This document shows, piece by piece, positions 1-64,000 of a stretch of 64,000 nucleotides of DNA. The notes beneath the pieces were generated by a model, which saw nothing but the letters and a program-made list of their open reading frames with translations, did not search any database and was not told the origin of the DNA. The stretch covers positions 4,340,001 to 4,404,000 of the forward strand of contig NZ_JARRAG010000002.1 in NCBI RefSeq assembly GCF_029589435.1. Direction: 5' to 3'. The first letter of the stretch is position 1, and each line of letters begins with the position of its first letter. Origin of the DNA: Paludisphaera mucosa (GTDB lineage: Bacteria > Planctomycetota > Planctomycetia > Isosphaerales > Isosphaeraceae). The translations under genes and the position numbers were made by a program.

Positions 1-474
1 CTGGCGTTCCTCGGCCTCTACGCCGGGGCGTGCGCCACGCCGGCGTTGCGCAACGGGGGTGACGGCGAATCCGCAAATTACATCTACGGCTGGACGCTCC
101 TCATGATGGGCTGGCTGCCGCCGTACATCTTCGCATGGATGGCGAACCCCTTGATGCTGGCCGGATGGGGAGCCTACCTCTTCCGATGCTACCGAACCGC
201 CCGGGTGATCGGCCTCGTCGCCTTCATCTTCGCGCTGACGACGTGGTACCTGCTGGAACCGGCATCTCTGTTCATCGGATACTTCCTCTGGCAGGCGAGC
301 GCCGCAGCCCTCACCGCCTGCGCGTACCTGGCGGCGGAAGGCGTGCGGAAGACCAAGCCGGCGACAGCCGACCTCGACGCCGTCGACTCTCTGCCGATCG
401 GTCCTGAGGAGGATCCGGCATCGCCGAGTCAAACCCTGACGTTCGCGACGGGCGCGGGCGACCTCGAGGGGTGA
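1..474 (+). CDS. Multi-pass membrane protein, 5'-truncated
   Basis: The reading frame is open from base 1, so the gene begins upstream of the window and only its last 157 codons are visible. The visible part has at least three hydrophobic segments, including stretches around LLMMGWLPPYIFAW, VIGLVAFIFALTTW and FIGYFLWQASAAAL, followed by a polar acidic tail of about 40 residues. This predicts an inner-membrane protein with a cytoplasmic or periplasmic tail. A TTG at 46 could be read as a start, but the in-frame sequence before it is also hydrophobic and protein-like, so truncation is the better reading. I do not recognise the family. A second small membrane gene follows 54 bp downstream on the same strand, which suggests co-transcription. 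Confidence 0.6.
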   Translation: MAFLGLYAGACATPALRNGGDGESANYIYGWTLLMMGWLPPYIFAWMANPLMLAGWGAYLFRCYRTARVIGLVAFIFALTTWYLLEPASLFIGYFLWQASAAALTACAYLAAEGVRKTKPATADLDAVDSLPIGPEEDPASPSQTLTFATGAGDLEG

Positions 475-528
475 GGTCGATGGGCCTCGGGATCATCAAC
501 GGGCCGGCCGAGCCGGCGGGGGTCGGCC

Positions 529-903
529 GTGGAACGCGCGACCGAAGAGTTCGCCCTGATCACCTGCCTGGTCGTCGGGCTCTCGCATATCCTGCAACGC
601 CGGGTCTGGACGGAGACGTACGTCGGCCTCCACCGGCTTGGAAAGCCCGGGGCGCTCCTCAACGGCGGGTTGAGCCTCTTCACGGGCGCGGCCCTCGTCG
701 CCTTCCATCCCGTGTGGAAGGGCCTCGCGATGGCCCTCACCATCTTAGGATGGATGCTGGTGCTCAAGGGAGCCGTCTGCTTCCTCGCGCCGGACGCGGC
801 CCTGCGAAGCATGGGCAAGGCGAGCGATCGCGGCTTCGCGGCGGGCGGCGTCGTCCTCCTGATCGTGGCCGCCGTCCTGGGCTTCGTCCTGGCGGCGACC
901 TGA
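529..903 (+). CDS. Small integral membrane protein (unknown)
   Basis: This 124-residue protein starts at a GTG preceded by a G-rich stretch that can serve as a ribosome binding site. It has about four hydrophobic segments: EFALITCLVVGLSHIL near the start, GGLSLFTGAALVAF, ALTILGWMLVLKGAVCFL, and a C-terminal VVLLIVAAVLGFVLAAT. The layout (short loops, a GRxxxGLHRLGKP-like basic loop) resembles small DUF-type membrane proteins, but I cannot assign a family. It lies just after another membrane-protein gene on the same strand and converges on the glycoside-hydrolase-like gene that follows. Function is unknown. Confidence 0.6.
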   Translation: MERATEEFALITCLVVGLSHILQRRVWTETYVGLHRLGKPGALLNGGLSLFTGAALVAFHPVWKGLAMALTILGWMLVLKGAVCFLAPDAALRSMGKASDRGFAAGGVVLLIVAAVLGFVLAAT

Positions 904-925
904 GGCCGGCGCGGGCGGCCGTCGG

Positions 926-2623
926 CTAGGGGGTCTTCGGCGTGACGACCAGGACGCAGTCATGATCCCCATCGGGGGGCGAGGCCGTCGCGCGCCCATC
1001 GGGCGAGACCGTGAGGTCGACGGGAGTGTTGCTATTCCCTGAGACGGGGTCGAACCACGCGGCCTTGAGGGTCGCGCCAGCGGGCAGGCCCGAGAGCGCG
1101 ATCGGGCCGGGCGAGATCAGGTAGACGAGCCGCGCGCCGGCCGGGGTCGAGGCGCAGAGCGGGGCGGGGGCCCTGGTCGCGGCATCAGCCCAGGCGACGA
1201 GTTCGGGGTGCGGCTCCAGGTGGTTCCAGCCGGGGATGGATTCGATCAGGCGGCGTGCGGCGGCGAGCTGGGCGGAGCCGGGGAGCTTCATGGCGACGTC
1301 CCAGGGCGTCGTGCCCCAGTTGTTGCCGCCGGGCGAGTTGCCGTAGGGCTTGTCGCGGCCGTTGACCTGCCAGATCCCGTTGGCGCCGTAGGTGTGCCCC
1401 GCGCAGCCGCTGGCGATCGTGTGGGCCCAGAACGCCTTGCGGGCGTCGGCGTCGGTGAGCGTCGGGTTGATCTCCAGGGCCTCGTAACGCGACTCGCCGC
1501 TGAGCACGGGCATGGTCGGCGCGGTCTTCCAGCCCTCGAACCCCAGCGCCGCCTGCTGCTCGGCGGGCGTGCCGTGGCCGCTCTGGTGCATGTCGAAGTC
1601 GAGGACCGACGGGTCGGTCACCGACTGGCGCGCGGTCCGCGATGGGTGGCACGTCACCAGGCGGTGGAACGGGTCGACGGAGCGGAGGTAGGCCATGATC
1701 TCGGTCCACTCGCGCTTCTGCCGCTCGGCGTCTTCCTTCGGGCTCTTGGACAGGTAGAAGGGCATCGTCGTCTCGCCCGCCGCGCACCAGACGACGGGAT
1801 ACGCCCCCCACCGCGCGACGAGGTTGCGCCAGTGCGCCTTCATCTTCGCCTCGCCGAGCCAGGGGAGGTGATATCCCCACGCGCCGACGACGCAGGGCGT
1901 GAGGCCCTGGTCGACCAGATACGCGATCCGGCGATCGGCGGCGTCGAAATAGGCCGGGTTGATCCGCGCGTATTCCGGCTCCCAGGGGAACCCCGCCTCG
2001 TTGCGGCCGCGCGGGTCGAAGGCCGGCATGTCGGGATAGAGGCCGGCGACGATCTGGACGACGTTGAACCCTTTCGCGACGCGGTCGGCGGCCAGCGCCT
2101 GGAAGTCTGCGGGCCATGCGAGCCGATCCGTGAGGCCCATCCACCAGGTGTCGCCCAGCCAGAAGAAGGGCGAGCCGTCGGCGTGGGCGAAGTGCCGTTT
2201 GTCGTCGGCCACGCGGGGCGCGCCGTGGCGGAGCAGGGGGATGTCGCCGGTGTAAGGCACGACCTCGACGACGCCCGCGACGCCGTTCAACCCCGCGTCG
2301 CCCGCGTCGCTGCACGCCGAGACGAACCGATGCTCGCCGGCCTGCCGGCTGGAAAACCGCACGCGCCACGACTTGCCGCCGTCCCAGAAGGCCGGGACAC
2401 GCAGGGTCGCGCCGTCGGGGGCCGTGAAGACGACGTCGAGCGTGATCTCGTTGAACGGGTCGGCCCGATCCTTCGCCGACGTGAACGCGACCTCGGCGAC
2501 CTTCCCCGCCTCGACGCGGACGGGGTCGGCCGCGGCCCCCGAAGGGACGCCCGCGACGGCCATCCCCGCGAGCATCGTCCAGACGGCCCGGTTCGCTGCA
2601 TGACCTCGCGGCTCGTGTCGCAT
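926..2623 (-). CDS. Secreted apiosidase-like glycoside hydrolase (DUF5060-DUF4038, GH140-like)
   Basis: The 565-residue protein has a signal peptide (about residues 1-32, ending SGAAA). An Ig-like DUF5060 region follows (about 35-125). The DUF4038 TIM barrel (about 140-455) carries the hallmark FFWLGDTWW at 153-161, and a small C-terminal beta domain resembles the putative collagen-binding module found at the end of this family. Established members of GH140 cleave apiose linkages in the pectin rhamnogalacturonan II; the exact substrate here is inference. The gene is divergent from a pectate-lyase-fold gene 221 bp away, and both are exported, which fits pectin-type polysaccharide breakdown. 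Length and domain order are normal. Alternative: another DUF4038 glycosidase with different specificity. Confidence 0.85.
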   Translation of the reverse strand: MRHEPRGHAANRAVWTMLAGMAVAGVPSGAAADPVRVEAGKVAEVAFTSAKDRADPFNEITLDVVFTAPDGATLRVPAFWDGGKSWRVRFSSRQAGEHRFVSACSDAGDAGLNGVAGVVEVVPYTGDIPLLRHGAPRVADDKRHFAHADGSPFFWLGDTWWMGLTDRLAWPADFQALAADRVAKGFNVVQIVAGLYPDMPAFDPRGRNEAGFPWEPEYARINPAYFDAADRRIAYLVDQGLTPCVVGAWGYHLPWLGEAKMKAHWRNLVARWGAYPVVWCAAGETTMPFYLSKSPKEDAERQKREWTEIMAYLRSVDPFHRLVTCHPSRTARQSVTDPSVLDFDMHQSGHGTPAEQQAALGFEGWKTAPTMPVLSGESRYEALEINPTLTDADARKAFWAHTIASGCAGHTYGANGIWQVNGRDKPYGNSPGGNNWGTTPWDVAMKLPGSAQLAAARRLIESIPGWNHLEPHPELVAWADAATRAPAPLCASTPAGARLVYLISPGPIALSGLPAGATLKAAWFDPVSGNSNTPVDLTVSPDGRATASPPDGDHDCVLVVTPKTP

Positions 2624-2844
2624 CCTCGTCCTCCCGATCGCCGACCCTCTCGCCCCGCATGAAATCGGACGGTCATGATAAGTCGCCCCGACCGATGCGG
2701 GAAGGGGCGGCCCCTCGTGCGGCGGCGGGCGAGCCTGGAAACGGAGCCGGGCGCGTAGGATACTGGACGGCCCCGGACGTCGTCCGGATCCGCGCTCCGC
2801 GTCGCATCCTCACCCGCTCCGCCGTATCTGGCAGGTGCATCCTC

Positions 2845-4713
2845 ATGAGGGTATTCGAAAACGCCCGCGCAGGCCTCCTCGCGTTCGTCGTCGCGAGCGC
2901 CGCGACGTCGACCCGCGGCGCCGGGCTCCCGGCGGCGGGGGCCGATCTCGACTCGGTCGAAAGCCGGTCTTATCCCGTCTGTTCGGCCGTCGTCGACGTC
3001 ACGAAGGCTCCTTATTTCGCCAGGGGCGACGGCGCGACCGACTGCACCGACGCCCTCCAGGAGGCCCTGTCCGAGACGATGGGCCGGCGCAAGATCCTCT
3101 ACCTCCCCGAGGGCGTCTACCTGGTGTCCCGCACCCTCGAATGGTCCAAGAAGAACGCCGACGGGCGGGACGCCTGGGGCTTCAACGCGGTCCAGGGCCG
3201 GCACCCGCGACGCAGCGTCATCCGCCTGAAGGACGCCGTCTTCACCGACGCGAGCGCGCCGAAGGCCGTCATGTGGTGCGGCGGATTCGGCTCGGCCGAC
3301 TGGTTCCACAACTACGTCCAGGGCGTCACCATCGACGTGGGCCGCGGCAATCCGGGCGCGATCGGGCTGCAGTTCTACTCGAACAACACCGGGGCGGTCC
3401 GCGACGTCGCGATCGTGTCCGGCGACGGCCGGGGGGCGGTCGGTCTGGACCTGGGCCATCGCGACATGAACGGCCCTCTGCTGGTCCGGAACGTCGAGGT
3501 CCGCGGCTTCGACGTCGGGATCCGCACCGGGGCTGTCGTGAACAGCCAGACGTTCGAACACCTCCGCCTGTCCGGCCAGCGCGAGGTGGGGTTCGCCAAC
3601 TTCGGCCAGGCCGTCGCGATCCGCGGCCTCGCCAGCGACAACGCGGTCGTGGCGCTTCGAACCGAGGGATTCACGGCGATCCTCGAGAGCGAGCTGATCG
3701 GTCGGGGCGTCGCCGGTGGAGCGCCCGCCGTGCAGGTCGGCAAGGCCCCGTTCTTCGCCCGCGACGTCGCGACCCGCGGCTACAAGGCGGCGCTGGCGGC
3801 GGAGGGGGGCGGCGCGGCGCCCGCCGGGGAGAACCTCGCCGAGTATTGCAGCGGCGGGCCCACGAACCCCTTCGGCTCCTCGTCGGCGTCGCTCCGACTC
3901 CCCGTGCGCGAGACTCCCGACGTCCCATACGGCGACCCGGCGGGCTGGGCCGTCGTCGACGCCTTCGGCGCCGACCCCACGGGCGACGCCGATTCGTCGG
4001 CCGCCATCCAGAAGGCGATCGACTCGGGCACCGAGACGGTGTTCTTCCCGGGTTCCTACGACATCCGGTCGCCCGTCCGGGTCCGCGGCAAGGTGCGGCG
4101 GCTGCTGGGGGTCGGCAACTGGCTCGACTACAACAAGCACTCCGCGCCCGACCTGATCATCGCCGACGGCGACGCCCCCGTGGTGGTCATGGAGCATTTC
4201 GCGTCGGTCAACGGCGGCGTCGCCGTCGAGACCGATCGGTCGGTGGTCTTCCGCAGCGTGCAGGACGCCTTCATCGCGCCCGTCGCCGCGGGGGACCTCT
4301 TCCTCGAAGACGTCGCCACCGCCGACCTGCGCCACAGCCCCGGCCAGAACGTCTGGGCGAGGCAGCTCGACATCGAGAACCAGGGGACGCACCTGACCAA
4401 CGCCGGCGGCAAGCTCTGGGTCCTGGGCTACAAGACCGAGCGAGGCGGCTGCCTGGTGCGGACGTCGAACGGGGGGGCGACCGAGATCTTCGGCAACTTC
4501 AGCTACACCACCACCGCCGGCTCGCTCGCGCCGATGTTCGTCACGGAGGACGCGTCGGTCTTCGCCTTCTTCAACGAGGTCTGCTTCAGCGGCGACCCGT
4601 TCCGGACGCTCATCCGCGAGCGGCGGGGCGACGCCACCCGGATCGTCCGGCGCGGCGAGGGGAGCCTCGCGCCCTACGTCGCCAATCCCGCCGCACGCCG
4701 CGACGGCCGCTGA
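2845..4713 (+). CDS. Secreted pectate-lyase-superfamily beta-helix protein
   Basis: This 622-residue protein probably starts at the ATG at 2845, because a signal peptide (MRVFENARAGLLAFVVASA) begins exactly there. The frame is open 62 codons further upstream but that part is not protein-like. Two segments have the Pectate_lyase_3 opening pattern of GADPTGDADSS-type sequence followed by a conserved LPEG/FPGS turn: one near residues 55-95 (GDGATDCTDALQEAL) and one near 370-415. Right-handed beta-helix repeats fill the rest. Such folds act as lyases or glycosidases (GH28/GH55-like) on polysaccharides. I see no confident catalytic signature, so the reaction is unknown. Its 3' end overlaps a strong hairpin shared with the convergent DUF1877 gene. 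Confidence 0.75.
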   Translation: MRVFENARAGLLAFVVASAATSTRGAGLPAAGADLDSVESRSYPVCSAVVDVTKAPYFARGDGATDCTDALQEALSETMGRRKILYLPEGVYLVSRTLEWSKKNADGRDAWGFNAVQGRHPRRSVIRLKDAVFTDASAPKAVMWCGGFGSADWFHNYVQGVTIDVGRGNPGAIGLQFYSNNTGAVRDVAIVSGDGRGAVGLDLGHRDMNGPLLVRNVEVRGFDVGIRTGAVVNSQTFEHLRLSGQREVGFANFGQAVAIRGLASDNAVVALRTEGFTAILESELIGRGVAGGAPAVQVGKAPFFARDVATRGYKAALAAEGGGAAPAGENLAEYCSGGPTNPFGSSSASLRLPVRETPDVPYGDPAGWAVVDAFGADPTGDADSSAAIQKAIDSGTETVFFPGSYDIRSPVRVRGKVRRLLGVGNWLDYNKHSAPDLIIADGDAPVVVMEHFASVNGGVAVETDRSVVFRSVQDAFIAPVAAGDLFLEDVATADLRHSPGQNVWARQLDIENQGTHLTNAGGKLWVLGYKTERGGCLVRTSNGGATEIFGNFSYTTTAGSLAPMFVTEDASVFAFFNEVCFSGDPFRTLIRERRGDATRIVRRGEGSLAPYVANPAARRDGR

Positions 4714-4740
4714 CGCCGTCCCGTCGCGAGCCTCGTGCGG
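4691..4740. terminator. Bidirectional hairpin between convergent genes
   Basis: Two stem blocks pair in order: CCGCACG (4691-4697) with CGTGCGG (4734-4740), and CGCGACGG (4699-4706) with CCGTCGCG (4721-4728). The hairpin spans the stop codon of the pectate-lyase-like gene and lies before the end of the convergent gene. There is no T tract, so termination is inferred from stem strength and position. Confidence 0.45.
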
Positions 4741-4751
4741 CGGCTTGCCGG

Positions 4752-5354
4752 CTAGGTCACGATCGCCAGGACGCCCTCGCCGCGGGCAGCCGCGTCGGTA
4801 TAGAGCGAGCGGAAGCCCTCGAAGCCCGCGGCGATCCGATCCCAGGTCTGGGGGTCGTCGCCGGCGCCCCAGATCTTGTAGACGTGCTGCTCCAGCATCA
4901 TCCCGGGATCGTAGGCCGAGCGGAGGTCCTCGACCGCCTGCCCGGCGAGCCAGGCGGCGATCGCGCCCACCTCGGCGGGGGGCGAGTAGCGGATTGCATG
5001 CCCCTGGCCGCCCAGGAGGTGCCCGGGGAGGCCGTTCGCGCCGAGGATCGCCTTCGAGCCCAGATCGGCCGCGTCGGGCTCGCCGCGTCGTCGCTCCTCG
5101 GAGAGCAGGAAATGGAGCATGTCGAAGAGGCGGTCGAGGGTGAAGACGCGGCCGTCGATCCCCGGGTGCGAGCGGTTCATGGCGTCGACCGCCGCCAGGA
5201 ACTCGGAGTAGAAGCCGCGGTGATTGCGACCGTGCCTATCCGGCTCGAACAGCCAGGGCAGGCTGAGATTCTCGCCGAACGTCGGGTCGGCCAGGGCGCG
5301 CGTCAGGAGGGGGCCTTCGTCGACGATCGCGACATACCAACGCTCGATGCCCAT
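4752..5354 (-). CDS. DUF1877 (YfbM-like) family protein
   Basis: The likely start at 5354 gives a 200-residue protein opening with MGIERWYVAIVDEG, the usual opening of DUF1877 proteins, and containing FTLDRLFDMLHFLLS in the middle. An upstream ATG at 5417 would add 21 residues that do not look like the family. DUF1877 proteins are small cytosolic proteins found mainly in actinobacteria, enterobacteria and planctomycetes; their role is unknown. There is no signal peptide. The gene is divergent from the sugar isomerase/epimerase gene, with 178 bp between the starts. Confidence 0.75.
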   Translation of the reverse strand: MGIERWYVAIVDEGPLLTRALADPTFGENLSLPWLFEPDRHGRNHRGFYSEFLAAVDAMNRSHPGIDGRVFTLDRLFDMLHFLLSEERRRGEPDAADLGSKAILGANGLPGHLLGGQGHAIRYSPPAEVGAIAAWLAGQAVEDLRSAYDPGMMLEQHVYKIWGAGDDPQTWDRIAAGFEGFRSLYTDAAARGEGVLAIVT

Positions 5355-5532
5355 CGGACGCTCCAGGTTGGGTTTCGCCAGGCCGACGACGCGGGTCGGG
5401 CGCCTCGACTGTAACACGGGGAAGCGGGCGGCCGCCGCACGTCAGCGGACCGGCCCCTTGTGCGGCCGTGCGGGCCGGTCACAATGTCGGGAGCCGGCCG
5501 CCCGCCTATCTCGTCGACCGAGGCCCCACGCC

Positions 5533-6306
5533 ATGCTCCAGCTCGGGATCGTGACCTACAACATCGCCAAGGATTGGGACCTCCCCACGATCCTTCAGAA
5601 GCTCGAAGCCCTGGGCTACGGCGGGGTCGAGCTGCGTACCACGCATCGCCACGGCGTCGAGGTCGGGCTCTCGGCCGAAGCCCGCCGGGAGGTGCGCAAG
5701 CGGTTCGCGGACTCGCCCGTCGAGCTGGTGGGGTTGGGGAGCGCGTTCGAGTATCAGAGCGCGGACCCGGCGGAGGTCCGCAAGCAGGTCGCCGAGACGA
5801 AGGAGTACGTGCGGCTGGCGCACGACGTCGGGGCCCCCGGCGTGAAGGTCCGGCCCAACGGGATCCCCAAGGGCGAGGTCGCCGACGCCGTCTTCCGTCG
5901 CATCGGCGAAGCCCTGCATGAAGTCGGCGAGGACGCCGAGGGACAGGGGGTCGAGATCCGCGTCGAGGTCCACGGCGCGGGGACCGCGGAGTGGCCCGGG
6001 TTCGCTAAAATCATCGAGTACGCCGACCATCCCAACGTCGGCGTCTGCTGGAACTCCAACCCGCAGGACGTCCCCAAAGAGGGCGGCTCGATCGCGACCA
6101 ACTTCCGCCTGGTCGCGGGCAAGATCCGCACCGTCCACCTCCGAGACCTGACCGACGAGGCGTACCCCTGGAAAGAGCTGTTCGCTCTGCTGACGGCAAG
6201 CGGCTTCGACGGCTACACCCTCGCCGAGATCCCCGAGAGCGCCGACCCCGACCGCGTCCTCCGCTACTTCCGCGCCCTGTGGCTGGCCGATCAACCCGCA
6301 CGCTGA
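5533..6306 (+). CDS. Sugar phosphate isomerase/epimerase (xylose-isomerase-like TIM barrel)
   Basis: The 257-residue product starts with MLQLGIVTYNIAKDWDL and has the AP_endonuc_2/xylose-isomerase-like barrel pattern: YGGVELR in strand two, a conserved EVHG metal-site segment, NVGVCWN, the KIRTVHLRDL segment, and YTLAEI near the end. The acidic and histidine residues in EVHG, VHLRD and LAEI are the usual metal ligands. Family members isomerise or epimerise sugars or inositols; the substrate cannot be told here. There is no signal peptide, so it is cytosolic. It is followed 20 bp downstream by a secreted metallopeptidase gene on the same strand, so the two may share a transcript although their functions are not obviously linked. 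Confidence 0.8.
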   Translation: MLQLGIVTYNIAKDWDLPTILQKLEALGYGGVELRTTHRHGVEVGLSAEARREVRKRFADSPVELVGLGSAFEYQSADPAEVRKQVAETKEYVRLAHDVGAPGVKVRPNGIPKGEVADAVFRRIGEALHEVGEDAEGQGVEIRVEVHGAGTAEWPGFAKIIEYADHPNVGVCWNSNPQDVPKEGGSIATNFRLVAGKIRTVHLRDLTDEAYPWKELFALLTASGFDGYTLAEIPESADPDRVLRYFRALWLADQPAR

Positions 6307-6326
6307 AGCCTTCCTTCGGACCCGAC

Positions 6327-7067
6327 ATGCGCACCACCCTCCGCGTCCCGCTCGCCGCACTGGCGGGCCTTTCGATCTTGCTCGCCCGCCCTTCGGCCGC
6401 GCAGGAGCCCACCGCGAACTACGAGACGCGGGACGTCGTGGGCTGGACCGTCCGCGTCCACCGCGACTTCCCCCGCGACGAGCCCGAGCTGGCCCACCAC
6501 GTCCTGTCGCTGCTGGCCGATCAGCTTCGCGCCATCGTCCGCGCCGTGCCGGCCGAGGCCGTGGCGAAGCTCAGGACGATCCCGATCTGGGTCGACAAGG
6601 CCGAGCCGCACCATCCCTGCATGGCGTACCACCCCGACGCCGGCTGGCTGCGCGAGCACGACATGAACCCCGACAAGGCCCGTTGCGTCGAGATCGCCAA
6701 CGCCCGCAACTTCCTCGACTGGTGCCGCGACCAGCCCTGGATGGTCTTTCACGAGCTGGCCCACGGCTATCACCACCAGGCCCTGGAAGGCGGCTTCGAG
6801 AACGCCGAAATCGCCGCCGCCCTGGAGCGGGCCCGAGCTGCGAAGACCTATGAAAAGGTGCTCCACATCAACGGGAGCGAGCAGCGCCATTACGCGTTGA
6901 CCAACCCGATGGAGTTCTTCGCCGAGTCCTCCGAGTCGCTCTTCGGGACCAACGACTTCTATCCTTTCGTCCGCGCCGAGCTGGCGAAGCACGACCCCGA
7001 AGCCCATGCTTTGCTGAAACGCCTGTGGTCGATCGCGCCCGCCGGCGGGGACGGCGAAAGGCCCTGA
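6327..7067 (+). CDS. Secreted zinc metallopeptidase-like protein (HELAH motif)
   Basis: The ATG at 6327 opens a clean signal peptide (residues 1-25, ending PSAAQ). The mature protein contains HELAHGYHH at 142-150, a HExxH zinc motif, and a downstream NPMEFFAES segment near residue 200 in which an acidic residue could be the third zinc ligand, as in gluzincins. Total length is 246 residues. The upstream region includes a conserved-looking CMAYHPDAGWL segment. I do not recognise a named peptidase family. The layout resembles small anthrax-lethal-factor-like metallopeptidase domains, but this is inference. The gene lies 20 bp after the isomerase/epimerase gene and ends in a strong bidirectional hairpin. 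Confidence 0.65.
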   Translation: MRTTLRVPLAALAGLSILLARPSAAQEPTANYETRDVVGWTVRVHRDFPRDEPELAHHVLSLLADQLRAIVRAVPAEAVAKLRTIPIWVDKAEPHHPCMAYHPDAGWLREHDMNPDKARCVEIANARNFLDWCRDQPWMVFHELAHGYHHQALEGGFENAEIAAALERARAAKTYEKVLHINGSEQRHYALTNPMEFFAESSESLFGTNDFYPFVRAELAKHDPEAHALLKRLWSIAPAGGDGERP

Positions 7068-7069
7068 GG

Positions 7070-7106
7070 CCGCGTCCGACCTCCCCGGCGAGGGAGACGG
7101 ACGCGG
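7070..7106. terminator. Strong bidirectional hairpin
   Basis: CCGCGTCCG (7070-7078) pairs with CGGACGCGG (7098-7106), and an inner CTCCC (7081-7085) pairs with GGGAG (7092-7096) around a six-base loop. It lies 2 bp after the metallopeptidase stop and between convergent genes, so it can serve both. There is no clear T tract. Confidence 0.6.
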
Positions 7107-7150
7107 GCCCCAGGGCCGCGGGATTCCGGGAGCCTCGACGCCGGGAAGCG

Positions 7151-7792
7151 TCAGGCGGGGCGGCGGCGGAACCGACGGCCGGCCAGCAGGCCGACCGAGC
7201 CGAGGCCCAGGAGGGCCATCGACGACGGCTCGGGGACGGCGGCGTTGTACGAGCCGGTCATCTCGACGATGAGGCCCGTGGGGGCTCCGTGCGTGTTCTT
7301 CGTCACGAAGACCAGGTTGTTCACGCCGATCTGGAAGTTGCTGGCGGCCGAGAAGTTGAACCACGACCCGTAAGACTCGTCGGTCGTGGTGATCCCCAGG
7401 GACTGGCCGTTGAGGAAGACGTCCTGGATCATGTCGTCCGAGGTCAGCCGGCCGCCGATCACGGCGGAGGCCAGGTCGGCGCCGCCGCCCACCGTGAACG
7501 TGGTGGCGTAGGTGTAGGTCCCGTTGGGCTGGCCGCCCGTGGGGACGATCCACTGGGCCGTCGAGGTGTTGGCCACCCAGCTCCCCGCGAGCCGCCCCAC
7601 GACGGGGGCCGTGGCGGCGCCCGCCTCGTAGGCGACCGTGTAATGCAGGTCCGAAGCGCCGTCGGCCAGGAGGCCGTGCGAGGAGTTCACACCGGTGTTG
7701 TACAGGTCGGCGATCGTCACGTTGCCGCCCCGGACGTCGGAGCCCGCGACGGCCAGGACCAGACCCAGGGCGAGGAACCATTTTGCAATCAT
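7151..7792 (-). CDS. PEP-CTERM sorting domain protein
   Basis: This 213-residue exported protein has a signal peptide (MIAKWFLALGLVLAVAGS) and a textbook PEP-CTERM tail: VPEPSSMALLGLGSVGLLAG followed by the basic RRFRRRP end. In the established model exosortase recognises this tail and the protein is processed and released to the surface or matrix. The body is rich in small and polar residues with no enzyme motif, as is typical for these proteins. No exosortase gene lies in the window. The start is preceded by an unusually AT-rich leader. Two more PEP-CTERM proteins lie at 18665 and 29098 with unrelated bodies. Confidence 0.85.
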   Translation of the reverse strand: MIAKWFLALGLVLAVAGSDVRGGNVTIADLYNTGVNSSHGLLADGASDLHYTVAYEAGAATAPVVGRLAGSWVANTSTAQWIVPTGGQPNGTYTYATTFTVGGGADLASAVIGGRLTSDDMIQDVFLNGQSLGITTTDESYGSWFNFSAASNFQIGVNNLVFVTKNTHGAPTGLIVEMTGSYNAAVPEPSSMALLGLGSVGLLAGRRFRRRPA

Positions 7793-8350
7793 ACTTTTTA
7801 GGCTTTCATATTACGATCTTTTCATTCCATGAATAGGGGCGTGGGCGGACCGCCGGCACTCGCCGTCGGTCTCGAATAGGCGCGGATCGCCGCCGCGACG
7901 TCGCCCACGACGCCGTTCCCTTCCCAGACGGATCGCGCCCGGGGGAAGCCCCCTCGTGCAACCAGGGGGGCCGTCCCGACGCCCGGCCGATCCCGAGCCC
8001 GCCGGGGCCTTCTCATGCACTCACGAGGGGATTATTTGGAGTGGTCCCGAGACAAGTAAAGCTCGGCGAAGCCCCCGATGCAACGAACCGGCGCGATGTG
8101 ATCGAAGAGCGGCGGATGCGTGCCTCCGCGGCGGCGTCCGGGCGTCGGACGTGGGGCCGCGACCTCGATCGACCGACGGCCGGTCGAAAATCCGAAACAA
8201 GGCGTCACGCCCGCGGCGACCCCGGGGCTCGCTTGCAACCATGAATGGCCGCCGATAGAGTGACGGCCTGCGGGGGGACGACGGCTCGTGCCCGTGAGAC
8301 GTCCGAGATGAGATCGGCCGCCGCCCCTCCCCACATGGGGAGAGTTGACG
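7793..8350. other. Intergenic region, divergent promoters
   Basis: No convincing gene is seen. The first 50 bases, upstream of the PEP-CTERM gene, are AT-rich and probably hold its leader or promoter. The rest is high-GC, with short open frames on both strands that lack ribosome binding sites and family-like sequence. Confidence 0.4.
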
Positions 8351-10105
8351 ATGCTGGCGCAGATATCGACCTGGCTTCTGTTCGCGACGTTGGGGCAGGC
8401 CCCCGCCGAGACCGCGGCCTCCTGGCTCAAGGCCGTCCCCGGAGACGTCGATTTGGTCGTGAGGAGTCGGGGGGTCGAGTCGACCTCCGGCGACCTGACC
8501 GACATGATCAAGGCCATGAGCCCGCGAGCGGCCGAGACGGCGGCCCCCGCCCTCGCGCAGCTCCTCGACCAGGCCCGGGGGCAGTACGGAGACGACGCCG
8601 TCAAGACGCCGTGGGTGGGCGTGGTGCGGGCCGTCCCGCCGGCCCCCGGCGGGGTCATGCCGTTCGCGGTCCTGATGCTGACCGACGACTATCGAGGGGT
8701 CCTCGCGAAGGTCGCCGCCGGCAAGGAGCTGGCCCTCAAGCCCCAGGACGGAGGCTTCGACGCGTTCGAAGCCCCCCACGGCGATGGCTCGTGGTACGCC
8801 GTCAAGGGCGCGGGGTTCGCGGCGTTCGGGCCCGATCGCGACCTGATCGCCGCGATCGCGAAGCCGGGCGAGACGTCGCTCGGCGCGATCCTGACGCCCG
8901 CCGCGGCCCGGCCGCTCCTGACGGGGGATCTCGGCGTCTTCGTCAACGTCGCGCGGCTCGCGAAGCGGTACGCCGACCAGATCGCCCAGGCCCGCCAGGC
9001 GTTCATGGCGGCCCTCGACCAGGGCGCCCAGAGGATGCCGAACGGGGCGAACATGGACGCCGTGAAGGACATGTACGGCGCGTTCTTCGACGCGCTCGAC
9101 GGCGCCGAGACGCTCACCCTGGGCCTCGACTTCGCCGCCGCCGGCCTCGACGTCGCCGGCCGCCTCGACCTGAAGCCGGGCGCCGACGCCGCGAAGCCGG
9201 TCGCCGTCGACCAGGGCGGGGCGGCCGAGCTGGGCGGGCTCGCCTCGGACGCGGCGTTCTACGTGTACATGAACATGCCGGCCTCAAGCATCGAGAAGTT
9301 GCAGAACCTGAGCCTCCGCATGGTCGACCCGAGCGGCAAGCTCGGCCCCGCCATGGCCCGCGCCATGGAGCAGTTCCACGGGCTGGGGCAGATCGAGACG
9401 CTCGGGACGGCCTCGTTCGAGGGCGGCATGCGCGCCTTCAACGTGATCAACGCGGCCGACCCCAAGGCGTACATCGCGGCGGTCCAGGCGATGCTCTCCG
9501 CGATGAAGGAGGCGGACGGCCCGCTCAACTTCTACAAGGAGGTCAAGGTCGAGCCGGACGCCCAGAATCACCAGGGGATCAGCTTCACCCACGTCGTCGC
9601 CGTATTCGACCAGGAGAAGCTGGCGAAGTTTGCCGCGGGCAACGGCGGCGGTGCCGCCGGCATCAAGACGATGTTCAGCGGCGATTCCCTGAGCTACTGG
9701 ATCGGCACCGACGGCAAGCGCGTGATCCAGGTGACGACGCCGACGTGGGACCAGGCCAGGGCCCAGATCGACCGCCACCTGAAAGCGGAGTCGACCGTCG
9801 GCGCCGTCCCGGCCTTCCAGGCGGTGCGGTCGGCCCTGGCGGATCGGGCGAACTTCCTGATGATCCTCAACGCCCAGGGCTTCGTCCGCATGGTCGCGTC
9901 GCAACTGGCCGCGTCGTTGAACAAGCCCGAGCTGAAAGAGCTCGCCGGCGTCCCCCCGGAGCCGGCCTTCTTCGGCTTCTCGTGGACCCTCAAGGAGCCG
10001 ACCGGCCACGAGTTCCGGATCTCGCTCCCCAGCCCGGTGGTGCCCGTCTTCGAGAAGGGCATGCTGCCGGTCTTCCAGAGCATGCAGCCGAAGCCCCAAC
10101 CCTGA
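8351..10105 (+). CDS. Secreted planctomycete protein of unknown function
   Basis: The 584-residue protein probably starts at the ATG at 8351 (MLAQISTWLLFATLGQAPAE) with GGGGAGAG upstream as ribosome binding site; a TTG two codons earlier is possible. The N-terminus looks like a short signal peptide. The body begins with WLKAVPGDVDLVVRSRG and continues with alternating helices and strands, and repeats phrases such as LADRANFLMILN and GTDGKRVIQV. This layout resembles DUF3352-like or similar exported planctomycete proteins, but I cannot name the family with confidence. No catalytic motif was seen. It converges on the GH5-like gene with a hairpin between them. Confidence 0.6.
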   Translation: MLAQISTWLLFATLGQAPAETAASWLKAVPGDVDLVVRSRGVESTSGDLTDMIKAMSPRAAETAAPALAQLLDQARGQYGDDAVKTPWVGVVRAVPPAPGGVMPFAVLMLTDDYRGVLAKVAAGKELALKPQDGGFDAFEAPHGDGSWYAVKGAGFAAFGPDRDLIAAIAKPGETSLGAILTPAAARPLLTGDLGVFVNVARLAKRYADQIAQARQAFMAALDQGAQRMPNGANMDAVKDMYGAFFDALDGAETLTLGLDFAAAGLDVAGRLDLKPGADAAKPVAVDQGGAAELGGLASDAAFYVYMNMPASSIEKLQNLSLRMVDPSGKLGPAMARAMEQFHGLGQIETLGTASFEGGMRAFNVINAADPKAYIAAVQAMLSAMKEADGPLNFYKEVKVEPDAQNHQGISFTHVVAVFDQEKLAKFAAGNGGGAAGIKTMFSGDSLSYWIGTDGKRVIQVTTPTWDQARAQIDRHLKAESTVGAVPAFQAVRSALADRANFLMILNAQGFVRMVASQLAASLNKPELKELAGVPPEPAFFGFSWTLKEPTGHEFRISLPSPVVPVFEKGMLPVFQSMQPKPQP

Positions 10106-10121
10106 CGGGGGTCCTCGGGAG

Positions 10122-10164
10122 GGTCCCGGCCGTCGCGGGTCTTACCACCGCCGCGGCCGGGACC
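10122..10164. terminator. Hairpin between convergent genes
   Basis: GGTCCCGGCC (10122-10131) pairs perfectly with GGCCGGGACC (10155-10164) around a 23-base loop. It lies 16 bp after the stop of the gene at 8351 and 20 bp before the end of the convergent GH5-like gene. There is no T tract. Confidence 0.45.
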
Positions 10165-10183
10165 GTCGCTCCCGGGTGCGGCT

Positions 10184-11410
10184 TCACTCGATCCCCGCGT
10201 ACCGACGGTTGAACGCGGCGGCCCGTTCGACCAGCAGGGGATGCGAGCGGCCGTCGAACGTCAGTTCGGGCTGCCAGGGGAATCGCCACACCCACAAGGC
10301 GATCAGGGAGATCCCCTCCTCGTCGGCCATGTCGAGGTAGGCCCGGGCCCACTTCGCCTCGGGGTCGGACTTGAACGACGGGACGTCCTGGCCGAGTTCG
10401 CCGATGAACAGGGGGACTCGCGCGGCCTTGACGGCCCGGGCGGTGAGGCGGGCGCGTTCGAGCGCGTCGAGGCCGGAGCCCCTGGGGCCGGGGTCGGCCG
10501 GGCCGTAGTGGTGCAGGCTGAAGACGTCGAGCGGCTCGGGCTGGGCGGCCAGTTCGTTCGCCAGGTGCTCGCGCCAGGCGTCGTCGCGGAAGCGGAACTC
10601 GGGGAAGGTCTCGCGGCGGCTGGTCGCCTCGGGACGCACGCCGGCGTCGCCGCTGGTCACCGGGTGATTCGGGTCGAGCGACTTGATGAACGCGGCCTGC
10701 TCGCGATAGAGCCGCTGCGTCATCGCCCAGGTCAGCGAGTCCTCGCGCTCGCCCGTTTCGCGGACCGTCGCGCCTTCGGGATAGACGCCCCGGGGGAGGA
10801 GCGGCGAGCCCTGGGCGTCGACGTCGGCGGCGAGCATCACCTCGTTCTCCAGCTCCCACATGAGGACGGTGGGGTCGTCCTTGTAGCGAGTGACGAACGC
10901 CTGGACGTAGCGTCGGTTCGCCTGCGCGGTCTTCGACGCCGGGTCGAGGATCGCGCCCCGGGGCTCGCCGCAGTGGGCGTTCCAGGTGGTGACGTTCAAC
11001 GAGGGGACGAGGCGGACGCCCGAGCGTCGGCAGAGGGCGAACAGCTCGTCCATCCCCCGCCAGTAGGCGTCGGGATCGCGGGCGTAGAGCCGGTCGGCCT
11101 CGATCGGATAGCCCGGCCCGGCGAAGAACCGGATGAACGCCAGGCCGCCCCGCGAGGCGTCCTCCACGGCCGCCACGGCGGCCGCCTTCGCCGCCTCGGG
11201 GGTGCCATAGAGCTGCCCGAGGTGGAACCAGGTCCCCAGGTAGATCTGGCTCAGGTGTGGCACGTTGACGCCCACGGCGCGGTACTCGCGGCCGTTCAAC
11301 ATCAGCTGCGGGCCGCGGACGAAGACGAAGCCTGCGACGGGCCGGGGCGGCCCCGCTTGCGCCGCGAGACACCAGGCGACGGCCATCGTCGCGAGGGCGG
11401 ATTTCCACAT
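10184..11410 (-). CDS. Secreted GH5-like glycoside hydrolase (cellulase/mannanase fold)
   Basis: The 408-residue product has a signal peptide (MWKSALATMAVAWCLAAQA) and the layout of a clan GH-A glycosidase related to GH5 mannanases: LNGREYRAVGVN at the first strand, MWELENEVML with the acid/base pair N189-E190, SLHHYGP near 298-303, and IGELGQD with the likely nucleophile E338. The substrate is probably a beta-mannan or beta-glucan type chain, but that is inference. It starts divergently from the GH127 gene with 208 bp between them, so they may share control. The frame is open further upstream than the chosen ATG, but that stretch is the antisense of GH127. Confidence 0.8.
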   Translation of the reverse strand: MWKSALATMAVAWCLAAQAGPPRPVAGFVFVRGPQLMLNGREYRAVGVNVPHLSQIYLGTWFHLGQLYGTPEAAKAAAVAAVEDASRGGLAFIRFFAGPGYPIEADRLYARDPDAYWRGMDELFALCRRSGVRLVPSLNVTTWNAHCGEPRGAILDPASKTAQANRRYVQAFVTRYKDDPTVLMWELENEVMLAADVDAQGSPLLPRGVYPEGATVRETGEREDSLTWAMTQRLYREQAAFIKSLDPNHPVTSGDAGVRPEATSRRETFPEFRFRDDAWREHLANELAAQPEPLDVFSLHHYGPADPGPRGSGLDALERARLTARAVKAARVPLFIGELGQDVPSFKSDPEAKWARAYLDMADEEGISLIALWVWRFPWQPELTFDGRSHPLLVERAAAFNRRYAGIE

Positions 11411-11618
11411 GATTCGATCCTTGTTCGCCGCCGCGCGATTCGGGTTCGTCGCGGCTGCGGAGGGCGTGGGAGGTCCGGTAGCAGGCCACCTCGACGGTAA
11501 CGAAGGGGTACGCCGGCGTCGAGGGGCCGCCGGTCGGCGGAGGCTGGCGGAGGGCCCGGAAATCGGGTCTATTCTGTTCCATAACGCCCCCGAGATCGAA
11601 CACCTGGGAGACGACGTC

Positions 11619-13580
11619 ATGAAGTCGACGCCGACGACGAAGCCGCTGGGGATCGCGGCCCTGGCCGTCCTGACCGCCAGCCTCTTGCCGATCGCCGCCG
11701 CCGCGCCGCCGGAGACGCCTCCCGACCGGCCCCTGCGACGCCCCGCCGGCCTGCGGGCGGAGCCCTCGGGGCCCTTGCGGGCGTACCTGGACGCGGTCAC
11801 GGCCAACTGGCTGCTCCCGGGCCCGAAGGCGAATCCCGCCATCCTGGCGATGTTCGCCGACCGCGACCGGCCGCCGACCCGCGACCTGCTCCCCTGGTCG
11901 GGCGAGTTCGCCGGCAAGTTCCTCACGGGTGCGGCGCAGGTGTACCAGGCGACCCGCGACCCCGAGTTGAAGCGTTCGCTCGACGGCTACGTCCGCGCGC
12001 TCCTGCCGCTGCAGGACGTCGACGGCTACTTCGGGCCCTTCTCCAAGGAGCATCGGCTGACGGGTACGGCCCCCAACATCCAGGGGAAGCCCGGCGGGTC
12101 GTGGGACGCCTGGGGACATTATCACATGATGCTCGGCCTGATGACCTGGGACGAGGCCGTCGGCTCTCCCGAGTCCCTGGCCGCCGCCGTGAAGATCGCC
12201 GACCTGTTCTGCGCCAAGTTCCTGGGCGACAAGAAGCCCCGGCTGGTCGACACCGGCTCGACCGAGATGAACCTCGCCCCGGCGCACGCGCTCGTCCTGC
12301 TGTACGAGAAGACCCGCCAGCCGAAGTACCTGGACCTGGCGAAGCAGATCGTCGACGAGTTCGCCGCGGCCGGCCCCGACGGCAAGCCGCTGGCCGGCGA
12401 CTACCTCCGCCGCGGCCTGGCCGGCGACGAGTTCTTCCAGACGCCCAAGCCCCGCTGGGAGAGCCTCCACCCGATGCAGGCCCTGGCCGCGATCGGCCGG
12501 GTCGAGAACGACGCGGAGCGTCGCAAGGCGTACGCCAACCTGTGGTGGAGCATCGCCAAGCTCGACCGCCACAACAACGGCGGCTTCTCCTCCGGGGAGC
12601 AGGCGCAGGGCGACCCCTACCACCCGGGCGCCATCGAGACCTGCTGCACGATCGCCTGGCTCGCGCTCTCGGTCGACATGCTCAAGCAGTCGGGCGACCC
12701 GGTCGTCGCCGACGAGTTGGAGCTGTCGACGATGAACTCGGCGCTCGGTATGTTCTCGCCGTCGGGACGCTGGAGCACGTACAACACGCCCATGGACGGC
12801 GTCCGCCAGGCGAACTTCCACGAGATCGTCTTCCAGGCCCGGCCCGGCTCGCCCGAGCTGAATTGCTGCTCCGTCAACGCCGCGCGCGGCATCGGCCTGG
12901 TCTCGCAGTGGGCGTTGCTGAGCGACGCGGCCTCGGGAGGCCTCGTCCTCAACTGGTACGGGGCCGGCAAGCTCGCCGGCCGGCTCGGCGGCGGCGCGTC
13001 GGTCGGCTTCGACACCGAGACCGACTATCCGCGCTCGGGTCGCGTCCGCATCAAGGTCGCCGTCGACCAGCCGACGAAGTTCGCGCTCGGCCTGCGCATC
13101 CCCCAGTGGTCGACGGCCACGAAACTGACGGTCGCCGGCACGGCGGTCGCCGACGTCAGGCCGGCGACCTACCAGACGATCGATCGCGAATGGAAGAACG
13201 GCGACCTGATCGAGCTGGACCTGGACATGGGCCCGCGCGTCTGGGTCGGCGAGAAGGGGTACGCCGGCCGCGCCTCGCTGTTCGTCGGCCCGACCCTGCT
13301 GGCCTACGACGCCAGCCGGGACGACAACGGCCCCGACGACCCCGAGCCCATCGACGCGCGCTCGCTCCGCATCCTGCCGACGACCGACGCGAAGGGCCCG
13401 CAGCCGCCCATCGTCCTCGTCGAGGCGAAGACCGCGGACGGCAAGACCGTGAAGCTCTGCGACTTCGCCTCCGCCGGCGCCGACGGCTCCCGCTACCGCT
13501 CGTGGCTCCGCGTCGAGCACGCCTCGGCGACCCCCTTCTCTCGCGAGCACACGTTCCGCACGGGCCCGCCGCAGGAGTGA
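11619..13580 (+). CDS. GH127 beta-L-arabinofuranosidase, secreted
   Basis: This 653-residue protein has a signal peptide (residues 1-29, ending AAAA) and the (alpha/alpha)6-barrel pattern of GH127. The zinc-thiolate active site is visible: E340-T-C342 and C416-C417 match in order and spacing the Glu338, Cys340, Cys417 and Cys418 site of Bifidobacterium HypBA1, where the first cysteine of the pair (Cys417) is the nucleophile. Other conserved segments are GGSWDAWGHYHMMLGL and the C-terminal beta-sandwich. It should release L-arabinofuranose from arabinan, extensin or pectin side chains after export. GGGAGA lies upstream of the ATG. It is divergent from the GH5-like gene; an IS4 element lies downstream. 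Confidence 0.9.
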   Translation: MKSTPTTKPLGIAALAVLTASLLPIAAAAPPETPPDRPLRRPAGLRAEPSGPLRAYLDAVTANWLLPGPKANPAILAMFADRDRPPTRDLLPWSGEFAGKFLTGAAQVYQATRDPELKRSLDGYVRALLPLQDVDGYFGPFSKEHRLTGTAPNIQGKPGGSWDAWGHYHMMLGLMTWDEAVGSPESLAAAVKIADLFCAKFLGDKKPRLVDTGSTEMNLAPAHALVLLYEKTRQPKYLDLAKQIVDEFAAAGPDGKPLAGDYLRRGLAGDEFFQTPKPRWESLHPMQALAAIGRVENDAERRKAYANLWWSIAKLDRHNNGGFSSGEQAQGDPYHPGAIETCCTIAWLALSVDMLKQSGDPVVADELELSTMNSALGMFSPSGRWSTYNTPMDGVRQANFHEIVFQARPGSPELNCCSVNAARGIGLVSQWALLSDAASGGLVLNWYGAGKLAGRLGGGASVGFDTETDYPRSGRVRIKVAVDQPTKFALGLRIPQWSTATKLTVAGTAVADVRPATYQTIDREWKNGDLIELDLDMGPRVWVGEKGYAGRASLFVGPTLLAYDASRDDNGPDDPEPIDARSLRILPTTDAKGPQPPIVLVEAKTADGKTVKLCDFASAGADGSRYRSWLRVEHASATPFSREHTFRTGPPQE

Positions 13581-13656
13581 TCGGGCGCGGTTTCGGGGCG
13601 AGCCCGCCGCCGACGCGTCGCCTTCCTCGTGAGGCGACGCGTCGGGATGCCCTGGC

Positions 13657-13707
13657 TCACGGCCGAATGGGAGGGGACGAGACGGACTTCGCCCAGTCGG
13701 CGTGGAC
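13657..13707 (-). pseudogene. Displaced 3' end of the IS-interrupted sulfatase
   Basis: Read on the minus strand, this stretch continues the sulfatase frame: it begins with the second copy of the 12-bp target duplication and encodes VHADWAKSVSSPPIRP-type sequence to a TGA at 13657-13659. Joining it to the sulfatase body at 15247 restores an ordinary sulfatase C-terminus (HADWAKS). It is now separated from its gene by 1.5 kb of IS4 element. Confidence 0.8.
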
Positions 13708-15246
13708 GAATGGCACGTAGATTTCCGTAAGCTTTACGCCGAGAGCAGGATGGGAATCTGCCGGCGATCCGGCTCCGATGGGTAAGGGATTCATCCTCCA
13801 CCATTCCGGGGCCGAGCGATGCGACTACCCTCCAACGGTCACCTCCGCCATCAGGTCGACGCCCTTCGCCGCCAGTTCCTCCAGGAGGGCGGCCTCCCGT
13901 TCACCGACGTCCTCACCGCCGACTGCCTCCAAGAGGCCCTCCGCGAGATCAAGGCGACTTGGAAGGACCGGATCTACACCCCGCTGGTGACGCTCTGGGT
14001 CTTCCTCGGCCAGGCCCTCAACGCCGACCACTCCTGCCGCGCCGCCGTCGCGCGGCTGGTCGCCGATCGCGCCGCGCGGGGGTTGCCGCCCTGCAGCTCC
14101 GAGACCGGGGCGTACTGCCAGGCGAGGAAGCGACTGCCCGAGGGCTTCTTCTCCGCCGTGGCCCGCCGGGTAGGGCAGTCGCTGGACGCCCGGGTCGATC
14201 GGCGGTGGCTCTGGAAGGGCCGCCGCGTCTGCCTCTTCGACGGCTCGACGGTCTCCATGCCCGACACGGCGGAGAACCGCCGCGAGTACCCTCTGGCCTA
14301 CAACCAGGTCCCCGGGACGAGCTTCGCCCCGGCTCGCATCGGGGCGATCATCTCGCTGTCCTGCGGCGCGATCCTCGACCTGGGCGTCTGCCGCTATGCC
14401 GGCAAGGGCCAGGGCGAGGTCAGCCTGCTGCGGCGCCTGTGGGACGTGCTCCGCCCCGGCGACGTGCTGCTGGGCGACCGCCTGATGTCGGGCTGGGTCG
14501 GCATGCACTTGCTGAAGGAACGCGGGGTGGACACCGTCAGCCGCCTCTCGGCTCATCGCCGGGCCGACTTCCGCAAGGGGGCCCGCCTGGGCAAGGACGA
14601 CCACCTAGTCGTCTGGAAGAAGCCGACCTCGATCCGCTCGGTGGACCGGAAGACCTACAACGAGCTGCCCGGCTCGATCACCGTGCGCGAGACCCGCTTC
14701 CGCGTCGTTCAGCCGGGGTTCCGGACGCGGTCGATCGTGGTGGTGACGACATTGCTGGACCCGGCGCAGGCGAGCCGGGAGGAACTGGCCGGGCTGTACC
14801 GGGCCCGGTGGAATAACGAGCTCGACCTGAGGTCGATCAAGATCACGCTCCAGATGGACAGGTTGCGCTGCAAGACCCCGGAACTTGTTCGCAAGGAGAT
14901 CTGGGCCCACGTCCTGGCGTACAACCTGATCCGCACGGTCATGGCCCAGGCGGCGGCCGGCGTGGGGGTGGCGCCGCGTTCGATCAGCTTCAAGGCGTCG
15001 CTGCAGGTGCTGGAGGCGTTCCGGCCGCAGCTCGCCGACCCGGCCGGCCGCGGCGCGGGCCGGCTTGCGGCGCTCTACGAGCGATTGCTGCGGGCCATCG
15101 CCGTGCACCGGGTCGGCGACCGACCCGACCGGTTCGAGCCCCGCATGACCAAGAAGGGGCCGAGGGGGTATGAAGAGCTGAAGCGACCGCGGAAGGAGAT
15201 CAAGCTCCAGATCCTCAAACGAGCTAGCAAAATCTAAGTGCCATTC
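13708..15246 (+). mobile_element. IS4-family insertion sequence, 1539 bp
   Basis: The element is bounded by imperfect terminal inverted repeats: both ends begin GAATGGCAC, then G or T, then TAGATTT (16 of 17 identical). It is flanked by the direct repeat GTCGGCGTGGAC at 13696-13707 and 15247-15258, a 12-bp target duplication within the 10-13 bp range known for IS4-group elements. It carries one transposase gene whose stop codon lies inside the right repeat. It is inserted in the 3' end of a minus-strand sulfatase. The clean ends, duplication and intact transposase suggest a recent insertion. Confidence 0.9.
13819..15237 (+). CDS. IS4-family DDE transposase
   Basis: The 472-residue transposase has the complete IS4 catalytic set: D141 in FDGSTVSMPD, D220 in LLGDRLMSGW, and the Y-(2)-R-(3)-E-(6)-K signature in YRARWNNELDLRSIK with E334 and K341. 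The N-terminal region (about 1-120) is the DNA-binding part, with the DUF4372-like opening seen in planctomycete members. It cuts and pastes its own element. No frameshift or stop is present, so it is probably active. The start at 13819 is a plausible ATG about 110 bp inside the element. Antisense read-through of this gene now supplies a spurious tail to the interrupted sulfatase. Confidence 0.9.
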   Translation: MRLPSNGHLRHQVDALRRQFLQEGGLPFTDVLTADCLQEALREIKATWKDRIYTPLVTLWVFLGQALNADHSCRAAVARLVADRAARGLPPCSSETGAYCQARKRLPEGFFSAVARRVGQSLDARVDRRWLWKGRRVCLFDGSTVSMPDTAENRREYPLAYNQVPGTSFAPARIGAIISLSCGAILDLGVCRYAGKGQGEVSLLRRLWDVLRPGDVLLGDRLMSGWVGMHLLKERGVDTVSRLSAHRRADFRKGARLGKDDHLVVWKKPTSIRSVDRKTYNELPGSITVRETRFRVVQPGFRTRSIVVVTTLLDPAQASREELAGLYRARWNNELDLRSIKITLQMDRLRCKTPELVRKEIWAHVLAYNLIRTVMAQAAAGVGVAPRSISFKASLQVLEAFRPQLADPAGRGAGRLAALYERLLRAIAVHRVGDRPDRFEPRMTKKGPRGYEELKRPRKEIKLQILKRASKI

Positions 15247-16560
15247 GTCGGCGTGGACCTTCGACAGCCGCTCGACGACGTCGGGATGCTCTGCGGCCAT
15301 GTTCCGGGTCTCGCCCGGGTCGGCCTCCAGGTCGGCGAGGAAGAGGGCGTCGGGACCCGTGAGGGGCCGGTTCTGGTCGTCGCGGCCGTTGCGGACGAGC
15401 TTCCAGCGGCCCTCGCGGACGGCGTCCTGGCCGGCCGAAGTCCAGCTCAGGGATTCGTGGGGCGAGGGGGCGTCGCGGGCCAGCACGTCGGCGAGATCCT
15501 CGCCTTCGAAGGCCCCCGGCTCGGCCGGACCGCCGGCGGCGGCGAGGATGGTCGGGGCGAGGTCGTACGTGCACGCGACCTGATTCCGCACCTGGCCGGC
15601 GGGGACGACGCCGGGGCGGCGGACGATGCAAGGGACGCGCAGGCCGCCGTCGAAGAGGCTGAACTTGCGGCCGCGGAACGGCCCGTTGTCGCCGATGGGG
15701 CCGTCGCCGCGGGCCTCGGCCGTCGCGCCGTGGTCGCTCAGGAAGACGACGAGCGTACGATCGGCGATCTTGTGCCGATCCAGTCGCGCCAGCACGTCGC
15801 CGACGCTCTCGTCGACGGCCGCCAGCGTCGCCGCGTACCGGCCGCGCGAGGGGGGGAGCGATGCGAACTTCTTCACCAATCGCTGGGGGGCCTGCAGCGG
15901 GTAGTGCGGCAGGTTGTAGGCGACGTAGAGGAAGAACGGCCGGGCGCGATTCTCGTCGACGAACCGGAGGGCCTCGCGGGTGACGATGTCGGTCAGGTAC
16001 GTGCCGTCCTCGTGGACCTCCTGATCGTCCCGGCGCAGGTCGTGGACGTGGGGGGCTTCCCAGTAGAAGGTGTGGCTGAAGTTGTCGACGCAGCCGGCGT
16101 AGAAGCCGAAGAAGCGGTCGAACCCCTGCTCGTTGGGGCTGGATCCCGGGGCCGAGCCCAGGTGCCACTTGCCGACGGCCGCCGTCGCATAGCCCAGCGG
16201 CCTGAGCCTTTCGGCGATGGTGAGTTGCTCGGGAGGCATCCCGGGCTGGCCCGGATAAGACGACACGTTGCCGGGCACGCCCGCGCCCTGAGGCGACCGG
16301 CCCGTCAGCATCGCCGCGCGCGACGGCGAGCAGACGGGGGCCGCGGAATACCAGGTCGTGAACCGCACGCCCTCCGCGGCCAGCCGGTCGATGTTGGGAG
16401 TCTGCAGGTCCTTCGAACCTTGGCAGCCGAGGTCGCCGTAACCCTGGTCGTCGGTGAAGAAGACCACGACGTTGGGGCGATCCGGCTTCGCGTCCCCGCC
16501 GTGTGCGGCAGTCGAGACGACGAGCGCCGCGAGGGCCGACAGGAGCCATCGTCGCATCAT
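14605..16560 (-). CDS. Secreted sulfatase, C-terminus replaced by IS4 read-through
   Basis: The true gene body is 15247-16560 (438 codons). It has a signal peptide (1-20, ending STAAH), the metal aspartates in FFTDDQGYGD, the formylglycine site C77-S-P-S-R, KWHLG, and a normal alkaline-phosphatase-fold body to LEADPGETRN and VERLSKVHAD. It should hydrolyse sulfate esters of polysaccharides outside the cytoplasm, after conversion of C77 by an FGE enzyme not seen here. At residue 438 the IS4 element begins. The frame stays open through antisense transposase sequence for about 213 further codons to 14605. The original end lies at 13657, losing only about 13 native residues. Activity may survive if the foreign tail is tolerated. 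Confidence 0.8.
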   Translation of the reverse strand: MMRRWLLSALAALVVSTAAHGGDAKPDRPNVVVFFTDDQGYGDLGCQGSKDLQTPNIDRLAAEGVRFTTWYSAAPVCSPSRAAMLTGRSPQGAGVPGNVSSYPGQPGMPPEQLTIAERLRPLGYATAAVGKWHLGSAPGSSPNEQGFDRFFGFYAGCVDNFSHTFYWEAPHVHDLRRDDQEVHEDGTYLTDIVTREALRFVDENRARPFFLYVAYNLPHYPLQAPQRLVKKFASLPPSRGRYAATLAAVDESVGDVLARLDRHKIADRTLVVFLSDHGATAEARGDGPIGDNGPFRGRKFSLFDGGLRVPCIVRRPGVVPAGQVRNQVACTYDLAPTILAAAGGPAEPGAFEGEDLADVLARDAPSPHESLSWTSAGQDAVREGRWKLVRNGRDDQNRPLTGPDALFLADLEADPGETRNMAAEHPDVVERLSKVHADEWHLDFASSFEDLELDLLPRSLQLFIPPRPLLGHAGLEPVGSVADPVHGDGPQQSLVERRKPARAAAGRVGELRPERLQHLQRRLEADRTRRHPHAGRRLGHDRADQVVRQDVGPDLLANKFRGLAAQPVHLERDLDRPQVELVIPPGPVQPGQFLPARLRRVQQCRHHHDRPRPEPRLNDAEAGLAHGDRAGQLVVGLPVHRADRGRLLPDD

Positions 16561-16708
16561 CGAGCGTTCTCCGGTCGTGGGGGGTCGGTCGGGAGGGCGA
16601 ACGCGCCCATCGCCGGCCGCGCCTCGCCCTCGGCGACGCAGGCCGGGACCAGGATCTCGACCTTCGATCGACCCATGACGAGCCCCGCTTCCTGGACGGC
16701 TTTTTCGA

Positions 16709-18244
16709 TCAGTCGAGCTGGGGACGACGGTCGCCGTAGCCCCACGGCTTGCCCTGGAAGGGGGGGAGCGGGGTGCCGCGCGGGGCGGGGCCGGGCTTGA
16801 GGCCGGCGGAGAGTTCGAGCAGGGCGTCGGCGATCTTGCGGCCGGCGGCCGGCTCCAGGTTGCTGTAGCTGGTCAGGCGGGTCTCGTACCCGCCGCCGGT
16901 GTCGGGGTCGAGCGCGCTCTCGTGCGGGACGTAGCCGACGGCGTCGTTGGCCAGCGCGACCGGGAACGTGAACGGGAATTGGGAGCCCGCCTTCAGGTCG
17001 AGCCCGTACTGGCAGAAGTACTCGGCCGGCGAGGAGAGGAAGACGGCCGGGCCGACCTGAACGGCCTGCACCTCGGCGTCGATCTCGGGCTCCCGGGCGA
17101 TCCGGGCGTCGAGGACCACGGTCTCCTTCGCGAACGTCCACTCCGTGCCGTCGACGCCCGTCTTGTCGGGCTTCTGCACCAGCGCGAGGGCCGCCGCAAG
17201 GTGCTCCGCCGAGGGCTTGCGGCGCTTGAGGCGGAGCGACCGGCTCGCGACCGCCACCGGGACGAGCGCGCCGGCCCGCCGCTCCATCGCCAGGAGCGCC
17301 TTGCACGCCTCGGCGCCGACCGTGCCGCCGACGAGCCGCGCCGAGCCCTCGCCGAACTGCTTGGCGAGGTAGGGCATGCGGTTGTCGACCTGGGTCACGT
17401 CGCCCGAGAAGCCGGGGACGAAGACGACCGTCACGTCGTCGCCCATCAGGCCGCGGACGGCCTTCTCGACGTAGTGGACGTAATCGGCCGAGATCCCCTC
17501 GGGGCCGGTCGTGGCGTGGCAGGCGAAGTTGACGACGCAGCCCAGGAGCTTCCCCTTCTCGTCCCAGGCCCCGAGCACGCCGACCTGGGGGTCGACCGGG
17601 CCCGCGGGCTCCACGATGTCGGGGTTGCCGACGCCGGGGTGGGTCATCGCATGCCCCTGCTTCATCTTGAAGCGGCGGTTGAACGCCACCCCCTCGGCCA
17701 GGCCGAAGCCCGCCCCCGCCCGCGCCGGGACGCGCCTCGCGTCGGCCTCGACGACCGCCTCGACGATGCCGGCCTTGACCTTCTCCAGGTACGCGGCGTC
17801 GGCGATCACGGTCTCCTTCTCGACCAGGCCCTTGACCAGCGGCGAGGCGTCGGCGAACTCGCCGGGGAGGAACAGGCCCGTCGGCCCGCCGCTGTGCGTG
17901 TGCGAGGCGGCGATCAGGATCGAGCCCGCGGGGATCCCAGTCTTCGCCTCGATCGCGGCGCGGACCTCGCGGACCGTCGCGCCGCGGATGAACAGGGCGT
18001 CCAGCCCAACGACCGCCGCACGGTTCGTCCCGTCGTCGAACACCGCCGCGCGGACCTTGCAGGGGTCGTGGAATTTCGCGTGGTGCGCCTTGCCGTAGCC
18101 GCCGGGCTGCTCCGCCCCGATCGCCGGCGAGACGTCGCGCTCGGCGAACCCCGCCTTGAAGACCGGCCCCGCGGCCCAGGCCCACGGCGAGGCCCCCATC
18201 ACCAGAACCGCCACCGCGAGCCGTCGCGTCGCCACCCGCATCAT
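16709..18244 (-). CDS. Neutral/alkaline ceramidase-like secreted hydrolase
   Basis: The 511-residue protein begins with a signal peptide (MMRVATRRLAVAVLVMGAS, cleaved near AWAAG) and has the N-terminal domain of neutral/alkaline non-lysosomal ceramidases: FAERDVSP near the start, IAASHTHSGG with the zinc histidines, FACHATTG, and FVPGFSGDVTQVDNR with a conserved aspartate. Planctomycetes have many such proteins; true substrates are rarely known and may be other amides rather than ceramide. AAAGGGGG upstream of the ATG pair supports this start. The frame is open 68 codons upstream but without protein-like content. The gene lies 148 bp upstream of the sulfatase on the same strand, so they may share a transcript. 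Confidence 0.75.
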   Translation of the reverse strand: MMRVATRRLAVAVLVMGASPWAWAAGPVFKAGFAERDVSPAIGAEQPGGYGKAHHAKFHDPCKVRAAVFDDGTNRAAVVGLDALFIRGATVREVRAAIEAKTGIPAGSILIAASHTHSGGPTGLFLPGEFADASPLVKGLVEKETVIADAAYLEKVKAGIVEAVVEADARRVPARAGAGFGLAEGVAFNRRFKMKQGHAMTHPGVGNPDIVEPAGPVDPQVGVLGAWDEKGKLLGCVVNFACHATTGPEGISADYVHYVEKAVRGLMGDDVTVVFVPGFSGDVTQVDNRMPYLAKQFGEGSARLVGGTVGAEACKALLAMERRAGALVPVAVASRSLRLKRRKPSAEHLAAALALVQKPDKTGVDGTEWTFAKETVVLDARIAREPEIDAEVQAVQVGPAVFLSSPAEYFCQYGLDLKAGSQFPFTFPVALANDAVGYVPHESALDPDTGGGYETRLTSYSNLEPAAGRKIADALLELSAGLKPGPAPRGTPLPPFQGKPWGYGDRRPQLD

Positions 18245-18664
18245 CGCGCGCCCCCTTTCGAGTTCGTGAACACCATTGGGCACGAGGGTGCGGCAAGCCT
18301 TCGCGAGAATCAAGGGGGCGCCCGCTCCTTGAGAGGACGACGTCGCGGGGCGCTCCCCCCGCGCCGGACGGCCGCCACGTTCCCCCGTCGGATTTTCCGT
18401 TTGTTTGCTCACATCACGCTTTTCGCATAGGCCGTCGAGGTCGTCCAAAATCTTTGAATTTCATCGGCCTGATCCTTGCACTTTACAGAACATCTTTCAA
18501 AACTGTTTTCAATCGCTTCGGCCCACTCCTTCGCGGACGAGCGTCCGCAACGGCGACCGACCCGCCAAGGGTCTTCCGGATCGAGCGAAGGTCGATCGTA
18601 TACGATCCCGTACTTTTACGCGTCGCCCATCCGTCCCCGACCGAACCACAGGACGAACACCATC
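18245..18664. other. Divergent intergenic region
   Basis: No gene is seen. The segment around 18440-18520 is poorer in GC than its surroundings and holds runs such as CTTTACAG and CAAAACTG, so it is the likely promoter zone of the PEP-CTERM gene at 18665. The other end serves the ceramidase-like gene. Confidence 0.4.
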
Positions 18665-19402
18665 ATGACGACCAAGCTCAAGTCGATCGCCGCCCTCCTC
18701 GTGGGCCTCTGCGCGGCCCCGTCCTGCATGGGCGGCTGGATCGGCTATCAGACGTACGACGACTTCCGGCTCGGGAGCGACGCGGCGGTCACCAGCGTGA
18801 ACTGGCAGGGCTTCTACTACGATTCCCAGAACACCGGCGCGAACCCGGTCGGCCCCGACACGTCGCAATGGCAGGTGGGCTTCTACGGGGACGGCGGCGG
18901 CGCGCCGGGCGGTGCGATCTCCGAGCAGACGCTCTCGGCCGCGAGCGTGACCACGACCCTCGCCGGGACCCTGGCCTTCGCGGGATCGACGGTCAACGTC
19001 TACGACTTCCACGCCGACCTGACGGGCCCCGTCGATCTTTCCGGCGGCTCGACGTACTGGCTCTCGGTACTCTCGATCCAGGACGCCTTCAACCCGTTCT
19101 TCGCCTGGATGTCGTCGAACCAGGGGCTCAACGGCCTGTCGTTCCAGAGGTGGTACGTCGAGGGCATCGACGTCGTCCAGGAAAGGGACCGCGCCTTCTC
19201 CCTGGGGGGGGCGGGGGGGGTCCTCTACGATCAGCCCGCGGACTATCCGACCTTCCCGGACGGTGTGTACACCGCCTGGACTTCGACGGTCACCGCCGCC
19301 GCAGTCCCCGAACCCGCCGCCCTGGTCCAGGCGACTCTCGCCGTCGCCGCGGCCGGCGGCCTCGCCCTCCGTCGCCGGCGCAGGCCCGAATCGCGGTCTT
19401 GA
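18665..19402 (+). CDS. PEP-CTERM sorting domain protein
   Basis: This 245-residue exported protein starts at MTTKLKSIAALLVGLCAAPSC with a signal peptide and ends in VPEPAALVQATLAVAAAGG, a hydrophobic segment and the basic RRRRRPESRS tail, which is the PEP-CTERM layout. The body is beta-rich with many aromatic, glycine and serine residues and no enzyme motif. The frame is open upstream of 18665, but that part is not protein-like. It converges on the oxidoreductase gene, with an extended GC-rich inverted repeat between them. Sorting by exosortase is established for the family; the role of this body is unknown. Confidence 0.8.
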   Translation: MTTKLKSIAALLVGLCAAPSCMGGWIGYQTYDDFRLGSDAAVTSVNWQGFYYDSQNTGANPVGPDTSQWQVGFYGDGGGAPGGAISEQTLSAASVTTTLAGTLAFAGSTVNVYDFHADLTGPVDLSGGSTYWLSVLSIQDAFNPFFAWMSSNQGLNGLSFQRWYVEGIDVVQERDRAFSLGGAGGVLYDQPADYPTFPDGVYTAWTSTVTAAAVPEPAALVQATLAVAAAGGLALRRRRRPESRS

Positions 19403-19435
19403 CCCGAGATCGCTCCGGGCTCGACGCCCCGATTT

Positions 19436-19491
19436 CCGCCCGTCCTGGGCCCGCGTCGCCGGCTACGCGACGTCGGGTCTCGGACGGGCGG
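19436..19491. terminator. Inverted repeat between convergent genes
   Basis: CCGCCCGTCC (19436-19445) is the exact reverse complement of GGACGGGCGG (19482-19491). The 36-base loop is long, so this is a weaker candidate than the other hairpins in the window. It lies between the PEP-CTERM gene and the convergent oxidoreductase gene. Confidence 0.3.
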
Positions 19492-19525
19492 CGGCCCGAT
19501 CGCGATGGGGAGAGGATCCGCGTCC

Positions 19526-20533
19526 TCAGAGTTCGACCCGCCGGCCTTCGCGGGCCGACTGCTTCTCGGCCAGGACGAGGCGGACGGTCTCGCGGGACTG
19601 GAAGGGGGTGACGACGGGGTCGAGGGTCTCGCCGGCGACGACGCGGGCGAAGTGGTCGATCTCGCGGGTGTAGCCGTCGCCGGGGGGGAGTTCGGGGGTG
19701 AAGGCCTCGCCCTCGGCGGGGCAGACGCGGAAGGCCGGCGTGCGTGTGCAGTCGAAGACGATCGTGGCCCGTTCGAGGACGACGTTGAAGCTCATCTCGA
19801 AGCCGAAGGTCGGGGCCATCCGCCAGGTGCTCTCGGCGACGACGGCCGGGCCGCCGGGGTAGAAGTACTGGCTGGAGATGTACGCCAGCGGCGGGTCGGC
19901 GATGCTCGACACGGCGGCGGGCAGGCCGAAGGCGTGGTGGACGTAGTCGGTGTCGTGGATGTGCAGGTCCAGGGGCTGGCCGCCCGACCGCGACTCGTCG
20001 GCGAACCAGTTGTCGGGGCTCCAGTTGGGGGCGGTCGAGAACCGCCGGAAGGTCGCGGCGATCGGCTTGCCGTACTCGCCCGAGCGGATCAGGTCGCGGG
20101 CGACCACGTACTCGGGCCAGAAGCGGATGCAGTGGCCGATCTGCAAGACCTTGCCGGACGCCTCGGCGGCGGCGATCATGCGGTCGCACGCGGCCGGATC
20201 CAGGGCCATCGGCTTCTCGCAGAGGACGTGCACGCCCGCCTCGAGCGCCTTGACGGTCGCGTCGGGGTGGACGAACGTCGGCAGGGTGATCGAGATCGCG
20301 TCGACCTGGCCCGAGGCGAGCATGGCGTCGAAGTCGGTGAACGTCGCGACGCCCGTCAGGTCGATGTGGTCGGCCGCCCCCTGGACGTTCCCCTTGGGGG
20401 CGCCGCCGGCGTCGGCCAGGACCTTGGGGTTGGCCTCGCAGAGGGCCGTGATCGTCGCCCCCGGCTGCGCCTTCCAGCAGCGGTAGTGCATGCGTCCCAT
20501 GAAGCCCAGACCGACGATCCCGACCCGAATCAT
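19526..20533 (-). CDS. Gfo/Idh/MocA family oxidoreductase
   Basis: The 335-residue product begins with the Rossmann fold MIRVGIVGLGFMGRMHYRCW, has the family signature CEKPMALD near residue 105, and a GGQPLDLHIHDTDYVHH segment in the second domain where the conserved histidines of this family sit. It should use NAD(P) to oxidise or reduce a sugar or inositol derivative in the cytosol; the substrate is unknown. There is no Tat or Sec signal, unlike many planctomycete members. The chosen ATG is the first before the Rossmann motif; the open frame upstream is not protein-like. It is 148 bp downstream of the Cys-cluster gene on the same strand. Confidence 0.85.
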   Translation of the reverse strand: MIRVGIVGLGFMGRMHYRCWKAQPGATITALCEANPKVLADAGGAPKGNVQGAADHIDLTGVATFTDFDAMLASGQVDAISITLPTFVHPDATVKALEAGVHVLCEKPMALDPAACDRMIAAAEASGKVLQIGHCIRFWPEYVVARDLIRSGEYGKPIAATFRRFSTAPNWSPDNWFADESRSGGQPLDLHIHDTDYVHHAFGLPAAVSSIADPPLAYISSQYFYPGGPAVVAESTWRMAPTFGFEMSFNVVLERATIVFDCTRTPAFRVCPAEGEAFTPELPPGDGYTREIDHFARVVAGETLDPVVTPFQSRETVRLVLAEKQSAREGRRVEL

Positions 20534-20681
20534 AAAAACGTCCTTCGATGTTCTTGAAAGATGACTTCGATGTCGCCGCCCCGGGCCGGCGTCGCGCCCC
20601 GCAGATCGCACCAGGATACCAGCCCGGGCCCGGCGATCCAAGCGGGGGCGTGGGCGGGCCGGCCGCCGACGCGGCCCGCCG

Positions 20682-21482
20682 TCAGGCCCCGGCCGTCGAC
20701 GGCCCCTCGTCGCCCGCGGCCGCCGGCTCGATCTGCTCCCTCAAGAGGCCGACGAATTCCTTGAAAAGCTCGACGCCCGGCCGGGGGTGCGGGTCGCGGG
20801 GATGCGCCTCGCCCCATTCGAGGGCGAGGATCAGAGGCACGAACCGTTCGAGGAAATGGGCGGCCGGCGCGACGTCCCAGCGGGCCAGGGCGTTGAAAGT
20901 CTTCAAGGGGAGTTGCAGGCGGACGACGTCCGCCGCCGAGCCCCCCGCGCAGTGCTTCGGGTCGGACGTGACGAGGTATTCGCGGCATGTCACCGGCCGC
21001 TCGTCGTAGATCGAGCACGACTCGGCTTCGAGGAACGGGCAGGGGATCTTGAGCCGGAAGTATTCGCCCGTCAGTGCGTCGATCTGGTCGGGCGTGAGCC
21101 CGCCGGCGCGGCGGAGGGCGGGCAGGAGCCCCGCGGAGTCGAGGCGCCTCAGGGCCGCGGCGAAGCGCGCGAGCACCTCGGCGCGGCGGGGCTCGGGCAT
21201 CGCCAGGACGACCGCGCGGAGGCGGCGGGCCTCGACCTCGGAGACGTTCACCAGCATCCGGCAGCAGGCCCCGCAGCCGGGCCCGCACGACACGCACGCG
21301 CCCAGCCCCTCGACGGCCGCCGAGGTCTCGCCCACCACCGCGTCGGCGACCGCCCGCGCCGCAGGGAGCAGGTCGGTCAGCGTCGTCGGCCCGGTGGGCA
21401 CGCCGATCTCGCCGCGAAGCTCCCACGCCCCCGCGTCCAGCACGACCTCCACCGCCGCCGTCGCCGCACGTCGATCGGCCAT
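20682..21482 (-). CDS. YkgJ-type cysteine cluster (zinc/iron-chelating) protein
   Basis: This 266-residue protein carries the CxxCxxxxCxxCC-type cluster CVSCGPGCGACC near residues 63-74 and a second cluster, CPFLEAESCSIYDERPVTCREY, near 140-165. Together these match the YkgJ/UPF0153 family, thought to bind Fe-S or zinc. No signal peptide is present. The molecular role of the family is not established; some members are linked to flagellin lysine methylation (FliB-like). The C-terminal third is helical and acidic and has no recognisable motif. It is divergent from the propeller gene at 21645 and upstream of the oxidoreductase gene on the same strand. Confidence 0.8.
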   Translation of the reverse strand: MADRRAATAAVEVVLDAGAWELRGEIGVPTGPTTLTDLLPAARAVADAVVGETSAAVEGLGACVSCGPGCGACCRMLVNVSEVEARRLRAVVLAMPEPRRAEVLARFAAALRRLDSAGLLPALRRAGGLTPDQIDALTGEYFRLKIPCPFLEAESCSIYDERPVTCREYLVTSDPKHCAGGSAADVVRLQLPLKTFNALARWDVAPAAHFLERFVPLILALEWGEAHPRDPHPRPGVELFKEFVGLLREQIEPAAAGDEGPSTAGA

Positions 21483-21644
21483 GCGAGCCTCCGAACCCGA
21501 GCTGGAGAAGGGGGAACGGCCAGGCGATCCCGGGCCGTCGTCGATCGATCTTCCGCCGCCGGCCGAATACCATCAAGCCCCCCGGCGTCTCGGATCGTGG
21601 GTCGACCGGATTCGGAGCCCTCGATTTCCCAGCGAGCCTCGCCC

Positions 21645-23744
21645 ATGACACGCCCAGCCTGCCCGGCCCTGCGACTCCTCTCCGCGACGATCCTCGTCGG
21701 GCTCGCGCCGACGGCCGCGAGCGGTCAGCCCGCCTCGCCGCTCCGCATCGATGCGAAGCTGTCGAGCGGTCGGGCCGTCGAGGTCGTGCTCCACCGGCCG
21801 GTCAACGAGCTGCGAGACGCCGTCCGCGTGGGCGACTCCATAATCGCCGCGACGGCCGCGGGCGGGCTCCTGCGGTTCGAGGGGCCGGGCCTGCGGCTGG
21901 CGGACGAGCGCTACGAGTCCGACGCCGGATCGATCGCCTGCCTGGGCCGCGGCCAGGGAAACTCGGTGCTCGCCGGCTTCGCCGACGGCCGCGTGTGCCG
22001 CGTCGACCCGAAGTCGCTCGTGATTACAGAGGTCGCCCGGCTGCCCAAGGAGCCGTCCTGGATCGGCTGGAGCCCGGCGGCCGGGGATGGCAAGGGGGGG
22101 ATCGTCGCCGTCGCCTGGGGGACGGTCCACGACCTGGCTGCGGGCAGATCGATCGAGACGAAAGACACCGCGACCACCGGCCTGGTCGACCGAGAGGGGC
22201 TCCTCTGGGTCGGCGGCGACAAGGGCGAGTGGGGCGGCCGGGTCGCGCGCGTCGACCTGCGGGGCGGGACCGTCTCGGAGGTCCCCCCGCCGCCGGAGCC
22301 TCCCGACCGTCGCGGCCGCTTCGAAAAGCCCTCCTGGCCGGGCGTTTACGGTTTCATCGAGCTGCGCGACGGTCAGGTCTGGGCGTTCGGCGGTACGTCG
22401 CACATGGGGCTCAGCGACAGCAAGATCATCCGGGTGGACGGGCTGACGGCCCGGATGTTGTACCGGTACGACCAGCACGACGACCCGAATGCGCCTCCCC
22501 CCCTGGACAGGCCGACGATGCCGATCACGCACATGGTCGAGCAGGACGACGGCCTCCTCGTCGTCTCGTACAGCGACGTCCTCCAGGTCGACCGGGGATT
22601 GAAGGGCTGGAGGCTGGGCGACGGGCTCACGATCCGCTACGAGTGGGGCCGGCCCGATGCCATGGGGTCGTACCCGGCCGTTCGCGCCCTTCTGCCGCCG
22701 GCCCGCGACTTCGAACCTTGCGTCGTCGCCACGGCGGGCGAGGGTCTCATCGTTCTGAAGGGCGCGAAGGCGACTCCGAACGTCGTCCCTGGTCGGCTGG
22801 GCGCATCGAGCATCGCGAGGATCGAGGACGCGAACGAAGGGACGCTCTTCATCGAGGGTGACGAATTCCCGGTCTGGAGGTTCAGGGCGAACGGCTGGGA
22901 AACCATCGAACTGGCACCTCCGTTCGAGGTCGACCCTGCCAGCGACGCCCCACAGTTCGAGCGCGACTTCAAGGTCTGGGGCAGCACCCGGGTCCTCGTC
23001 GATCCCCACGGCGCGACCTTCACCGTGAGCGACAGCGGCGTCTATCCCGGGACGGTCGAGACCTGCCGGCGGGAGGGGGGTAAATCCGTCCGACTCGGGC
23101 GGGAGACGTCGAGCCTGCGAGCGTCGTCGACCTTCCTCACGGCCGATGGAAGCCTGTGGAACAGCGGCGACTGGCTTCGACGATTCGAGGACGGCCGATG
23201 GCGCCGCGTCGCCCCGAGCGGACCGTTCCGGGACCCGTACCGGCTCTCTCCGTTCGGGGCGAAAGGCCCCCCCTGGCTCCTACTCGACATCGTCGAGGGA
23301 GAAGGGGTCGCGGGCCTGTGGCGGCTCGAACCCGGCAGGTCGGCCCGGGGCTCGTGGCTGTTCGAGGTCGAGCCGCAGGAAGGCGAGACGTCGCCGCGAG
23401 TGCGGGCCGCGGCCCCCTGGACCGACGCCTCGGTCCTGCTGTCGACGGACGCGGGCCTGCGAACCTACGACCCCACCGCCGGGGCGCTCGCCAGGATCGA
23501 TATCCCCGATCCGCCGAAGCCCGCGACGACCCTGTGTCGCGACGGCCTCGGCCGCGTGTGGCTCGGCGGCGAGGACGGGCTCCGCCTTGCCGTCCCCGGC
23601 GCGAAATCCGTCGGATCGTTCGACGCCGTCCCCGGGATCGGGAAACATGCCGTCTCGGCCCTCGCCCCCGACCCGGCCCATCCCGACGGCGTCATCGTCT
23701 CGCTCGGCGGCCTCGGCGTCGCGTTCATGCGAGCGGCCCCATGA
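21645..23744 (+). CDS. Secreted beta-propeller-like protein
   Basis: The 699-residue product has a signal peptide (MTRPACPALRLLSATILVGLAPTAASG) and a body of repeated units of about 40-50 residues ending in phrases such as DREGLLWVGGDKG, RDGQVWAFGG and RDGLGRVWLGGEDGL. These match the two-component-regulator propeller (Reg_prop) type of blade (DxxGxxWxG). It ends shortly after the last blade, with no kinase or response-regulator domain, so it is a free exported propeller, perhaps a binding protein. The upstream open frame (from 20787) is antisense to the Cys-cluster gene and was not used. Function is unknown. Confidence 0.65.
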   Translation: MTRPACPALRLLSATILVGLAPTAASGQPASPLRIDAKLSSGRAVEVVLHRPVNELRDAVRVGDSIIAATAAGGLLRFEGPGLRLADERYESDAGSIACLGRGQGNSVLAGFADGRVCRVDPKSLVITEVARLPKEPSWIGWSPAAGDGKGGIVAVAWGTVHDLAAGRSIETKDTATTGLVDREGLLWVGGDKGEWGGRVARVDLRGGTVSEVPPPPEPPDRRGRFEKPSWPGVYGFIELRDGQVWAFGGTSHMGLSDSKIIRVDGLTARMLYRYDQHDDPNAPPPLDRPTMPITHMVEQDDGLLVVSYSDVLQVDRGLKGWRLGDGLTIRYEWGRPDAMGSYPAVRALLPPARDFEPCVVATAGEGLIVLKGAKATPNVVPGRLGASSIARIEDANEGTLFIEGDEFPVWRFRANGWETIELAPPFEVDPASDAPQFERDFKVWGSTRVLVDPHGATFTVSDSGVYPGTVETCRREGGKSVRLGRETSSLRASSTFLTADGSLWNSGDWLRRFEDGRWRRVAPSGPFRDPYRLSPFGAKGPPWLLLDIVEGEGVAGLWRLEPGRSARGSWLFEVEPQEGETSPRVRAAAPWTDASVLLSTDAGLRTYDPTAGALARIDIPDPPKPATTLCRDGLGRVWLGGEDGLRLAVPGAKSVGSFDAVPGIGKHAVSALAPDPAHPDGVIVSLGGLGVAFMRAAP

Positions 23745-24165
23745 TGACCTAGGCTTTCGGTTTGGAGGATGTGCGCAAGCACGGTACGGGACGCGGGTGA
23801 GTCCCGCCGCGGCTTCTGGACTTCCACAAATTCATCCGGCCCTTGCGACGCGTGTTCTCGCGTGGCGTGAAGGCTGAACGGCCGCATCCGCCGAGTGTGG
23901 ATGCAGATACGGCCGCTTAACAATCTGTTACAGGAAATTTGCGGAAAAACGCGTCGGTCGGAGGCGGCTCCGAACGATCTCTCCTTTAGATGGCTTCATG
24001 AAGCTGACGAGGGGCGACGCGCCCGGTCGGCCTCCGCCGCGATTTCGGCGGGGTCTTCCGGCGGCCCCTTTGCGCCGGCGTCTCGCCGACTTGATCCGCC
24101 CCGCGCTTGCGCATCTGCATCCGACCGCGTTCGACATCATCGATACACAACCGAGGTCGACACCG
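23745..24165. other. Intergenic region upstream of the S53 peptidase
   Basis: No gene is supported. The frame of the peptidase is open back to 23998, but that part is arginine- and proline-rich and not protein-like. A short inverted repeat GCATCC/GGATGC lies near 23887-23907. The stretch near 23920-23955 is AT-richer and is the likely promoter zone. Confidence 0.35.
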
Positions 24166-26169
24166 ATGAACATGCTGCGCCGCCGGTCCCTCGCGCGCCG
24201 TCCCCGCCGCGATTCCCGAGGGCTTCAGGTCCGCCTGGAATCGCTCGAAACCCGCACGGTGCTCTCGACGACCACGATCCTGCCGAGCCTCGCCGCCTAC
24301 CTCTCGACGCTGAGCACGTCGACCGATTCGAGCGCGACGACGATGGGCCCCGCGGTCACCAACCCGACGCCGGCCGCGTCGGCGCTCTCGCCTTCGGCCT
24401 TGCTGAGCGCCTACGGCTTCAGCGGGTCGTCGACGGCCGGGCTGGGGACGACGATCGCGATCGTGGGGGCCTACGACAACCCGACGATCCAGGCCGACCT
24501 GGCGGCCTTCAGCAGCTATTACGGCCTGGCCGCCGCCTCGCTGACGGTCGTGAACCAGTACGGCCAGACGACGAACCTGCCGAAGGCCGACGCCGGCTGG
24601 TCGCTGGAGACGGCCATGGACGTCGAGTGGGCCCACGCGGCCGCGCCGGGGGCCCGGATCGTCCTGGTCGAGGCCGCCTCGGCGAGCGCCTCGGACCTGA
24701 TGACGGCCGTGCAGACGGCGTCGAAGCTGGCCAACGTGGTCTCGATGAGCTGGGGCGGGGGCGAGTGGACGGGCCAGACCGCGTACGACACGGCGTCGTA
24801 CTTCGCCAACTCCAACGTCACGTTCGTGGCGGCCTCGGGCGACGACGGCGGGGCCTCGGGCGTGTCGTGGCCGGCCAGCTCGCCCTACGTTTTGAGCGTC
24901 GGCGGCACGACGCTGTCGACGTCGGGCTCGGAGTCGGGCTGGAGCGCGTCGGGGTCGCTCTGGACCGGTTACAGCGGCAGCACCGGCGGCGTGAGCCGCG
25001 TCGAGTCGCTGCCGACCTACCAGGCGAGCGCCCTCGGGACGCGGGCGGCCAGCGGCCGGGTGGTCCCCGACGTGGCGTCGGACGCCAACCCGAGCACCGG
25101 CCTGGCGGTCTACTCCACGGCGAGCGGCCTGGGCCGGTCCGGGTGGTTCCAGCTCGGCGGCACCAGCGCCGGGGCCCCGGTCTGGGCGGGCCTGATCGCC
25201 GACGCCGACCAGGCCCGCGCGGCGGCCGGCAAGGCCGCGCTCGGGTCCAGCCAGACGCTGACGCTGCTCTACAGCCTGTACGGCACGTCGACCTCGCGGT
25301 CGTCGAGCTACGCGGCGGCCTTCCACGACGTCACGTCGGGGAGCAACTTCGCCGGCGCTGCGACGAGCGGATACGACGTCGTCACGGGCCTGGGCTCGCC
25401 GAACGCCTCCGTCATCATCTCGGCCGCGGCCGGCTACACCGCCAAGGCGACCACCGTGACCACGACGCCCGCGGCCCCGGTCCGGGTCGTCCGCCCCCGC
25501 GCCCGGGCTCGCGCCCACGACATCGACGACTCGTCCACGGCGACCGCCGCGACGACCGCCGACCCCACCGCCACGGCCGTCGCGATCGCCACGACGATCG
25601 GCACGACCGCCACGAGCACGACCGCGACCATCGCCCCGCCGGCGGCGACGACCGCGGCCGGCGCGGGCGTGACGACGATCCTCGCGGCCGCCGCGACGCC
25701 CGCCGCCTTGCCCAACCAGTCGCTCTCGGCGACCGCCCCCTGGACCGCCGCCTCCGACGATTCCGAGCTCGAAACGCCGCCCGCACCCCCGGCGACCGAA
25801 TCGACGCCGACCCCGCCGCAGGCGGCCGAGGAGCCCGAAGCCCAGGCCCCCCCGGCGCAGGACGAGGCGCCGGAGCCGACCGACGCCGTCCCCGACCGCG
25901 ACCCCAAGGACGCCGCGCCCGCGGCCGACCCCGCCGACGAGATGGAGGCGTGGGACGAGGCCCTCGCCGAGGTCCGGATCGCGCGGCCGGCCGCCGCCGA
26001 GCCGGGGATCGTCCGCGCGACCGAAGACGAGGAAGAGGGCGGCGGCGCCCCCGGCATGACGATCACGCTCGGATCGGCCGCCTTCCTCTGGCATCAGAGC
26101 ATCCGGAATCGGGCCCGGCGCGACGACGACCGCCGCCGGTTCGTCCCCCCCGTGCCGTCGCCGAATTGA
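24166..26169 (+). CDS. Sedolisin (S53) family serine-carboxyl peptidase
   Basis: From the ATG at 24166 the protein has 667 residues. The N-terminus is basic and carries VRLESLETRTVLS (residues 22-34), a motif seen at the start of many exported planctomycete proteins, in place of a standard signal peptide. The S53 catalytic set follows: E148 and D152 in SLETAMDVEW, D227 in ASGDDG, and S334 in GGTSAGAPVW. The usual calcium-site phrases HDVTSG and YDVVTGLGSPN occur near 390-425. There is almost no propeptide, unlike classical sedolisins of 500 or more residues with a 180-residue prodomain. After about residue 430 comes a long Ala/Thr/Pro/Glu-rich tail with no domain. It probably acts outside the cytoplasm at low pH. 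Confidence 0.85.
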   Translation: MNMLRRRSLARRPRRDSRGLQVRLESLETRTVLSTTTILPSLAAYLSTLSTSTDSSATTMGPAVTNPTPAASALSPSALLSAYGFSGSSTAGLGTTIAIVGAYDNPTIQADLAAFSSYYGLAAASLTVVNQYGQTTNLPKADAGWSLETAMDVEWAHAAAPGARIVLVEAASASASDLMTAVQTASKLANVVSMSWGGGEWTGQTAYDTASYFANSNVTFVAASGDDGGASGVSWPASSPYVLSVGGTTLSTSGSESGWSASGSLWTGYSGSTGGVSRVESLPTYQASALGTRAASGRVVPDVASDANPSTGLAVYSTASGLGRSGWFQLGGTSAGAPVWAGLIADADQARAAAGKAALGSSQTLTLLYSLYGTSTSRSSSYAAAFHDVTSGSNFAGAATSGYDVVTGLGSPNASVIISAAAGYTAKATTVTTTPAAPVRVVRPRARARAHDIDDSSTATAATTADPTATAVAIATTIGTTATSTTATIAPPAATTAAGAGVTTILAAAATPAALPNQSLSATAPWTAASDDSELETPPAPPATESTPTPPQAAEEPEAQAPPAQDEAPEPTDAVPDRDPKDAAPAADPADEMEAWDEALAEVRIARPAAAEPGIVRATEDEEEGGGAPGMTITLGSAAFLWHQSIRNRARRDDDRRRFVPPVPSPN

Positions 26170-26207
26170 GAGGCCGTTTCCATGAGCCGGCTGCGACCCT
26201 GACGGCG

Positions 26208-26231
26208 GCCTTCCCCCCTCGCGGGGAAGGC
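26208..26231. terminator. Bidirectional hairpin
   Basis: GCCTTCCCC (26208-26216) pairs perfectly with GGGGAAGGC (26223-26231) around the loop CCTCGC. It lies 38 bp after the S53 peptidase stop and 28 bp before the end of the convergent gene. Its sequence resembles the second half of the REP-like repeats at 50169 and 56277. Confidence 0.55.
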
Positions 26232-26259
26232 GTCGGGAGGCCTCTTCCGCGATCGTCCT

Positions 26260-27159
26260 CTAGAAGACTCGCATGAGCGTCCCGACCTTGCCGACGCACC
26301 AGACGAGGGCGTCCAGGACGTCGCGCCGGGGGATTCGGTGATCGTCGAACCAGGTCCGAAACTCGTCGCAGTCCGCGAGGTGGCCTGCGAACAGCCAGAG
26401 CATGCGGCCGAGTTCCGCCGGCGGCTCCGCGCCCGCGCCACGGACGAGATCGAGCAGGACGTTCACGGCATCGACGATCAGGGAGCCGTCGTCACGATCC
26501 TCGCTCTGGACGCGATAGAGCGCCGCCGCGAGGTCGCAGACGACGGCGATGCGCTCCGGGGCCGTCGCGACGGAGCGGATCTCGGGCGTCGTCCGTTCCA
26601 GCACGCGACCGACGCGGGAAGGGTCGGCCACGAAGGCCATACGTCCATCGACCAGAACCGGGCGGTCCTCGCCTCCCGGGTCGAAGATCATGACGGCGAA
26701 CAGGTCGGGGCCTTCGGCATCGGGGTCGATCCGCAAGCCGGCAAGGGCGACGTCCATGGGGCCGGCGGGATCGTGGGCGCCGCCGTCCTCGGGCCGATAC
26801 CTACGATGGGCTTCTTTCCCGGCCTTCCGCGATGCGAGCGGACGCGGCATCCGATGTTTCCAGGAAGCCGGGTCGCCGGGGTGTCCGGGCGGGAAGTAGG
26901 CGAAATCCGCGAGATCCAGGACGCCGTGCTCCGGACAGGCACGAACGGTGAACTCCACACGCTCGCCGTCCCGGACGTACCGGCATCGCGGCGAGCCCCC
27001 CTCGCGGAGGGCGTGGTGCATGTCGTAGTGCCCGCGGCAGCGGTAAGGCTCGTAGCGGCGAAGCCCCGGAGAGAGCGGGGCGCGCTCGCCGATGAAGCAG
27101 CCGACCGGGCTGCCCCGGAAGGTGAACTCCTGGCCGATCCGGCCTGTTTCGTCGCCCAT
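26260..27159 (-). CDS. Hypothetical protein (299 aa)
   Basis: The ATG at 27159 gives 299 residues beginning MGDETGRIGQEFTFRGSPVG. The protein has no signal peptide or membrane segment. It contains a histidine/cysteine-rich N-terminal third (YRCRGHYDMHHALREGG, then CPEHGVLDLADFAYFPPGHPG) and a helical C-terminal half with DLAAALYRVQSEDRDDGSL. I do not recognise the family. It lies 8 bp after the MsrA stop on the same strand, so it is probably the last gene of the YhhN-msrA operon. A much longer open frame running back over msrA is an antisense-phase shadow. A role in the cytosol is likely because no export signal is visible. Confidence 0.6.
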   Translation of the reverse strand: MGDETGRIGQEFTFRGSPVGCFIGERAPLSPGLRRYEPYRCRGHYDMHHALREGGSPRCRYVRDGERVEFTVRACPEHGVLDLADFAYFPPGHPGDPASWKHRMPRPLASRKAGKEAHRRYRPEDGGAHDPAGPMDVALAGLRIDPDAEGPDLFAVMIFDPGGEDRPVLVDGRMAFVADPSRVGRVLERTTPEIRSVATAPERIAVVCDLAAALYRVQSEDRDDGSLIVDAVNVLLDLVRGAGAEPPAELGRMLWLFAGHLADCDEFRTWFDDHRIPRRDVLDALVWCVGKVGTLMRVF

Positions 27160-27167
27160 GCCGGACG

Positions 27168-27914
27168 TCACTTCGGCTTCGGCTCGGCCTCCGCCTTCTT
27201 CGACTGCGCCTCCGCCTTCAGCTTGGAACGGAGCTTGTACATCTTGGGCGTGATGTAGGTCTCGACGTAGCCGTGGTAGGGGTTGTTGCGGGCGAAGTCC
27301 TGGTGGTAGTCCTCGGCGGGGTAGAAGGCCTCGAACGGGACGACCTGGGTGACGATCGGCGACTTCCGCCCGCGCTTGGCGTTCAGGTCCTTGATGGTCT
27401 TCGCCGCGATCTCCTTCTGCTCCTCGTTGTGATAGAGGATGATCGAGCGATACTGGGTTCCGTGGTCGGGCCCCTGGGAATCGATCGTGGTCGGGTCGTG
27501 GGCCATCCAGAAATAGTCGAGAAGGTGGTCGAACGAGATGACGCTCGGGTCGAAGGCGATCTCGATCACCTCGGCGTGGCCGGTCAGGCCGGTGGAGACC
27601 ATCTCGTACGTCGGGTTCGGCACGTTCCCGCCCGAGTAGCCCGAGACGACCGACTTCACGCCCGGGATCCGCTCGAAGACCGCCTCGGTGCACCAGAAGC
27701 AGCCGCCGCCGAAGGTCGCCTCCTCCAGCTTCGGCCGGGCCGGCCGGGCCTTCCCGGCGTCGTCCTTCTTCGAAGCGGGATCGTCCTTGCCCTCGGCCTT
27801 GGGCGCGTCTTTCGATCCTTCCGCCGCCTTGCCGTCCTGCCCCCGCGCGACCCCCGCGACGAGCGCCAGGCCGAACGCCAGGCCGAAGACCCAAGCCCGA
27901 TGAAGCGTGCTCAT
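27168..27914 (-). CDS. msrA: Exported peptide-methionine (S)-S-oxide reductase MsrA
   Basis: The 248-residue protein has the MsrA signature GGGCFWCTEAVFERIPGV with catalytic C72 and C75, the GYSGG segment, and the HxxxT/DYHQ-type features YRSIILYHNEEQ and EDYHQDFARNNPY. It reduces methionine-S-sulfoxide in proteins. An N-terminal signal peptide (MSTLHRAWVFGLAFGLALVAGVARG) and a 35-residue Lys/Ala/Asp linker show it is exported, unlike the usual cytosolic MsrA, so it should repair envelope or secreted proteins. GAGGAG lies just upstream of the ATG. The gene follows the YhhN-like gene by 13 bp and precedes a hypothetical gene by 8 bp. Confidence 0.9.
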   Translation of the reverse strand: MSTLHRAWVFGLAFGLALVAGVARGQDGKAAEGSKDAPKAEGKDDPASKKDDAGKARPARPKLEEATFGGGCFWCTEAVFERIPGVKSVVSGYSGGNVPNPTYEMVSTGLTGHAEVIEIAFDPSVISFDHLLDYFWMAHDPTTIDSQGPDHGTQYRSIILYHNEEQKEIAAKTIKDLNAKRGRKSPIVTQVVPFEAFYPAEDYHQDFARNNPYHGYVETYITPKMYKLRSKLKAEAQSKKAEAEPKPK

Positions 27915-27927
27915 CCGTCTGCGCTCC

Positions 27928-28707
27928 TCATGAAGACGTTCGATCCGGCCCGCGACGACGAACGCGCGTCCAGGAGCATTGTCGCCGAGATCGCGGCGGA
28001 TTCCAGCCCCGATCTCCGCGGCGACCGATCCACCGCTCGTCGCGGACCTCCGCGACATAGCCCGTGGCGATCAGGAATTGCGCCGCGGCGTACGTCGGCC
28101 AGACGGCGAGGCCGGCCCCGTGGAGGGTGCTCGGGCCGAAGAGACGCAGGCCGAGGCAGGCGTCGGAGGCCAGGAAGAGCAGGGTGCCCAGGACCACCCA
28201 GGGGCGCCGCCAGCGGCCGAGGAGCGCCAGCACGGTCGTGGCCGCGAGCGTGACGGCGTAGATCGGGACCGCGACGGCCGGCGGGCCCGACAGGGCGGGA
28301 CGGATCGCGACCAGGACGCCGACCGACGCGCCGATCGTCCCGACCGCGGCCAATTTCCGCCATGCCGGCGTCTCGCGGAGCCGGCCCAACCGCCGGGCGA
28401 AGGCTTCCGCGTAGAAGAGATGCCCGACCAGGAACGCCCCCAGGCCGGCGAGGAAGAGGGCGGGGCCGAGTTCCAGGAGGCCGTCCCCGAGCCCATGCCA
28501 GGCCAGACCCACCGCGACCGGCCGGCCCGACTCCCCCAGCCGCCTCGCCGTGTAGGCCGCCAGGGCCAGGGCGGGGACCATCTTCACGGCGACCCACGCC
28601 CAGGGCGGCGGGCTCCAGCCCGCGATCGACGTCGACGCGCCCAGTCCGTAGACGACTGCAGCCGCGACGGCCGCCGCCGGCTCCAATCCACCTCGCCTGA
28701 ACGTCAT
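27928..28707 (-). CDS. YhhN/TMEM86-family membrane protein (lysoplasmalogenase-like)
   Basis: Starting at the ATG at 28707, the 259-residue protein has about seven or eight hydrophobic segments and the family's conserved acidic motifs: WHGLGDGLLEL and FLASDACLGLRLFG. In the established family (human TMEM86, bacterial YhhN) these aspartates are part of an intramembrane hydrolase acting on lysoplasmalogens or similar lipids. The C-terminal 30 residues are strongly basic. An upstream ATG at 28782 is possible but adds a basic, non-hydrophobic stretch. The gene heads a tight minus-strand operon with msrA and a hypothetical gene, linking membrane-lipid and envelope-oxidation themes (inference). Confidence 0.75.
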   Translation of the reverse strand: MTFRRGGLEPAAAVAAAVVYGLGASTSIAGWSPPPWAWVAVKMVPALALAAYTARRLGESGRPVAVGLAWHGLGDGLLELGPALFLAGLGAFLVGHLFYAEAFARRLGRLRETPAWRKLAAVGTIGASVGVLVAIRPALSGPPAVAVPIYAVTLAATTVLALLGRWRRPWVVLGTLLFLASDACLGLRLFGPSTLHGAGLAVWPTYAAAQFLIATGYVAEVRDERWIGRRGDRGWNPPRSRRQCSWTRVRRRGPDRTSS

Positions 28708-29097
28708 CCGACGGCTCCGGACGGGAATGTGACGCGGGACGCTCCGCCCGAGGCCCTCGGCGCGGTTCATCTTCAGTCGCACACCGGGTCGGCTCGTTCA
28801 AGGCGGCACCGTCGGCCCGACGCATCGCCGCCGCCTCGCGACGTCCTCGAAAGTCGTCGAGGATTCGTCGCGGCGACGCCGTGATGCGCGCGAGCCTCCA
28901 CGCTCGTCGCTTCTCCGCAGCGCGAAGAACGCCGGCGGGCGACCGACTGTAGCTTGGGTGCATCCCCGGCCCGGAGCCCCGGCCGGTGGGTCGACGACCC
29001 GGGGGCGCCGGACGCCTCCGCCGTCCGCGTCGCAATGGTTGCGGCGCGGGGCCCCGCACGAGATTGCTCCTCACGACGCAGCGACCACCCCAGCCGA
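28708..29097. other. Divergent intergenic region
   Basis: No gene is supported. It is bounded by the starts of the YhhN-like gene (minus) and a PEP-CTERM gene (plus), so it must contain both promoters. No clear promoter boxes or repeats were recognised. Confidence 0.35.
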
Positions 29098-30039
29098 ATG
29101 GAGACCGCCTTGATTTCCTCGCCCGCCACCGCCTTCCGACGTTCCGCGTTCACCCTCGCCGCCGTCGCCGTCGCCGTCGCCGCCCCGGCGCGGGGCGACT
29201 CGATCCGCGCCGTCAGCGGCTTCACGTCCGTGGCCTCGGGCAACGCGACGACCGGGAACCGCGCCTTCATCGAGACCGGCTTCGTCGGCACCTCCTCGAC
29301 GCTGACGGCCGCCGACATCGACACGTTCAAGAGCGGCACGCTCGTCAACAGCAGCGGCACGTACAACTGGAACGACGTCGTCCCCAGCGACTTCGGCGAC
29401 GGCAACCTCTACCCCCAGAACCCCGACCGCGGCGACACCGCCACCCCGTTCCCGTCCGAGAACCTGGGCGGGGCCAAGCTGTCCGAGGTGTTCGAGCCCA
29501 AGAACCTCGCCTACCTGCTCGACGGCGAGTCGGACGTGAGCTGGACGCTCGACCTGCGCTACGCCCCCGGGATGGGCGTCTTCGCCGACGGCGACTCCTC
29601 GACGATGGAGCTGTTCCTGCTGGAGCGCGGGGCCAACAGCATCCTCGGCGTGCAGGCCATCCGCACGGACGGCAGCCTGACCGACGCCGTGCTGCTGAAC
29701 TTCCGCACCGGGACGGGCTCCGACTACGGCGTCGCCCGCAACGGGGGCCTGACCGACTACGAGCTCGACACGCTGGAGATCGACGGGGCGCAGGCCGTGT
29801 CGGGCATCGGCCTGGACCTGGGGGCCTTCGGCCTGACGGCGGGCCAGGCCGTCATCGGCTACCGCTTCTTCGCCCAGGCCGACACCCCGTCGCTCCACTT
29901 CGACGGTCCCGACTTCCTGGGCTTCGTCGGCACCGTGCACGCCCAGGCCGTCCCCGAGCCGGCCAGCCTCGCCCTCGCGGGCATCGGCGCCGCCGGCGTC
30001 GCGATCGCCGCGCTTCGCCGCCGCCGCAACGACGTCTGA
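29098..30039 (+). CDS. PEP-CTERM sorting domain protein
   Basis: The 313-residue protein starts at METALISSPATAFRRSAFTL with a signal peptide ending near APARGDS. It ends in VPEPASLALAGIGAAGVAIA and RRRRNDV, the PEP-CTERM tripartite tail. The body holds beta-rich phrases such as SWTLDLRYAPGMGVF and DYELDTLEIDG. It shows no enzyme motif and does not resemble the other two PEP-CTERM bodies in the window. A longer open frame upstream is not protein-like. A perfect 14-bp hairpin follows its stop. The expected processing by exosortase is established for the family, but no exosortase is in the window. Confidence 0.8.
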   Translation: METALISSPATAFRRSAFTLAAVAVAVAAPARGDSIRAVSGFTSVASGNATTGNRAFIETGFVGTSSTLTAADIDTFKSGTLVNSSGTYNWNDVVPSDFGDGNLYPQNPDRGDTATPFPSENLGGAKLSEVFEPKNLAYLLDGESDVSWTLDLRYAPGMGVFADGDSSTMELFLLERGANSILGVQAIRTDGSLTDAVLLNFRTGTGSDYGVARNGGLTDYELDTLEIDGAQAVSGIGLDLGAFGLTAGQAVIGYRFFAQADTPSLHFDGPDFLGFVGTVHAQAVPEPASLALAGIGAAGVAIAALRRRRNDV

Positions 30040-30048
30040 CCCGCCCCC

Positions 30049-30083
30049 GCGCCGCAGCCCTCGTCCCAGGAGGGCTGCGGCGC
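30049..30083. terminator. Perfect 14-bp bidirectional hairpin
   Basis: GCGCCGCAGCCCTC (30049-30062) pairs perfectly with GAGGGCTGCGGCGC (30070-30083) around a seven-base loop. It lies 9 bp after a PEP-CTERM gene stop and 24 bp before the end of the convergent gene, so it can terminate both. There is no T tract. Confidence 0.65.
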
Positions 30084-30107
30084 CGTCGCCCGCCCGCGCT
30101 CGGCGGT

Positions 30108-30734
30108 TCATCGGCTTACGTCGGAGGTTTCGTCTTCGAGCCCCCTCAGCAGCGTCTCAAGCTCCCGACGTCGCGGTTCAAGGTCGGTGCGGACGGCGTG
30201 GAGGTTCAGCCAGTAGACGCCGGAGAGGACGGCGATGACGAAGGCGGTCGCCGTCGCCGCGACCAGGGCCGTCAACCATCCTCCCGAACGTTCCCGCCAG
30301 GTGATCTGGGCGAAGTAGGCCAGCGCGGCGAGGGCGAAGGGCAGCAGACACCACCACAGCACGCTGCGGAGCAGCTGGATCTGATGCTCGACCTCCGCCA
30401 GCGAGCATTCCACGAACCGGCGAAGCGGCTCGCCCGCCCCGGGCCGTCGCGCCTTGTGACGCAGGCGGTTCGCCAGCATGTAGCCGGCGACCCACACCAG
30501 GGCCGGGATCATCAAATACCACGTCCAGGGCGAACCGTTCCGAGATCCCAGGTAGACCCACAAGGGGATCATCAGAAGGCTTACGCCGACCTCGCGAAGG
30601 TCCCGCCAGAAGATCATCGTGGCGAAGGACCGCTCCTCGCGACGCACGTCTTCGAGCCGTCGCGCGGCCTCGGAAGTCGGCCCGGCTTGCGGCGACTGCG
30701 TCCGCCAGGCCTGCTGGAAGTCGTCAGGGTCCAC
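30108..30734 (-). CDS. Membrane protein, probable partner of the adjacent ECF sigma factor
   Basis: This 208-residue protein starts at a GTG that lies inside the end of the sigma gene, an 11-bp overlap that implies translational coupling. It opens with MDPDDFQQAWRTQSPQAG, a DDF(Q)xxW-type start seen in small sigma-linked membrane proteins. It has about four hydrophobic segments: VSLLMIPLWVYLG, WYLMIPALVWVAGYML, SVLWWCLLPFALAALAYF and LVAATATAFVIAVLSGVYWL. No zinc-binding anti-sigma HxxxCxxC motif is present. It could be an anti-sigma factor or a regulated membrane protein; position rather than sequence is the main evidence. Confidence 0.65.
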   Translation of the reverse strand: MDPDDFQQAWRTQSPQAGPTSEAARRLEDVRREERSFATMIFWRDLREVGVSLLMIPLWVYLGSRNGSPWTWYLMIPALVWVAGYMLANRLRHKARRPGAGEPLRRFVECSLAEVEHQIQLLRSVLWWCLLPFALAALAYFAQITWRERSGGWLTALVAATATAFVIAVLSGVYWLNLHAVRTDLEPRRRELETLLRGLEDETSDVSR

Positions 30735-31251
30735 GGGAATCCTCCTTCATCAGTTCGCTCAGGGCTCTTTTCGCACGGTTCAGCTTCACGCCGACGTTGC
30801 TCTCGGAGATCCCCAGCACCTCGGCGATCTGGCGATAGCCGAGGTCGTCCAGGTAGAGCAGGACGAGCGCCGCATCGGTCTTCGGCAGCCGGCGGATCGC
30901 GACGTAGAGCCGTTCGACGACCTCGCGCTGAAGAGCCTGCTGGGGGCCGTCCGGGCCGGCGACCGATAGGTCCTCGATCTCGACGATCGATCGTCGAGGC
31001 CCCTGGCGGCGGTGTTCCCTGCGGCGCCAGGCGAGCGCGGTGTTCAGCGCGACGCGATAGATCCAGGTCGCTGCGCCGGCGCGGCCCTGGAACTGCGGCA
31101 AGGACCGCCAGACCTGGAGCAGGATCTCCTGGACCAGGTCCTGGCGATCCTCGTTCGTGAACGTATAGGCGCGTGCCACCTTCGACACGGCGCCGCCGTG
31201 CTCGTCGAGCCAGCTCTTGAAACGCGATTCCGGGTCTTCACAGCGACTCAC
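30724..31251 (-). CDS. ECF RNA polymerase sigma factor
   Basis: The 175-residue protein has region 2 (DRQDLVQEILLQVWRSLPQFQG then WIYRVALNTALAWRRRE) and region 4 (LYLDDLGYRQIAEVLGISESNVGVKLNRAKRAL), the standard ECF layout without region 3. The GTG start follows GGGAGG by 6 bases, a strong ribosome binding site. It should direct RNA polymerase to a small regulon in response to an envelope signal. Its neighbour downstream overlaps it by 11 bp and is a membrane protein, the likely regulator. The leader on the minus strand contains a GGAAC element about 35 bp before the start, which might be an autoregulatory promoter, but this is weak. Confidence 0.9.
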   Translation of the reverse strand: MSRCEDPESRFKSWLDEHGGAVSKVARAYTFTNEDRQDLVQEILLQVWRSLPQFQGRAGAATWIYRVALNTALAWRRREHRRQGPRRSIVEIEDLSVAGPDGPQQALQREVVERLYVAIRRLPKTDAALVLLYLDDLGYRQIAEVLGISESNVGVKLNRAKRALSELMKEDSRGP

Positions 31252-31709
31252 GGCGATCCTCCCGCCCGTATTGGTCGCCCCGGGTCGCAGTTCCTTACAA
31301 GAATCAGCCTGCGTCTCGCGCCTTCACTTGAGAGGAACATCCGTCGAGAAGACGGTGGCTCTCGCGGCCTCCTTGAGCAAAAAGCTCTACATTTTTTTGC
31401 AATTCTTACAAGCCGCCCGCGCAACCGCGCCGCCACCTCGACGCAACCGGCATTTATTGCGATTTCGACAATCTTTCGCCAGCTTCCAGGGAACCCCGGA
31501 TTTCGCTCATCTTTCGCAATCGTCCCAAGTTCAGGCTGAGTGTCGGACGATAAAGAGGGGCGATGGGGGAAGCAGGGAGATGCGGGTGCGAGGGCGCCCC
31601 GGACTCCGCGTTGACGACCTACCGGGGATGGGCTATGGTGCCGCCGCTCGAAGGCCTCGTCCGATCCGACGTCGGGCATGGAGCCGCAAGCCGGGCAGGG
31701 AGGCCCAGG
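31252..31709. other. Divergent intergenic region
   Basis: No gene is supported. The part around 31380-31420 is unusually AT-rich for this genome (a run of seven T and TTGCAATTCTTACAAG), so the promoters for the ECF sigma gene and for the kdsD operon probably lie here. The kdsD frame is open back to 31563 but that part is not protein-like. Confidence 0.4.
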
Positions 31710-32732
31710 ATGGCGACGATCTCGGAAGCGACCACGGTCCCGGAGACGGAGGCCGAGGCCCTGGCGTTCGCCCGCCGGGTCCTGCGGGACGAGGCCGCGG
31801 CGCTGGCCGGCGTCCGCGAGCGGCTCGACGGCTCGATCGTGCGGGCGGCCCGATTGGTCTACCAGTGCCAGGGGGGCGTGATCGTCACCGGCATGGGCAA
31901 GGCGGGCCTGGTGGGGCAGAAGACGGCCGCGACGTTCGCGTCGACCGGCACGCGGGCCTACCCGCTGCACCCCGGCGAGGCCGTCCACGGCGACATGGGG
32001 CGGATCCGCGACGGCGACGTCGTCGTCGCCTTCTCGCAGAGCGGCGAGACCGAGGAATTGCTGCGGATCCTGCCCTCGGTGCGGCGGATCGGCGCGCGGC
32101 TGGTCGCCGTCACCGAACGCGCGAGCAGCTCGCTGGGGCGGGCGGCCGACGTCTGCATCGCGATGGGCCCGATCGCCGAGGCCTGCCCGCTGGGCCTGGC
32201 CCCGTCGGCCAGCACGACGGCGATGATGGCCGTCGGCGACGCGCTCGCGCTGCTGGTCTCGCGGATGCGCGACTTCACCCCCGAGGACTTCGCGCTCAAT
32301 CATCCGGCGGGGACGCTCGGGCGGCGGCTGACGCGGGTCGAGGACGTGATGCGTACCGGCCGCGACGTCCGCACGGCGACCCCCGGCGAGACCGTCCGCC
32401 AGGTGTTCGTCCGCCTGGCCGGGCCGCGGCGCCGCTCGGGCGCGGTGCTCGTCCGCGACGACCAGGACAGGCTGCTGGGCATCTTCACGGACAGCGACCT
32501 GGTGCGGCTCTTCGAGAAGCGCCGGGAGGCCGAGCTGGACCGGCCGATCGGCGAGGTCATGACCGCGAACCCGTTCCGCGCCACGGCGGGCGCGATGCTG
32601 GGCGAGGCGGTCGAGCTGATGAAGGGTCGCAAGATCAGCGAACTCCCCGTCGTCGACCGGGAGGGCCGGCTCCTGGGCCTGATCGACGTGACCGACCTGA
32701 TCGGGACGTCCCCCGAGGACTTCGAGGAGTGA
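31710..32732 (+). CDS. kdsD: KpsF/GutQ-type D-arabinose 5-phosphate isomerase
   Basis: The 340-residue protein has an N-terminal SIS sugar-isomerase domain (GGVIVTGMGKAGLVGQK at about 50, FSQSGETEELL at about 108, and the LAPSASTTAMMAVGDALA segment) and two C-terminal CBS domains (DVMRTG at about 215, IGEVMTANPFRAT at about 285). It converts ribulose 5-phosphate to arabinose 5-phosphate, the first step to Kdo, a sugar of lipopolysaccharide. A frame open upstream to 31563 lacks protein-like sequence. The gene is followed 5 bp later by kdsC and then by a giant Lpt-like gene, the same order as kdsD-kdsC-lptC-lptA in proteobacteria. Confidence 0.9.
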   Translation: MATISEATTVPETEAEALAFARRVLRDEAAALAGVRERLDGSIVRAARLVYQCQGGVIVTGMGKAGLVGQKTAATFASTGTRAYPLHPGEAVHGDMGRIRDGDVVVAFSQSGETEELLRILPSVRRIGARLVAVTERASSSLGRAADVCIAMGPIAEACPLGLAPSASTTAMMAVGDALALLVSRMRDFTPEDFALNHPAGTLGRRLTRVEDVMRTGRDVRTATPGETVRQVFVRLAGPRRRSGAVLVRDDQDRLLGIFTDSDLVRLFEKRREAELDRPIGEVMTANPFRATAGAMLGEAVELMKGRKISELPVVDREGRLLGLIDVTDLIGTSPEDFEE

Positions 32733-32737
32733 CGCGC

Positions 32738-33304
32738 ATGACGCCCCCGGCAAGCCGATCGGCCGCGATCCCGGCCGACCTCGAAGCGCGGTGCGCGGCG
32801 ATCGAGCTGCTGGCGGTCGACGTCGACGGCGTCCTGACCGACGGCCGGATCATCGTCGACGACGCCGGCGTCGAGTCGAAGAACTTCTACGTCCGCGACG
32901 GCCTGGGCTTCGTGCTCTGGCACCGGGTCGGCAAGACGTCGGCCATCCTCTCGGGCCGCCGGGCCGCGGTCGTCGACCGCCGCGCCGCCGAGCTCAAAAT
33001 CCACCGCGTCGTCCAGGGGATCGCCGACAAGGGCGAGGCGCTCCGCGCGTTGCTGGCCGAGACCGGCGCGGGGGCGGGGCAGGTGTGCTACGTCGGCGAC
33101 GACCTGATCGACCTGCCGGCCCTGCGGGCCGTCGGCCTGGCGGCCTGCCCGGCCGACGCCGTCGACGAGGTCCGGGCCGCGGCCCACCTCACGACCCGCT
33201 CGACCGGCGGGAGCGGCGTGATCCGCGAGATCGTCGAGGTGATCTTGAAGGCTCAGGGGCTGTGGCACGTCGCTTGCGGTTCGTACCTTTCGCCGGCGAC
33301 GTGA
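32738..33304 (+). CDS. kdsC: 3-deoxy-D-manno-octulosonate 8-phosphate phosphatase (HAD IIIA)
   Basis: This 188-residue protein is the usual KdsC length. It carries the HAD nucleophile motif VDVDGVLTDGRI with D28 and D30, AILSGRRA (motif II serine), a conserved lysine in GIADKGEAL, and YVGDDLIDLPAL (motif IV). It removes phosphate from Kdo-8-phosphate in the cytosol to give free Kdo. It begins 5 bp after kdsD and precedes the 1291-residue Lpt-like gene by 106 bp. No cap domain is present, which is normal for the tetrameric C0-type KdsC. The assignment relies on both sequence and gene order. Confidence 0.88.
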   Translation: MTPPASRSAAIPADLEARCAAIELLAVDVDGVLTDGRIIVDDAGVESKNFYVRDGLGFVLWHRVGKTSAILSGRRAAVVDRRAAELKIHRVVQGIADKGEALRALLAETGAGAGQVCYVGDDLIDLPALRAVGLAACPADAVDEVRAAAHLTTRSTGGSGVIREIVEVILKAQGLWHVACGSYLSPAT

Positions 33305-33410
33305 GCAGGCTTCGGCGGGTCCGCCCGCCCGCGCCGGGGGACGATCCCCCGGCACCAACGACCGGGCCGGTCCTCGAACGCGGGGGCCGGGTGACCGACG
33401 ACCTTCCGGA

Positions 33411-36400
33411 ATGTCGAGTCGATTCGTGCTCAAGAAACTCTCCAAGCTCGCGATGGTCTTCGGCCTGCTGACGGCGGCCCACCTGGCGTACGTCCGCGCG
33501 TTCGACCGCGCCGTCGCCGGGCTGCGGTCGGCCCGCGGCGGCGGCGAGCTGGCGTTCCAGGTGCACGACTCGAAGAGCAAGACGATGGTCAAGCGGGTCG
33601 CCGCCCAGGTCTTCGGGCCCGACCACTGGACCAACTCCGACGACCTGCTCCGATACGTCGCCCCCGACAAGGGGGTCATCCTCTTCGCCATGAACTTCTC
33701 GCGGCCCACCGAGCGCGACGGCGTCCGGTTCGACGGCAAGCGGATCGAGGTCGATCCGGCGGCCGTCGTTTTGCGTTCCCCCAAGGGGGGGAGCACCCGG
33801 ACGATGACCAGCAAGAACGCCGTCATCGACTTCAACCAGCCGTTCGGCCTGAACGTCAAGGCCGACGCCGAGCCCCTGACCGTCAAGCGGGCCCGCCTCG
33901 AGCGCGACGTCATGATCCGCGACGACCGCGGCACGCCCGACGACCCGTCCGACGACCTGGTCGCCGGCCCGTTGACCAACGTCGAGTACGTCGACGACGG
34001 CGTCAACCCGGTCATCCGCACCGACTCCGACGTCGTCCTCGTCGACCGCAACCTCCGCGTCACCGGCACCGGGATGGAGATCCAGCTCCGCCCCAAGATC
34101 CACGGCGCGAGCAAGGGGAGCGGCTTCGACGGCGCCCAGCGGCTGACCCTCTTCAAGAACATCCGCGTCACGTTCCTCGACGTCGGCAGCACCGGCATGA
34201 TGCCCGACCTCGACGCCCAGCCGGCTTCCGGCGCGACGGCCAAGGCCAGGACCAAGGCCGGGGCGAAGCCCAGGCCGAAGGACCCCGCCGACGCGATCCC
34301 GCTCGACGTCCAGTGCGCCGGGCCCCTGATCGTCGAGCTGCCGCGCAGCCCCGCCGCGCCCTCGGTCGGGCCCCCCGAGCCCGCCGCGCCGACGTACGTG
34401 GAGTTCCGCAGCAACGTCGTCGTCCGCCGCGGCAAGCTCACCGAGCTGCCCGACCAGATCGACTGCGACACCCTCCACCTCACGCTCCTCCCCGACGAGA
34501 AGAAGAAGCCGGTCGTCGTCGCCGAGGCCGAGGCCGGGGCCGCGACGGCCGCCGAGGGCGGGGAGCCGCAGGAGGCCCAGGCGAAGGGCGGGGCGTTCGG
34601 CGGCCTGACGCTGCGGCGGCTCAAGGCGAGCGGCCACGTCGTCTGGGTCCAGTCGCCGACGAAGGGGGTCAAGATCCGCTGCGTGGAGCTGCTCCACTAC
34701 AAGGATCCGGCGGCCGGCAAGAACACCACCGTCTTCAACGGCGGCGGCCTCAAAAAGCTCTGGTTCGAGAAGCGCGACGTCGCCGCGGCCGGCGTCGAGC
34801 CCGCCGCGTCCCAGTCGGTCACGCACGTCTGGTGCACGGACGCCACGCTCACCGACGACGGCGACATGGGCCGCGCGGCGCTCGTCGCCAACGGCCCGGG
34901 GCTGCTGGAGACCCGTCCGTCCCCCGGCGCCGCCGCCCCCCCGCACGACGTCCCCCCCGCCCGCACGGCCGTCTGGCGGGACCAGCTCTGGCTCCAGAAC
35001 GAGATCGCCGAGGACGGCCGCACGCCGGGCAAGGTGCTGGTCCTCAAGGGCTCCCCGCGCGTCGAGGACCGGAACCAGAAGTCGTCGCTCGAGGCCGCCG
35101 ACCGCATCGTGGTCTGGCTGAACCCGACCGAGAAGGCCCCCGCGCTCACGGCCGACGGCCGCGAGGTCGTCCCCACCGCCTTCTTCCAGCCCGACCCCGC
35201 CGCGGCGGCCGCGCCCAAGGAGGCCCTCCCCAGCATTCGCCGGCTGCTGGCCGTGCAGGACGTCCACCTCGTCGACCCGACCCGCGACCTCCGCCTGCGG
35301 GAGCGCCTGGACGTCGACTTCGAGGCCGGGACCGTCGCCGCCTCGCCGCCGATCACGAACCCCAACCCGGTCGCCAAGCAGGCCGACCCGGCTCCGACGC
35401 CCGAGCCGGCGCCCGCCGCGAACGGCGAGGCCGTGCCCGACCTGACGCCGGTCCCCGGCCAGGCCGCGGCCGAGAAGCCCGCCGGCCCGAAGATGACCGC
35501 CCGCGCCGACCGCGCCCAGGCCGTGGTGATCGTCGGGGCGAAGTCGGCGGCCCGGGCCGGCGCCGCGACCCCGGCGAAGACCGGCGAGGAGCCGGCCTAC
35601 GAGCTTCGCGACGTCGAGATGCGCGGCGACGTCCAGCTCCACCAGGACCCCGGGGAGGGCAAGAAGGTCGGCACCGACGCCACGGGCGAGGTCCTCGTCC
35701 TCCGCACCGAGGCCAAGGGCCAGGTCGTCTTCGACCTCTACCACCACGACCAGCACTCGGCCAAGGGCCGGATGGTCGACGCCCGCAAGGCCCCCAAGGC
35801 CCGCGTCACCACCGACACGATGACGATCGAGGCCGACACCATCGGCGTCGACCAGAAGGCCGACCAGGCGTGGGCCTACGGCGAAGGCAAGCTCATCCAG
35901 CTCACCGACCGCGGCCTGTTCACCGACCGCCCCGCCGACGCGCCGAAGGACGGCGAAGCGCCCGAGGCCGCCGTGGTGAAGATCCGCAAGCGCGGCGGCA
36001 AGACGCTCTCGGAGAAGGTCCCCATCGTCATCACCTGGAAGAAGATGATGACCTTCGAGGGGGTCTCGCAGGACCCGCTCAAGCGGCCCGCGGCCAAGAT
36101 CAAGTTCATCGGCGGCGCCCATGCCCAGATGGAGGACGCCCTCCTGCACGGCGAGGAATCGCTGACCGCCTACACCGACAAGCCGATCCCGCTCGTCGAC
36201 GCCGGCAAGTTCTCGACCCCGGCCAAGCCCAAGGACCCGAACGCCGAGGCCGGGGCCGAAGAGCCGGAGCCGCGGGCCGACCTGTCCATGCTGGAAGTCC
36301 GGGGCACCAAGGAGATCGCGGCCCTGGCGGTCTCGCGGAAGGTCCATCCCGATCGCCCGGTGCTGCTCAGCCAGCAGCGCCTGGAGGCCGGCATGCTCAT

Positions 36401-37286
36401 CTACGACCGCCGCACCGGGACGTTCAAGGCGCCCGGCCCCGGCGAGGTCTTCCTCTACGACCGCAACGCCGACCCGACCAAGGCCCAGAACCCGGACGCC
36501 GACGCGGCCGTCGCCGCGGGGCCCGTCGTCCGCCCCACCGCGTTCGATCCCGGCCAGGACGAACCCGGCGGCTCGAAGCCGAAGCTCGCCGCCAATCCCG
36601 ACGCCCCCCGTCGCGCCGGGGCGGCCGGGGCCAAGCCCGCGCTCGCGCCCCTGGTGCTGACCCAGATCAAGTTCGTCCGCGAGATGCGGGGCCGGTTCGG
36701 CTCCGGCAAGCAGGACGACGTCGACGAGCAGCGCTGGGCCGAGTTCTTCGGCGCCGTCGAGACGGCCCGCGGCACCGTCGCCAACGAGGCGGTCCGATTC
36801 GACTTCGACCGCCTGCCTCCCGAGGCCTACTTCATGACCTCGGAGATGCTCCGGGTCATCAACGAGCCGCCGCCGCCGGGCGCCGCGAAGACCGCGAACG
36901 GGCGGAACTTCCTCAAGGCGTGGGATAACGCCTACGTCAAGGCCCGCGACACCGCCCTGCAGGCCGACGTCATCACCTACGACTCGCTCAACGACCTGGT
37001 CTTCGCCAACGGCCTCAACGGCCAGCCGGTGCAGATCGTCCGCCAGAACGCCCCCGGCCAGACCATGTCGCCGGGCCGCGCCCAGGCCGTCCGGTTCAAC
37101 CCCAAGTCGGGCGCCGCCGACCTCGTCGGCCCCGAGGTCTGGGCCCTCGTGGACAACGAGACCGGCGTCCGGCCCGGCATCGTCAAGCCCTACGATCCCA
37201 ACCCCAAGGCCGGCCCGAAGCCCAAGAAGCCCCCCGTCCGCATGCAGACCAACCCGGCCGAGCGCAAGGGCTTCACCGGACGTTGA
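33411..37286 (+). CDS. Giant LptC/LptA(OstA)-like envelope protein, 1291 aa
   Basis: The protein has a single N-terminal membrane anchor (KLAMVFGLLTAAHLAYVRA, about residues 11-29). A very long beta-rich exported part then alternates with low-complexity Ala/Pro/Lys linkers (for example 260-290, 365-385, 640-720 and 1060-1085). Several segments look like OstA/LptC strands (LTLRRLKASGHVVWVQS, TITYDSLNDLVFANG-type, RMVDARKAPKARVTTDTMTIEADTIG). It stands directly after kdsD and kdsC, exactly where lptC and lptA stand in E. coli, so a role in lipopolysaccharide transport across the periplasm is likely by synteny. LptC is normally about 190 residues and LptA about 185, so this one is about three times their sum. 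Direct homology is not proven. Confidence 0.6.
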   Translation: MSSRFVLKKLSKLAMVFGLLTAAHLAYVRAFDRAVAGLRSARGGGELAFQVHDSKSKTMVKRVAAQVFGPDHWTNSDDLLRYVAPDKGVILFAMNFSRPTERDGVRFDGKRIEVDPAAVVLRSPKGGSTRTMTSKNAVIDFNQPFGLNVKADAEPLTVKRARLERDVMIRDDRGTPDDPSDDLVAGPLTNVEYVDDGVNPVIRTDSDVVLVDRNLRVTGTGMEIQLRPKIHGASKGSGFDGAQRLTLFKNIRVTFLDVGSTGMMPDLDAQPASGATAKARTKAGAKPRPKDPADAIPLDVQCAGPLIVELPRSPAAPSVGPPEPAAPTYVEFRSNVVVRRGKLTELPDQIDCDTLHLTLLPDEKKKPVVVAEAEAGAATAAEGGEPQEAQAKGGAFGGLTLRRLKASGHVVWVQSPTKGVKIRCVELLHYKDPAAGKNTTVFNGGGLKKLWFEKRDVAAAGVEPAASQSVTHVWCTDATLTDDGDMGRAALVANGPGLLETRPSPGAAAPPHDVPPARTAVWRDQLWLQNEIAEDGRTPGKVLVLKGSPRVEDRNQKSSLEAADRIVVWLNPTEKAPALTADGREVVPTAFFQPDPAAAAAPKEALPSIRRLLAVQDVHLVDPTRDLRLRERLDVDFEAGTVAASPPITNPNPVAKQADPAPTPEPAPAANGEAVPDLTPVPGQAAAEKPAGPKMTARADRAQAVVIVGAKSAARAGAATPAKTGEEPAYELRDVEMRGDVQLHQDPGEGKKVGTDATGEVLVLRTEAKGQVVFDLYHHDQHSAKGRMVDARKAPKARVTTDTMTIEADTIGVDQKADQAWAYGEGKLIQLTDRGLFTDRPADAPKDGEAPEAAVVKIRKRGGKTLSEKVPIVITWKKMMTFEGVSQDPLKRPAAKIKFIGGAHAQMEDALLHGEESLTAYTDKPIPLVDAGKFSTPAKPKDPNAEAGAEEPEPRADLSMLEVRGTKEIAALAVSRKVHPDRPVLLSQQRLEAGMLIYDRRTGTFKAPGPGEVFLYDRNADPTKAQNPDADAAVAAGPVVRPTAFDPGQDEPGGSKPKLAANPDAPRRAGAAGAKPALAPLVLTQIKFVREMRGRFGSGKQDDVDEQRWAEFFGAVETARGTVANEAVRFDFDRLPPEAYFMTSEMLRVINEPPPPGAAKTANGRNFLKAWDNAYVKARDTALQADVITYDSLNDLVFANGLNGQPVQIVRQNAPGQTMSPGRAQAVRFNPKSGAADLVGPEVWALVDNETGVRPGIVKPYDPNPKAGPKPKKPPVRMQTNPAERKGFTGR

Positions 37287-37307
37287 TCCGCCGCGGGGCC
37301 GTCCGGC

Positions 37308-38378
37308 TCACGCGCCCGGATAGCGGAAGTGCCAGCCTTCGATGGCCCGGACGGCGTTCAGGTCCTCGCGGGTGAAGCCGTAGCGGGCGAACCACGGCGA
37401 GCCGTGGGCGCGGACCTGGGCGTCGACGTCGACGAGGCGCCGGCGTGCCACGTCGGTCAGGAACGAGGCGCGGGCGGGGGCGTCGGCCTGCTGGAAGTAT
37501 TCCTTCCAGAAAGCCCGGCCGCCCAGCACGCCCGAGGCCCCGGCGCGCAGGGCCATCTCGACCTGTTCGAGGTACTGGTCGTAGTCCACGCCGGCCGAGA
37601 GCAGCACCCAGGGCCGTTCGGCGACGGCGTCGAGCGCCTGCAGGTTGTCCTCGAGCTGCTGGTCGCTCTCGCGGTCGAGCGTGCCGGGGAACTCGGCCTT
37701 GTAGACGTCGCAGTACCGGCTCAGCATCCGCGCCGTCTCGATCACCGTCTCGGCCTTGCGGTCCAGGAACGAGGCGTCCTGCTTGGTCTCGCCGTCGAGC
37801 GGGAAGGCGACGGCCTCCAGGAGCAGCAGCAGGTCGTGCCGCTTGCACTCCTCGTAGACCCGCTCCACCAGCGCGAAGTTGGCGTCGGCCGACTCGGGCT
37901 CGGTGGGCTCGAACTGGGCCAGGAACTTGATCCCGTCGGCCCCCATCCGCTTGGCCTTCTCCACGCCCCAGCCCGGCTCGATCGTCGCCAGCGGCGCGCC
38001 CTTCTTGCTCATCTCGTATTTCGTCCGCTCCAGGCGCAGGAGCAGGCCGACGTGGGGCGGGATCGTCCCCGAGGCCACCGCCGACCACGCGCCGTAGTAC
38101 GGGTCGATCAGCACGGCCGAGGCCGCCGTCGCGAGCCCCCGCATCAGGTCGAGCTTGGCCTCGACGACCTCCTCATAGGTCGCGCCGCGGTCCTCCCCGG
38201 CGCGCCGGAGGGCCTTGCCGGCCATGTCGACGACCGAGTTGTTCTGGTCGAGCGCCAGCATCGTGAGCGTGCCGTCGGGGTTGCTGATCCGCTGCAGGCC
38301 CCGGAGCTTGCCCGGCGTCAGCCCCTTCGACGCCAGCACGAACGCCCCTTGCTTCTTCGATCCGTCCCCGAACGTCAT
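37308..38378 (-). CDS. Tagatose 1,6-diphosphate aldolase-like (LacD family)
   Basis: The 356-residue protein has the LacD/class I aldolase barrel pattern: LQRISNPDGTLTMLALDQ at the first strand, VLIDPYYGAWSA, IKFLAQFEPTEP, and DVYKAEFPG with K227 as the likely Schiff-base lysine (equivalent to K205 of LacD), then LLSAGVDYDQYLEQVEMALRAGASGVLGGRAFW. It should split tagatose or fructose 1,6-bisphosphate into two triose phosphates. It starts divergently from a DUF1254 gene. A second class I aldolase of the DhnA type lies 4 kb away. Sulfofructose-phosphate aldolases (SqiA/YihT) are in a related superfamily, but no such pathway genes are here. Confidence 0.8.
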   Translation of the reverse strand: MTFGDGSKKQGAFVLASKGLTPGKLRGLQRISNPDGTLTMLALDQNNSVVDMAGKALRRAGEDRGATYEEVVEAKLDLMRGLATAASAVLIDPYYGAWSAVASGTIPPHVGLLLRLERTKYEMSKKGAPLATIEPGWGVEKAKRMGADGIKFLAQFEPTEPESADANFALVERVYEECKRHDLLLLLEAVAFPLDGETKQDASFLDRKAETVIETARMLSRYCDVYKAEFPGTLDRESDQQLEDNLQALDAVAERPWVLLSAGVDYDQYLEQVEMALRAGASGVLGGRAFWKEYFQQADAPARASFLTDVARRRLVDVDAQVRAHGSPWFARYGFTREDLNAVRAIEGWHFRYPGA

Positions 38379-38712
38379 GGCCCGCCTTCTTCCCGGTTCG
38401 TCGCCGCGTCTCCGACCGGGCCGCGCGACCCGGCGCGACCCCTATCGCCCCGATTCTAACCGATCGGCCCCCGCCCGGGGACCGGGCCCGGCCGCCCCCC
38501 GGCCGCGAGCGGCCGGACGCGCTCCCCGCGCCCGCCGAATGCGCGGTCGATTTGACAGGGCCGCGACCGTGTCCTTTGTTCCTCACGGTCGATGCCGCAG
38601 ACCGGCCTCGAAACGTCGCCCCTCGCGCAGGCGTTCCCACCCCACGGATTCGACGTCGCGTCCGTGGCGCGATCCGGACGTCCCCGATCCCCTCCCAGGA
38701 AGAGTCGCCGAC
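38379..38712. other. Divergent intergenic region
   Basis: No gene is supported. It separates the LacD-like aldolase (minus) from the DUF1254 gene (plus) and must contain both promoters. A segment around 38440-38520 is extremely GC-rich with short inverted repeats (GGCCGCGAGCGGCC) but no clear boxes. Confidence 0.35.
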
Positions 38713-40908
38713 ATGAGCCCCCTCAACAGACTCGCCGCGACGTTGCGGACCCTTTACGGCGACGAGGACCGGAGGCTCGCGAGGCGCTCGCCGCGGCCCC
38801 GACGCGCGAACCGGCCCTCGCCGGCCGCCGTCCCGGAACGGCTCGAGGACCGCACCCTGATGACCGCGCACGCGTCGCCTTCCCCGGCGCGCGCGGCCAC
38901 CGATCCCGCGACCATCCAGAAGCTCGCGGCGGCCGCCTACGTGTGGGGCCTCGCCCCCGAGTTCCTCCAGCGGTTCTCGACGTACAACACGACCCTCGGC
39001 GCCCCGTTCAACGCGCTCGAGTACGTGTCGCAGCCCGCGGCCTGGAACGACGCGGCCACCAACGCGGGCGACGCTTCGGTGCTGTACATCAACGGCTTCA
39101 CCGACTTCACCAAGGCCCCCGCGCTGGTGCTCACCGTCCCGCCGTCCAGCAGCCAGTATTACGTCGTCAACTACCTGGACGACTACCTCAACACCGTCGG
39201 CAGCATCGGCACGCGGACGACGCCCTCCGACACGGCGACCTCGTACCTCCTCGTCGGCCCCAATTCGCCGTACGCCAAGTTCCGGACCGTCGACGTCCAC
39301 GGCTATCGCTATCGGGTCATGGCGTCGGACACGAACGTCAACTGGATGCTCATCCGCGTCGCGACGAACACCCTGGCCGACGCCTCGGCCGCGGATTCGG
39401 TCCCCAACGTCTACAACAACGTCGTCAAGAAATTCGCCCTCAACACCCTGGCGCAGTTCGAAGCCAACGGCCATCAGCCGGTCTACCCGACGAGCTACGA
39501 CACGCCCGCGCCGACCACCGAGGAGTTGATCAGGGCCGAGCCCTTCCGGAACACGCCGACGCAGGCCGTCGCGTTCTTCAACCAGCTCGGATCGTCGGTG
39601 AAGACCAGCCCGATCCCCGCGCGGAACGCCGGCCTGTCGGGCTCGGCGTTGAGTCGGCTGCCGGCCTGGGTCGTGCCCCAGTACGACGCCCGGCTACGCT
39701 ACCTCGCCCCCTCCTACGGCCAGCAGGCCGTCCTGCGCGCGTTCGCCCCCCTGGGCCTCACCGCCAACGGCTACCGGATCCCCAGGAACTGGGGCAAGGC
39801 GCAGCTCCAGGCCTTGCAGGCGGGGTATGAGCAGGGCCAGCAGGATCTGGACTCGTTCATCTCGCAGGGCACGACGTCCGCCGGCACCAACTACTGGACG
39901 ATCCTGAACACCATCATCGGCACCTATCCCAACGACAAGCGGGGATACGAGATCCGCTCGGCGATCGTGCTCAACGGCGGCTCCGCCAACGTCCCGCTCG
40001 ACGCGGTCTACCCGAGCATGAACAAGTACCTGGGCACGACGCAGCTGGACGGCAACAACACCTACTCGATCACCTTCACCCCGCCCGCCGCCTCCGCCGG
40101 GACCCTGCCGGCCGACGGCATCTACCCGCCGCTGGTCACGGACGCCCAGGGCGACCCCAGGGGCTTCTGGGCGATCACCCTGTACCAGCCCGACCCCTCG
40201 GAGGTCGCCGCCCCCTACCTGAGCCAGGCCGGCGTGCTGAACACGTCCTACTCGACCGCCGACACGGCCGTCGTCTCGGTGGATCCCGCGACGGACGTCA
40301 TGACGGTGAGTGCACCCTCATGGGGCGTGATCCAGGCGAGCACGCCGCTCCTGTTCGGCTCGAACGCCGCGGCCTACGGCCTGAGCCCGAACACGGTGTA
40401 TTACATCGCGAGCACGCCCACGACGAACGTCGACGCGACGACGGGGGCGACGACCTACTCCTTCACGGTGTCGCCGCAGTGGATCCAGACGCTGTCGTCC
40501 GCCGGCGTCCCCATCCAGTATTCGGGCGGCCCGGGGGCCATCGTCGACCTCCAGCAGGGCTCGGCGGCCGGCGCGCTCAGCTACGGCGTCGTCAAGCCGG
40601 TCGCCCAGCTCGGCTCGCCGCAGCTCGTCGACGGCCAGCTCGCCAAGAACGCCGACGGCTCCCTCACGATCTGGGTCGGCCCCACGCTGCCCGCCGGCGC
40701 CGCCGCCTCGAACTGGATCCCCACGCCGTCCACCGCCTACTTCAACACGCTCTACCCGGGGAAGACGGTGAGCACCGCCTTGCAGATCATCATGCGGATG
40801 TACTATCCGACGCCCGGCGACTCCGCCCCCTCGATCCTGCCCTACCGATCGGGGACCACGAAGCTGCCCGAGAGCTACATCCCGCCGTCCCTGGTGCAGA
40901 TTAGCTGA
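38713..40908 (+). CDS. DUF1254/DUF1214 exported protein with RLEDRTLM N-terminal motif
   Basis: The 731-residue protein starts at 38713. The first 50 residues are strongly basic and end in PERLEDRTLMTA, a signature at the start of many large exported planctomycete proteins and similar to that of the S53 peptidase in this window; there is no classical signal peptide. DUF1254 follows (AAAYVWGLAPEFLQRFSTYNTT, then YVVNYLDDYLNTVGSIGTR with the DUF1254 hallmark). The DUF1214 region near the C-terminus contains WAITLYQP and STAYFNTLYPGK. An insert of about 100 residues with SVDPATDVMTVSAPSWGVI separates them. The function of this family is unknown. Confidence 0.75.
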   Translation: MSPLNRLAATLRTLYGDEDRRLARRSPRPRRANRPSPAAVPERLEDRTLMTAHASPSPARAATDPATIQKLAAAAYVWGLAPEFLQRFSTYNTTLGAPFNALEYVSQPAAWNDAATNAGDASVLYINGFTDFTKAPALVLTVPPSSSQYYVVNYLDDYLNTVGSIGTRTTPSDTATSYLLVGPNSPYAKFRTVDVHGYRYRVMASDTNVNWMLIRVATNTLADASAADSVPNVYNNVVKKFALNTLAQFEANGHQPVYPTSYDTPAPTTEELIRAEPFRNTPTQAVAFFNQLGSSVKTSPIPARNAGLSGSALSRLPAWVVPQYDARLRYLAPSYGQQAVLRAFAPLGLTANGYRIPRNWGKAQLQALQAGYEQGQQDLDSFISQGTTSAGTNYWTILNTIIGTYPNDKRGYEIRSAIVLNGGSANVPLDAVYPSMNKYLGTTQLDGNNTYSITFTPPAASAGTLPADGIYPPLVTDAQGDPRGFWAITLYQPDPSEVAAPYLSQAGVLNTSYSTADTAVVSVDPATDVMTVSAPSWGVIQASTPLLFGSNAAAYGLSPNTVYYIASTPTTNVDATTGATTYSFTVSPQWIQTLSSAGVPIQYSGGPGAIVDLQQGSAAGALSYGVVKPVAQLGSPQLVDGQLAKNADGSLTIWVGPTLPAGAAASNWIPTPSTAYFNTLYPGKTVSTALQIIMRMYYPTPGDSAPSILPYRSGTTKLPESYIPPSLVQIS

Positions 40909-40967
40909 ACGGACTCACCACGAGCCGAGAGGGCGCGCAATCGAGCCGTCGCACCAGGCGGCCCGAG

Positions 40968-41159
40968 CTACTCCCTGTACCAGACCGTGACGGTGAAGAA
41001 TCGCGAGTCTTCCGCGATGGAGACCACCTTTTCCGCCCCCACCGAGTTGATGAAGGCTTCCGCTTGCGCCCGAGCCCCTTCGGGGCCCTCCATGTTCTGC
41101 ACCACGTTCCATTTCCAACGCATCGCCGATTGCAGAGTCTTGTGTTTCATCGTGAGCAT
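40968..41159 (-). CDS. Small conserved-looking protein (63 aa)
   Basis: The ATG at 41159 has a strong ribosome binding site, GGAGGA, nine bases upstream, which argues that this short gene is real. The product is MLTMKHKTLQSAMRWKWNVV, then QNMEGPEGARAQAEAFINSV and a beta-type end AEDSRFFTVTVWYRE. The pattern (helix, then a strand with alternating hydrophobic residues) is like a small alpha-beta fold. It has no signal peptide. I do not recognise the family. It converges on the DUF1254 gene and is divergent from the lipoprotein gene at 41491. Confidence 0.65.
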   Translation of the reverse strand: MLTMKHKTLQSAMRWKWNVVQNMEGPEGARAQAEAFINSVGAEKVVSIAEDSRFFTVTVWYRE

Positions 41160-41490
41160 GGTCGCCGATCCTCCGATGGTTGGTCTCAGGCGAGAGGCGG
41201 TCCACGAAGTTGCGGCGTCCGTCGGCTGCCACGGTGCGCCCCGAAGCGCGAGGCGTGGATGGCTTTCCGACGTCGTCGATATGCCGGGCTCCGATCATCC
41301 CTGCGGCGGGGGAGGTTTGCAATCCTGAGGCTCGGAGCTTGCCCTCCAGGCGAGATCGGGCGACCTCATGGAGATTGCGACGGCCCCGGCGCTTGACGGC
41401 GAGGCGCGGCGACGGTCCCCTGGGAGGTCGAGGGGCGCGACCGCCGCGCCCTCGGCGATTCTCTCAGGCTCCCGCGCGGACGCATCTCGC
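41160..41490. other. Divergent intergenic region
   Basis: Apart from the ribosome binding site of the 63-residue gene at its left edge nothing clear is seen. It must hold promoters for that gene and for the lipoprotein at 41491. Open frames on the plus strand here start inside the region but lack ribosome binding sites. Confidence 0.3.
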
Positions 41491-41934
41491 ATGACAGCTC
41501 GAACGACCCTCGGCCTCCTGCTCATCGGCCCGATCGCGTTCCTCTCCGCCTGCGGGCCGGCCTCGGAGACGGGCGCCCCCGGCGCGGAGCCGGCGGCGGT
41601 GGAGCAGGTGGGGCAACTTTTGCGGATGTATCGCGAGAAGAACAGGCCGGTCCCGAAATCGTTGAAGGAGGCCGAAAAGTCGGGCTCGGCCCTGCCGAAG
41701 GCGCTGGAGGCGCTGCGATCCGGCGCGGTGGTGATCTTTTGGGGGCTGAACCTCGACGAGTACGGCGGGGCGTCGGTGATCGGCTACGAGAAGCAGACGC
41801 CGGAGCGGGGGGGCGTGGTCATCCTGGGCGACGGGGCCACGGCCGCGATGACGGCCGAGCAGTTTCGCGAGGCCCCCAAGCCGCCGGCGAGCCTGCTCGC
41901 CCCCTCGGGCGCGGCGGGCAAGGGCCGGCGATGA
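41491..41934 (+). CDS. Small lipoprotein
   Basis: The ATG at 41491 opens a 147-residue protein with a lipoprotein signal: MTARTTLGLLLIGPIAFLSAC, lipobox FLSAC with lipidated C21. The mature part has a helical segment (VEQVGQLLRMYREKNRPVPK, then SLKEAEKS) and a beta segment (GAVVIFWGLNLDE, GGVVILGDG). It ends in a Pro/Ser/Ala-rich tail. This resembles small planctomycete lipoproteins of the SLKE type that accompany DUF1559 pseudopilins, but no DUF1559 gene is adjacent. The longer frame starting at 41368 would remove the signal peptide, so the downstream start was chosen. Role unknown. Confidence 0.7.
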   Translation: MTARTTLGLLLIGPIAFLSACGPASETGAPGAEPAAVEQVGQLLRMYREKNRPVPKSLKEAEKSGSALPKALEALRSGAVVIFWGLNLDEYGGASVIGYEKQTPERGGVVILGDGATAAMTAEQFREAPKPPASLLAPSGAAGKGRR

Positions 41935-42263
41935 CCGCGCGCGGGGGGCCACAATCGCGGCGGACGGCCGAGATCGCTCATTGCATCGCGGCCCGGCGGG
42001 CCCTATGATGAAGCCTTGTCCTGAACGTGTCCGGGGCCCCTTCCAAGGGCGGTCCTGGTCTCGGGACCGTGCGGCCGGACGGATCCCACGCCGGACGCAG
42101 CGAATCGCCCCCGGGCCCGCTCGACTGGGGCCGTCGTCCGGGGCGTGATGGATGAACTCCATCGCTCGCGCATCCCCAATTTTCCACGTGTCCGCGGACC
42201 GACGCCGGCCTCCGCCCCCAGAGAGGGATCGCCGCGACGCCCGCGCATCGGAGTGCCAGGAAC
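41935..42263. other. Region upstream of the class I aldolase
   Basis: No gene is seen. GC-rich sequence with several short inverted repeats lies upstream of the aldolase and must contain its promoter. Nothing matching a riboswitch was recognised. Confidence 0.3.
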
Positions 42264-43328
<1,065 letters not shown>

Positions 43329-43814
43329 CGATCCCGAAAAAGTAAAGCGGATTCCGGCCCACGCCGATAACAAGGTTGTCGGCTGGGACGCCGAGCCGGT
43401 CAAGGACGACCGGACGACGAAGGCCCTCGCTCCGCGGTCGCCGCCAAGGATGGAAGCGCGACCCGAAGGCCGAAGGGCCAGGGAAGGCCCCGCCTCACGA
43501 TATCTGCGTTTCATCCCGGACGCCCCGACGGCCCACCAGCCGCCCGGGGCGTCCGGCGTTTTCGAAGGCCGGGCCGGACCTCGACGTTATGCGTCCGGCC
43601 CCCCCTCCTGCGGCCCATGCTACGATCAGAGCACCGACGGAGAGGGGATGATCCCTGGCGCAGGCGCGTGGGACCTGGGACGAGAGACCCGCCGGCGACG
43701 GGTCCTTGCCGGCGGCGTGGCGGCCTCTCGGTGCGGGAGTCCCGCCGGTCGGAGGTGGTTACCTTGCGCGAGCTGTGCGTCGGCTTCGCTTCCCTGACCC
43801 GGCCCTCGACGCTC
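43329..43814. other. Intergenic region with terminator
   Basis: No gene is supported. It contains the hairpin terminator annotated at 43516-43562 and otherwise GC-rich sequence without a recognisable feature. The flanking genes converge. Confidence 0.35.
43516..43562 (+). terminator. Rho-independent-type terminator
   Basis: CCGGACGCCCCG (43516-43527) pairs perfectly with CGGGGCGTCCGG (43545-43556), a 12-bp stem with a 17-base loop, followed by CGTTTTCG. The T run and strong stem fit a factor-independent terminator for the upstream aldolase gene on the plus strand. Confidence 0.6.
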
Positions 43815-44753
43815 CTACTTCCCCGGGGACGGCTTCGCCAGCGGGGGCTCGGGGCTGGCGTACACGGCCACGTCGCCATCCGACAGCCGCACCTGATAGA
43901 TCTTCATTCTCTGGTTGTCGGGCATCTCGAAATCTTGCAGCAACAGGCCCGCGTGCGCGACGCGGGCCTGCTCGATCTCGTCCCGATGGCGCTGCGTCAG
44001 CGCCTTGTCGTGGATCGGCAGATTCTCGAAATGGGGGACGGCGGTTCCATCGGCCAGCTTCACGCGGTACTCGTAAATCGTGGTGCCATCGCCCCCGACG
44101 ATTCTGCGCACGAATTCCGTCTTTCCGGCGGCGACCGCGTCCAGAAACATCGTCATCCTCCGCTCGCGCGCCTCGGGAGCGTCCGGCAGGAGGCGCGAGG
44201 TATTGAATACGGCGCCGTCGGCCCGCTTCCCCTGCAGGTAGACGCGCGTGCCGAGCGGGTCCGGCTCACGGCGGATCTCGGTCGCCTTCCCCTCGTCCAC
44301 GAGCCGGTCAACCTCTTCATGGGCCGCCTTGACCTTCTCCCCGGTCATATTCGGGTCGTCAGAAGCGAAAAACTCCGCCGAAACCATGGAGGACCATGTC
44401 GTGGTCCCATCGGGGTTCTCCACGGTGCGGGTGATCCGGGACGAAGCCTTCCCGGCGTCGATGACGAACAGCTTCTCGACCTTCTTCGCCACCTGGGCGC
44501 CGCCCCAGGCAGCCGCTCCCAACAGGATGACCGCGCCGAGCGCCCATGCCAGGCGCGTCGGGACCGGCCCGAACGGGCAAAAATTCATGACCCACCACCT
44601 CCAGGCGGCCACCGGACCAGCCCTACGGCGGGGGCTCGCCTCCATCCGCCTCATCAGTTCGTCACGGAGGCTCACCCGGTGAACGCCCGCGACGAGGCGC
44701 GGCGCCTCGGCCTGCGAGAGACGTCGCTCGATGTCCCGGTCGTCGCTTGCCAT
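43815..44753 (-). CDS. Single-pass membrane protein linked to an ECF sigma factor
   Basis: With the ATG at 44753 (GGAGG eight bases upstream; another ATG lies two codons earlier) the protein has 312 residues. It opens with MASDDRDIERRLSQAEAPRL and has one membrane segment (RLAWALGAVILLGAAAWGGA, about residues 62-82). The large exported part contains TTTWSSMVSAEFFASDDPN and YEYRVKLADGTAVPHFENLP. It lies just downstream of the ECF sigma gene, 32 bp away, which is the position of an anti-sigma factor. No zinc-binding anti-sigma motif is present in the cytoplasmic part, so its regulatory role is inferred from position. Confidence 0.65.
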   Translation of the reverse strand: MASDDRDIERRLSQAEAPRLVAGVHRVSLRDELMRRMEASPRRRAGPVAAWRWWVMNFCPFGPVPTRLAWALGAVILLGAAAWGGAQVAKKVEKLFVIDAGKASSRITRTVENPDGTTTWSSMVSAEFFASDDPNMTGEKVKAAHEEVDRLVDEGKATEIRREPDPLGTRVYLQGKRADGAVFNTSRLLPDAPEARERRMTMFLDAVAAGKTEFVRRIVGGDGTTIYEYRVKLADGTAVPHFENLPIHDKALTQRHRDEIEQARVAHAGLLLQDFEMPDNQRMKIYQVRLSDGDVAVYASPEPPLAKPSPGK

Positions 44754-44785
44754 GACCATGTCCTCCAGAGGAGGTGATGCCGATA

Positions 44786-45430
44786 TCAAGTCCCGGTTGC
44801 ATCGCCATCGTCGAGCGCCGCCCGGAGCTGGCTCAGGCCCCTGTGGACGAGCGACTTGACGGTCCCGACGCGACGACCCAGCACCTGGGCGACCTGATCG
44901 TTGTTGAGCCCCTCGAAGTAGCGCAGGACGAGCACGTCCTGGTAGGACTCGCCGAGCCGCCCGATGGCCCGACGCACCCTGGCGAACCGTTCGGCCTGCT
45001 CGCGGGCCGCCCCCGGGTCTTCCCGGCCGGGCTCGCGACTGAATCGCACGCGCCCCGACTCCTCGGCGCGCAGGTCTAGCGGTTCGGGCTCGGGATGCCG
45101 GCGCCGGGCACGTCGGTTCATCCGGAGCTGGTTGGTAGCGATCCGGTAGAGCCAGAGGCCGAACGGGGCCTCGCCCCGAAAGCGTCCCAGCCCGCGCAGG
45201 GCGGCGTAGAACGTGTCGCTCGTCAGTTCCTCGGCCGTCGCCACCCGCAAGGTCTGGCGGTACAAATAGCCCAAGACGCGGTCGTAGTGGCGCTCGTACA
45301 GCACGCCGAACGCCCAGACTTCGCCGGCTCTGGCGCGGGCGACCAGCTCGACTTCCGGCAAGATCCCTCGCGCGGCGGCCGTCCGGTCGTCGGGTGGCGA
45401 TCCCAAGTCGATACCCGCCACGTCTCGCAC
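44786..45430 (-). CDS. ECF RNA polymerase sigma factor
   Basis: The likely start is the GTG at 45430, because GGAGG lies seven bases upstream; an in-frame ATG at 45481 would add 17 residues but has no ribosome binding site. The 214-residue product has region 2 (FGVLYERHYDRVLGYLYRQT, ATAEELTSDTFYAAL, WLYRIATNQLRMNRRARR) and region 4 (VLRYFEGLNNDQVAQVLGRR then VGTVKSLVHRGLSQLR). It is of the SigE-like ECF type. The next gene downstream on the same strand is a membrane protein that may control it. This is one of three ECF sigma genes in 20 kb. Confidence 0.9.
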   Translation of the reverse strand: MRDVAGIDLGSPPDDRTAAARGILPEVELVARARAGEVWAFGVLYERHYDRVLGYLYRQTLRVATAEELTSDTFYAALRGLGRFRGEAPFGLWLYRIATNQLRMNRRARRRHPEPEPLDLRAEESGRVRFSREPGREDPGAAREQAERFARVRRAIGRLGESYQDVLVLRYFEGLNNDQVAQVLGRRVGTVKSLVHRGLSQLRAALDDGDATGT

Positions 45431-46013
45431 GCAATCGCCTCCCAGGCCAGCTCTCTTAAAGAGAGATGCCGCAATGCCCATTCGGTTGCACGGGCATGAT
45501 CGGGCCCCGCCATCCGGCCCGATCCGGAGGACGTCGACCCCCGCGGACATTCTCCCACGGCCCTCGCTCCGTCGAGGACTCCGGAGCGAGTGGGGCGAAT
45601 CGTCCTCACAGGCGACGGCGCCTCGGGGAGCCCCTGGACGAGGGGCCGAAGCCGTCGAGAATCGGACCGCAATCGCCTTCCTCGCGAGGGGAGGTGGCTC
45701 GCAAGGGCCGGACGATCGGGAGGGGGGAGGGGAGGTCCGGCGGAATTCGGAGCGCGGCGGCCGCTTCGCTCGCGACGCCGCGTCCCCCTCGACGGCCCCC
45801 CTCCTGCTACGCTGCGCGCGCCGAGAGGAGCAGCCGCATCGCCCGGGACCTGCGGACGACACCTCGACCTTGCGCCACGGCCCCCAAATGGGGTCGTCCG
45901 GATGCGGGCCCTCGATCGGCATCCGCACGAACCGACGGCGGCCGCGGGACGACGCGTGAGTCGTCCCGCGGCCGCGGCGTGATGTGATGCGATGCGACGC
46001 TCGCTGCGTCGGC
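45431..46013. other. Intergenic region with a long hairpin
   Basis: No gene is supported. It holds the upstream region of the ECF sigma gene and, near 45939-45974, the hairpin that ends the DUF1559 transcript. Several open frames on the plus strand are very arginine- and serine-rich and lack ribosome binding sites. Confidence 0.35.
45939..45974 (-). terminator. 15-bp perfect hairpin after the DUF1559 gene
   Basis: CGGCCGCGGGACGAC (45939-45953) pairs perfectly with GTCGTCCCGCGGCCG (45960-45974) around the loop GCGTGA. It lies 39 bp after the DUF1559 stop on the minus strand. There is no T tract downstream, so termination is inferred from the strength of the stem. Confidence 0.55.
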
Positions 46014-47114
46014 TCAGAAGGCGTCGGCGCTGATGATCTCGCCGCCCGCGATGGAGCCGAGGGCCTGATAGATCCCCGGGCCCTGGGCGCCCGCGCCCGA
46101 GGTGTAGCCCGAGCCGCCGATGGTCACGCCGACCGGCGCGCCCGTCGTCGCGTCGAGGGTCCAGCTCGCGATCGAGTCCTTGACGAACTTCACGGAGCCG
46201 TCGCAGAAGGCGAAGTTGGCGCCGCCGGGGTGGAAGCTCGACGCCGCCTGCACGAACGCCGAGCCGCCGGTGACCGTCGGCAGGTTCACCTTCTTCTTCT
46301 GGATGTTGGGCGGGTAGTAGGTCGTGAACGTGCTGTCGCCGTAGTCGCCCGAGATCCACCAGTGCCAGCGGTAGAACGACCGGGCGTCCGACTTGCTCAG
46401 CAGCCCGTGGGCCCGCTCCCCGAACGCGAACGTGTTGCTGGTGCCGTCGGTGATCGCGGCCAGCCGGACGATGCTGCGGCTCGCGCCGGGGAGCATCTGG
46501 GTGTAGCCCACCGTGACGATCGGCCCGTTGTGCTGGTTCATGGCGGCCGTCGCCTGCGCGACGTCGTACGGGTTCGTGGCCGCGGTGCCGTACCAGTTGC
46601 CGGCCCAGTAGCCGTAGCATCCGGCGTAGCTCGTGAACGCGAACTTCTGCGGGATCCCGTGCTGGCCGTTGGGGTCTTCCGTATACGTGTTCCCCGCCAT
46701 CTCGGTGTCGCTCGGGCAGAAGAACAGGTTCACCTGGGTGCCGCTGACCGTCACATTGGCATTCGTCCGGTAGGCGAACGACGTGTTATAGGCGCTGAAA
46801 AGAGGACCCTGCTCGACGTACGGCAGGAGCTGGGCGAGGCAGCTGTACGCGTTGTCGTAGCCCAGCGACGAGCCCGGCGCGAGCTGGCCGGCGAACGCCC
46901 ACGGATAGGAGCTGTTCGAGCTCTCGTAGTTGGCCAGGCCGAGGCCCAACTGCTTCAGGTTGTTGACGCACTGGGCGCGGCGGGCCGCCTCGCGCGCCGA
47001 CTGGACGGCGGGGAGCAGCAGGGCGATCAGCACCGCGATGATCGCGATGACGACGAGCAGCTCGATCAGCGTGAAGGCGCGACGTCGCGCCTCGGGGTGG
47101 GCATGGGCGATCAC
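46014..47114 (-). CDS. DUF1559 pseudopilin-like protein
   Basis: The 366-residue protein has the hallmark planctomycete DUF1559 layout: a type IV pilin-like N-terminus [20 protein letters not shown] with the prepilin peptidase site before the phenylalanine, followed by [19 protein letters not shown] and [13 protein letters not shown]. The exported domain includes [10 protein letters not shown] and ends in [13 protein letters not shown], the typical DGSV phrase. Planctomycete genomes carry many such genes. They are thought to be exported by a type II secretion or type IV pilus-like machine, but their role is not settled. A 59-residue lipoprotein gene lies 52 bp upstream on the same strand. Confidence 0.9.
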
Positions 47115-47166
47115 GAATGTCTCCGCGAAAAGGATGGGCTGGGGAACGGGCGATGGCTTGCTTTTC

Positions 47167-47346
47167 TCAAGGCTTGCCCCAGCCCGCGTTCTTCCCCAGC
47201 CGCCCCTTCTTCTCCGGCGTCGGCGTCTTGTCGTTCTCGACCGAGATCGACCCGACGGCCGGTTGATCCGGATCCTGGATCGAGCATCCGGGGCCTGCGA
47301 AGAAGAGGAGGGCGCATGCGAAGGCGAGGAAGAGGCTGGGGCGCAT
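47167..47346 (-). CDS. Very small lipoprotein (59 aa) upstream of DUF1559
   Basis: This short gene, easy to miss because it is under 60 codons, encodes [20 protein letters not shown] followed by C21 and then [19 protein letters not shown] and a basic, glycine-rich end. The signal peptide with a Cys at its end fits a lipoprotein, although the lipobox (GPGC) is not ideal. It lies 52 bp before the DUF1559 gene on the same strand. Small lipoproteins of this kind commonly accompany DUF1559 genes in planctomycetes, so co-transcription is likely. Function is unknown. Confidence 0.65.
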
Positions 47347-47716
47347 GGGTGGTGCTCAGGGGGGCGGGGAGCGAATCGGCGGATCGACGTCGATCGGCCC
47401 GAGGGAGGATGATGATATCCCGTCGCCGCGAAGATTTCGTGAGTAAAACAGGAAGGTTATGCAAACCAACTAATATTTAGTATACATACAATTCATATTA
47501 ACAAGATATTTTGATTCTTAACATGTGATCGAGGCTCCCGATCGGGGGACGACCCTCCGGGGGCGATCGAGGCCTCGACCTCCGCCCCGCCCGGGGGTAG
47601 ACTGCGCGTCGGGCGGGCGCTCGGTCCCGCCGTACGGCGATCGAGGACGACGGCCGGGCGTCGCGCCGACCGTACCGAGATCGCGCTTCCGTCCGTCGCT
47701 ATTCGGTGGGTTCGCG
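47347..47716. other. Divergent promoter region with an AT-rich island
   Basis: No gene is supported. It separates the small lipoprotein (minus) from the sialate O-acetylesterase (plus). The stretch 47440-47525 is strikingly AT-rich for this genome (for example TAATATTTAGTATACATAC). A candidate promoter lies inside it. Such a tract may also bind a nucleoid protein. Confidence 0.45.
47479..47504 (-). promoter_or_regulatory. Candidate sigma70-type promoter for the lipoprotein-DUF1559 transcript
   Basis: On the minus strand TTGTTA (complement of 47499-47504) is followed after 14 bases by TATACT (complement of 47479-47484). The -10 box is good but the spacer is two to four bases short of the usual 16-18. 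It would give a leader of about 125 bases before the lipoprotein start. Confidence 0.35.
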
Positions 47717-49618
47717 ATGCCCGCTCCACGACGATCCGCGGCGTTTGCGCTCTTGATCCTGGCGGCGGCCTCGCCCGCGGGGGCCGCCGGGATCCGGCTC
47801 GGGGCCCCGTTCGGCGACCACATGGTGGTCCAGAGGGACCGCCCGGTCCGGGTGTGGGGCGAGGCGGCGGGCGGGGCGGGCGTCGAGGTCCGCCTGGGGC
47901 CGCGCATGGCGAGGGCCGCGGCCGCGGCCGACGGCCGCTGGTCGGCGACGTTGGAGGCGCTGCCGGCCGGCGGGCCGTACGTCCTGGCGGCCGAGTCCGG
48001 CGGGGAGAAGGCCGGGGCGGCGGACGTCCTCGTCGGCGACGTCTGGCTCTGCTCCGGCCAGTCGAACATGCAGATGACCCTGAAGGAATGCGACGGCGGG
48101 CTCGAGGCCGCCGAAGCCGCGGGGGCGCTCGCGAAGCTCCGCCTGGGCTCGATCGGCCGTCGGGCGAGCGCGGCCCCGGAATCGGGCGGCGACGTCCGCT
48201 GGCGCGTCGCCTCGCGCGATTCCGCGAGGGACTTCTCCGGGGTCGGATTCTTCTTCGCGGCCGACCTGTCGGCCGATCCCGCGCTCCGGGACGTCCCTCT
48301 GGGGGTCCTCGACGCCTCGTTCGGCGGCACGATGTGCGAGGCCTGGACGCCCGCGGAGGCGCTGGCGGGTTTCGCCCGGGACGACCTCCGGGATTCGATG
48401 TTCGGCGTCAAACCGTCGGCGCTGTACAACGGCATGATCGCCCCGCTGGGGAAGGCCCCGATCAAGGGGGTGGTCTGGTATCAGGGCGAGGGCAACTCGG
48501 ACCGCCCGGCGAGCTATCCGAGGCTCCTGGCGGCCCTCATCGCCTCGTGGAGGGGCCGGTTCGAGTCCCCGGACCTGCCGTTCATCGTCGTCCAGCTGCC
48601 GGACTACGCGGCCGGCTGGGGCGGGGTGTCGTGGGCCTGGATGCGCGAGGCCCAGGCGTCGGCCGTCCGGGCGACGGAGCACGCCTCGCTGGCGGTCGGG
48701 ATCGACACCAACGACGGGTCCGACCTGCACCCTCGCCGGAAGCGCGAGATCGGCCGGAGGGCCGCACTCCTGGCCCTCCACGACGTGTACGGCCGCCCGG
48801 TCGTCGCGCGAGGCCCGGAGTTCCAGAGGGCGACGCCCGAGGGGGGCTCGTTGCGCGTGGCGTTCGACGCCGCCGGGGACGGGCTGGCCTCGCGGGGCGG
48901 CGGCCCCATCCGCGGGTTCGCGGTGGCCGGGGCGGACGGCCGATATCGGTATGCCGACGCCGTCGTCGAGGGCGACGCCGTGGTGCTGCGCAGCGAGGCG
49001 GTCCCCGCCCCCCTCACGGTCCGCTACGCCTGGGGCGGCGCCCCGGGCGCGAACCTCGTCAATCGCGCCGGGCTGCCGGCCGCGCCGTTCCGGACGGACG
49101 GCGCGACCCGTCCCGACGCCGACGTCCAGCGGCCGCCCGTCGGCCGCATCGTCCGGACGAGGTCCTACGAGACGGCGATCAACGGCGTCGGCTCGGTGAC
49201 GAGCCTGGTCGTCGGGGGTCGACAGTTCCTCTCGAACGAGCCGGGATGGGGCGGCGGCACGACCATCACCGGGGGGCTGGCCCCCCGCGAGCTGGCCGAC
49301 GTCCACGAGCCCGGCCCGGGTTGCGTCGCGTTCCGCGACGACCTCGTCGACCTGGTCCTGGAGTTCGGCGACGGGCGCATGGACTGGACGGTCGCCAACC
49401 GGGGCAAGGACGAGATCCGGCTCCGGATCGCCCTGCACCCGAGGGTCGCGGTCCGTCGACGGGGCGACGCCGAGCCGGTGGAGCTTCGCCGCGACGCCGC
49501 CGCCGTGCTCGTGACCGGGGTGGACGTCGTGAGCGACTCGGAAGGCGGGCCCGTCCTGGAGGCCGTCATCGGCGGCCAGGCGTCGAAGCGGCTCTCCCTG
49601 TCGATTCCGGATCGGTGA
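47717..49618 (+). CDS. Secreted sialate O-acetylesterase-like (SASA, CE-type)
   Basis: The 633-residue protein has a signal peptide (MPAPRRSAAFALLILAAASPAGA) and the sialate O-acetylesterase/SASA family (PF03629) core. The nucleophile is S116 in GQSNM, block VWYQGEGNSDRPASY follows at about 253-267, and the D336/H338 pair sits in GSDLHPRR. Family members remove O-acetyl groups from sialic acid or from plant polysaccharides such as xylan or pectin; the substrate here is unknown. After about residue 520 there is a beta-sandwich of about 110 residues. An AT-rich promoter zone lies upstream. Confidence 0.85.
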   Translation: MPAPRRSAAFALLILAAASPAGAAGIRLGAPFGDHMVVQRDRPVRVWGEAAGGAGVEVRLGPRMARAAAAADGRWSATLEALPAGGPYVLAAESGGEKAGAADVLVGDVWLCSGQSNMQMTLKECDGGLEAAEAAGALAKLRLGSIGRRASAAPESGGDVRWRVASRDSARDFSGVGFFFAADLSADPALRDVPLGVLDASFGGTMCEAWTPAEALAGFARDDLRDSMFGVKPSALYNGMIAPLGKAPIKGVVWYQGEGNSDRPASYPRLLAALIASWRGRFESPDLPFIVVQLPDYAAGWGGVSWAWMREAQASAVRATEHASLAVGIDTNDGSDLHPRRKREIGRRAALLALHDVYGRPVVARGPEFQRATPEGGSLRVAFDAAGDGLASRGGGPIRGFAVAGADGRYRYADAVVEGDAVVLRSEAVPAPLTVRYAWGGAPGANLVNRAGLPAAPFRTDGATRPDADVQRPPVGRIVRTRSYETAINGVGSVTSLVVGGRQFLSNEPGWGGGTTITGGLAPRELADVHEPGPGCVAFRDDLVDLVLEFGDGRMDWTVANRGKDEIRLRIALHPRVAVRRRGDAEPVELRRDAAAVLVTGVDVVSDSEGGPVLEAVIGGQASKRLSLSIPDR

Positions 49619-49622
49619 CGAT

Positions 49623-49657
49623 CCGCCCCGCAGGGCGGCGACCGACCGACGGGGCGG
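49623..49657. terminator. Hairpin between convergent genes
   Basis: CCGCCCCG (49623-49630) pairs with CGGGGCGG (49650-49657), and a tighter alternative pairs CCGCCC with GGGCGG (49633-49638). It lies 5 bp after the esterase stop and 13 bp before the end of the convergent lipoprotein gene. There is no T tract. Confidence 0.45.
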
Positions 49658-49669
49658 GACGGCGTCTCG

Positions 49670-50260
49670 TCACCGGGCCCCGACGCCGATCAGGACCCGC
49701 GTGCCGTCGCGGAGGGCCCGCTCGTAGAAGAAGAGCTGGTTCTCGGGGGCGTCGACGAGCGTGGAGAAGGGGGGGGCGTCGCCGTCCTTGAAGGTGCAGC
49801 GGAGGGTCACGCGACCGGATTCGTCCTTCTCGAACGTGGTGTCGGCGAGCCGGCCGCCCCCCAGGTCGCACGTCAGCGTCGCGCCGGGGTTGAGACGTTC
49901 GCTGAGCGAGACGATCAGCTCGAACCCGTGGTCCGGCAGGATCTTGCGGAGCTGGGTGCGGACCGTCGAGAGCCGAGGGTCGATCGTCGACGACCCCGGG
50001 ACGGCCTTGATCGCGAAGACCGTCACCTGGCGGGCGTCTTCCGGGCTGACGGCGACGATGGGCGGGGGGACGGGGTCCGCTCCCGGCGACGGCGGGCGTT
50101 GCGAGCATCCCGAGGCGAGCACGAGGATGGCCGCGAGCAACGAGTAAGGCGTCCGCGAAGCGCCTCGACCCTCATCCGGCCCTTCGGGCCACCTTCCCCC
50201 GGGGGGAGAAGGGTTCGGACGGTGGTTAGCGGCCATCCGGGCCCCTCGCTTCCCGCTCAC
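49670..50260 (-). CDS. Lipoprotein with a REP-like repeat inside its N-terminus
   Basis: The 196-residue frame starts at a GTG that overlaps the stop of the upstream anti-sigma-like gene by four bases (GTGA), which favours translational coupling. The lipoprotein signal SLLAAILVLASGC comes only at about residues 40-52 (lipobox ASGC). The stretch before it (SPPGGRWPEGPDEG) is encoded by a REP-like repeat at 50169-50213, so the repeat appears to have landed in frame and lengthened the N-region. A TTG at the S-L-L could also be the real start. The mature part is beta-rich (TRTQLRKILPDHGFELIVS, LRCTFKDGDAPPF) and has no known motif. It is third in a sigma-anti-sigma-lipoprotein set. Confidence 0.7.
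   Translation of the reverse strand: MSGKRGARMAANHRPNPSPPGGRWPEGPDEGRGASRTPYSLLAAILVLASGCSQRPPSPGADPVPPPIVAVSPEDARQVTVFAIKAVPGSSTIDPRLSTVRTQLRKILPDHGFELIVSLSERLNPGATLTCDLGGGRLADTTFEKDESGRVTLRCTFKDGDAPPFSTLVDAPENQLFFYERALRDGTRVLIGVGAR
50169..50213. repeat. REP-like palindromic repeat, copy A
   Basis: The sequence begins CCCTCATCCGGCCC, then TTCGGGCCACCTTCC, and ends GGGGGGAGAAGGG. It contains two hairpins, GGCCC-tt-CGGGCC and CCTTCC/GGAGAAGG. It matches copies at 56277 and 56164. It lies inside the 5' end of a lipoprotein gene. Confidence 0.7.
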
Positions 50261-50730
50261 TCCGACATCGCGACGACCGGGCCGGCCATCGATTCGAGGA
50301 GGTTGTAGACGAGGTACCAGGCGTCGACGCCGGCGGGCCCGGCCTGGGGGGAGAGGTCGGTGGTCTGGAGGACGTCGGCGTTCGAGCGGATCAGCACGAG
50401 CTGGCCCTCCTCGATCCGGACGACGGCGGTGGCCGTGCGCGAGACGTCGTCGGCGTCGGGCCGGGAGCCGTTCCTCAGGGTGATCCCCACCGCCAGCAGG
50501 ATCGCGGCGGCCTGGGCGATCAGCACGAGGCCGGCGGCGGCCCAGCGCCCGGCGCGGGGCGGCGGCATGACGAGGGTCAGGGGGCGGGCGTGGGCGGCCG
50601 GTTCGTCGTCCAGCCGGCTCAACGACGCCCAGACGCGGTCCCAGGCCTCGGCCGGGGGGGCCGGGGGCCGGGTCGCTTCCCAGAGTCGGTCGAGGCCGGT
50701 CGCCTCGTTGCGGTCGCGGTCGGCTTGCAT
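50257..50730 (-). CDS. Single-pass membrane protein, probable anti-sigma factor
   Basis: This 157-residue protein has a cytoplasmic N-terminal half (LDRLWEATRPPAPPAEAW and DRVWASLSRLDDE), one membrane segment (WAAAGLVLIAQAAAILLAVGI, about residues 64-84) and a short exported C-terminal domain (VVRIEEGQLVLIRSNADVLQ). It lies 21 bp downstream of an ECF sigma gene on the same strand and overlaps the following lipoprotein gene by four bases. There is no zinc-binding anti-sigma motif, so the anti-sigma role comes from size, topology and position. The WxxVWxxL segment might be the sigma-binding helix. Confidence 0.7.
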   Translation of the reverse strand: MQADRDRNEATGLDRLWEATRPPAPPAEAWDRVWASLSRLDDEPAAHARPLTLVMPPPRAGRWAAAGLVLIAQAAAILLAVGITLRNGSRPDADDVSRTATAVVRIEEGQLVLIRSNADVLQTTDLSPQAGPAGVDAWYLVYNLLESMAGPVVAMSE

Positions 50731-50751
50731 GGGTCTTCCTATCCTATCTTC

Positions 50752-51330
50752 TCAATCGAGCCCTTTCAGGCGGTCCCAATCGAGCATCTCCTGGAGCTTG
50801 CGGCGGGCGGCGTTGATCCGGCTCATCACGGTGCCGATCGGGACGTCCTGGGCCTCGGCGATCTCCTTGTAGCTCAGACCCGCCTCGGCGAACATCACGA
50901 ACGTCGCCCGGAGGGTGGGGGAGAGCCGGCCGAGGGCCTCGTCGAGCGTCCGCCGGAGGTCCTGCCGCTGGAGGCCCCGAGCCGGGTCGTCGTCGGGGCT
51001 GGGGCTCGTCGGATCCCCTTCCAGCGTCACGAACTTACGCCGCTTCCTCCGCCTCCCCTGGTCGAGCGCCGTGTTGACGACGATCCGCAGCAGCCAGAAC
51101 CGGAACCCGCCGCGGCCGTCGAACTCGTCGAGCCGGGAGAAGGCTTTCAGGAGCGATTCCTGGACCGCGTCGAGCGCGTCGGCCTCGTCTCCCAAAAGCC
51201 GGTAGGCCGTCCGATACGCGTCGTCCCGATGGCGGAGGAACAGCTCCTCGCGGGCCGCGAGATCCCGCCCCCGCGCCCGCTGGACCAGCACCTCGTCGGG
51301 GATGGATGCGACCGTCGGGGCGTCCAGCAT
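50752..51330 (-). CDS. ECF RNA polymerase sigma factor
   Basis: The 192-residue protein has region 2 (EELFLRHRDDAYRTAYRLLG, ADALDAVQESLLKAFSRL, FRFWLLRIVVNTALDQGRRR) and region 4 (FVMFAEAGLSYKEIAEAQDV and PIGTVMSRINAARRKLQ). It is the third ECF sigma gene in the window. Downstream, an anti-sigma-like membrane protein and a lipoprotein follow on the same strand with overlap, forming a likely regulatory operon. It is divergent from hpt, with 123 bp between the starts. Confidence 0.9.
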   Translation of the reverse strand: MLDAPTVASIPDEVLVQRARGRDLAAREELFLRHRDDAYRTAYRLLGDEADALDAVQESLLKAFSRLDEFDGRGGFRFWLLRIVVNTALDQGRRRKRRKFVTLEGDPTSPSPDDDPARGLQRQDLRRTLDEALGRLSPTLRATFVMFAEAGLSYKEIAEAQDVPIGTVMSRINAARRKLQEMLDWDRLKGLD

Positions 51331-51453
51331 ACGATCTCCTACCCAGACGAGACGATCCCGGCCCGGCTCCTATTCGATCCCCCGGGCCATCGGTTACACT
51401 AGATCCTCCGCGGGCCGCCGCATCCCATTGTAACGCGAGGAGTCCCGACCGCC

Positions 51454-51969
51454 GTGCCCGTCGAGGTCCTGATCCCGGAAGCCGCCCTCCACGACCGCGT
51501 CCGCGAGCTGGGCGGCGAGGTCGCGCGCGACTACGCCGGCAAGCCGCTGACGATCGTGGCGATCCTGACCGGCAGCCTGATGGTCCTGGCCGACCTGGTC
51601 CGGGCGGTCGACGTCCCCCACCGGATCGGCCTGCTGCACGCCAGCAGCTACCGCGGGGCGTCGACGACCTCGTCCACGCTGATCATCAACGAGAACCTCG
51701 CCCCCGACGTGGTCGATCGCGACGTGCTGCTGCTCGACGACATCCTCGACACCGGCCAGACCCTCGCGGCGCTCGTCGACCACATCGCCGCGCGGGGGGC
51801 GAAGAGCGTCAAGACGGCCGTCCTGCTCCGCAAGGTCGGCCGGCAGACGGTCCCGATCGAGCCCGACTACTGCGGCTTCACGATCCCCGACGCCTTCGTC
51901 GTCGGCTACGGGCTCGACTACGACGACGACTACCGCCACCTCCCCTACGTCGGCGTCCTCCAGGACTGA
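51454..51969 (+). CDS. hpt: Hypoxanthine phosphoribosyltransferase
   Basis: The 171-residue product, starting at a GTG, has the type I phosphoribosyltransferase layout. IVAILTGSLMVLADLVRAV is the pyrophosphate loop region, and SSYRGASTTSS is the mobile loop with the SY pair. VLLLDDILDTGQTL is the PRPP motif, and VGYGLDYDDDYRHLPYVGVL is the typical C-terminus. It salvages hypoxanthine (and probably guanine) to nucleotides in the cytosol. Two glycosyltransferase genes follow within 28 bp, so it probably heads that operon, although the functions are not linked. Confidence 0.93.
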   Translation: MPVEVLIPEAALHDRVRELGGEVARDYAGKPLTIVAILTGSLMVLADLVRAVDVPHRIGLLHASSYRGASTTSSTLIINENLAPDVVDRDVLLLDDILDTGQTLAALVDHIAARGAKSVKTAVLLRKVGRQTVPIEPDYCGFTIPDAFVVGYGLDYDDDYRHLPYVGVLQD

Positions 51970-51997
51970 CCGAGCCGGACCGAGTCGAGCGCCCTCC

Positions 51998-53167
51998 GTG
52001 ACCGAACGAGCCCCCAAGCTAGCCCTCCTCTCCCGACGCTATCCGCCGTTGATCGGCGGCGCCGAGCGCGTGCTGGGCTACCTGGCCGAGGCCCTGGCGC
52101 GCGAGGGTGCCGACGTCGCGGTGCTGACCTCGGCCGTCGCCGAGGCGGCGGCGCTCGCCCCGCGCGAGGAGGTCGACTACCCCCGGTCGCAGGGCGGGGG
52201 CCGGCTGACGATCCACCGCCTGAAGACGTCGCCGCTGCGGTTCGTCGGCACCTGGGCCTACATGCGGAACCTGGCCCGCTGGCTGGCGACGAACCCGGTC
52301 GACCTGGCGTACGTCTCGATGCTCAAGCACGACGCCTACGTCGCCGTGGCGGCGGGGGCGGAGCGAGGCTTCCCGGTCGTCCTCCGGCCCGAGGGCGCCG
52401 GCGCCACCGGCGACGTCGCCTGGCAGGCGAAGGGGAACTTCGGCGCGCGGATCGCCCGCCGCTGCAAGCGGGCCGACGCCCTCGTGGCCATCTCCCCGCC
52501 CGTCCGCGCCGAGCTGGTCGACGCCGGCTACGACGAGGCGACGATCCACGACCTCCCCAACGGCGTGCCGATCCCGTCGCGGGCCTGGCAGCGCCGCGAG
52601 GGCTGGCAGCGGTCGCCGCGGGCGATCTTCGTCGGCCGCCTGGCGCCCGAGAAGGGGCTCGACACCCTCGTCCGCGCCTGGCCGATCGTCCGCGAGACGT
52701 TCCCCGAGGCCCGGCTGACGCTCGTCGGCGAGGGGCCCGAGCGCCCGGGCCTCGACCGCCTGGCGCGCGAGCTGGGCCTGGCCGGGCCGGCCTTCGCGAT
52801 GCCCGGGCCGTCGGCCGACGTCGAGGACGAGCTGCGCGGGGCCGACCTGTTCGTGCTCCCCTCGACGGAGGAGGGGATGAGCATCGCCCTGATGGAGGCG
52901 ATGGCGCTCGGCGTGCCGGTCGTCGCCTCGGCGATCCCGGGCAACCGCCGCCTGATCGCCGACTTCAAGCACGGCCGGCTCGCCCCCCCGCGCGAGCCCG
53001 AGACGCTCGCCCGGACGGTCGTCGAGCAGTGGTCGACGTTCGACCGGGCCTTCCACATGAGCCGCGCGGCCCGGGGCCGCGTCGAGCAGCAGTACTCGAT
53101 CCGGACGGTCGCGCGGCGTCATCTCAACTTGTTCCGGGAACTGATCGCCCGCGAGCGATCGGGCTGA
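51998..53167 (+). CDS. GT4-family glycosyltransferase
   Basis: The 389-residue protein has the GT-B fold of GT4 enzymes: RRYPPLIGGAERVLGYLAEAL at the N-terminus, the GRLAPEKGLDTLVRAWPIV segment at the start of the second domain, and the EX7E motif STEEGMSIALMEAMALGVPVV. It should transfer a sugar from a nucleotide sugar to a lipid or glycan at the cytoplasmic membrane face. It starts 28 bp after hpt and its stop is directly followed by the next GT4 gene, so they are surely co-transcribed. The start is a GTG. Donor and acceptor cannot be told. Confidence 0.88.
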   Translation: MTERAPKLALLSRRYPPLIGGAERVLGYLAEALAREGADVAVLTSAVAEAAALAPREEVDYPRSQGGGRLTIHRLKTSPLRFVGTWAYMRNLARWLATNPVDLAYVSMLKHDAYVAVAAGAERGFPVVLRPEGAGATGDVAWQAKGNFGARIARRCKRADALVAISPPVRAELVDAGYDEATIHDLPNGVPIPSRAWQRREGWQRSPRAIFVGRLAPEKGLDTLVRAWPIVRETFPEARLTLVGEGPERPGLDRLARELGLAGPAFAMPGPSADVEDELRGADLFVLPSTEEGMSIALMEAMALGVPVVASAIPGNRRLIADFKHGRLAPPREPETLARTVVEQWSTFDRAFHMSRAARGRVEQQYSIRTVARRHLNLFRELIARERSG

Positions 53168-54325
53168 GTGGAAACGGGGTCCGCCGCCGTGCTCAAGGTC
53201 TTGCAACTGATCCCGACTCTCGACCGCTCCGGCGCCGAGAAGCAGATGGTGATGCTCTCGAAGGGCCTCCCCCGCGACCGCTTCCGCGTCGAGGCCGCCG
53301 TGCTGACGCGACCGGGCCCGCTGGAGGCCGAGCTGGTCGCCGCCGGGATCCCGGTGACGTCGATCGCCAAGCGCCGCAAGGTCGACCCCTTCGCCCTGGG
53401 GCGGCTGACCCGGCTGATCCGGGCCGGGAAGTTCGACGTCGTCCAGACCTGGATCTTCGCCGCCAACGCCTACGGCCGGATCGCCGCCAGGCGCGCCGGG
53501 ACGCCCGTCGTGGTGACCGCCGAGATGGCCGTAGACCTGTGGAAGGGGCGGATCGAGCGGGCCGTCGACCGCCGGCTGGCGACGTCCTGCGACAAGCTCG
53601 TCGGCAACTCGAACGCCGTGGTCGACTACTACCGCAAGCTCGGCGTGCCCGCGGAACGGCTGGAGATGATCTACTCGGGCGTCGCCGACGAGGCCCCGCC
53701 GCAGGTCGACCCGGCGGCCGTACGCGCCGAGATCGGCTTCCCGCCCGACGCGTCGCTCGCCCTGTTCGCCGGCCGGCTCGCGCCCCAGAAGCGCGTGGGC
53801 GACCTGCTCAAGGTGCTCGACCTGTTGCAGCACGTCCAGCCCGACCTGCGCACCGCGATCGTCGGCGACGGCCCGATGCGCGCCGAGCTGGAGAAGCTCG
53901 CCGGCCGCTACGACCTGGTCGATCGGGTGCGGTTCCTGGGCCACCGCGAGGACGTCCCCCGCCTGATGGCCGCCGCCGACGTCGTCGTCCTGACCAGCGA
54001 ATACGAAGGCCTGCCCAACGTCGTCCTGGAGGCGATGATGCTCTCCAAGCCCGTCGTCGCGACCGCCGCGCCGGGGACGACCGAGGTCGTCGCCGACGGC
54101 CTGACCGGCATGCTGGCGCCCATCGGCGACATCCCCGCGCTCGCCAAGGTGCTCCGCAACCTGATCCGCGACCCCGCCCGCGCCCGGGCCCTCGGCGCGG
54201 CCGGCCGCGAGCGCGCCCTGGCCGAGTTCAACGACGGGGCCATGATCGCCCGTTTCGCCGACCTCTACGAGCGCCTCGCCGCCGCCAAGGGCCTGGCCGT
54301 CGCCCCGTCGCCGACGGCGTCCTGA
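53168..54325 (+). CDS. GT4-family glycosyltransferase
   Basis: This 385-residue protein opens with LKVLQLIPTLDRSGAEKQMV, the typical N-terminal strand of GT4 enzymes of the exopolysaccharide type, and has FAGRLAPQKRVGDLLKVLDL, VVVLTSEYEGLPNVVLEAMM (the EX7E motif) and KPVVATAAPG. It probably works with its upstream neighbour to build a cell-surface glycan. It starts immediately at the neighbour's stop codon (GTG at 53168; another GTG at 53189 is also possible and fits the family start better). A weak A- and T-rich stretch near 54470-54525 lies downstream. Confidence 0.85.
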   Translation: METGSAAVLKVLQLIPTLDRSGAEKQMVMLSKGLPRDRFRVEAAVLTRPGPLEAELVAAGIPVTSIAKRRKVDPFALGRLTRLIRAGKFDVVQTWIFAANAYGRIAARRAGTPVVVTAEMAVDLWKGRIERAVDRRLATSCDKLVGNSNAVVDYYRKLGVPAERLEMIYSGVADEAPPQVDPAAVRAEIGFPPDASLALFAGRLAPQKRVGDLLKVLDLLQHVQPDLRTAIVGDGPMRAELEKLAGRYDLVDRVRFLGHREDVPRLMAAADVVVLTSEYEGLPNVVLEAMMLSKPVVATAAPGTTEVVADGLTGMLAPIGDIPALAKVLRNLIRDPARARALGAAGRERALAEFNDGAMIARFADLYERLAAAKGLAVAPSPTAS

Positions 54326-54724
54326 CGCCCCCGCGGCAGCCGGGATCCGCCCGAAATCTCGGGATCGGCGTGCGCAATCGGCGTTCGTCGCCCATGATCT
54401 CCATGGGGGATGGTGCGCCCCGAGCAGGACCAGGAAGCGAGCGAGATCCACGACCCGGGGTGCGGCGGATAAAAAAAATGCGACGACCGGACCCAATTTT
54501 TCGAGTCGTTTTCCAGGTTTAACGCGATACCTTCAAGCCACTTGCGTCGATCGGCTTCCTTGGCGTCCTGGCGCGAACGGAGCCGATTCCCGGCCGGGTC
54601 GAAACGAGGCCGGGGACGCCGTCCGGGATGAGAGGGAGGCCCTTCCCCTCGACCCTCGGCCCCGCGATCATGGCGGGGACGACCCGTCGCCGAATCGCGG
54701 CCACACCTCGCCCAGGACCAACCG
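54326..54724. other. Intergenic region
   Basis: No gene is supported. The stretch 54470-54525 is AT-richer, with a run of eight A and AATTTTTCGAG. It may be a terminator region for the glycosyltransferase operon or a promoter for the hydrolase gene downstream; no clear stem was found. Confidence 0.3.
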
Positions 54725-55609
54725 ATGACCCGGACATCCTCGCGCCTCGTCCCGACCCTGATCCTGGCGTTCCTGCCGATCGCCGCCCTGGCCGACGACG
54801 CCCCTTTGCGGCTGACGCTGCGCTCGCGGGGCGTCGAGGCCGGCAAGGTCACGGTGGTCGAGAAGACCGAGGACTGGGACCCGAAGACGACGGCGATCGT
54901 CGTCTGCGACATGTGGGACCAGCACTGGTGCAGGTCGGCCGCCAGCCGGGTGGGCGAGATGGCCGGGCCGCTGAACGAGACCCTCAAGATCGCCCGGGAC
55001 CGCGGCGTCTTCATCATCCACGCCCCCAGCACGACGACCGCCTTCTACAAGGACTCACCGCAACGACGACGCGCCCAGCAGGCCCCGTACGCCCCGACGC
55101 CCGTCCCGCTCGTCACGACGCCCCGCTGGGGGACAGCCTGGTACTGGACCGACGCGAAGCGCGAGGGCGTCCTGCCGATCGACGACTCGGACATGGGCTG
55201 CGACTGCAAGGTCAAGTGCGAGATCACCGCCCCCTGGACCCGGCAGACCGCCGCGATCGAGATCGCCGAGGCCGACGCGATCACGGACGACGGCCAGGAG
55301 ACCTGGAACCTCCTCGCCGCCCGCGGGATCGACCGCGTCATCCTCTGCGGCGTCCACCTCAACATGTGCGTGCTGGGCCGCCCGTTCGCCATCCGCCAGT
55401 TGACCGTGCTCGGCAAGAAGGTCGCCCTGATGCGCGACATGACCGACACGATGTACAACCCCGACCGGCCCCCGGGCGTCGCCCACTTCACCGGCACCGA
55501 CCTGATGATCGAGCACGTCGAACGCTACTGGTGCCCGACGTTCACCAGTTCGGCCATCACGGGGAAGCCCCGCTTCCGGTTCGACGGGGCGCCGCCCGCT
55601 CAGGAATGA
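54725..55609 (+). CDS. Exported isochorismatase-family cysteine hydrolase
   Basis: The 294-residue product has a signal peptide (MTRTSSRLVPTLILAFLPIAALA) and the cysteine-hydrolase core: IVVCDMWDQHWC with the first catalytic aspartate, a long central segment, and ILCGVHLNMCVLGRPFAI with the nucleophilic cysteine. The catalytic lysine is not obvious in the central part. The family hydrolyses amides, ureas or vinyl ethers (isochorismatase, nicotinamidase, peroxyureidoacrylate hydrolase). Export is unusual for this normally cytosolic family but common in planctomycetes. The substrate is unknown. Confidence 0.75.
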   Translation: MTRTSSRLVPTLILAFLPIAALADDAPLRLTLRSRGVEAGKVTVVEKTEDWDPKTTAIVVCDMWDQHWCRSAASRVGEMAGPLNETLKIARDRGVFIIHAPSTTTAFYKDSPQRRRAQQAPYAPTPVPLVTTPRWGTAWYWTDAKREGVLPIDDSDMGCDCKVKCEITAPWTRQTAAIEIAEADAITDDGQETWNLLAARGIDRVILCGVHLNMCVLGRPFAIRQLTVLGKKVALMRDMTDTMYNPDRPPGVAHFTGTDLMIEHVERYWCPTFTSSAITGKPRFRFDGAPPAQE

Positions 55610-55735
55610 CCTTCGTCACGTGGGGCGGATCGTCCTTCTCCCCTTCGTCTGCAGTTTCCGGGACTTCGTAACAACTGGGAAGTCGGAGCGTTCCCTTGTC
55701 ATACGGCTTCGCGAGGGATGCGCGGGAGTCTTAGT

Positions 55736-55975
55736 TCAGCGTCTCAGGACGACGACGTCCAAGTCGGGACTGACTCGCCTCCACGCTCGGTCGAACTCCT
55801 CGATATGAACGTGGCCGGAACGGAGGTCGCCCGCCTCAGCCCTGTCGGCGCATTCTCGGAGGAAGGTCGCGAGTCGTCGCAGGCCGTCGGGGCTCAGGTC
55901 GAAGCTCACCTCGCGTAGTTCCAGCAATCCGTACTCGGCATCGACGACCGCTCGCTGGTAGCCATAGGCCGGCAT
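55736..55975 (-). CDS. Small protein, Imm32-like (79 aa)
   Basis: The ATG at 55975 gives a 79-residue protein: MPAYGYQRAVVDAEYGLLEL, then REVSFDLSPDGLRRLATFL, RECADRAEAG, and SGHVHIEEFDRAWRRVSPDLDVVVLRR. The pattern of LxEVS(L)xxSPxxLRxLAxFLxxCA followed by HxHxxxxxxxW and PDLxVV resembles the immunity-protein 32 family found with contact-dependent toxins. No toxin gene is adjacent, so it may be a stray or have another role. The longer frame starting at 56206 covers a REP-like pair and is not protein-like. Confidence 0.55.
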   Translation of the reverse strand: MPAYGYQRAVVDAEYGLLELREVSFDLSPDGLRRLATFLRECADRAEAGDLRSGHVHIEEFDRAWRRVSPDLDVVVLRR

Positions 55976-56163
55976 CGCACCTCGCCCTCGCCGCTTCGGC
56001 GTTGAGTGGACGGGGCCGGCCCGGTCGGGACGATGGCGTTTACCACACTGCCTGCCCCCCCGAACGGAGCGGGCCCCCGATGACATCCTCGCATCCGCTC
56101 CCACCCCGTTCCAGTGGATCACGCAACTAGCCAGGCCTCTGTGATCTCCTGGAAAAAACAACT

Positions 56164-56198
56164 CCGTGGGCGAAGGTGGCCGGAGACCGGATGAGGGG
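56164..56198. repeat. REP-like palindromic repeat, copy B (inverted)
   Basis: Read on the minus strand it begins CCCCTCATCCGG, then TCTCCGGCCACCTTC and ends CCCACGGAG, matching copies A and C with a few changes in the first hairpin. It lies 78 bp from copy C in opposite orientation. Confidence 0.65.
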
Positions 56199-56276
56199 CT
56201 CGTCAACCGACGCCGGCCTCTCGCATTTCACGACGCCGCGCCCGCCTTGAAGTCCGAGGCCCCGACTATGGGGTCC

Positions 56277-56322
56277 CCCTCATCCGGCCCTGCGGGCCAC
56301 CTTCTCCCACGAGGGGAGAAGG
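56277..56322. repeat. REP-like palindromic repeat, copy C
   Basis: The sequence begins CCCTCATCCGGCCC, then TGCGGGCCACCTTCTCCC and ends GAGGGGAGAAGG. Two internal hairpins (GGCCC/GGGCC and CCTTCTCCC/GGGGAGAAGG) fit a REP-type structure. With inverted copy B it forms a pair. Confidence 0.7.
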
Positions 56323-56348
56323 CCGTCGAGATCCGGTGCCGGCCGGCC

Positions 56349-57050
56349 TCACTTCGGGATGTCGAACCAGTCTCCCGGCTCCATCACGACGGGCTGGGCG
56401 GAGGTCTCCTTCTTGACGCGCTCGGCCCAGGCGCGGGCGTCCTGGGCGATGCCCGGGAAGGTCCCGTAGTGGATGGGGATCACGTACTTCGGCTTGAGCA
56501 GCTTGACGGCCCGGATCGAGTCGTCGACGCCCATCGTGTAGTAGTCGCCGATGGGGAGCAGCGCGAGGTCGAGGCCCTCCTCGCCGATGAGGGCCATGTC
56601 GCCGAAGAGGGCGGTGTCGGCGGCGTCGTAGACCTTGGTCCCGTCGGGGAAGGTCAGGATGAAGCCGCAGGGGTTGCCGCCGTTCGAGCCGTCGGGGAGC
56701 GCCGAGCCGTGGAAGGCGAGCGTGAACTTGACGCGGACCCAGTCGTCGAACGTGAACCCGCCGCCGTGCTGGAGGCCCTCGACTTTCAGAAGCCCTTGCT
56801 CGGGCTGCTTGAGCCACTCGCCGATCTCGTAGTTGCTGGCGACCGTCGCCTTGGTCCGTTTGGCGATCGCCACCGCGTCGCCGACGTGGTCGCCGTGGCC
56901 GTGCGAGATCAGGATCAGGTCGGCCTGCGCGTCGTCGGGCTGGATGGCGGCCTTGGGGTTGCCGGTCAGGAATGGGTCGATCAGCACGTGCTTGCCGTCG
57001 TTCTCGAACAGCAGCGCGGAATGGCCGAGCCAGCGGAAGCGGGTGGACAT
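56349..57050 (-). CDS. UPF0173 metal-dependent hydrolase (metallo-beta-lactamase fold)
   Basis: The 233-residue protein has the metallo-beta-lactamase zinc motif ISHGHGDHVGDAVAI (HxHxDH), preceded by VLIDPFLTGNP, and later AADTALFGDMALIG and VIPIHYGTFPGI with a metal histidine. Length and motifs match the UPF0173 family of metal-dependent hydrolases (YtkL-type), with about 225-235 residues. The substrate is unknown; it is cytosolic because no signal peptide is present. It lies 104 bp downstream of the alpha/beta hydrolase gene on the same strand. Confidence 0.88.
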   Translation of the reverse strand: MSTRFRWLGHSALLFENDGKHVLIDPFLTGNPKAAIQPDDAQADLILISHGHGDHVGDAVAIAKRTKATVASNYEIGEWLKQPEQGLLKVEGLQHGGGFTFDDWVRVKFTLAFHGSALPDGSNGGNPCGFILTFPDGTKVYDAADTALFGDMALIGEEGLDLALLPIGDYYTMGVDDSIRAVKLLKPKYVIPIHYGTFPGIAQDARAWAERVKKETSAQPVVMEPGDWFDIPK

Positions 57051-57154
57051 GACGGTTCGTCTCTCCGGGTTGGCGGGCCGTCGGGACCTCTCTGTCCCGG
57101 GTCGACGGCCGGCCCCCATCATACCCCGCGAATCCCGGGCCGCCAGCCGCCGCG

Positions 57155-58066
57155 TCAGGGCTTCGGGGCCGCCTCGGTCCCCGGCAGGGGGGGCATGCCC
57201 AGGTGCTTGCGGAGGAAGACGACCGACTTCACCACGGCGGTCTTCCACTCCTCGGGCCTGTCGCCGCCGCCGCCGTGGTCGCCGCCGACGATCGTGAACA
57301 GCTCGGCCTCGACGCCCACCTTCTTGCAGGCCTCTTCGAACGCCGTCGCCTGATCGTAGGGGACGAGCTGGTCCTTCGTGCCGTGGATCAGCAGCACCGG
57401 GGCGTCGCCGGCGTTGAGGTGGTGGAGCGGGCTGGCCGCGTCCTGCGCCGCGCGGTCGGCCTTGCGCGCCTGGCCCAGCAGGTCCTCGACCATGGCACGC
57501 GAGGCGTCGGGGTAGGGCCGGGTGAGGTCGGTCGGCCCGGCGAGCGAGACGGCGGCCTTGACGGCGCTCGACGTCTTCGCGTCCTTCGGGTCCTCGTCGG
57601 CGGTCGTCGCCAGCAAGAGGGCCAGGTGCGCGCCGGCCGAGCCGCCCATCACGGCGATCCGATCGGGGTCGAGCTTCCACTCCTTGGCGTGCTCGCGGAC
57701 GAACCGGACGGCCGCCTTGACGTCGTCGAGCTGCGCCGGGAACGGGTGCTTGGGGGCGAACCGGTACTGCACGGAGACCCCCGCGCAGCCCTGCTGGGCG
57801 ACGCCGAAGAGGCCGTCGCGGAAGTCGCGCTTGTCGCCCGCGCGCCAGCCGCCGCCGTGGATGAAGACGACGACCGGGAACGGCCCCTCGCCGGCCTTCG
57901 GACGCGCGAAGTCGACGTGCAGCGTCTCGCCGTCGACCTCCCTGTACACGACGTCCTTCTCGAAGACGATCGACTCCGGCGGCGTCGGTTCCTGGCGGGC
58001 CAGCACGAACGTGACGCAGAGGACCATCAAGGCCGTCAGGCCCGCCCATTTCAACCCGATCTTCAC
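57155..58066 (-). CDS. Secreted alpha/beta hydrolase (esterase/BD-FAE type)
   Basis: This 303-residue protein starts at a GTG preceded by AAGGGAG and has a signal peptide (MKIGLKWAGLTALMVLCVTFVLA). The esterase core has the oxyanion segment VVFIHGGGWRAGDK, nucleophile serine in IAVMGGSAGAHLALLLA, the aspartate in LLIHGTKDQLVPYDQA, and the histidine in VGGDHGGGG. This matches the BD-FAE/esterase-lipase type, often acting on esters of plant polysaccharides (feruloyl or acetyl) or small esters. It is divergent from the VanX-like gene and upstream of the UPF0173 gene. The substrate is unknown. Confidence 0.85.
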   Translation of the reverse strand: MKIGLKWAGLTALMVLCVTFVLARQEPTPPESIVFEKDVVYREVDGETLHVDFARPKAGEGPFPVVVFIHGGGWRAGDKRDFRDGLFGVAQQGCAGVSVQYRFAPKHPFPAQLDDVKAAVRFVREHAKEWKLDPDRIAVMGGSAGAHLALLLATTADEDPKDAKTSSAVKAAVSLAGPTDLTRPYPDASRAMVEDLLGQARKADRAAQDAASPLHHLNAGDAPVLLIHGTKDQLVPYDQATAFEEACKKVGVEAELFTIVGGDHGGGGDRPEEWKTAVVKSVVFLRKHLGMPPLPGTEAAPKP

Positions 58067-58256
58067 GTGCCGACGCTCCCTTCGCTGGACCGACGCCCGC
58101 CCCGCCGCCGTCGGCGAGGACCACAAGGGGATACTTGCGCGAGCCCGGACGGGTTTCAACGCCATGAAACCGCCCCCCGGGGATGGTACCATAACCTCAG
58201 CATCCGTCGCGGCTCGGACGAGGGGGATTACCGAAGTGGGGCGAGGGAACGTGGCG

Positions 58257-59078
58257 ATGAATTCCAGCGAACGCGACGCGGGCCGTCGGATCGCCCGGGC
58301 CGTCCTGCTGCTGTCGGGCGGCCTCGCGGTCGGTTGCGCCCGCCAGGAGCCGGCCCCCCCGGCGACGGTCGCCGCCGATGCGGAAGCGCCCGCGAAGGCC
58401 GAGGTCGACGAGCCCCATCAGTCGTTCCACATCGAGCCCACGCGGCCCATCGCCGAGATCCGCGCCGAGGCCCTCGCCGCCGAGCCGCCTCGGGAGACGG
58501 GCGAGTTCGAGAGGCCCGACCTCGTCGACCTGGCGACGCTCGACCCGCGGATCAGGCTGGAGATCCGCTACGCCACGGCCGACAACTTCCTGGGCGTCCC
58601 GGTCTACACGACCTCGCGGGCTTTCCTGCAACGGCCGGCGGCCGAGGCCCTGGCTCGGGCCCAGGCGAGGCTCGCCGAGCGGGGCTTCGGCCTCCTGATC
58701 TACGACGGCTACCGACCCTGGCACGTCACCAAGCTCTTTCGGGTGGCCACGCCCGAGAAGTACCACGCGTTCGTCGCCGACCCCGCCGGGGGATCGCGGC
58801 ACAACCGAGGCTGCGCCGTCGACCTGACGCTCTACGACCTCAAGTCGTCCGCCCCCCTCGACATGCCCACCGGCTACGACGACTTCTCCGCACGCGCCTA
58901 CTCCGACTCCCCCGACGCCACCCCCACCCAGGCCGCCAACCGCGCCATCCTGCGCCAGGCGCTGGAGGCCGAGGGCTTCCTGCACCTCCCCGAGGAATGG
59001 TGGCATTACGACTACAGGGACTGGCGGCGCTACCCGATCCAGAACGTCGCGTTCGAGAAGCTGGGGGCCCAGGATTGA
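58257..59078 (+). CDS. VanX/DdpX-like D-Ala-D-Ala dipeptidase lipoprotein (M15D)
   Basis: The 273-residue protein is a lipoprotein (LLLSGGLAVGC, lipobox AVGC with C27). Its peptidase core matches M15D: YATADNFLGVPVY, R153 in YDGYRPW (VanX R71), SRHNRGCAVDL with zinc ligands H182 and D189 (SxHxxGxAxD), and EEWWHYDY with catalytic E247 and ligand H250. Such enzymes split D-Ala-D-Ala dipeptide or similar peptides. VanX (vancomycin resistance) is cytosolic, but DdpX-like members linked to peptide salvage can be periplasmic. Here the lipoprotein signal puts it at the membrane, so salvage of peptidoglycan fragments is the likelier role. No van genes are adjacent. Confidence 0.85.
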   Translation: MNSSERDAGRRIARAVLLLSGGLAVGCARQEPAPPATVAADAEAPAKAEVDEPHQSFHIEPTRPIAEIRAEALAAEPPRETGEFERPDLVDLATLDPRIRLEIRYATADNFLGVPVYTTSRAFLQRPAAEALARAQARLAERGFGLLIYDGYRPWHVTKLFRVATPEKYHAFVADPAGGSRHNRGCAVDLTLYDLKSSAPLDMPTGYDDFSARAYSDSPDATPTQAANRAILRQALEAEGFLHLPEEWWHYDYRDWRRYPIQNVAFEKLGAQD

Positions 59079-59123
59079 GGAGGGGTTCGCCGCCGATAGA
59101 AGACTTCGGACGAGCGGATCGCC

Positions 59124-59237
59124 GTGAACCCGCCGGCCTTCCCTCGAGTCTACATGAAAGGCACGCTGGGTCCCCACGACGATTGGGGAGGCGAAGTCGT
59201 CACGCAAGTCGCCTGGGGCTCGATATATGACTCGTGA
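59124..59237 (+). CDS. Possible micro-ORF (37 codons) overlapping the next gene
   Basis: A GTG at 59124 opens a short frame (MNPPAFPRVYMKGTLGP, then HDDWGGEVVTQVAWGSIYDS) that ends at 59237, overlapping the start of the next gene by 11 bases. The overlap and non-random sequence suggest translational coupling, but no strong ribosome binding site is seen. It could be the remnant of a longer gene. Confidence 0.25.
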   Translation: MNPPAFPRVYMKGTLGPHDDWGGEVVTQVAWGSIYDS

Positions 59238-59691
59238 CCGCGTCTGGGACGTCAAGTTCCGGATCGCGCTCGGGATCGTGAGGTCCGCCGCCGACTCGTG
59301 GTCGGTGCGAGCGGCGGACGCCCAGGACGTCGATTCGACCCTCGCCGTCCTGTTCCGGATCTTCTCCAGCCCTTGGCGCGTCTCGCCCGTCCCACGCCAG
59401 CTCAAGGCCGAAGTGAGGGTCCTTGCGGATTGGCGCGCGCTCGTCTCCACCGCAAACTCGGAAGCCCGGCGGCTGAACCCCCAGGTCCCTGCGGAAGTCG
59501 TCGAACGGCTGGTCGACGACCTGGCGGTCGGGCTCCGTTCATTTGCAAACGAGTGGTCCAAGGGGGATCCCGAAAATCCGCCTACGACGCACGCGCTGAA
59601 TGCGATCGTCCACGCCCTTTTCGAGGGTAAGCTGGTGAGGCGTCCGGCGAATCCACGCCTGCCGACTTCCCTACGACCCTACGAGCCCTGA
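59227..59691 (+). CDS. Hypothetical protein (154 aa)
   Basis: The 154-residue protein begins MTRDRVWDVKFRIALGIVRS and is mostly helical: VDSTLAVLFRIFSSPWRVSP, RQLKAEVRVLADWRALVSTAN, VVERLVDDLAVGLRSFANEW, LNAIVHALFEGKLVRRP. It has no signal peptide, membrane segment or known motif. The start overlaps a possible micro-ORF by 11 bp. Codon use is like that of neighbours. It could be a small helical DNA- or protein-binding protein, but nothing supports a specific function. It converges on the cupin gene. Confidence 0.5.
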   Translation: MTRDRVWDVKFRIALGIVRSAADSWSVRAADAQDVDSTLAVLFRIFSSPWRVSPVPRQLKAEVRVLADWRALVSTANSEARRLNPQVPAEVVERLVDDLAVGLRSFANEWSKGDPENPPTTHALNAIVHALFEGKLVRRPANPRLPTSLRPYEP

Positions 59692-59853
59692 ACCGAGAAG
59701 CTCGCCCACCAGTCCAGGCGAGGCTGCGTCACGCGAATGAGAACCGCCGACGTGGGCCAGTTGAGCCAATCGGTCCCGGAGGTCGATCCGGACGGCGGGC
59801 GGATCTTCAGCCCTTCAACAGGCGTGGGGCGGTTCGCGATCGAGCTTCGCACG

Positions 59854-60405
59854 TCAGAACTGGATGCCGTAGGTCCGGGGCGCGTCGCGCCAAAGGGTCA
59901 TGATCTCGCCGGTGGCGGGGTCGCGGGCCGGGATGGGGAGGCTGCCGATGAGCTTGACGGCGGCGCGGGACTCGGCCTCGGTCACCAGCTCGTCGCGGAT
60001 CAGGTCCCAGTCGCGGCCCTCGGGATAGCCGCCGACCATGTGCGAGTCGGCCGAGTTGTCCAGGCGGGTGTGCGACGTCCCGGCCGGCAGGACGACGACG
60101 TCGCCGGGCGTCAGCTTCACGATCGTCCCGCCCTCGCCGCCGAGTTGCAGGGTGATGCTGCCGCGCGCCATGCCGAGCGCCTCGTGGCTCGTCGAGTGGA
60201 AGTGGTAGTAGTCGTAGACGCCCAGCTCGCGCCAGTTGTTGAGCCAGTCGTTGCGCCGGAAGGTGGCCTCGATGGCGTCGGCGAGGTCCTCGCCGGCCGC
60301 CGCCGTCACGACGCCCCGGTGGATCAGCACGGGGAAGCGGCTGTTGGGGACCATGCCGTTGGGCTTGAAGGACAGCGTTTCGAGGCGAGGACCGGTTCCG
60401 GCCAT
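59854..60405 (-). CDS. YjlB-like cupin-domain protein
   Basis: This 183-residue protein has the cupin barrel motifs: YHFHSTSHEALGMARGSIT (motif 1 with the metal histidines HxH) and LPAGTSHTRLDNS (motif 2, with a histidine). It starts MAGTGPRLETLSFKPNGMVP and includes a conserved RRNDWLNNWRELGVYDYYHFH segment. This resembles the YjlB family of single-domain cupins in Bacillus and planctomycetes. The function is not known; it should bind a metal and a small ligand. The gene lies 42 bp downstream of the histidinol-dehydrogenase-family gene on the same strand, so the two likely act in one pathway. Confidence 0.78.
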   Translation of the reverse strand: MAGTGPRLETLSFKPNGMVPNSRFPVLIHRGVVTAAAGEDLADAIEATFRRNDWLNNWRELGVYDYYHFHSTSHEALGMARGSITLQLGGEGGTIVKLTPGDVVVLPAGTSHTRLDNSADSHMVGGYPEGRDWDLIRDELVTEAESRAAVKLIGSLPIPARDPATGEIMTLWRDAPRTYGIQF

Positions 60406-60447
60406 GACGTCGGCTCCTGTTTCGTTTCGAGTGCGGCGGGCGAAAGA

Positions 60448-61776
60448 TCAACCGGGCCCGGGCTCGTCCCCGGCGACGACCCCACCGTAGGGGACGTCGA
60501 CGCCCCCGTATCGTCGCACCCGGATGTTGGCCTGCTCGGCGTGGCCCACGAAGCCTTCGAGGGCGCAGAGACGCGAGCAATAGCCGCCGACGAGCGCCGC
60601 GGCCTCGTCGGTCAGGACTTTCTGATACGTGCACGTCTTCAGGAACTTGCCGACCCAGAGCCCGCCGGTGTAGCGGGCGGCCTTCCTCGTGGGCAGGGTG
60701 TGATTGGTCCCGATGACCTTGTCGCCGAACGCGACGTTGGTGCGCGGGCCCAGGAAGAGCGCCCCGTAGTTGCGCATGTGGGTCAGGAAGTAGTCGGGGT
60801 CGCGGGTCATGACCTGGACGTGCTCGGACGCGATCCGGTCGGCGACCCGCACCATCTCGGCGTCGTCGGCCGCCACGCAGACCGCGCCGTGGCGGTCCCA
60901 CGCCTGGCGGGCGACGGCCGCCGTGGGGAGGATCGTCAGCAGCCGCCCGACCTCGGCGATCGTCTCGCGCGCCAGCTTCTCGGAAGTGGTGAGCAGGATC
61001 GCCGGCGAGTCGGGGCCGTGCTCGGCCTGGCCCAGCAGGTCGGTGGCGCACAGCTCGGCGTCGACCGTCTCGTCGGCGATGACCAGGGTCTCGGTCGGGC
61101 CGGCGAACAGGTCGATGCCGACGCGGCCGAAGAGCTGGCGCTTGGCCTCGGCCACGTAGGCGTTCCCGGGGCCGATCAGCAGGTCGACCGCGGCGATCGA
61201 TCGCGTCCCCAAAGCCATCGCGGCGACCGCCTGGACGCCCCCCAGGCAGTAGATCTCGTCGGCCCCCGCCAGGTGCTGCGCCGCGACGATCGCGGCGGCG
61301 GGCCGGCCCTGATACGGCGGGGCGCAGGTGACGACCCGGGGCACGCCCGCGACCTTGGCCGTGACGACCGACATGTGCGCCGAGGCCAGCAGCGGGTACT
61401 TCCCGCCCGGGACGTAGCAGCCGGCCGAGCCGACCGGGATGTTCTTGTGGCCCAGCACGACCCCGGGCAGCGTCTCGACCTCCACGTCGCGGAGGGCCTC
61501 GCGCTGATGCCGGGCGAAGTTCCGCACCTGCTCCTGCGCGAACCGGACGTCGGCGACGTCGCGCCGGCTGAGCTGGGCGAGGCAGCCCTCGACCTCGGCC
61601 GGCGACAGCCGGTAGTCGTCGCGGTCCCAGCCGTCGAAGCGGACGGAAAGCTCGCGCACCGCCTCGTCGCCGCGACGGGCGACGTCGGCCAGGATGCGCT
61701 CGACCGTCTCGCGGACCTTCGCGTCCGCCTCGGCCGTCTCCGCCTGATCGGCCCCGCGCTTCAGCCAGTTCTCCAC
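60448..61776 (-). CDS. Histidinol-dehydrogenase-family enzyme, probably not HisD
   Basis: From the GTG at 61776 (GAGGAG just upstream) the product has 442 residues. All zinc and catalytic residues of HisD are present: Q250 and H253 in [12 protein letters not shown], the E318-H319 pair in ASEHVQVM, D352 in [10 protein letters not shown], and H412 in VGHAEQAN. It oxidises an alcohol to an acid in two NAD-dependent steps. The NAD-site segment [20 protein letters not shown] differs from that of histidine-pathway HisD and resembles paralogues such as sulfopropanediol dehydrogenase (HpsN). It has no other his genes around it, but a YjlB-like cupin follows. A substrate other than histidinol is therefore likely (inference). 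Confidence 0.8.
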
Positions 61777-61962
61777 CCCGCGCTCCTCACCCTGGGCCCC
61801 CGACGATCCGAGGCGACGCGAAATCCCGGCTGGGATCTTACGCGTCGGCCGGCCTCGACACCAGGGCCGAGGGGCCGCGCCCGAGGCTACCCAAGCCGTC
61901 CGCATTCGCCGATACTGGACCTCCGTCGCGAAAGACCTCCCCGACGAGGCGAGACCTCGACC

Positions 61963-62793
61963 ATGCCCCGAAGCTCTCTGTGCCGCCTGCTCCTGGCCCT
62001 CGGCCTCGCGACGTCCCCGCGAGCGGAGGACGGGCCGCAGCAGTTCCTCGAAAACGGCGTCACCGCCCACCGGGGGAATTCGAGCGAGCACCCCGAGAAC
62101 ACCATGCCCGCGCTCGCCAGCGGCCTGGAATCGGGGGCCGACTGGGTCGAGCTGGACATCTTCCGCACGAAGGACGGCCAGCTCGTCGTCACCCACGACG
62201 AGACCACGGGCCGGGTCGGGGACCGCGACCTCGTGGTCGTCGAGTCGACCTATGATCAATTGAAGACGGTCGACGTGGCGACCGAGTTCCGCCGCCGCGA
62301 GGGGCTGACGCTCGCCCAGCTCCCGCCGTTGGCGACGCCCCGGCTCGAAGACGTGCTGCGGCTGGCCATGGCCCAGCGCCGGGCGCGGGTCTCGATCCAG
62401 CCCAAGATGGACTGCGTCCGCGAGGCCGTCGCGCTCGTGAAGGCCCTCGGCGCCGAGGCGTGGGTCGGCTTCAATGACGGCGACCTGGGCTACATGTCGG
62501 AGGTGAAGCGGCTCGCGCCGGGGATCCCCGTCTTCTGGGACCGCCCGGCCGGCTGGGACGTCGACGCCGACCTCCGCATCGCCCGCGAGCGGGGCTTCGA
62601 GGCGCTCGTCGTGAACCACGCCGGGCTCACGACCGGGAAGGTCGCCAGGATCCACGCCGCCGGCCTCTCCGCCGGGGCCTGGACCGTCCAGGAGGCCGAC
62701 CTCATGCGCAAGCTGCTGGGCATGGGCGTCGACCGCATCTACACCGGCCGGCCCCGCCTGCTGCTGGACGTCAAGAAATCCCTGTCCCCTTGA
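61963..62793 (+). CDS. Exported glycerophosphodiester phosphodiesterase
   Basis: The 276-residue protein has a signal peptide ([21 protein letters not shown]) and the GDPD motif set: H36-R37-G in [15 protein letters not shown] with E45-N46-T47, E63 and D65 in [12 protein letters not shown], and H78 in [11 protein letters not shown]. It splits glycerophosphodiesters, giving glycerol 3-phosphate and an alcohol, in the periplasm. The C-terminal barrel includes [17 protein letters not shown] and [21 protein letters not shown] sulfatase gene starts 22 bp downstream and is probably in the same transcript, hinting at a joint role in recycling phosphate- and sulfate-containing lipids or glycans (inference). 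Confidence 0.88.
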
Positions 62794-62815
62794 GCGAACG
62801 ATGGAGCCCCGAAGC

Positions 62816-64000
62816 ATGTCCCGATGGGCGTTGGCGCTGACGTCGCTGGTGGTCCTCCTCGCCTCTCCGGCCCCCGCCGCGCCGCCGAACGTGGTGGTGA
62901 TCTATGCCGACGATCTGGGCTACGGCGACGTGAGCTGCTATGGCGCGAAGACCGGGCTGACGCCGAACGTCGACCGGCTCGCGAAGGAGGGGATCAAATT
63001 TACGGACGCTCACGCGTCGTCGGCGACCTGCACGCCGTCGCGGTATGCGATCCTGACCGGCGAGTATCCCTGGCGGCGGCAGGGGACGGGCGTCCTCCCC
63101 GGCGACGCGCGGCTCATCATCGAGCCCGGCCGGGCCACCCTGGCGAGCGTCTTGCGAGACGCCGGCTATCGCACGGCGGCGGTCGGCAAGTGGCATCTCG
63201 GGCTGGGGGACGACAAGCTCGACTGGAACGGGCCGATCAAGCCCGGGCCGCTGGAGGTCGGGTTCGACGAGTGCTTCATCATGGCCGCGACCGGCGACCG
63301 CGTCCCCTGCGTCTACGTGAAGGATCACGAGGTCGTGGGCCGCGACCCGGCCGACCCGATCGTCGTCCGGTACGACGCGCCGATCGCGGGCGAGCCCACC
63401 GGCAAGGCGAACCCCGAGCTGCTCCGGCTCCGTCCCAGCCACGGCCACGACATGGCCGTCGTCGACGGCGTCAGCCGGATCGGCCACATGAAGGGGGGCG
63501 CGAAGGCCAGGTGGCGCGACGAGACGATGGCCGAGACGTTCACGAGCGAGGCCGTGGGATTCATCGGGCGGAACAAGGAACGGCCGTTCTTCCTCTACTT
63601 CGCGACCCACGACGTCCACGTCCCCCGGCTGCCGCACCCCCGCTTCCTGGGCCGGTCCGGCATGGGCCCGCGCGGCGACGCGATCGTCGAGTTCGACTGG
63701 TCCGTCGGCGAGGTCCTCAAGGCGCTCGACGAGGCCGGGCTGGCCGCGAACACCCTGGTCGTCCTCACGAGCGACAACGGCCCGGTCGTCGACGACGGCT
63801 ATCGCGACGAGGCCGCGGAGAAACTCGGCGGCCACAAGCCGGCCGGGCCGTTCCGGGGCGGCAAGTACAGCAAGTTCGAGGCGGGGACGCGGGTCCCGTT
63901 CGTCGTCCGCTGGCCCGCCCGGGTGAAGCCCGGCGAGTCGGCCGCGCTCGTGGGCCAGGTCGACTTCCTCGCCACCTTCGCCGCGCTCGTCGGCCGCACC
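62816..64000 (+). CDS. Secreted sulfatase, truncated by the window end
   Basis: The frame is open from 62816 to the end of the window, giving 395 codons without a stop. It has a signal peptide ([21 protein letters not shown]) and the sulfatase features [20 protein letters not shown], the formylglycine site C72-[29 protein letters not shown] and [13 protein letters not shown], then [20 protein letters not shown]. It cleaves sulfate esters in exported substrates once C72 is converted. An ATG 15 bases upstream is possible, but GGAG lies 9 bases before the chosen start. It follows the GDPD gene by 22 bp. It is a different sulfatase from the one at 15247, with its own motif variant (CTPSR rather than CSPSR). 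Confidence 0.9.

Follow-up and report, generated by a model that had tools for sequence, protein, structure and literature searches.

A single protein of 1291 residues, encoded in the genome of Paludisphaera mucosa (Planctomycetota, family Isosphaeraceae), is most probably a covalently fused lipopolysaccharide (LPS) transport bridge that replaces both LptC and LptA. Protein and gene are here called the giant; the gene lies in the window, that is, the whole stretch of 64,000 nucleotides that was analysed, and follows kdsD and kdsC. This order of genes, as given in the original prediction, is confirmed by the open reading frames and by the family models TIGR00393 and TIGR01670 (Table 1). The accompanying proposal that one oversized bridge stands in for LptC and LptA is supported by profile comparisons, by searches that found no separate copies, and by kds-linked fusions in other planctomycetes.

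TIGR00393, for which the kdsD product scores above the cut-off, models the KpsF/GutQ sugar-phosphate isomerases, and Pfam places one SIS and two CBS stretches in this product. An in-frame ATG at position 31563 is an alternative start of kdsD. Two models, TIGR02726 (149 bits vs a cut-off of 282) and NF007019 (144.6 vs 208), slightly outscore TIGR01670 on the kdsC product, both below their own cut-offs. The GTG start of kdsC at 32729, if correct, makes the gene overlap kdsD. The giant begins with an ATG, is separated from kdsC by 106 bases, and contains no internal stops.

Table 1. Features of the kdsD-kdsC-giant locus, in window positions. A1, alignment of 30 full-length orthologues; A3 and A4, LptA and LptC templates.
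Feature	Positions	Strand	Evidence
kdsD, arabinose-5-phosphate isomerase (SIS + CBS)	31710..32732	+	TIGR00393, 258.2 bits (cut-off 203.7); Pfam; ORF
kdsC, KDO-8-phosphate phosphatase	32729..33304	+	TIGR01670, 136.4 bits (cut-off 107)
Giant, putative LptC-(LptA)n-like bridge protein, 1291 aa	33411..37286	+	ORF; matched in 43/45 family genomes; A1
N-terminal hydrophobic anchor, residues ~5-31	33423..33503	+	Hydropathy peak at 13-31; hydrophobic N-terminus in A1
LptC-like domain, residues 87-256	33669..34178	+	hhalign A1 vs A4, 86.9%, E 4e-6
LptA-like module 1, residues 295-433	34293..34709	+	hhalign A1 vs A3, 94.6%, E 6.5e-8
LptA-like module 2 (weak), residues 538-625	35022..35285	+	hhalign, 19.3%, E 0.0012
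LptA-like module 3 (weak to moderate), residues 730-830	35598..35900	+	hhalign, 30.3%, E 5e-4
LptA-like module 4 (first half matched), residues 869-922	36015..36176	+	hhalign, 95.1%, E 3e-8
LptA-like module 5, residues 1105-1245	36723..37145	+	hhalign, 75.6%, E 2.4e-5
C-terminal tail, conserved E-R-x-G-F-T-G end	37146..37283	+	A1 columns

The giant is matched in 43 of the 45 genomes of the family, covering 19 of 21 genera, and is therefore no chance reading frame. The alignment A1 holds the 30 of these 43 orthologues that have full-length frames; the 13 others, mostly fragmented, were excluded. The aligned proteins range from 1182 to 1557 aa and share 35 invariant columns. A kdsD gene lies upstream on the same strand at all 30 loci, and a kdsC gene at 26. 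An exception in the genus of the window genome is G031, where the match to the giant is split over two overlapping frames.

In profile-profile comparison, the giant resolves into an LptC-like domain and about five LptA-like modules, of which three are well supported (76-95%). The LptA template (A3) was made of E. coli LptA and 22 modules of other families, with no member of the window's family, and the LptC alignment A4 served as the second hhalign template. Controls were clean: 40 column shuffles per template reached at most 0.5% with LptA and 0.1% with LptC, and the reversed LptC template gave 0.1%. When A1 was compared with nine fusion proteins of the phylum, module 3 fell inside the top match (98.6%), which starts at residue 693 and spans profile columns 691-924. 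The proposed Pro/Ala linkers were located at five places as Pro/Ala/Lys/Glu/Gly-rich stretches (about residues 268-299, 356-407, 643-732, 923-961, and 1044-1084), the second of them contained in module 1. At the N-terminus, residues 13-31 form the top 19-residue segment of the giant in hydropathy, with a Kyte-Doolittle peak of 1.58 vs the usual 1.6. Near the other end, E1284, R1285, and F1288 are near-invariant in A1. By homology, the giant would be rich in beta structure. AlphaFold2 models of residues 1-620 and 1076-1258, made from two rows (with Paludisphaera soli L001), had pLDDT values of 29.3 and 46.5 and give no usable fold; the second is mostly helical, at low confidence.

Direct searches agree with this layout at a lower level of significance. 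At E values up to 10, the LptA model TIGR03002 matches 16 of the 30 orthologues (best 3.2e-4), and the LptC model TIGR04409 matches 12 (best 2.9e-5). On the window protein, TIGR03002 reaches E 4e-4 at residues 1168-1211, within module 5. The scores of the window protein stay under the curated cut-offs for LptC (PF06835, 12.6 vs 21 bits; TIGR04409, 16.4 vs 38) and for LptA (TIGR03002, 20.3 vs 71.7). An HMM of the LptA module finds a domain at i-E <1 in every one of the 30 orthologues, at <1e-3 in eight of them, and at <1 in none of 208 decoys; on the window protein it reports a single domain (i-E 0.074). Our own LptC HMM, applied to single sequences, reaches i-E <1 in 10 of the 30 and <1e-3 in none, and is near noise, with the window protein at 0.92 and decoys down to 0.56. 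Taken together, the OstA/LptC profiles that had been suggested as a test do turn up along the protein: in profile-profile comparison, where the controls stayed clean, and as weak direct matches.

Another reading takes the giant for a repetitive beta protein of unrelated origin, such as an AsmA/TamB-like protein or an adhesin, that resembles the Lpt families by an accident of composition. Every direct match lies under its curated cut-off, and single sequences score close to noise with the LptC HMM, as such an accident would allow. This reading is nevertheless most improbable: shuffled and reversed controls fail both in the profile-profile test and with the LptA HMM, and a chain of homology leads from the giant to proteins that occupy the same locus and carry curated LptC and LptA matches. 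Of 18 other proteins that bear LptC or are kds-linked, a profile of A1 enlarged with four sister-family giants recovers 12 at E <=2.4e-3 and misses six; the best of 132 decoys stands at 0.032. With the A1 profile alone, the best decoy (E 0.0044) comes ahead of several true fusions, L131 (0.009) and L122 (0.023) among them. Searched against the PDB up to E 10, the A1 profile has a sole match, the LptA chain 8onu, at a non-significant E of 0.22, and the single sequence of the giant gives composition-biased matches only. The 30 orthologues match six Pfam families, none of which is an AsmA/TamB-like or adhesin family.

In keeping with the original prediction, three family models and the LptA-module profile found no separate lptC or lptA in the genome. 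PF03968 has no match in the window genome, and the best match of both TIGR03002 and PF06835 is the giant itself. Across 21 genomes, all 13 matches of the LptA-module profile at E <=0.06 lie within the frame of the giant; three matches outside it, in G028 and G008, have E values of 0.17-0.87, and their frames look unrelated by eye. Other parts of the system are encoded elsewhere in the window genome, namely LptB (330 bits vs a cut-off of 240) and an LptF/LptG pair. A weak candidate for LptD, which we regard as tentative, has no match in the PDB. The suggested look for lptB downstream in related genomes had a negative outcome: tblastn with the genome's own and the E. coli LptB (E 1e-5) found none in 22 family neighbourhoods or in the window.

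A protein derived from LptC and LptA might have lost transport and serve as a tether or spacer between the membranes. The giant is strongly diverged, two of its modules are weak, and its long low-complexity linkers could interrupt a groove, all of which would suit a tether. We consider it very unlikely, since the genome searches found no other LptA or LptC that could carry out transport, and since the gene is retained in those 19 genera and its layout in the 30 aligned orthologues.

The putative bridge has counterparts in other families of the phylum, often at the corresponding kds locus. In a survey of Planctomycetota, a curated LptC match over the cut-off was found in 50 of 294 genomes, and the remaining 244, the window genome included, have no LptC over the curated threshold. 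At least one LptA module is present in 43 of the 50 proteins and at least two in 36; 43 of the 50 also sit after kdsC or kdsD (G062 included). Like the giant, these LptC-(LptA)n fusions place LptC and then LptA modules in one chain, whereas they are shorter and less diverged, and their LptC domains exceed the curated cut-offs. Of ten proteins picked by their LptC match, nine pass the Pfam LptC cut-off and five also pass that of LptA/LptD_N. Three LptA modules are found in L131 and L139, four in L129, and four to six in L122 and L125; the first three proteins are kds-linked, and for the last two the upstream region yielded no kds gene. Seven of the 50 proteins have no strong LptA module, two of them being long (G331, 972 aa; G245, 1249 aa). 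In two genomes, lptC and lptA are kept split. The LptA-module HMM was partly seeded from proteins among the 50, and so the module counts in this set lean on it. The Pfam and NCBIfam scans rest on other models, and sequences from the family of the window genome are absent from the LptA template of the profile-profile test.

The corresponding slot after the kds genes in E. coli K-12 holds lptC-lptA. E. coli LptC (b3199; PF06835, TIGR04409) resembles the giant in following kdsC, in its N-terminal hydrophobic segment, and in a homologous domain, but it is a stand-alone protein of 191 aa, whereas in the giant the LptC domain is fused to further modules. E. coli LptA (b3200; TIGR03002, PF03968) is homologous to the serial modules of about 120-140 aa; it is a separate, self-associating protein, whereas in the giant one anchored chain, with Pro/Ala linkers, would carry about five copies. 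AsmA/TamB/YhdP and the VPS13-type bridge-like lipid transfer proteins also bridge two membranes with a single long chain and are not known to be ABC-coupled Lpt components. Their likeness to the giant is one of working principle only, with no sequence match in Pfam. The covalent joining of LptC and (LptA)n in one chain, which the sequence comparisons support, is what appears to be new here. No report of a natural LptC-LptA fusion was found in the literature searched, of which coverage was partial. In the portions of the sources available, PMC4986956 and PMC9972910 use the term LptCA for a pair of genes, PMC10208570 for an alanine mutant, and PMC10863985 for a complex.

Based on these likenesses, the giant would be anchored in the inner membrane by its N-terminal segment, and its LptC-like jellyroll would dock on LptF/LptG. 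About five LptA-like jellyrolls would follow in series, the last meeting the N-terminal jellyroll of LptD. The products of the neighbouring kdsD and kdsC would be used in making KDO-lipid A (LPS), which LptB2FG would push into the LptC domain and which would then move through a groove along the chain to LptD. We infer the Lpt fold, the groove, the docking, the direction of flow, and the LPS cargo alike. An Lpt-fold bridge could instead serve another envelope lipid or glycolipid, the kds linkage being a relic. In its favour, kdsC was not detected upstream at 4 of the 30 orthologous loci, and a sequence cannot reveal the cargo groove. We nonetheless judge a different cargo unlikely: kdsD is kept upstream at all 30 loci, the genome has LptB and LptF/LptG, and PMC3422733, in the portion available, reports that both Isosphaera and Singulisphaera have LptD, citing genes for lipid A and KDO in planctomycete and verrucomicrobial genomes.

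How the planctomycete envelope is organised is debated, and a dedicated LPS bridge, if the giant is one, would speak for a true outer membrane and periplasm. A 2022 survey (PMC8871954), as far as its text was available, names the Planctomycetes to exemplify groups whose Lpt or Tol-Pal set is 'largely reduced'. The giant may hold the functions of LptC and LptA in unrecognised form and so fill a gap in that set.

For E. coli, the available parts of PMC5575297 and PMC10863985 describe as unknown both the number of self-associating LptA copies and whether the LptA bridge is stable or transient. In the giant, the copy number of LptA would be set within one gene. Planctomycete fusions carry one to about six LptA copies, and therefore the length of the bridge may be gene-encoded. 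It is possible, as a tentative idea that we would put at somewhat less than an even chance, that in planctomycetes single-gene LptC-(LptA)n chains took the place of the self-assembling LptA bridge and that their number of modules acts as an encoded ruler for the distance between the membranes, wider envelopes having longer chains. Over all 50 proteins, length and module number have a rank correlation of 0.49 when strong modules are counted and of 0.61 with weaker ones, and the ladder of length against modules is therefore loose. The module number of the giant can be counted, which makes LptA copy number testable against the envelope gap across species. In its available part, PMC10863985 assigns about 4 nm to each LptA and puts a bridge with one LptA at about 15 nm, from which five modules are computed to span about 31 nm.

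A single 1291-residue protein, the giant, occupies in the window the slot that lptC and lptA share in the E. coli K-12 order kdsD-kdsC-lptC-lptA-lptB-rpoN, and our reading of it is an LptC domain with about five LptA modules after it, of which three are well supported. By protein search the giant is present in 43 of 45 family genomes (25 of the 26 of good quality) and in 19 of 21 genera; Paludisphaera soli (Isosphaeraceae, Planctomycetota) is one relative in the genome collection. The family alignment, A1, comprises full-length frames from 30 of these 43 genomes, the 13 omitted being mostly fragmented. Lengths run from 1182 to 1557 residues, 35 columns are invariant, and the linkers are variable. 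All 30 orthologous loci carry kdsD upstream on the same strand, and 26 have kdsC between kdsD and the giant. At the remaining four (L019, L029, L044, L050), where kdsC was not detected upstream and kdsD ends 45–104 bases from the giant, kdsC may have been relocated or replaced.

Direct family matches of the window protein fall below the curated cut-offs, both for LptC (residues 201–228, Pfam E 0.11, NCBIfam E 0.005) and for LptA (residues 1168–1211, E 4e-4). Among the 30 orthologues, the NCBIfam models at E up to 10 match 16 (LptA) and 12 (LptC), and Pfam matches six with LptD_N/LptA and five with LptC. Up to E 10 the A1 profile matches nothing in the PDB but one LptA chain (8onu), whose E of 0.22 is not significant by itself. 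With the LptA-module HMM built here, every one of the 30 single sequences has a domain at i-E <1 (eight at <1e-3) and none of 208 decoys does; the LptC HMM reaches i-E <1 in just 10 of 30, close to decoys.

The original prediction, that OstA/LptC profiles would be found along the protein, is borne out by profile-profile comparison with clean controls. Template A3, in which E. coli LptA is joined by 22 modules from outside the window's family, fits A1 at the places tabulated, with 40 column shuffles at or below 0.5% and the reversed template at 0.1%. The LptC template fits window residues 87–256 at 87% (shuffles and reverse at or below 0.1%), and it is this result together with position that points to the LptC part. 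A1 also repeats on itself, profile columns 717–1199 falling on 401–835 (96%) and 795–1005 on 978–1185 (84%), the reverse giving 5.9%. The fold of the giant is a prediction from homology.

Features of the locus, the giant and the wider Lpt set
Feature	Location	Strand	Remark
kdsD	31710-32732	+	passes curated subfamily model
kdsC	32729-33304	+	passes curated subfamily model
Giant ORF	33411-37286	+	1291 codons; starts 106 bases past kdsC
Next downstream ORF taken as gene	37308-38378	-	convergent with giant
LptA placement, A1 vs A3	window residues 869-922		95%
LptA placement, A1 vs A3	window residues 295-433		95%
LptA placement, A1 vs A3	window residues 1105-1245		76%
LptA placement, A1 vs A3	window residues 730-830		30%
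LptA placement, A1 vs A3	window residues 538-625		19%
Extra LptA placement, A1 vs A3	within LptC region		17%
LptB	G000:C2:3046694-3047404		equivalog cut-off passed, 330 vs 240 bits
LptF/LptG family	G000:C1:786690-789075		two adjacent genes
LptD candidate	L072:4692-8327 (within L072:4431-8330)		1212 aa; highly diverged
Shorter N-terminal-half relative	G038:C5:5123862-5125334		open frame of 804 codons
Shorter N-terminal-half relative	G037:C1:132723-133418		open frame of 572 codons
Clear fusions	L131, L139		LptC + 3 LptA
Clear fusion	L129		LptC + 4 LptA
Clear fusions	L125, L122		LptC + 4 to 6 LptA, threshold-dependent
Clear fusion	L134		LptC + 1 LptA

Separate lptC and lptA genes elsewhere in the genome would speak against such a bridge, and the PF03968, PF06835 and TIGR03002 searches find none. 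PF03968 has no match in the whole window genome (8.2 Mb, six frames), PF06835 matches the giant only (E 0.9), and TIGR03002 ranks the giant first (E 0.2) and the LptD-candidate frame second (E 0.44). Since even the giant gives such low scores, these searches could overlook a stand-alone LptA or LptC that has diverged very far. When A3 was searched against 21 genomes, the 13 matches with E no higher than 0.06 all lay within the giant's frame; of nine weaker ones, five are in the giant, one is in an LptD-like frame (G131), and three are in frames of G028 and G008 that look unrelated. Seven of the 21 genomes gave no match with A3.

PF04453 finds no LptD in the window genome; PMC3422733 reports LptD in Isosphaera pallida and Singulisphaera by iterative BLAST. 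The LptD candidate shares 27% identity with a sister-family protein across 865 residues. Its fit to E. coli LptD is weak (14.7% vs 0.3% reversed), and it has no Pfam, NCBIfam or PDB match and no module-HMM domain. By reading, its N-terminal part holds a long Pro-rich stretch.

The expectation of lptB downstream of the giant in related genomes failed, as none is found in 22 longer family neighbourhoods, whose genes were called by a rough script. The convergent neighbour of the giant is presumably aldolase-like; its opposite-strand cluster recurs downstream in 11 of the 22, and another cluster in five.

Giants and long LptC proteins also occur elsewhere in Planctomycetota. Of 99 planctomycete genomes, 10 match the A1 profile, and one of these is the window genome. 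Four genomes of another family in the same class encode giants of 988–1086 residues directly after kdsD, and three of a more distant family have one directly after kdsC (1019 and 1026 residues in two). Pfam LptC exceeds its cut-off in 20 of the 99 and, when the draw is enlarged to 294, in 50; the other 244, including the window genome, show no such match. Among these 50 open frames, 45 span 445 to 1751 codons and a single one has the canonical size (178 codons). Ten long LptC proteins, selected by Pfam LptC, expectedly pass that cut-off in nine cases; nine pass the NCBIfam LptC cut-off, and five also pass that of Pfam LptA/LptD_N, with up to four stretches each. NCBIfam LptA matches five at E 9e-14 to 7e-20 and the remaining five more weakly or not at all; the best score (71.5) does not pass the equivalog cut-off of 71.7.

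With the module HMM, seeded partly from proteins among the 50 that it counts, 43 have one or more LptA modules at i-E <1e-3, 36 two or more and 29 three or more, with a maximum of six (seven with a looser cut); two of 250 decoys have any module at i-E <1, the best at 0.26. Length and module number rise together loosely (Spearman 0.49, n=50; 0.61 counting weaker modules), six long proteins in which few modules are detected departing from the line. A same-strand kdsC or kdsD precedes 42 of the 50 genes, plus that of G062, mostly within 0.7 kb; for seven neither was detected up to 3.5 kb, contig permitting.

Used by itself, A1 picks up L139, L129 and others at E of about 2e-5, its best decoy (0.0044) ranking above L131 and L122. 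With four sister giants added, it finds 12 of the 18 remaining proteins at E 1.1e-12 to 2.4e-3 (L139 1.1e-8, L129 1.8e-8, L131 1e-7; best of 132 decoys 0.032) and misses L126, L127, L128, L132, L133 and L134.

Split and fused states coexist, since in G080 an LptA module occupies its own 175-codon frame after lptC, and the order in G062 is kdsD, lptC, a stand-alone frame of two LptA modules (L130:1486-2640), lptB and rpoN. The two-module frame is apparently intermediate between the states. Among genomes with detectable LptC the fused state is commoner. For a Methylacidiphilum strain, PMC10542722 gives LptA and LptC separate, adjacent locus tags, therefore at least one split case exists in the related phylum Verrucomicrobia.

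In the proposed working, LPS would be loaded by LptB2FG onto the LptC domain of the giant and handed along the linked LptA modules to LptD. The E. coli bridge, as PMC5575297 and PMC10863985 describe it, is LptC with an unknown number of LptA, each LptA contributing about 4 nm and a one-LptA bridge measuring about 15 nm; five modules would therefore give about 31 nm. The module number may thus serve as a ruler; the paryphoplasm of planctomycetes has been proposed, in PMC3422733, to be an enlarged periplasm. PMC8871954 gives planctomycetes as an example of a largely reduced Lpt or Tol-Pal set. A naturally occurring fusion of LptC with LptA is not reported in the literature searched, which leaves out most subscription papers. 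We do not file the window protein as LptC or LptA, since it scores below the curated cut-offs and lacks the separate nature of LptA; on the profile results, it would work like, and likely descends from, both.

Outside the LptA placements, in the tail at 37146-37283, the giant ends in E-R-x-G-F-T-G, which ranks with its most conserved parts and might contact LptD. Two genomes of one genus hold, beside the full-length gene, a second, shorter relative of its N-terminal half. In the window's genus, the giant at G031:C1:230469-234316 (L006) is spread over two overlapping frames, which is a frameshift or sequencing error. The window ORF at 28954-30039 ends, by reading, in a PEP-CTERM-like sorting signal.
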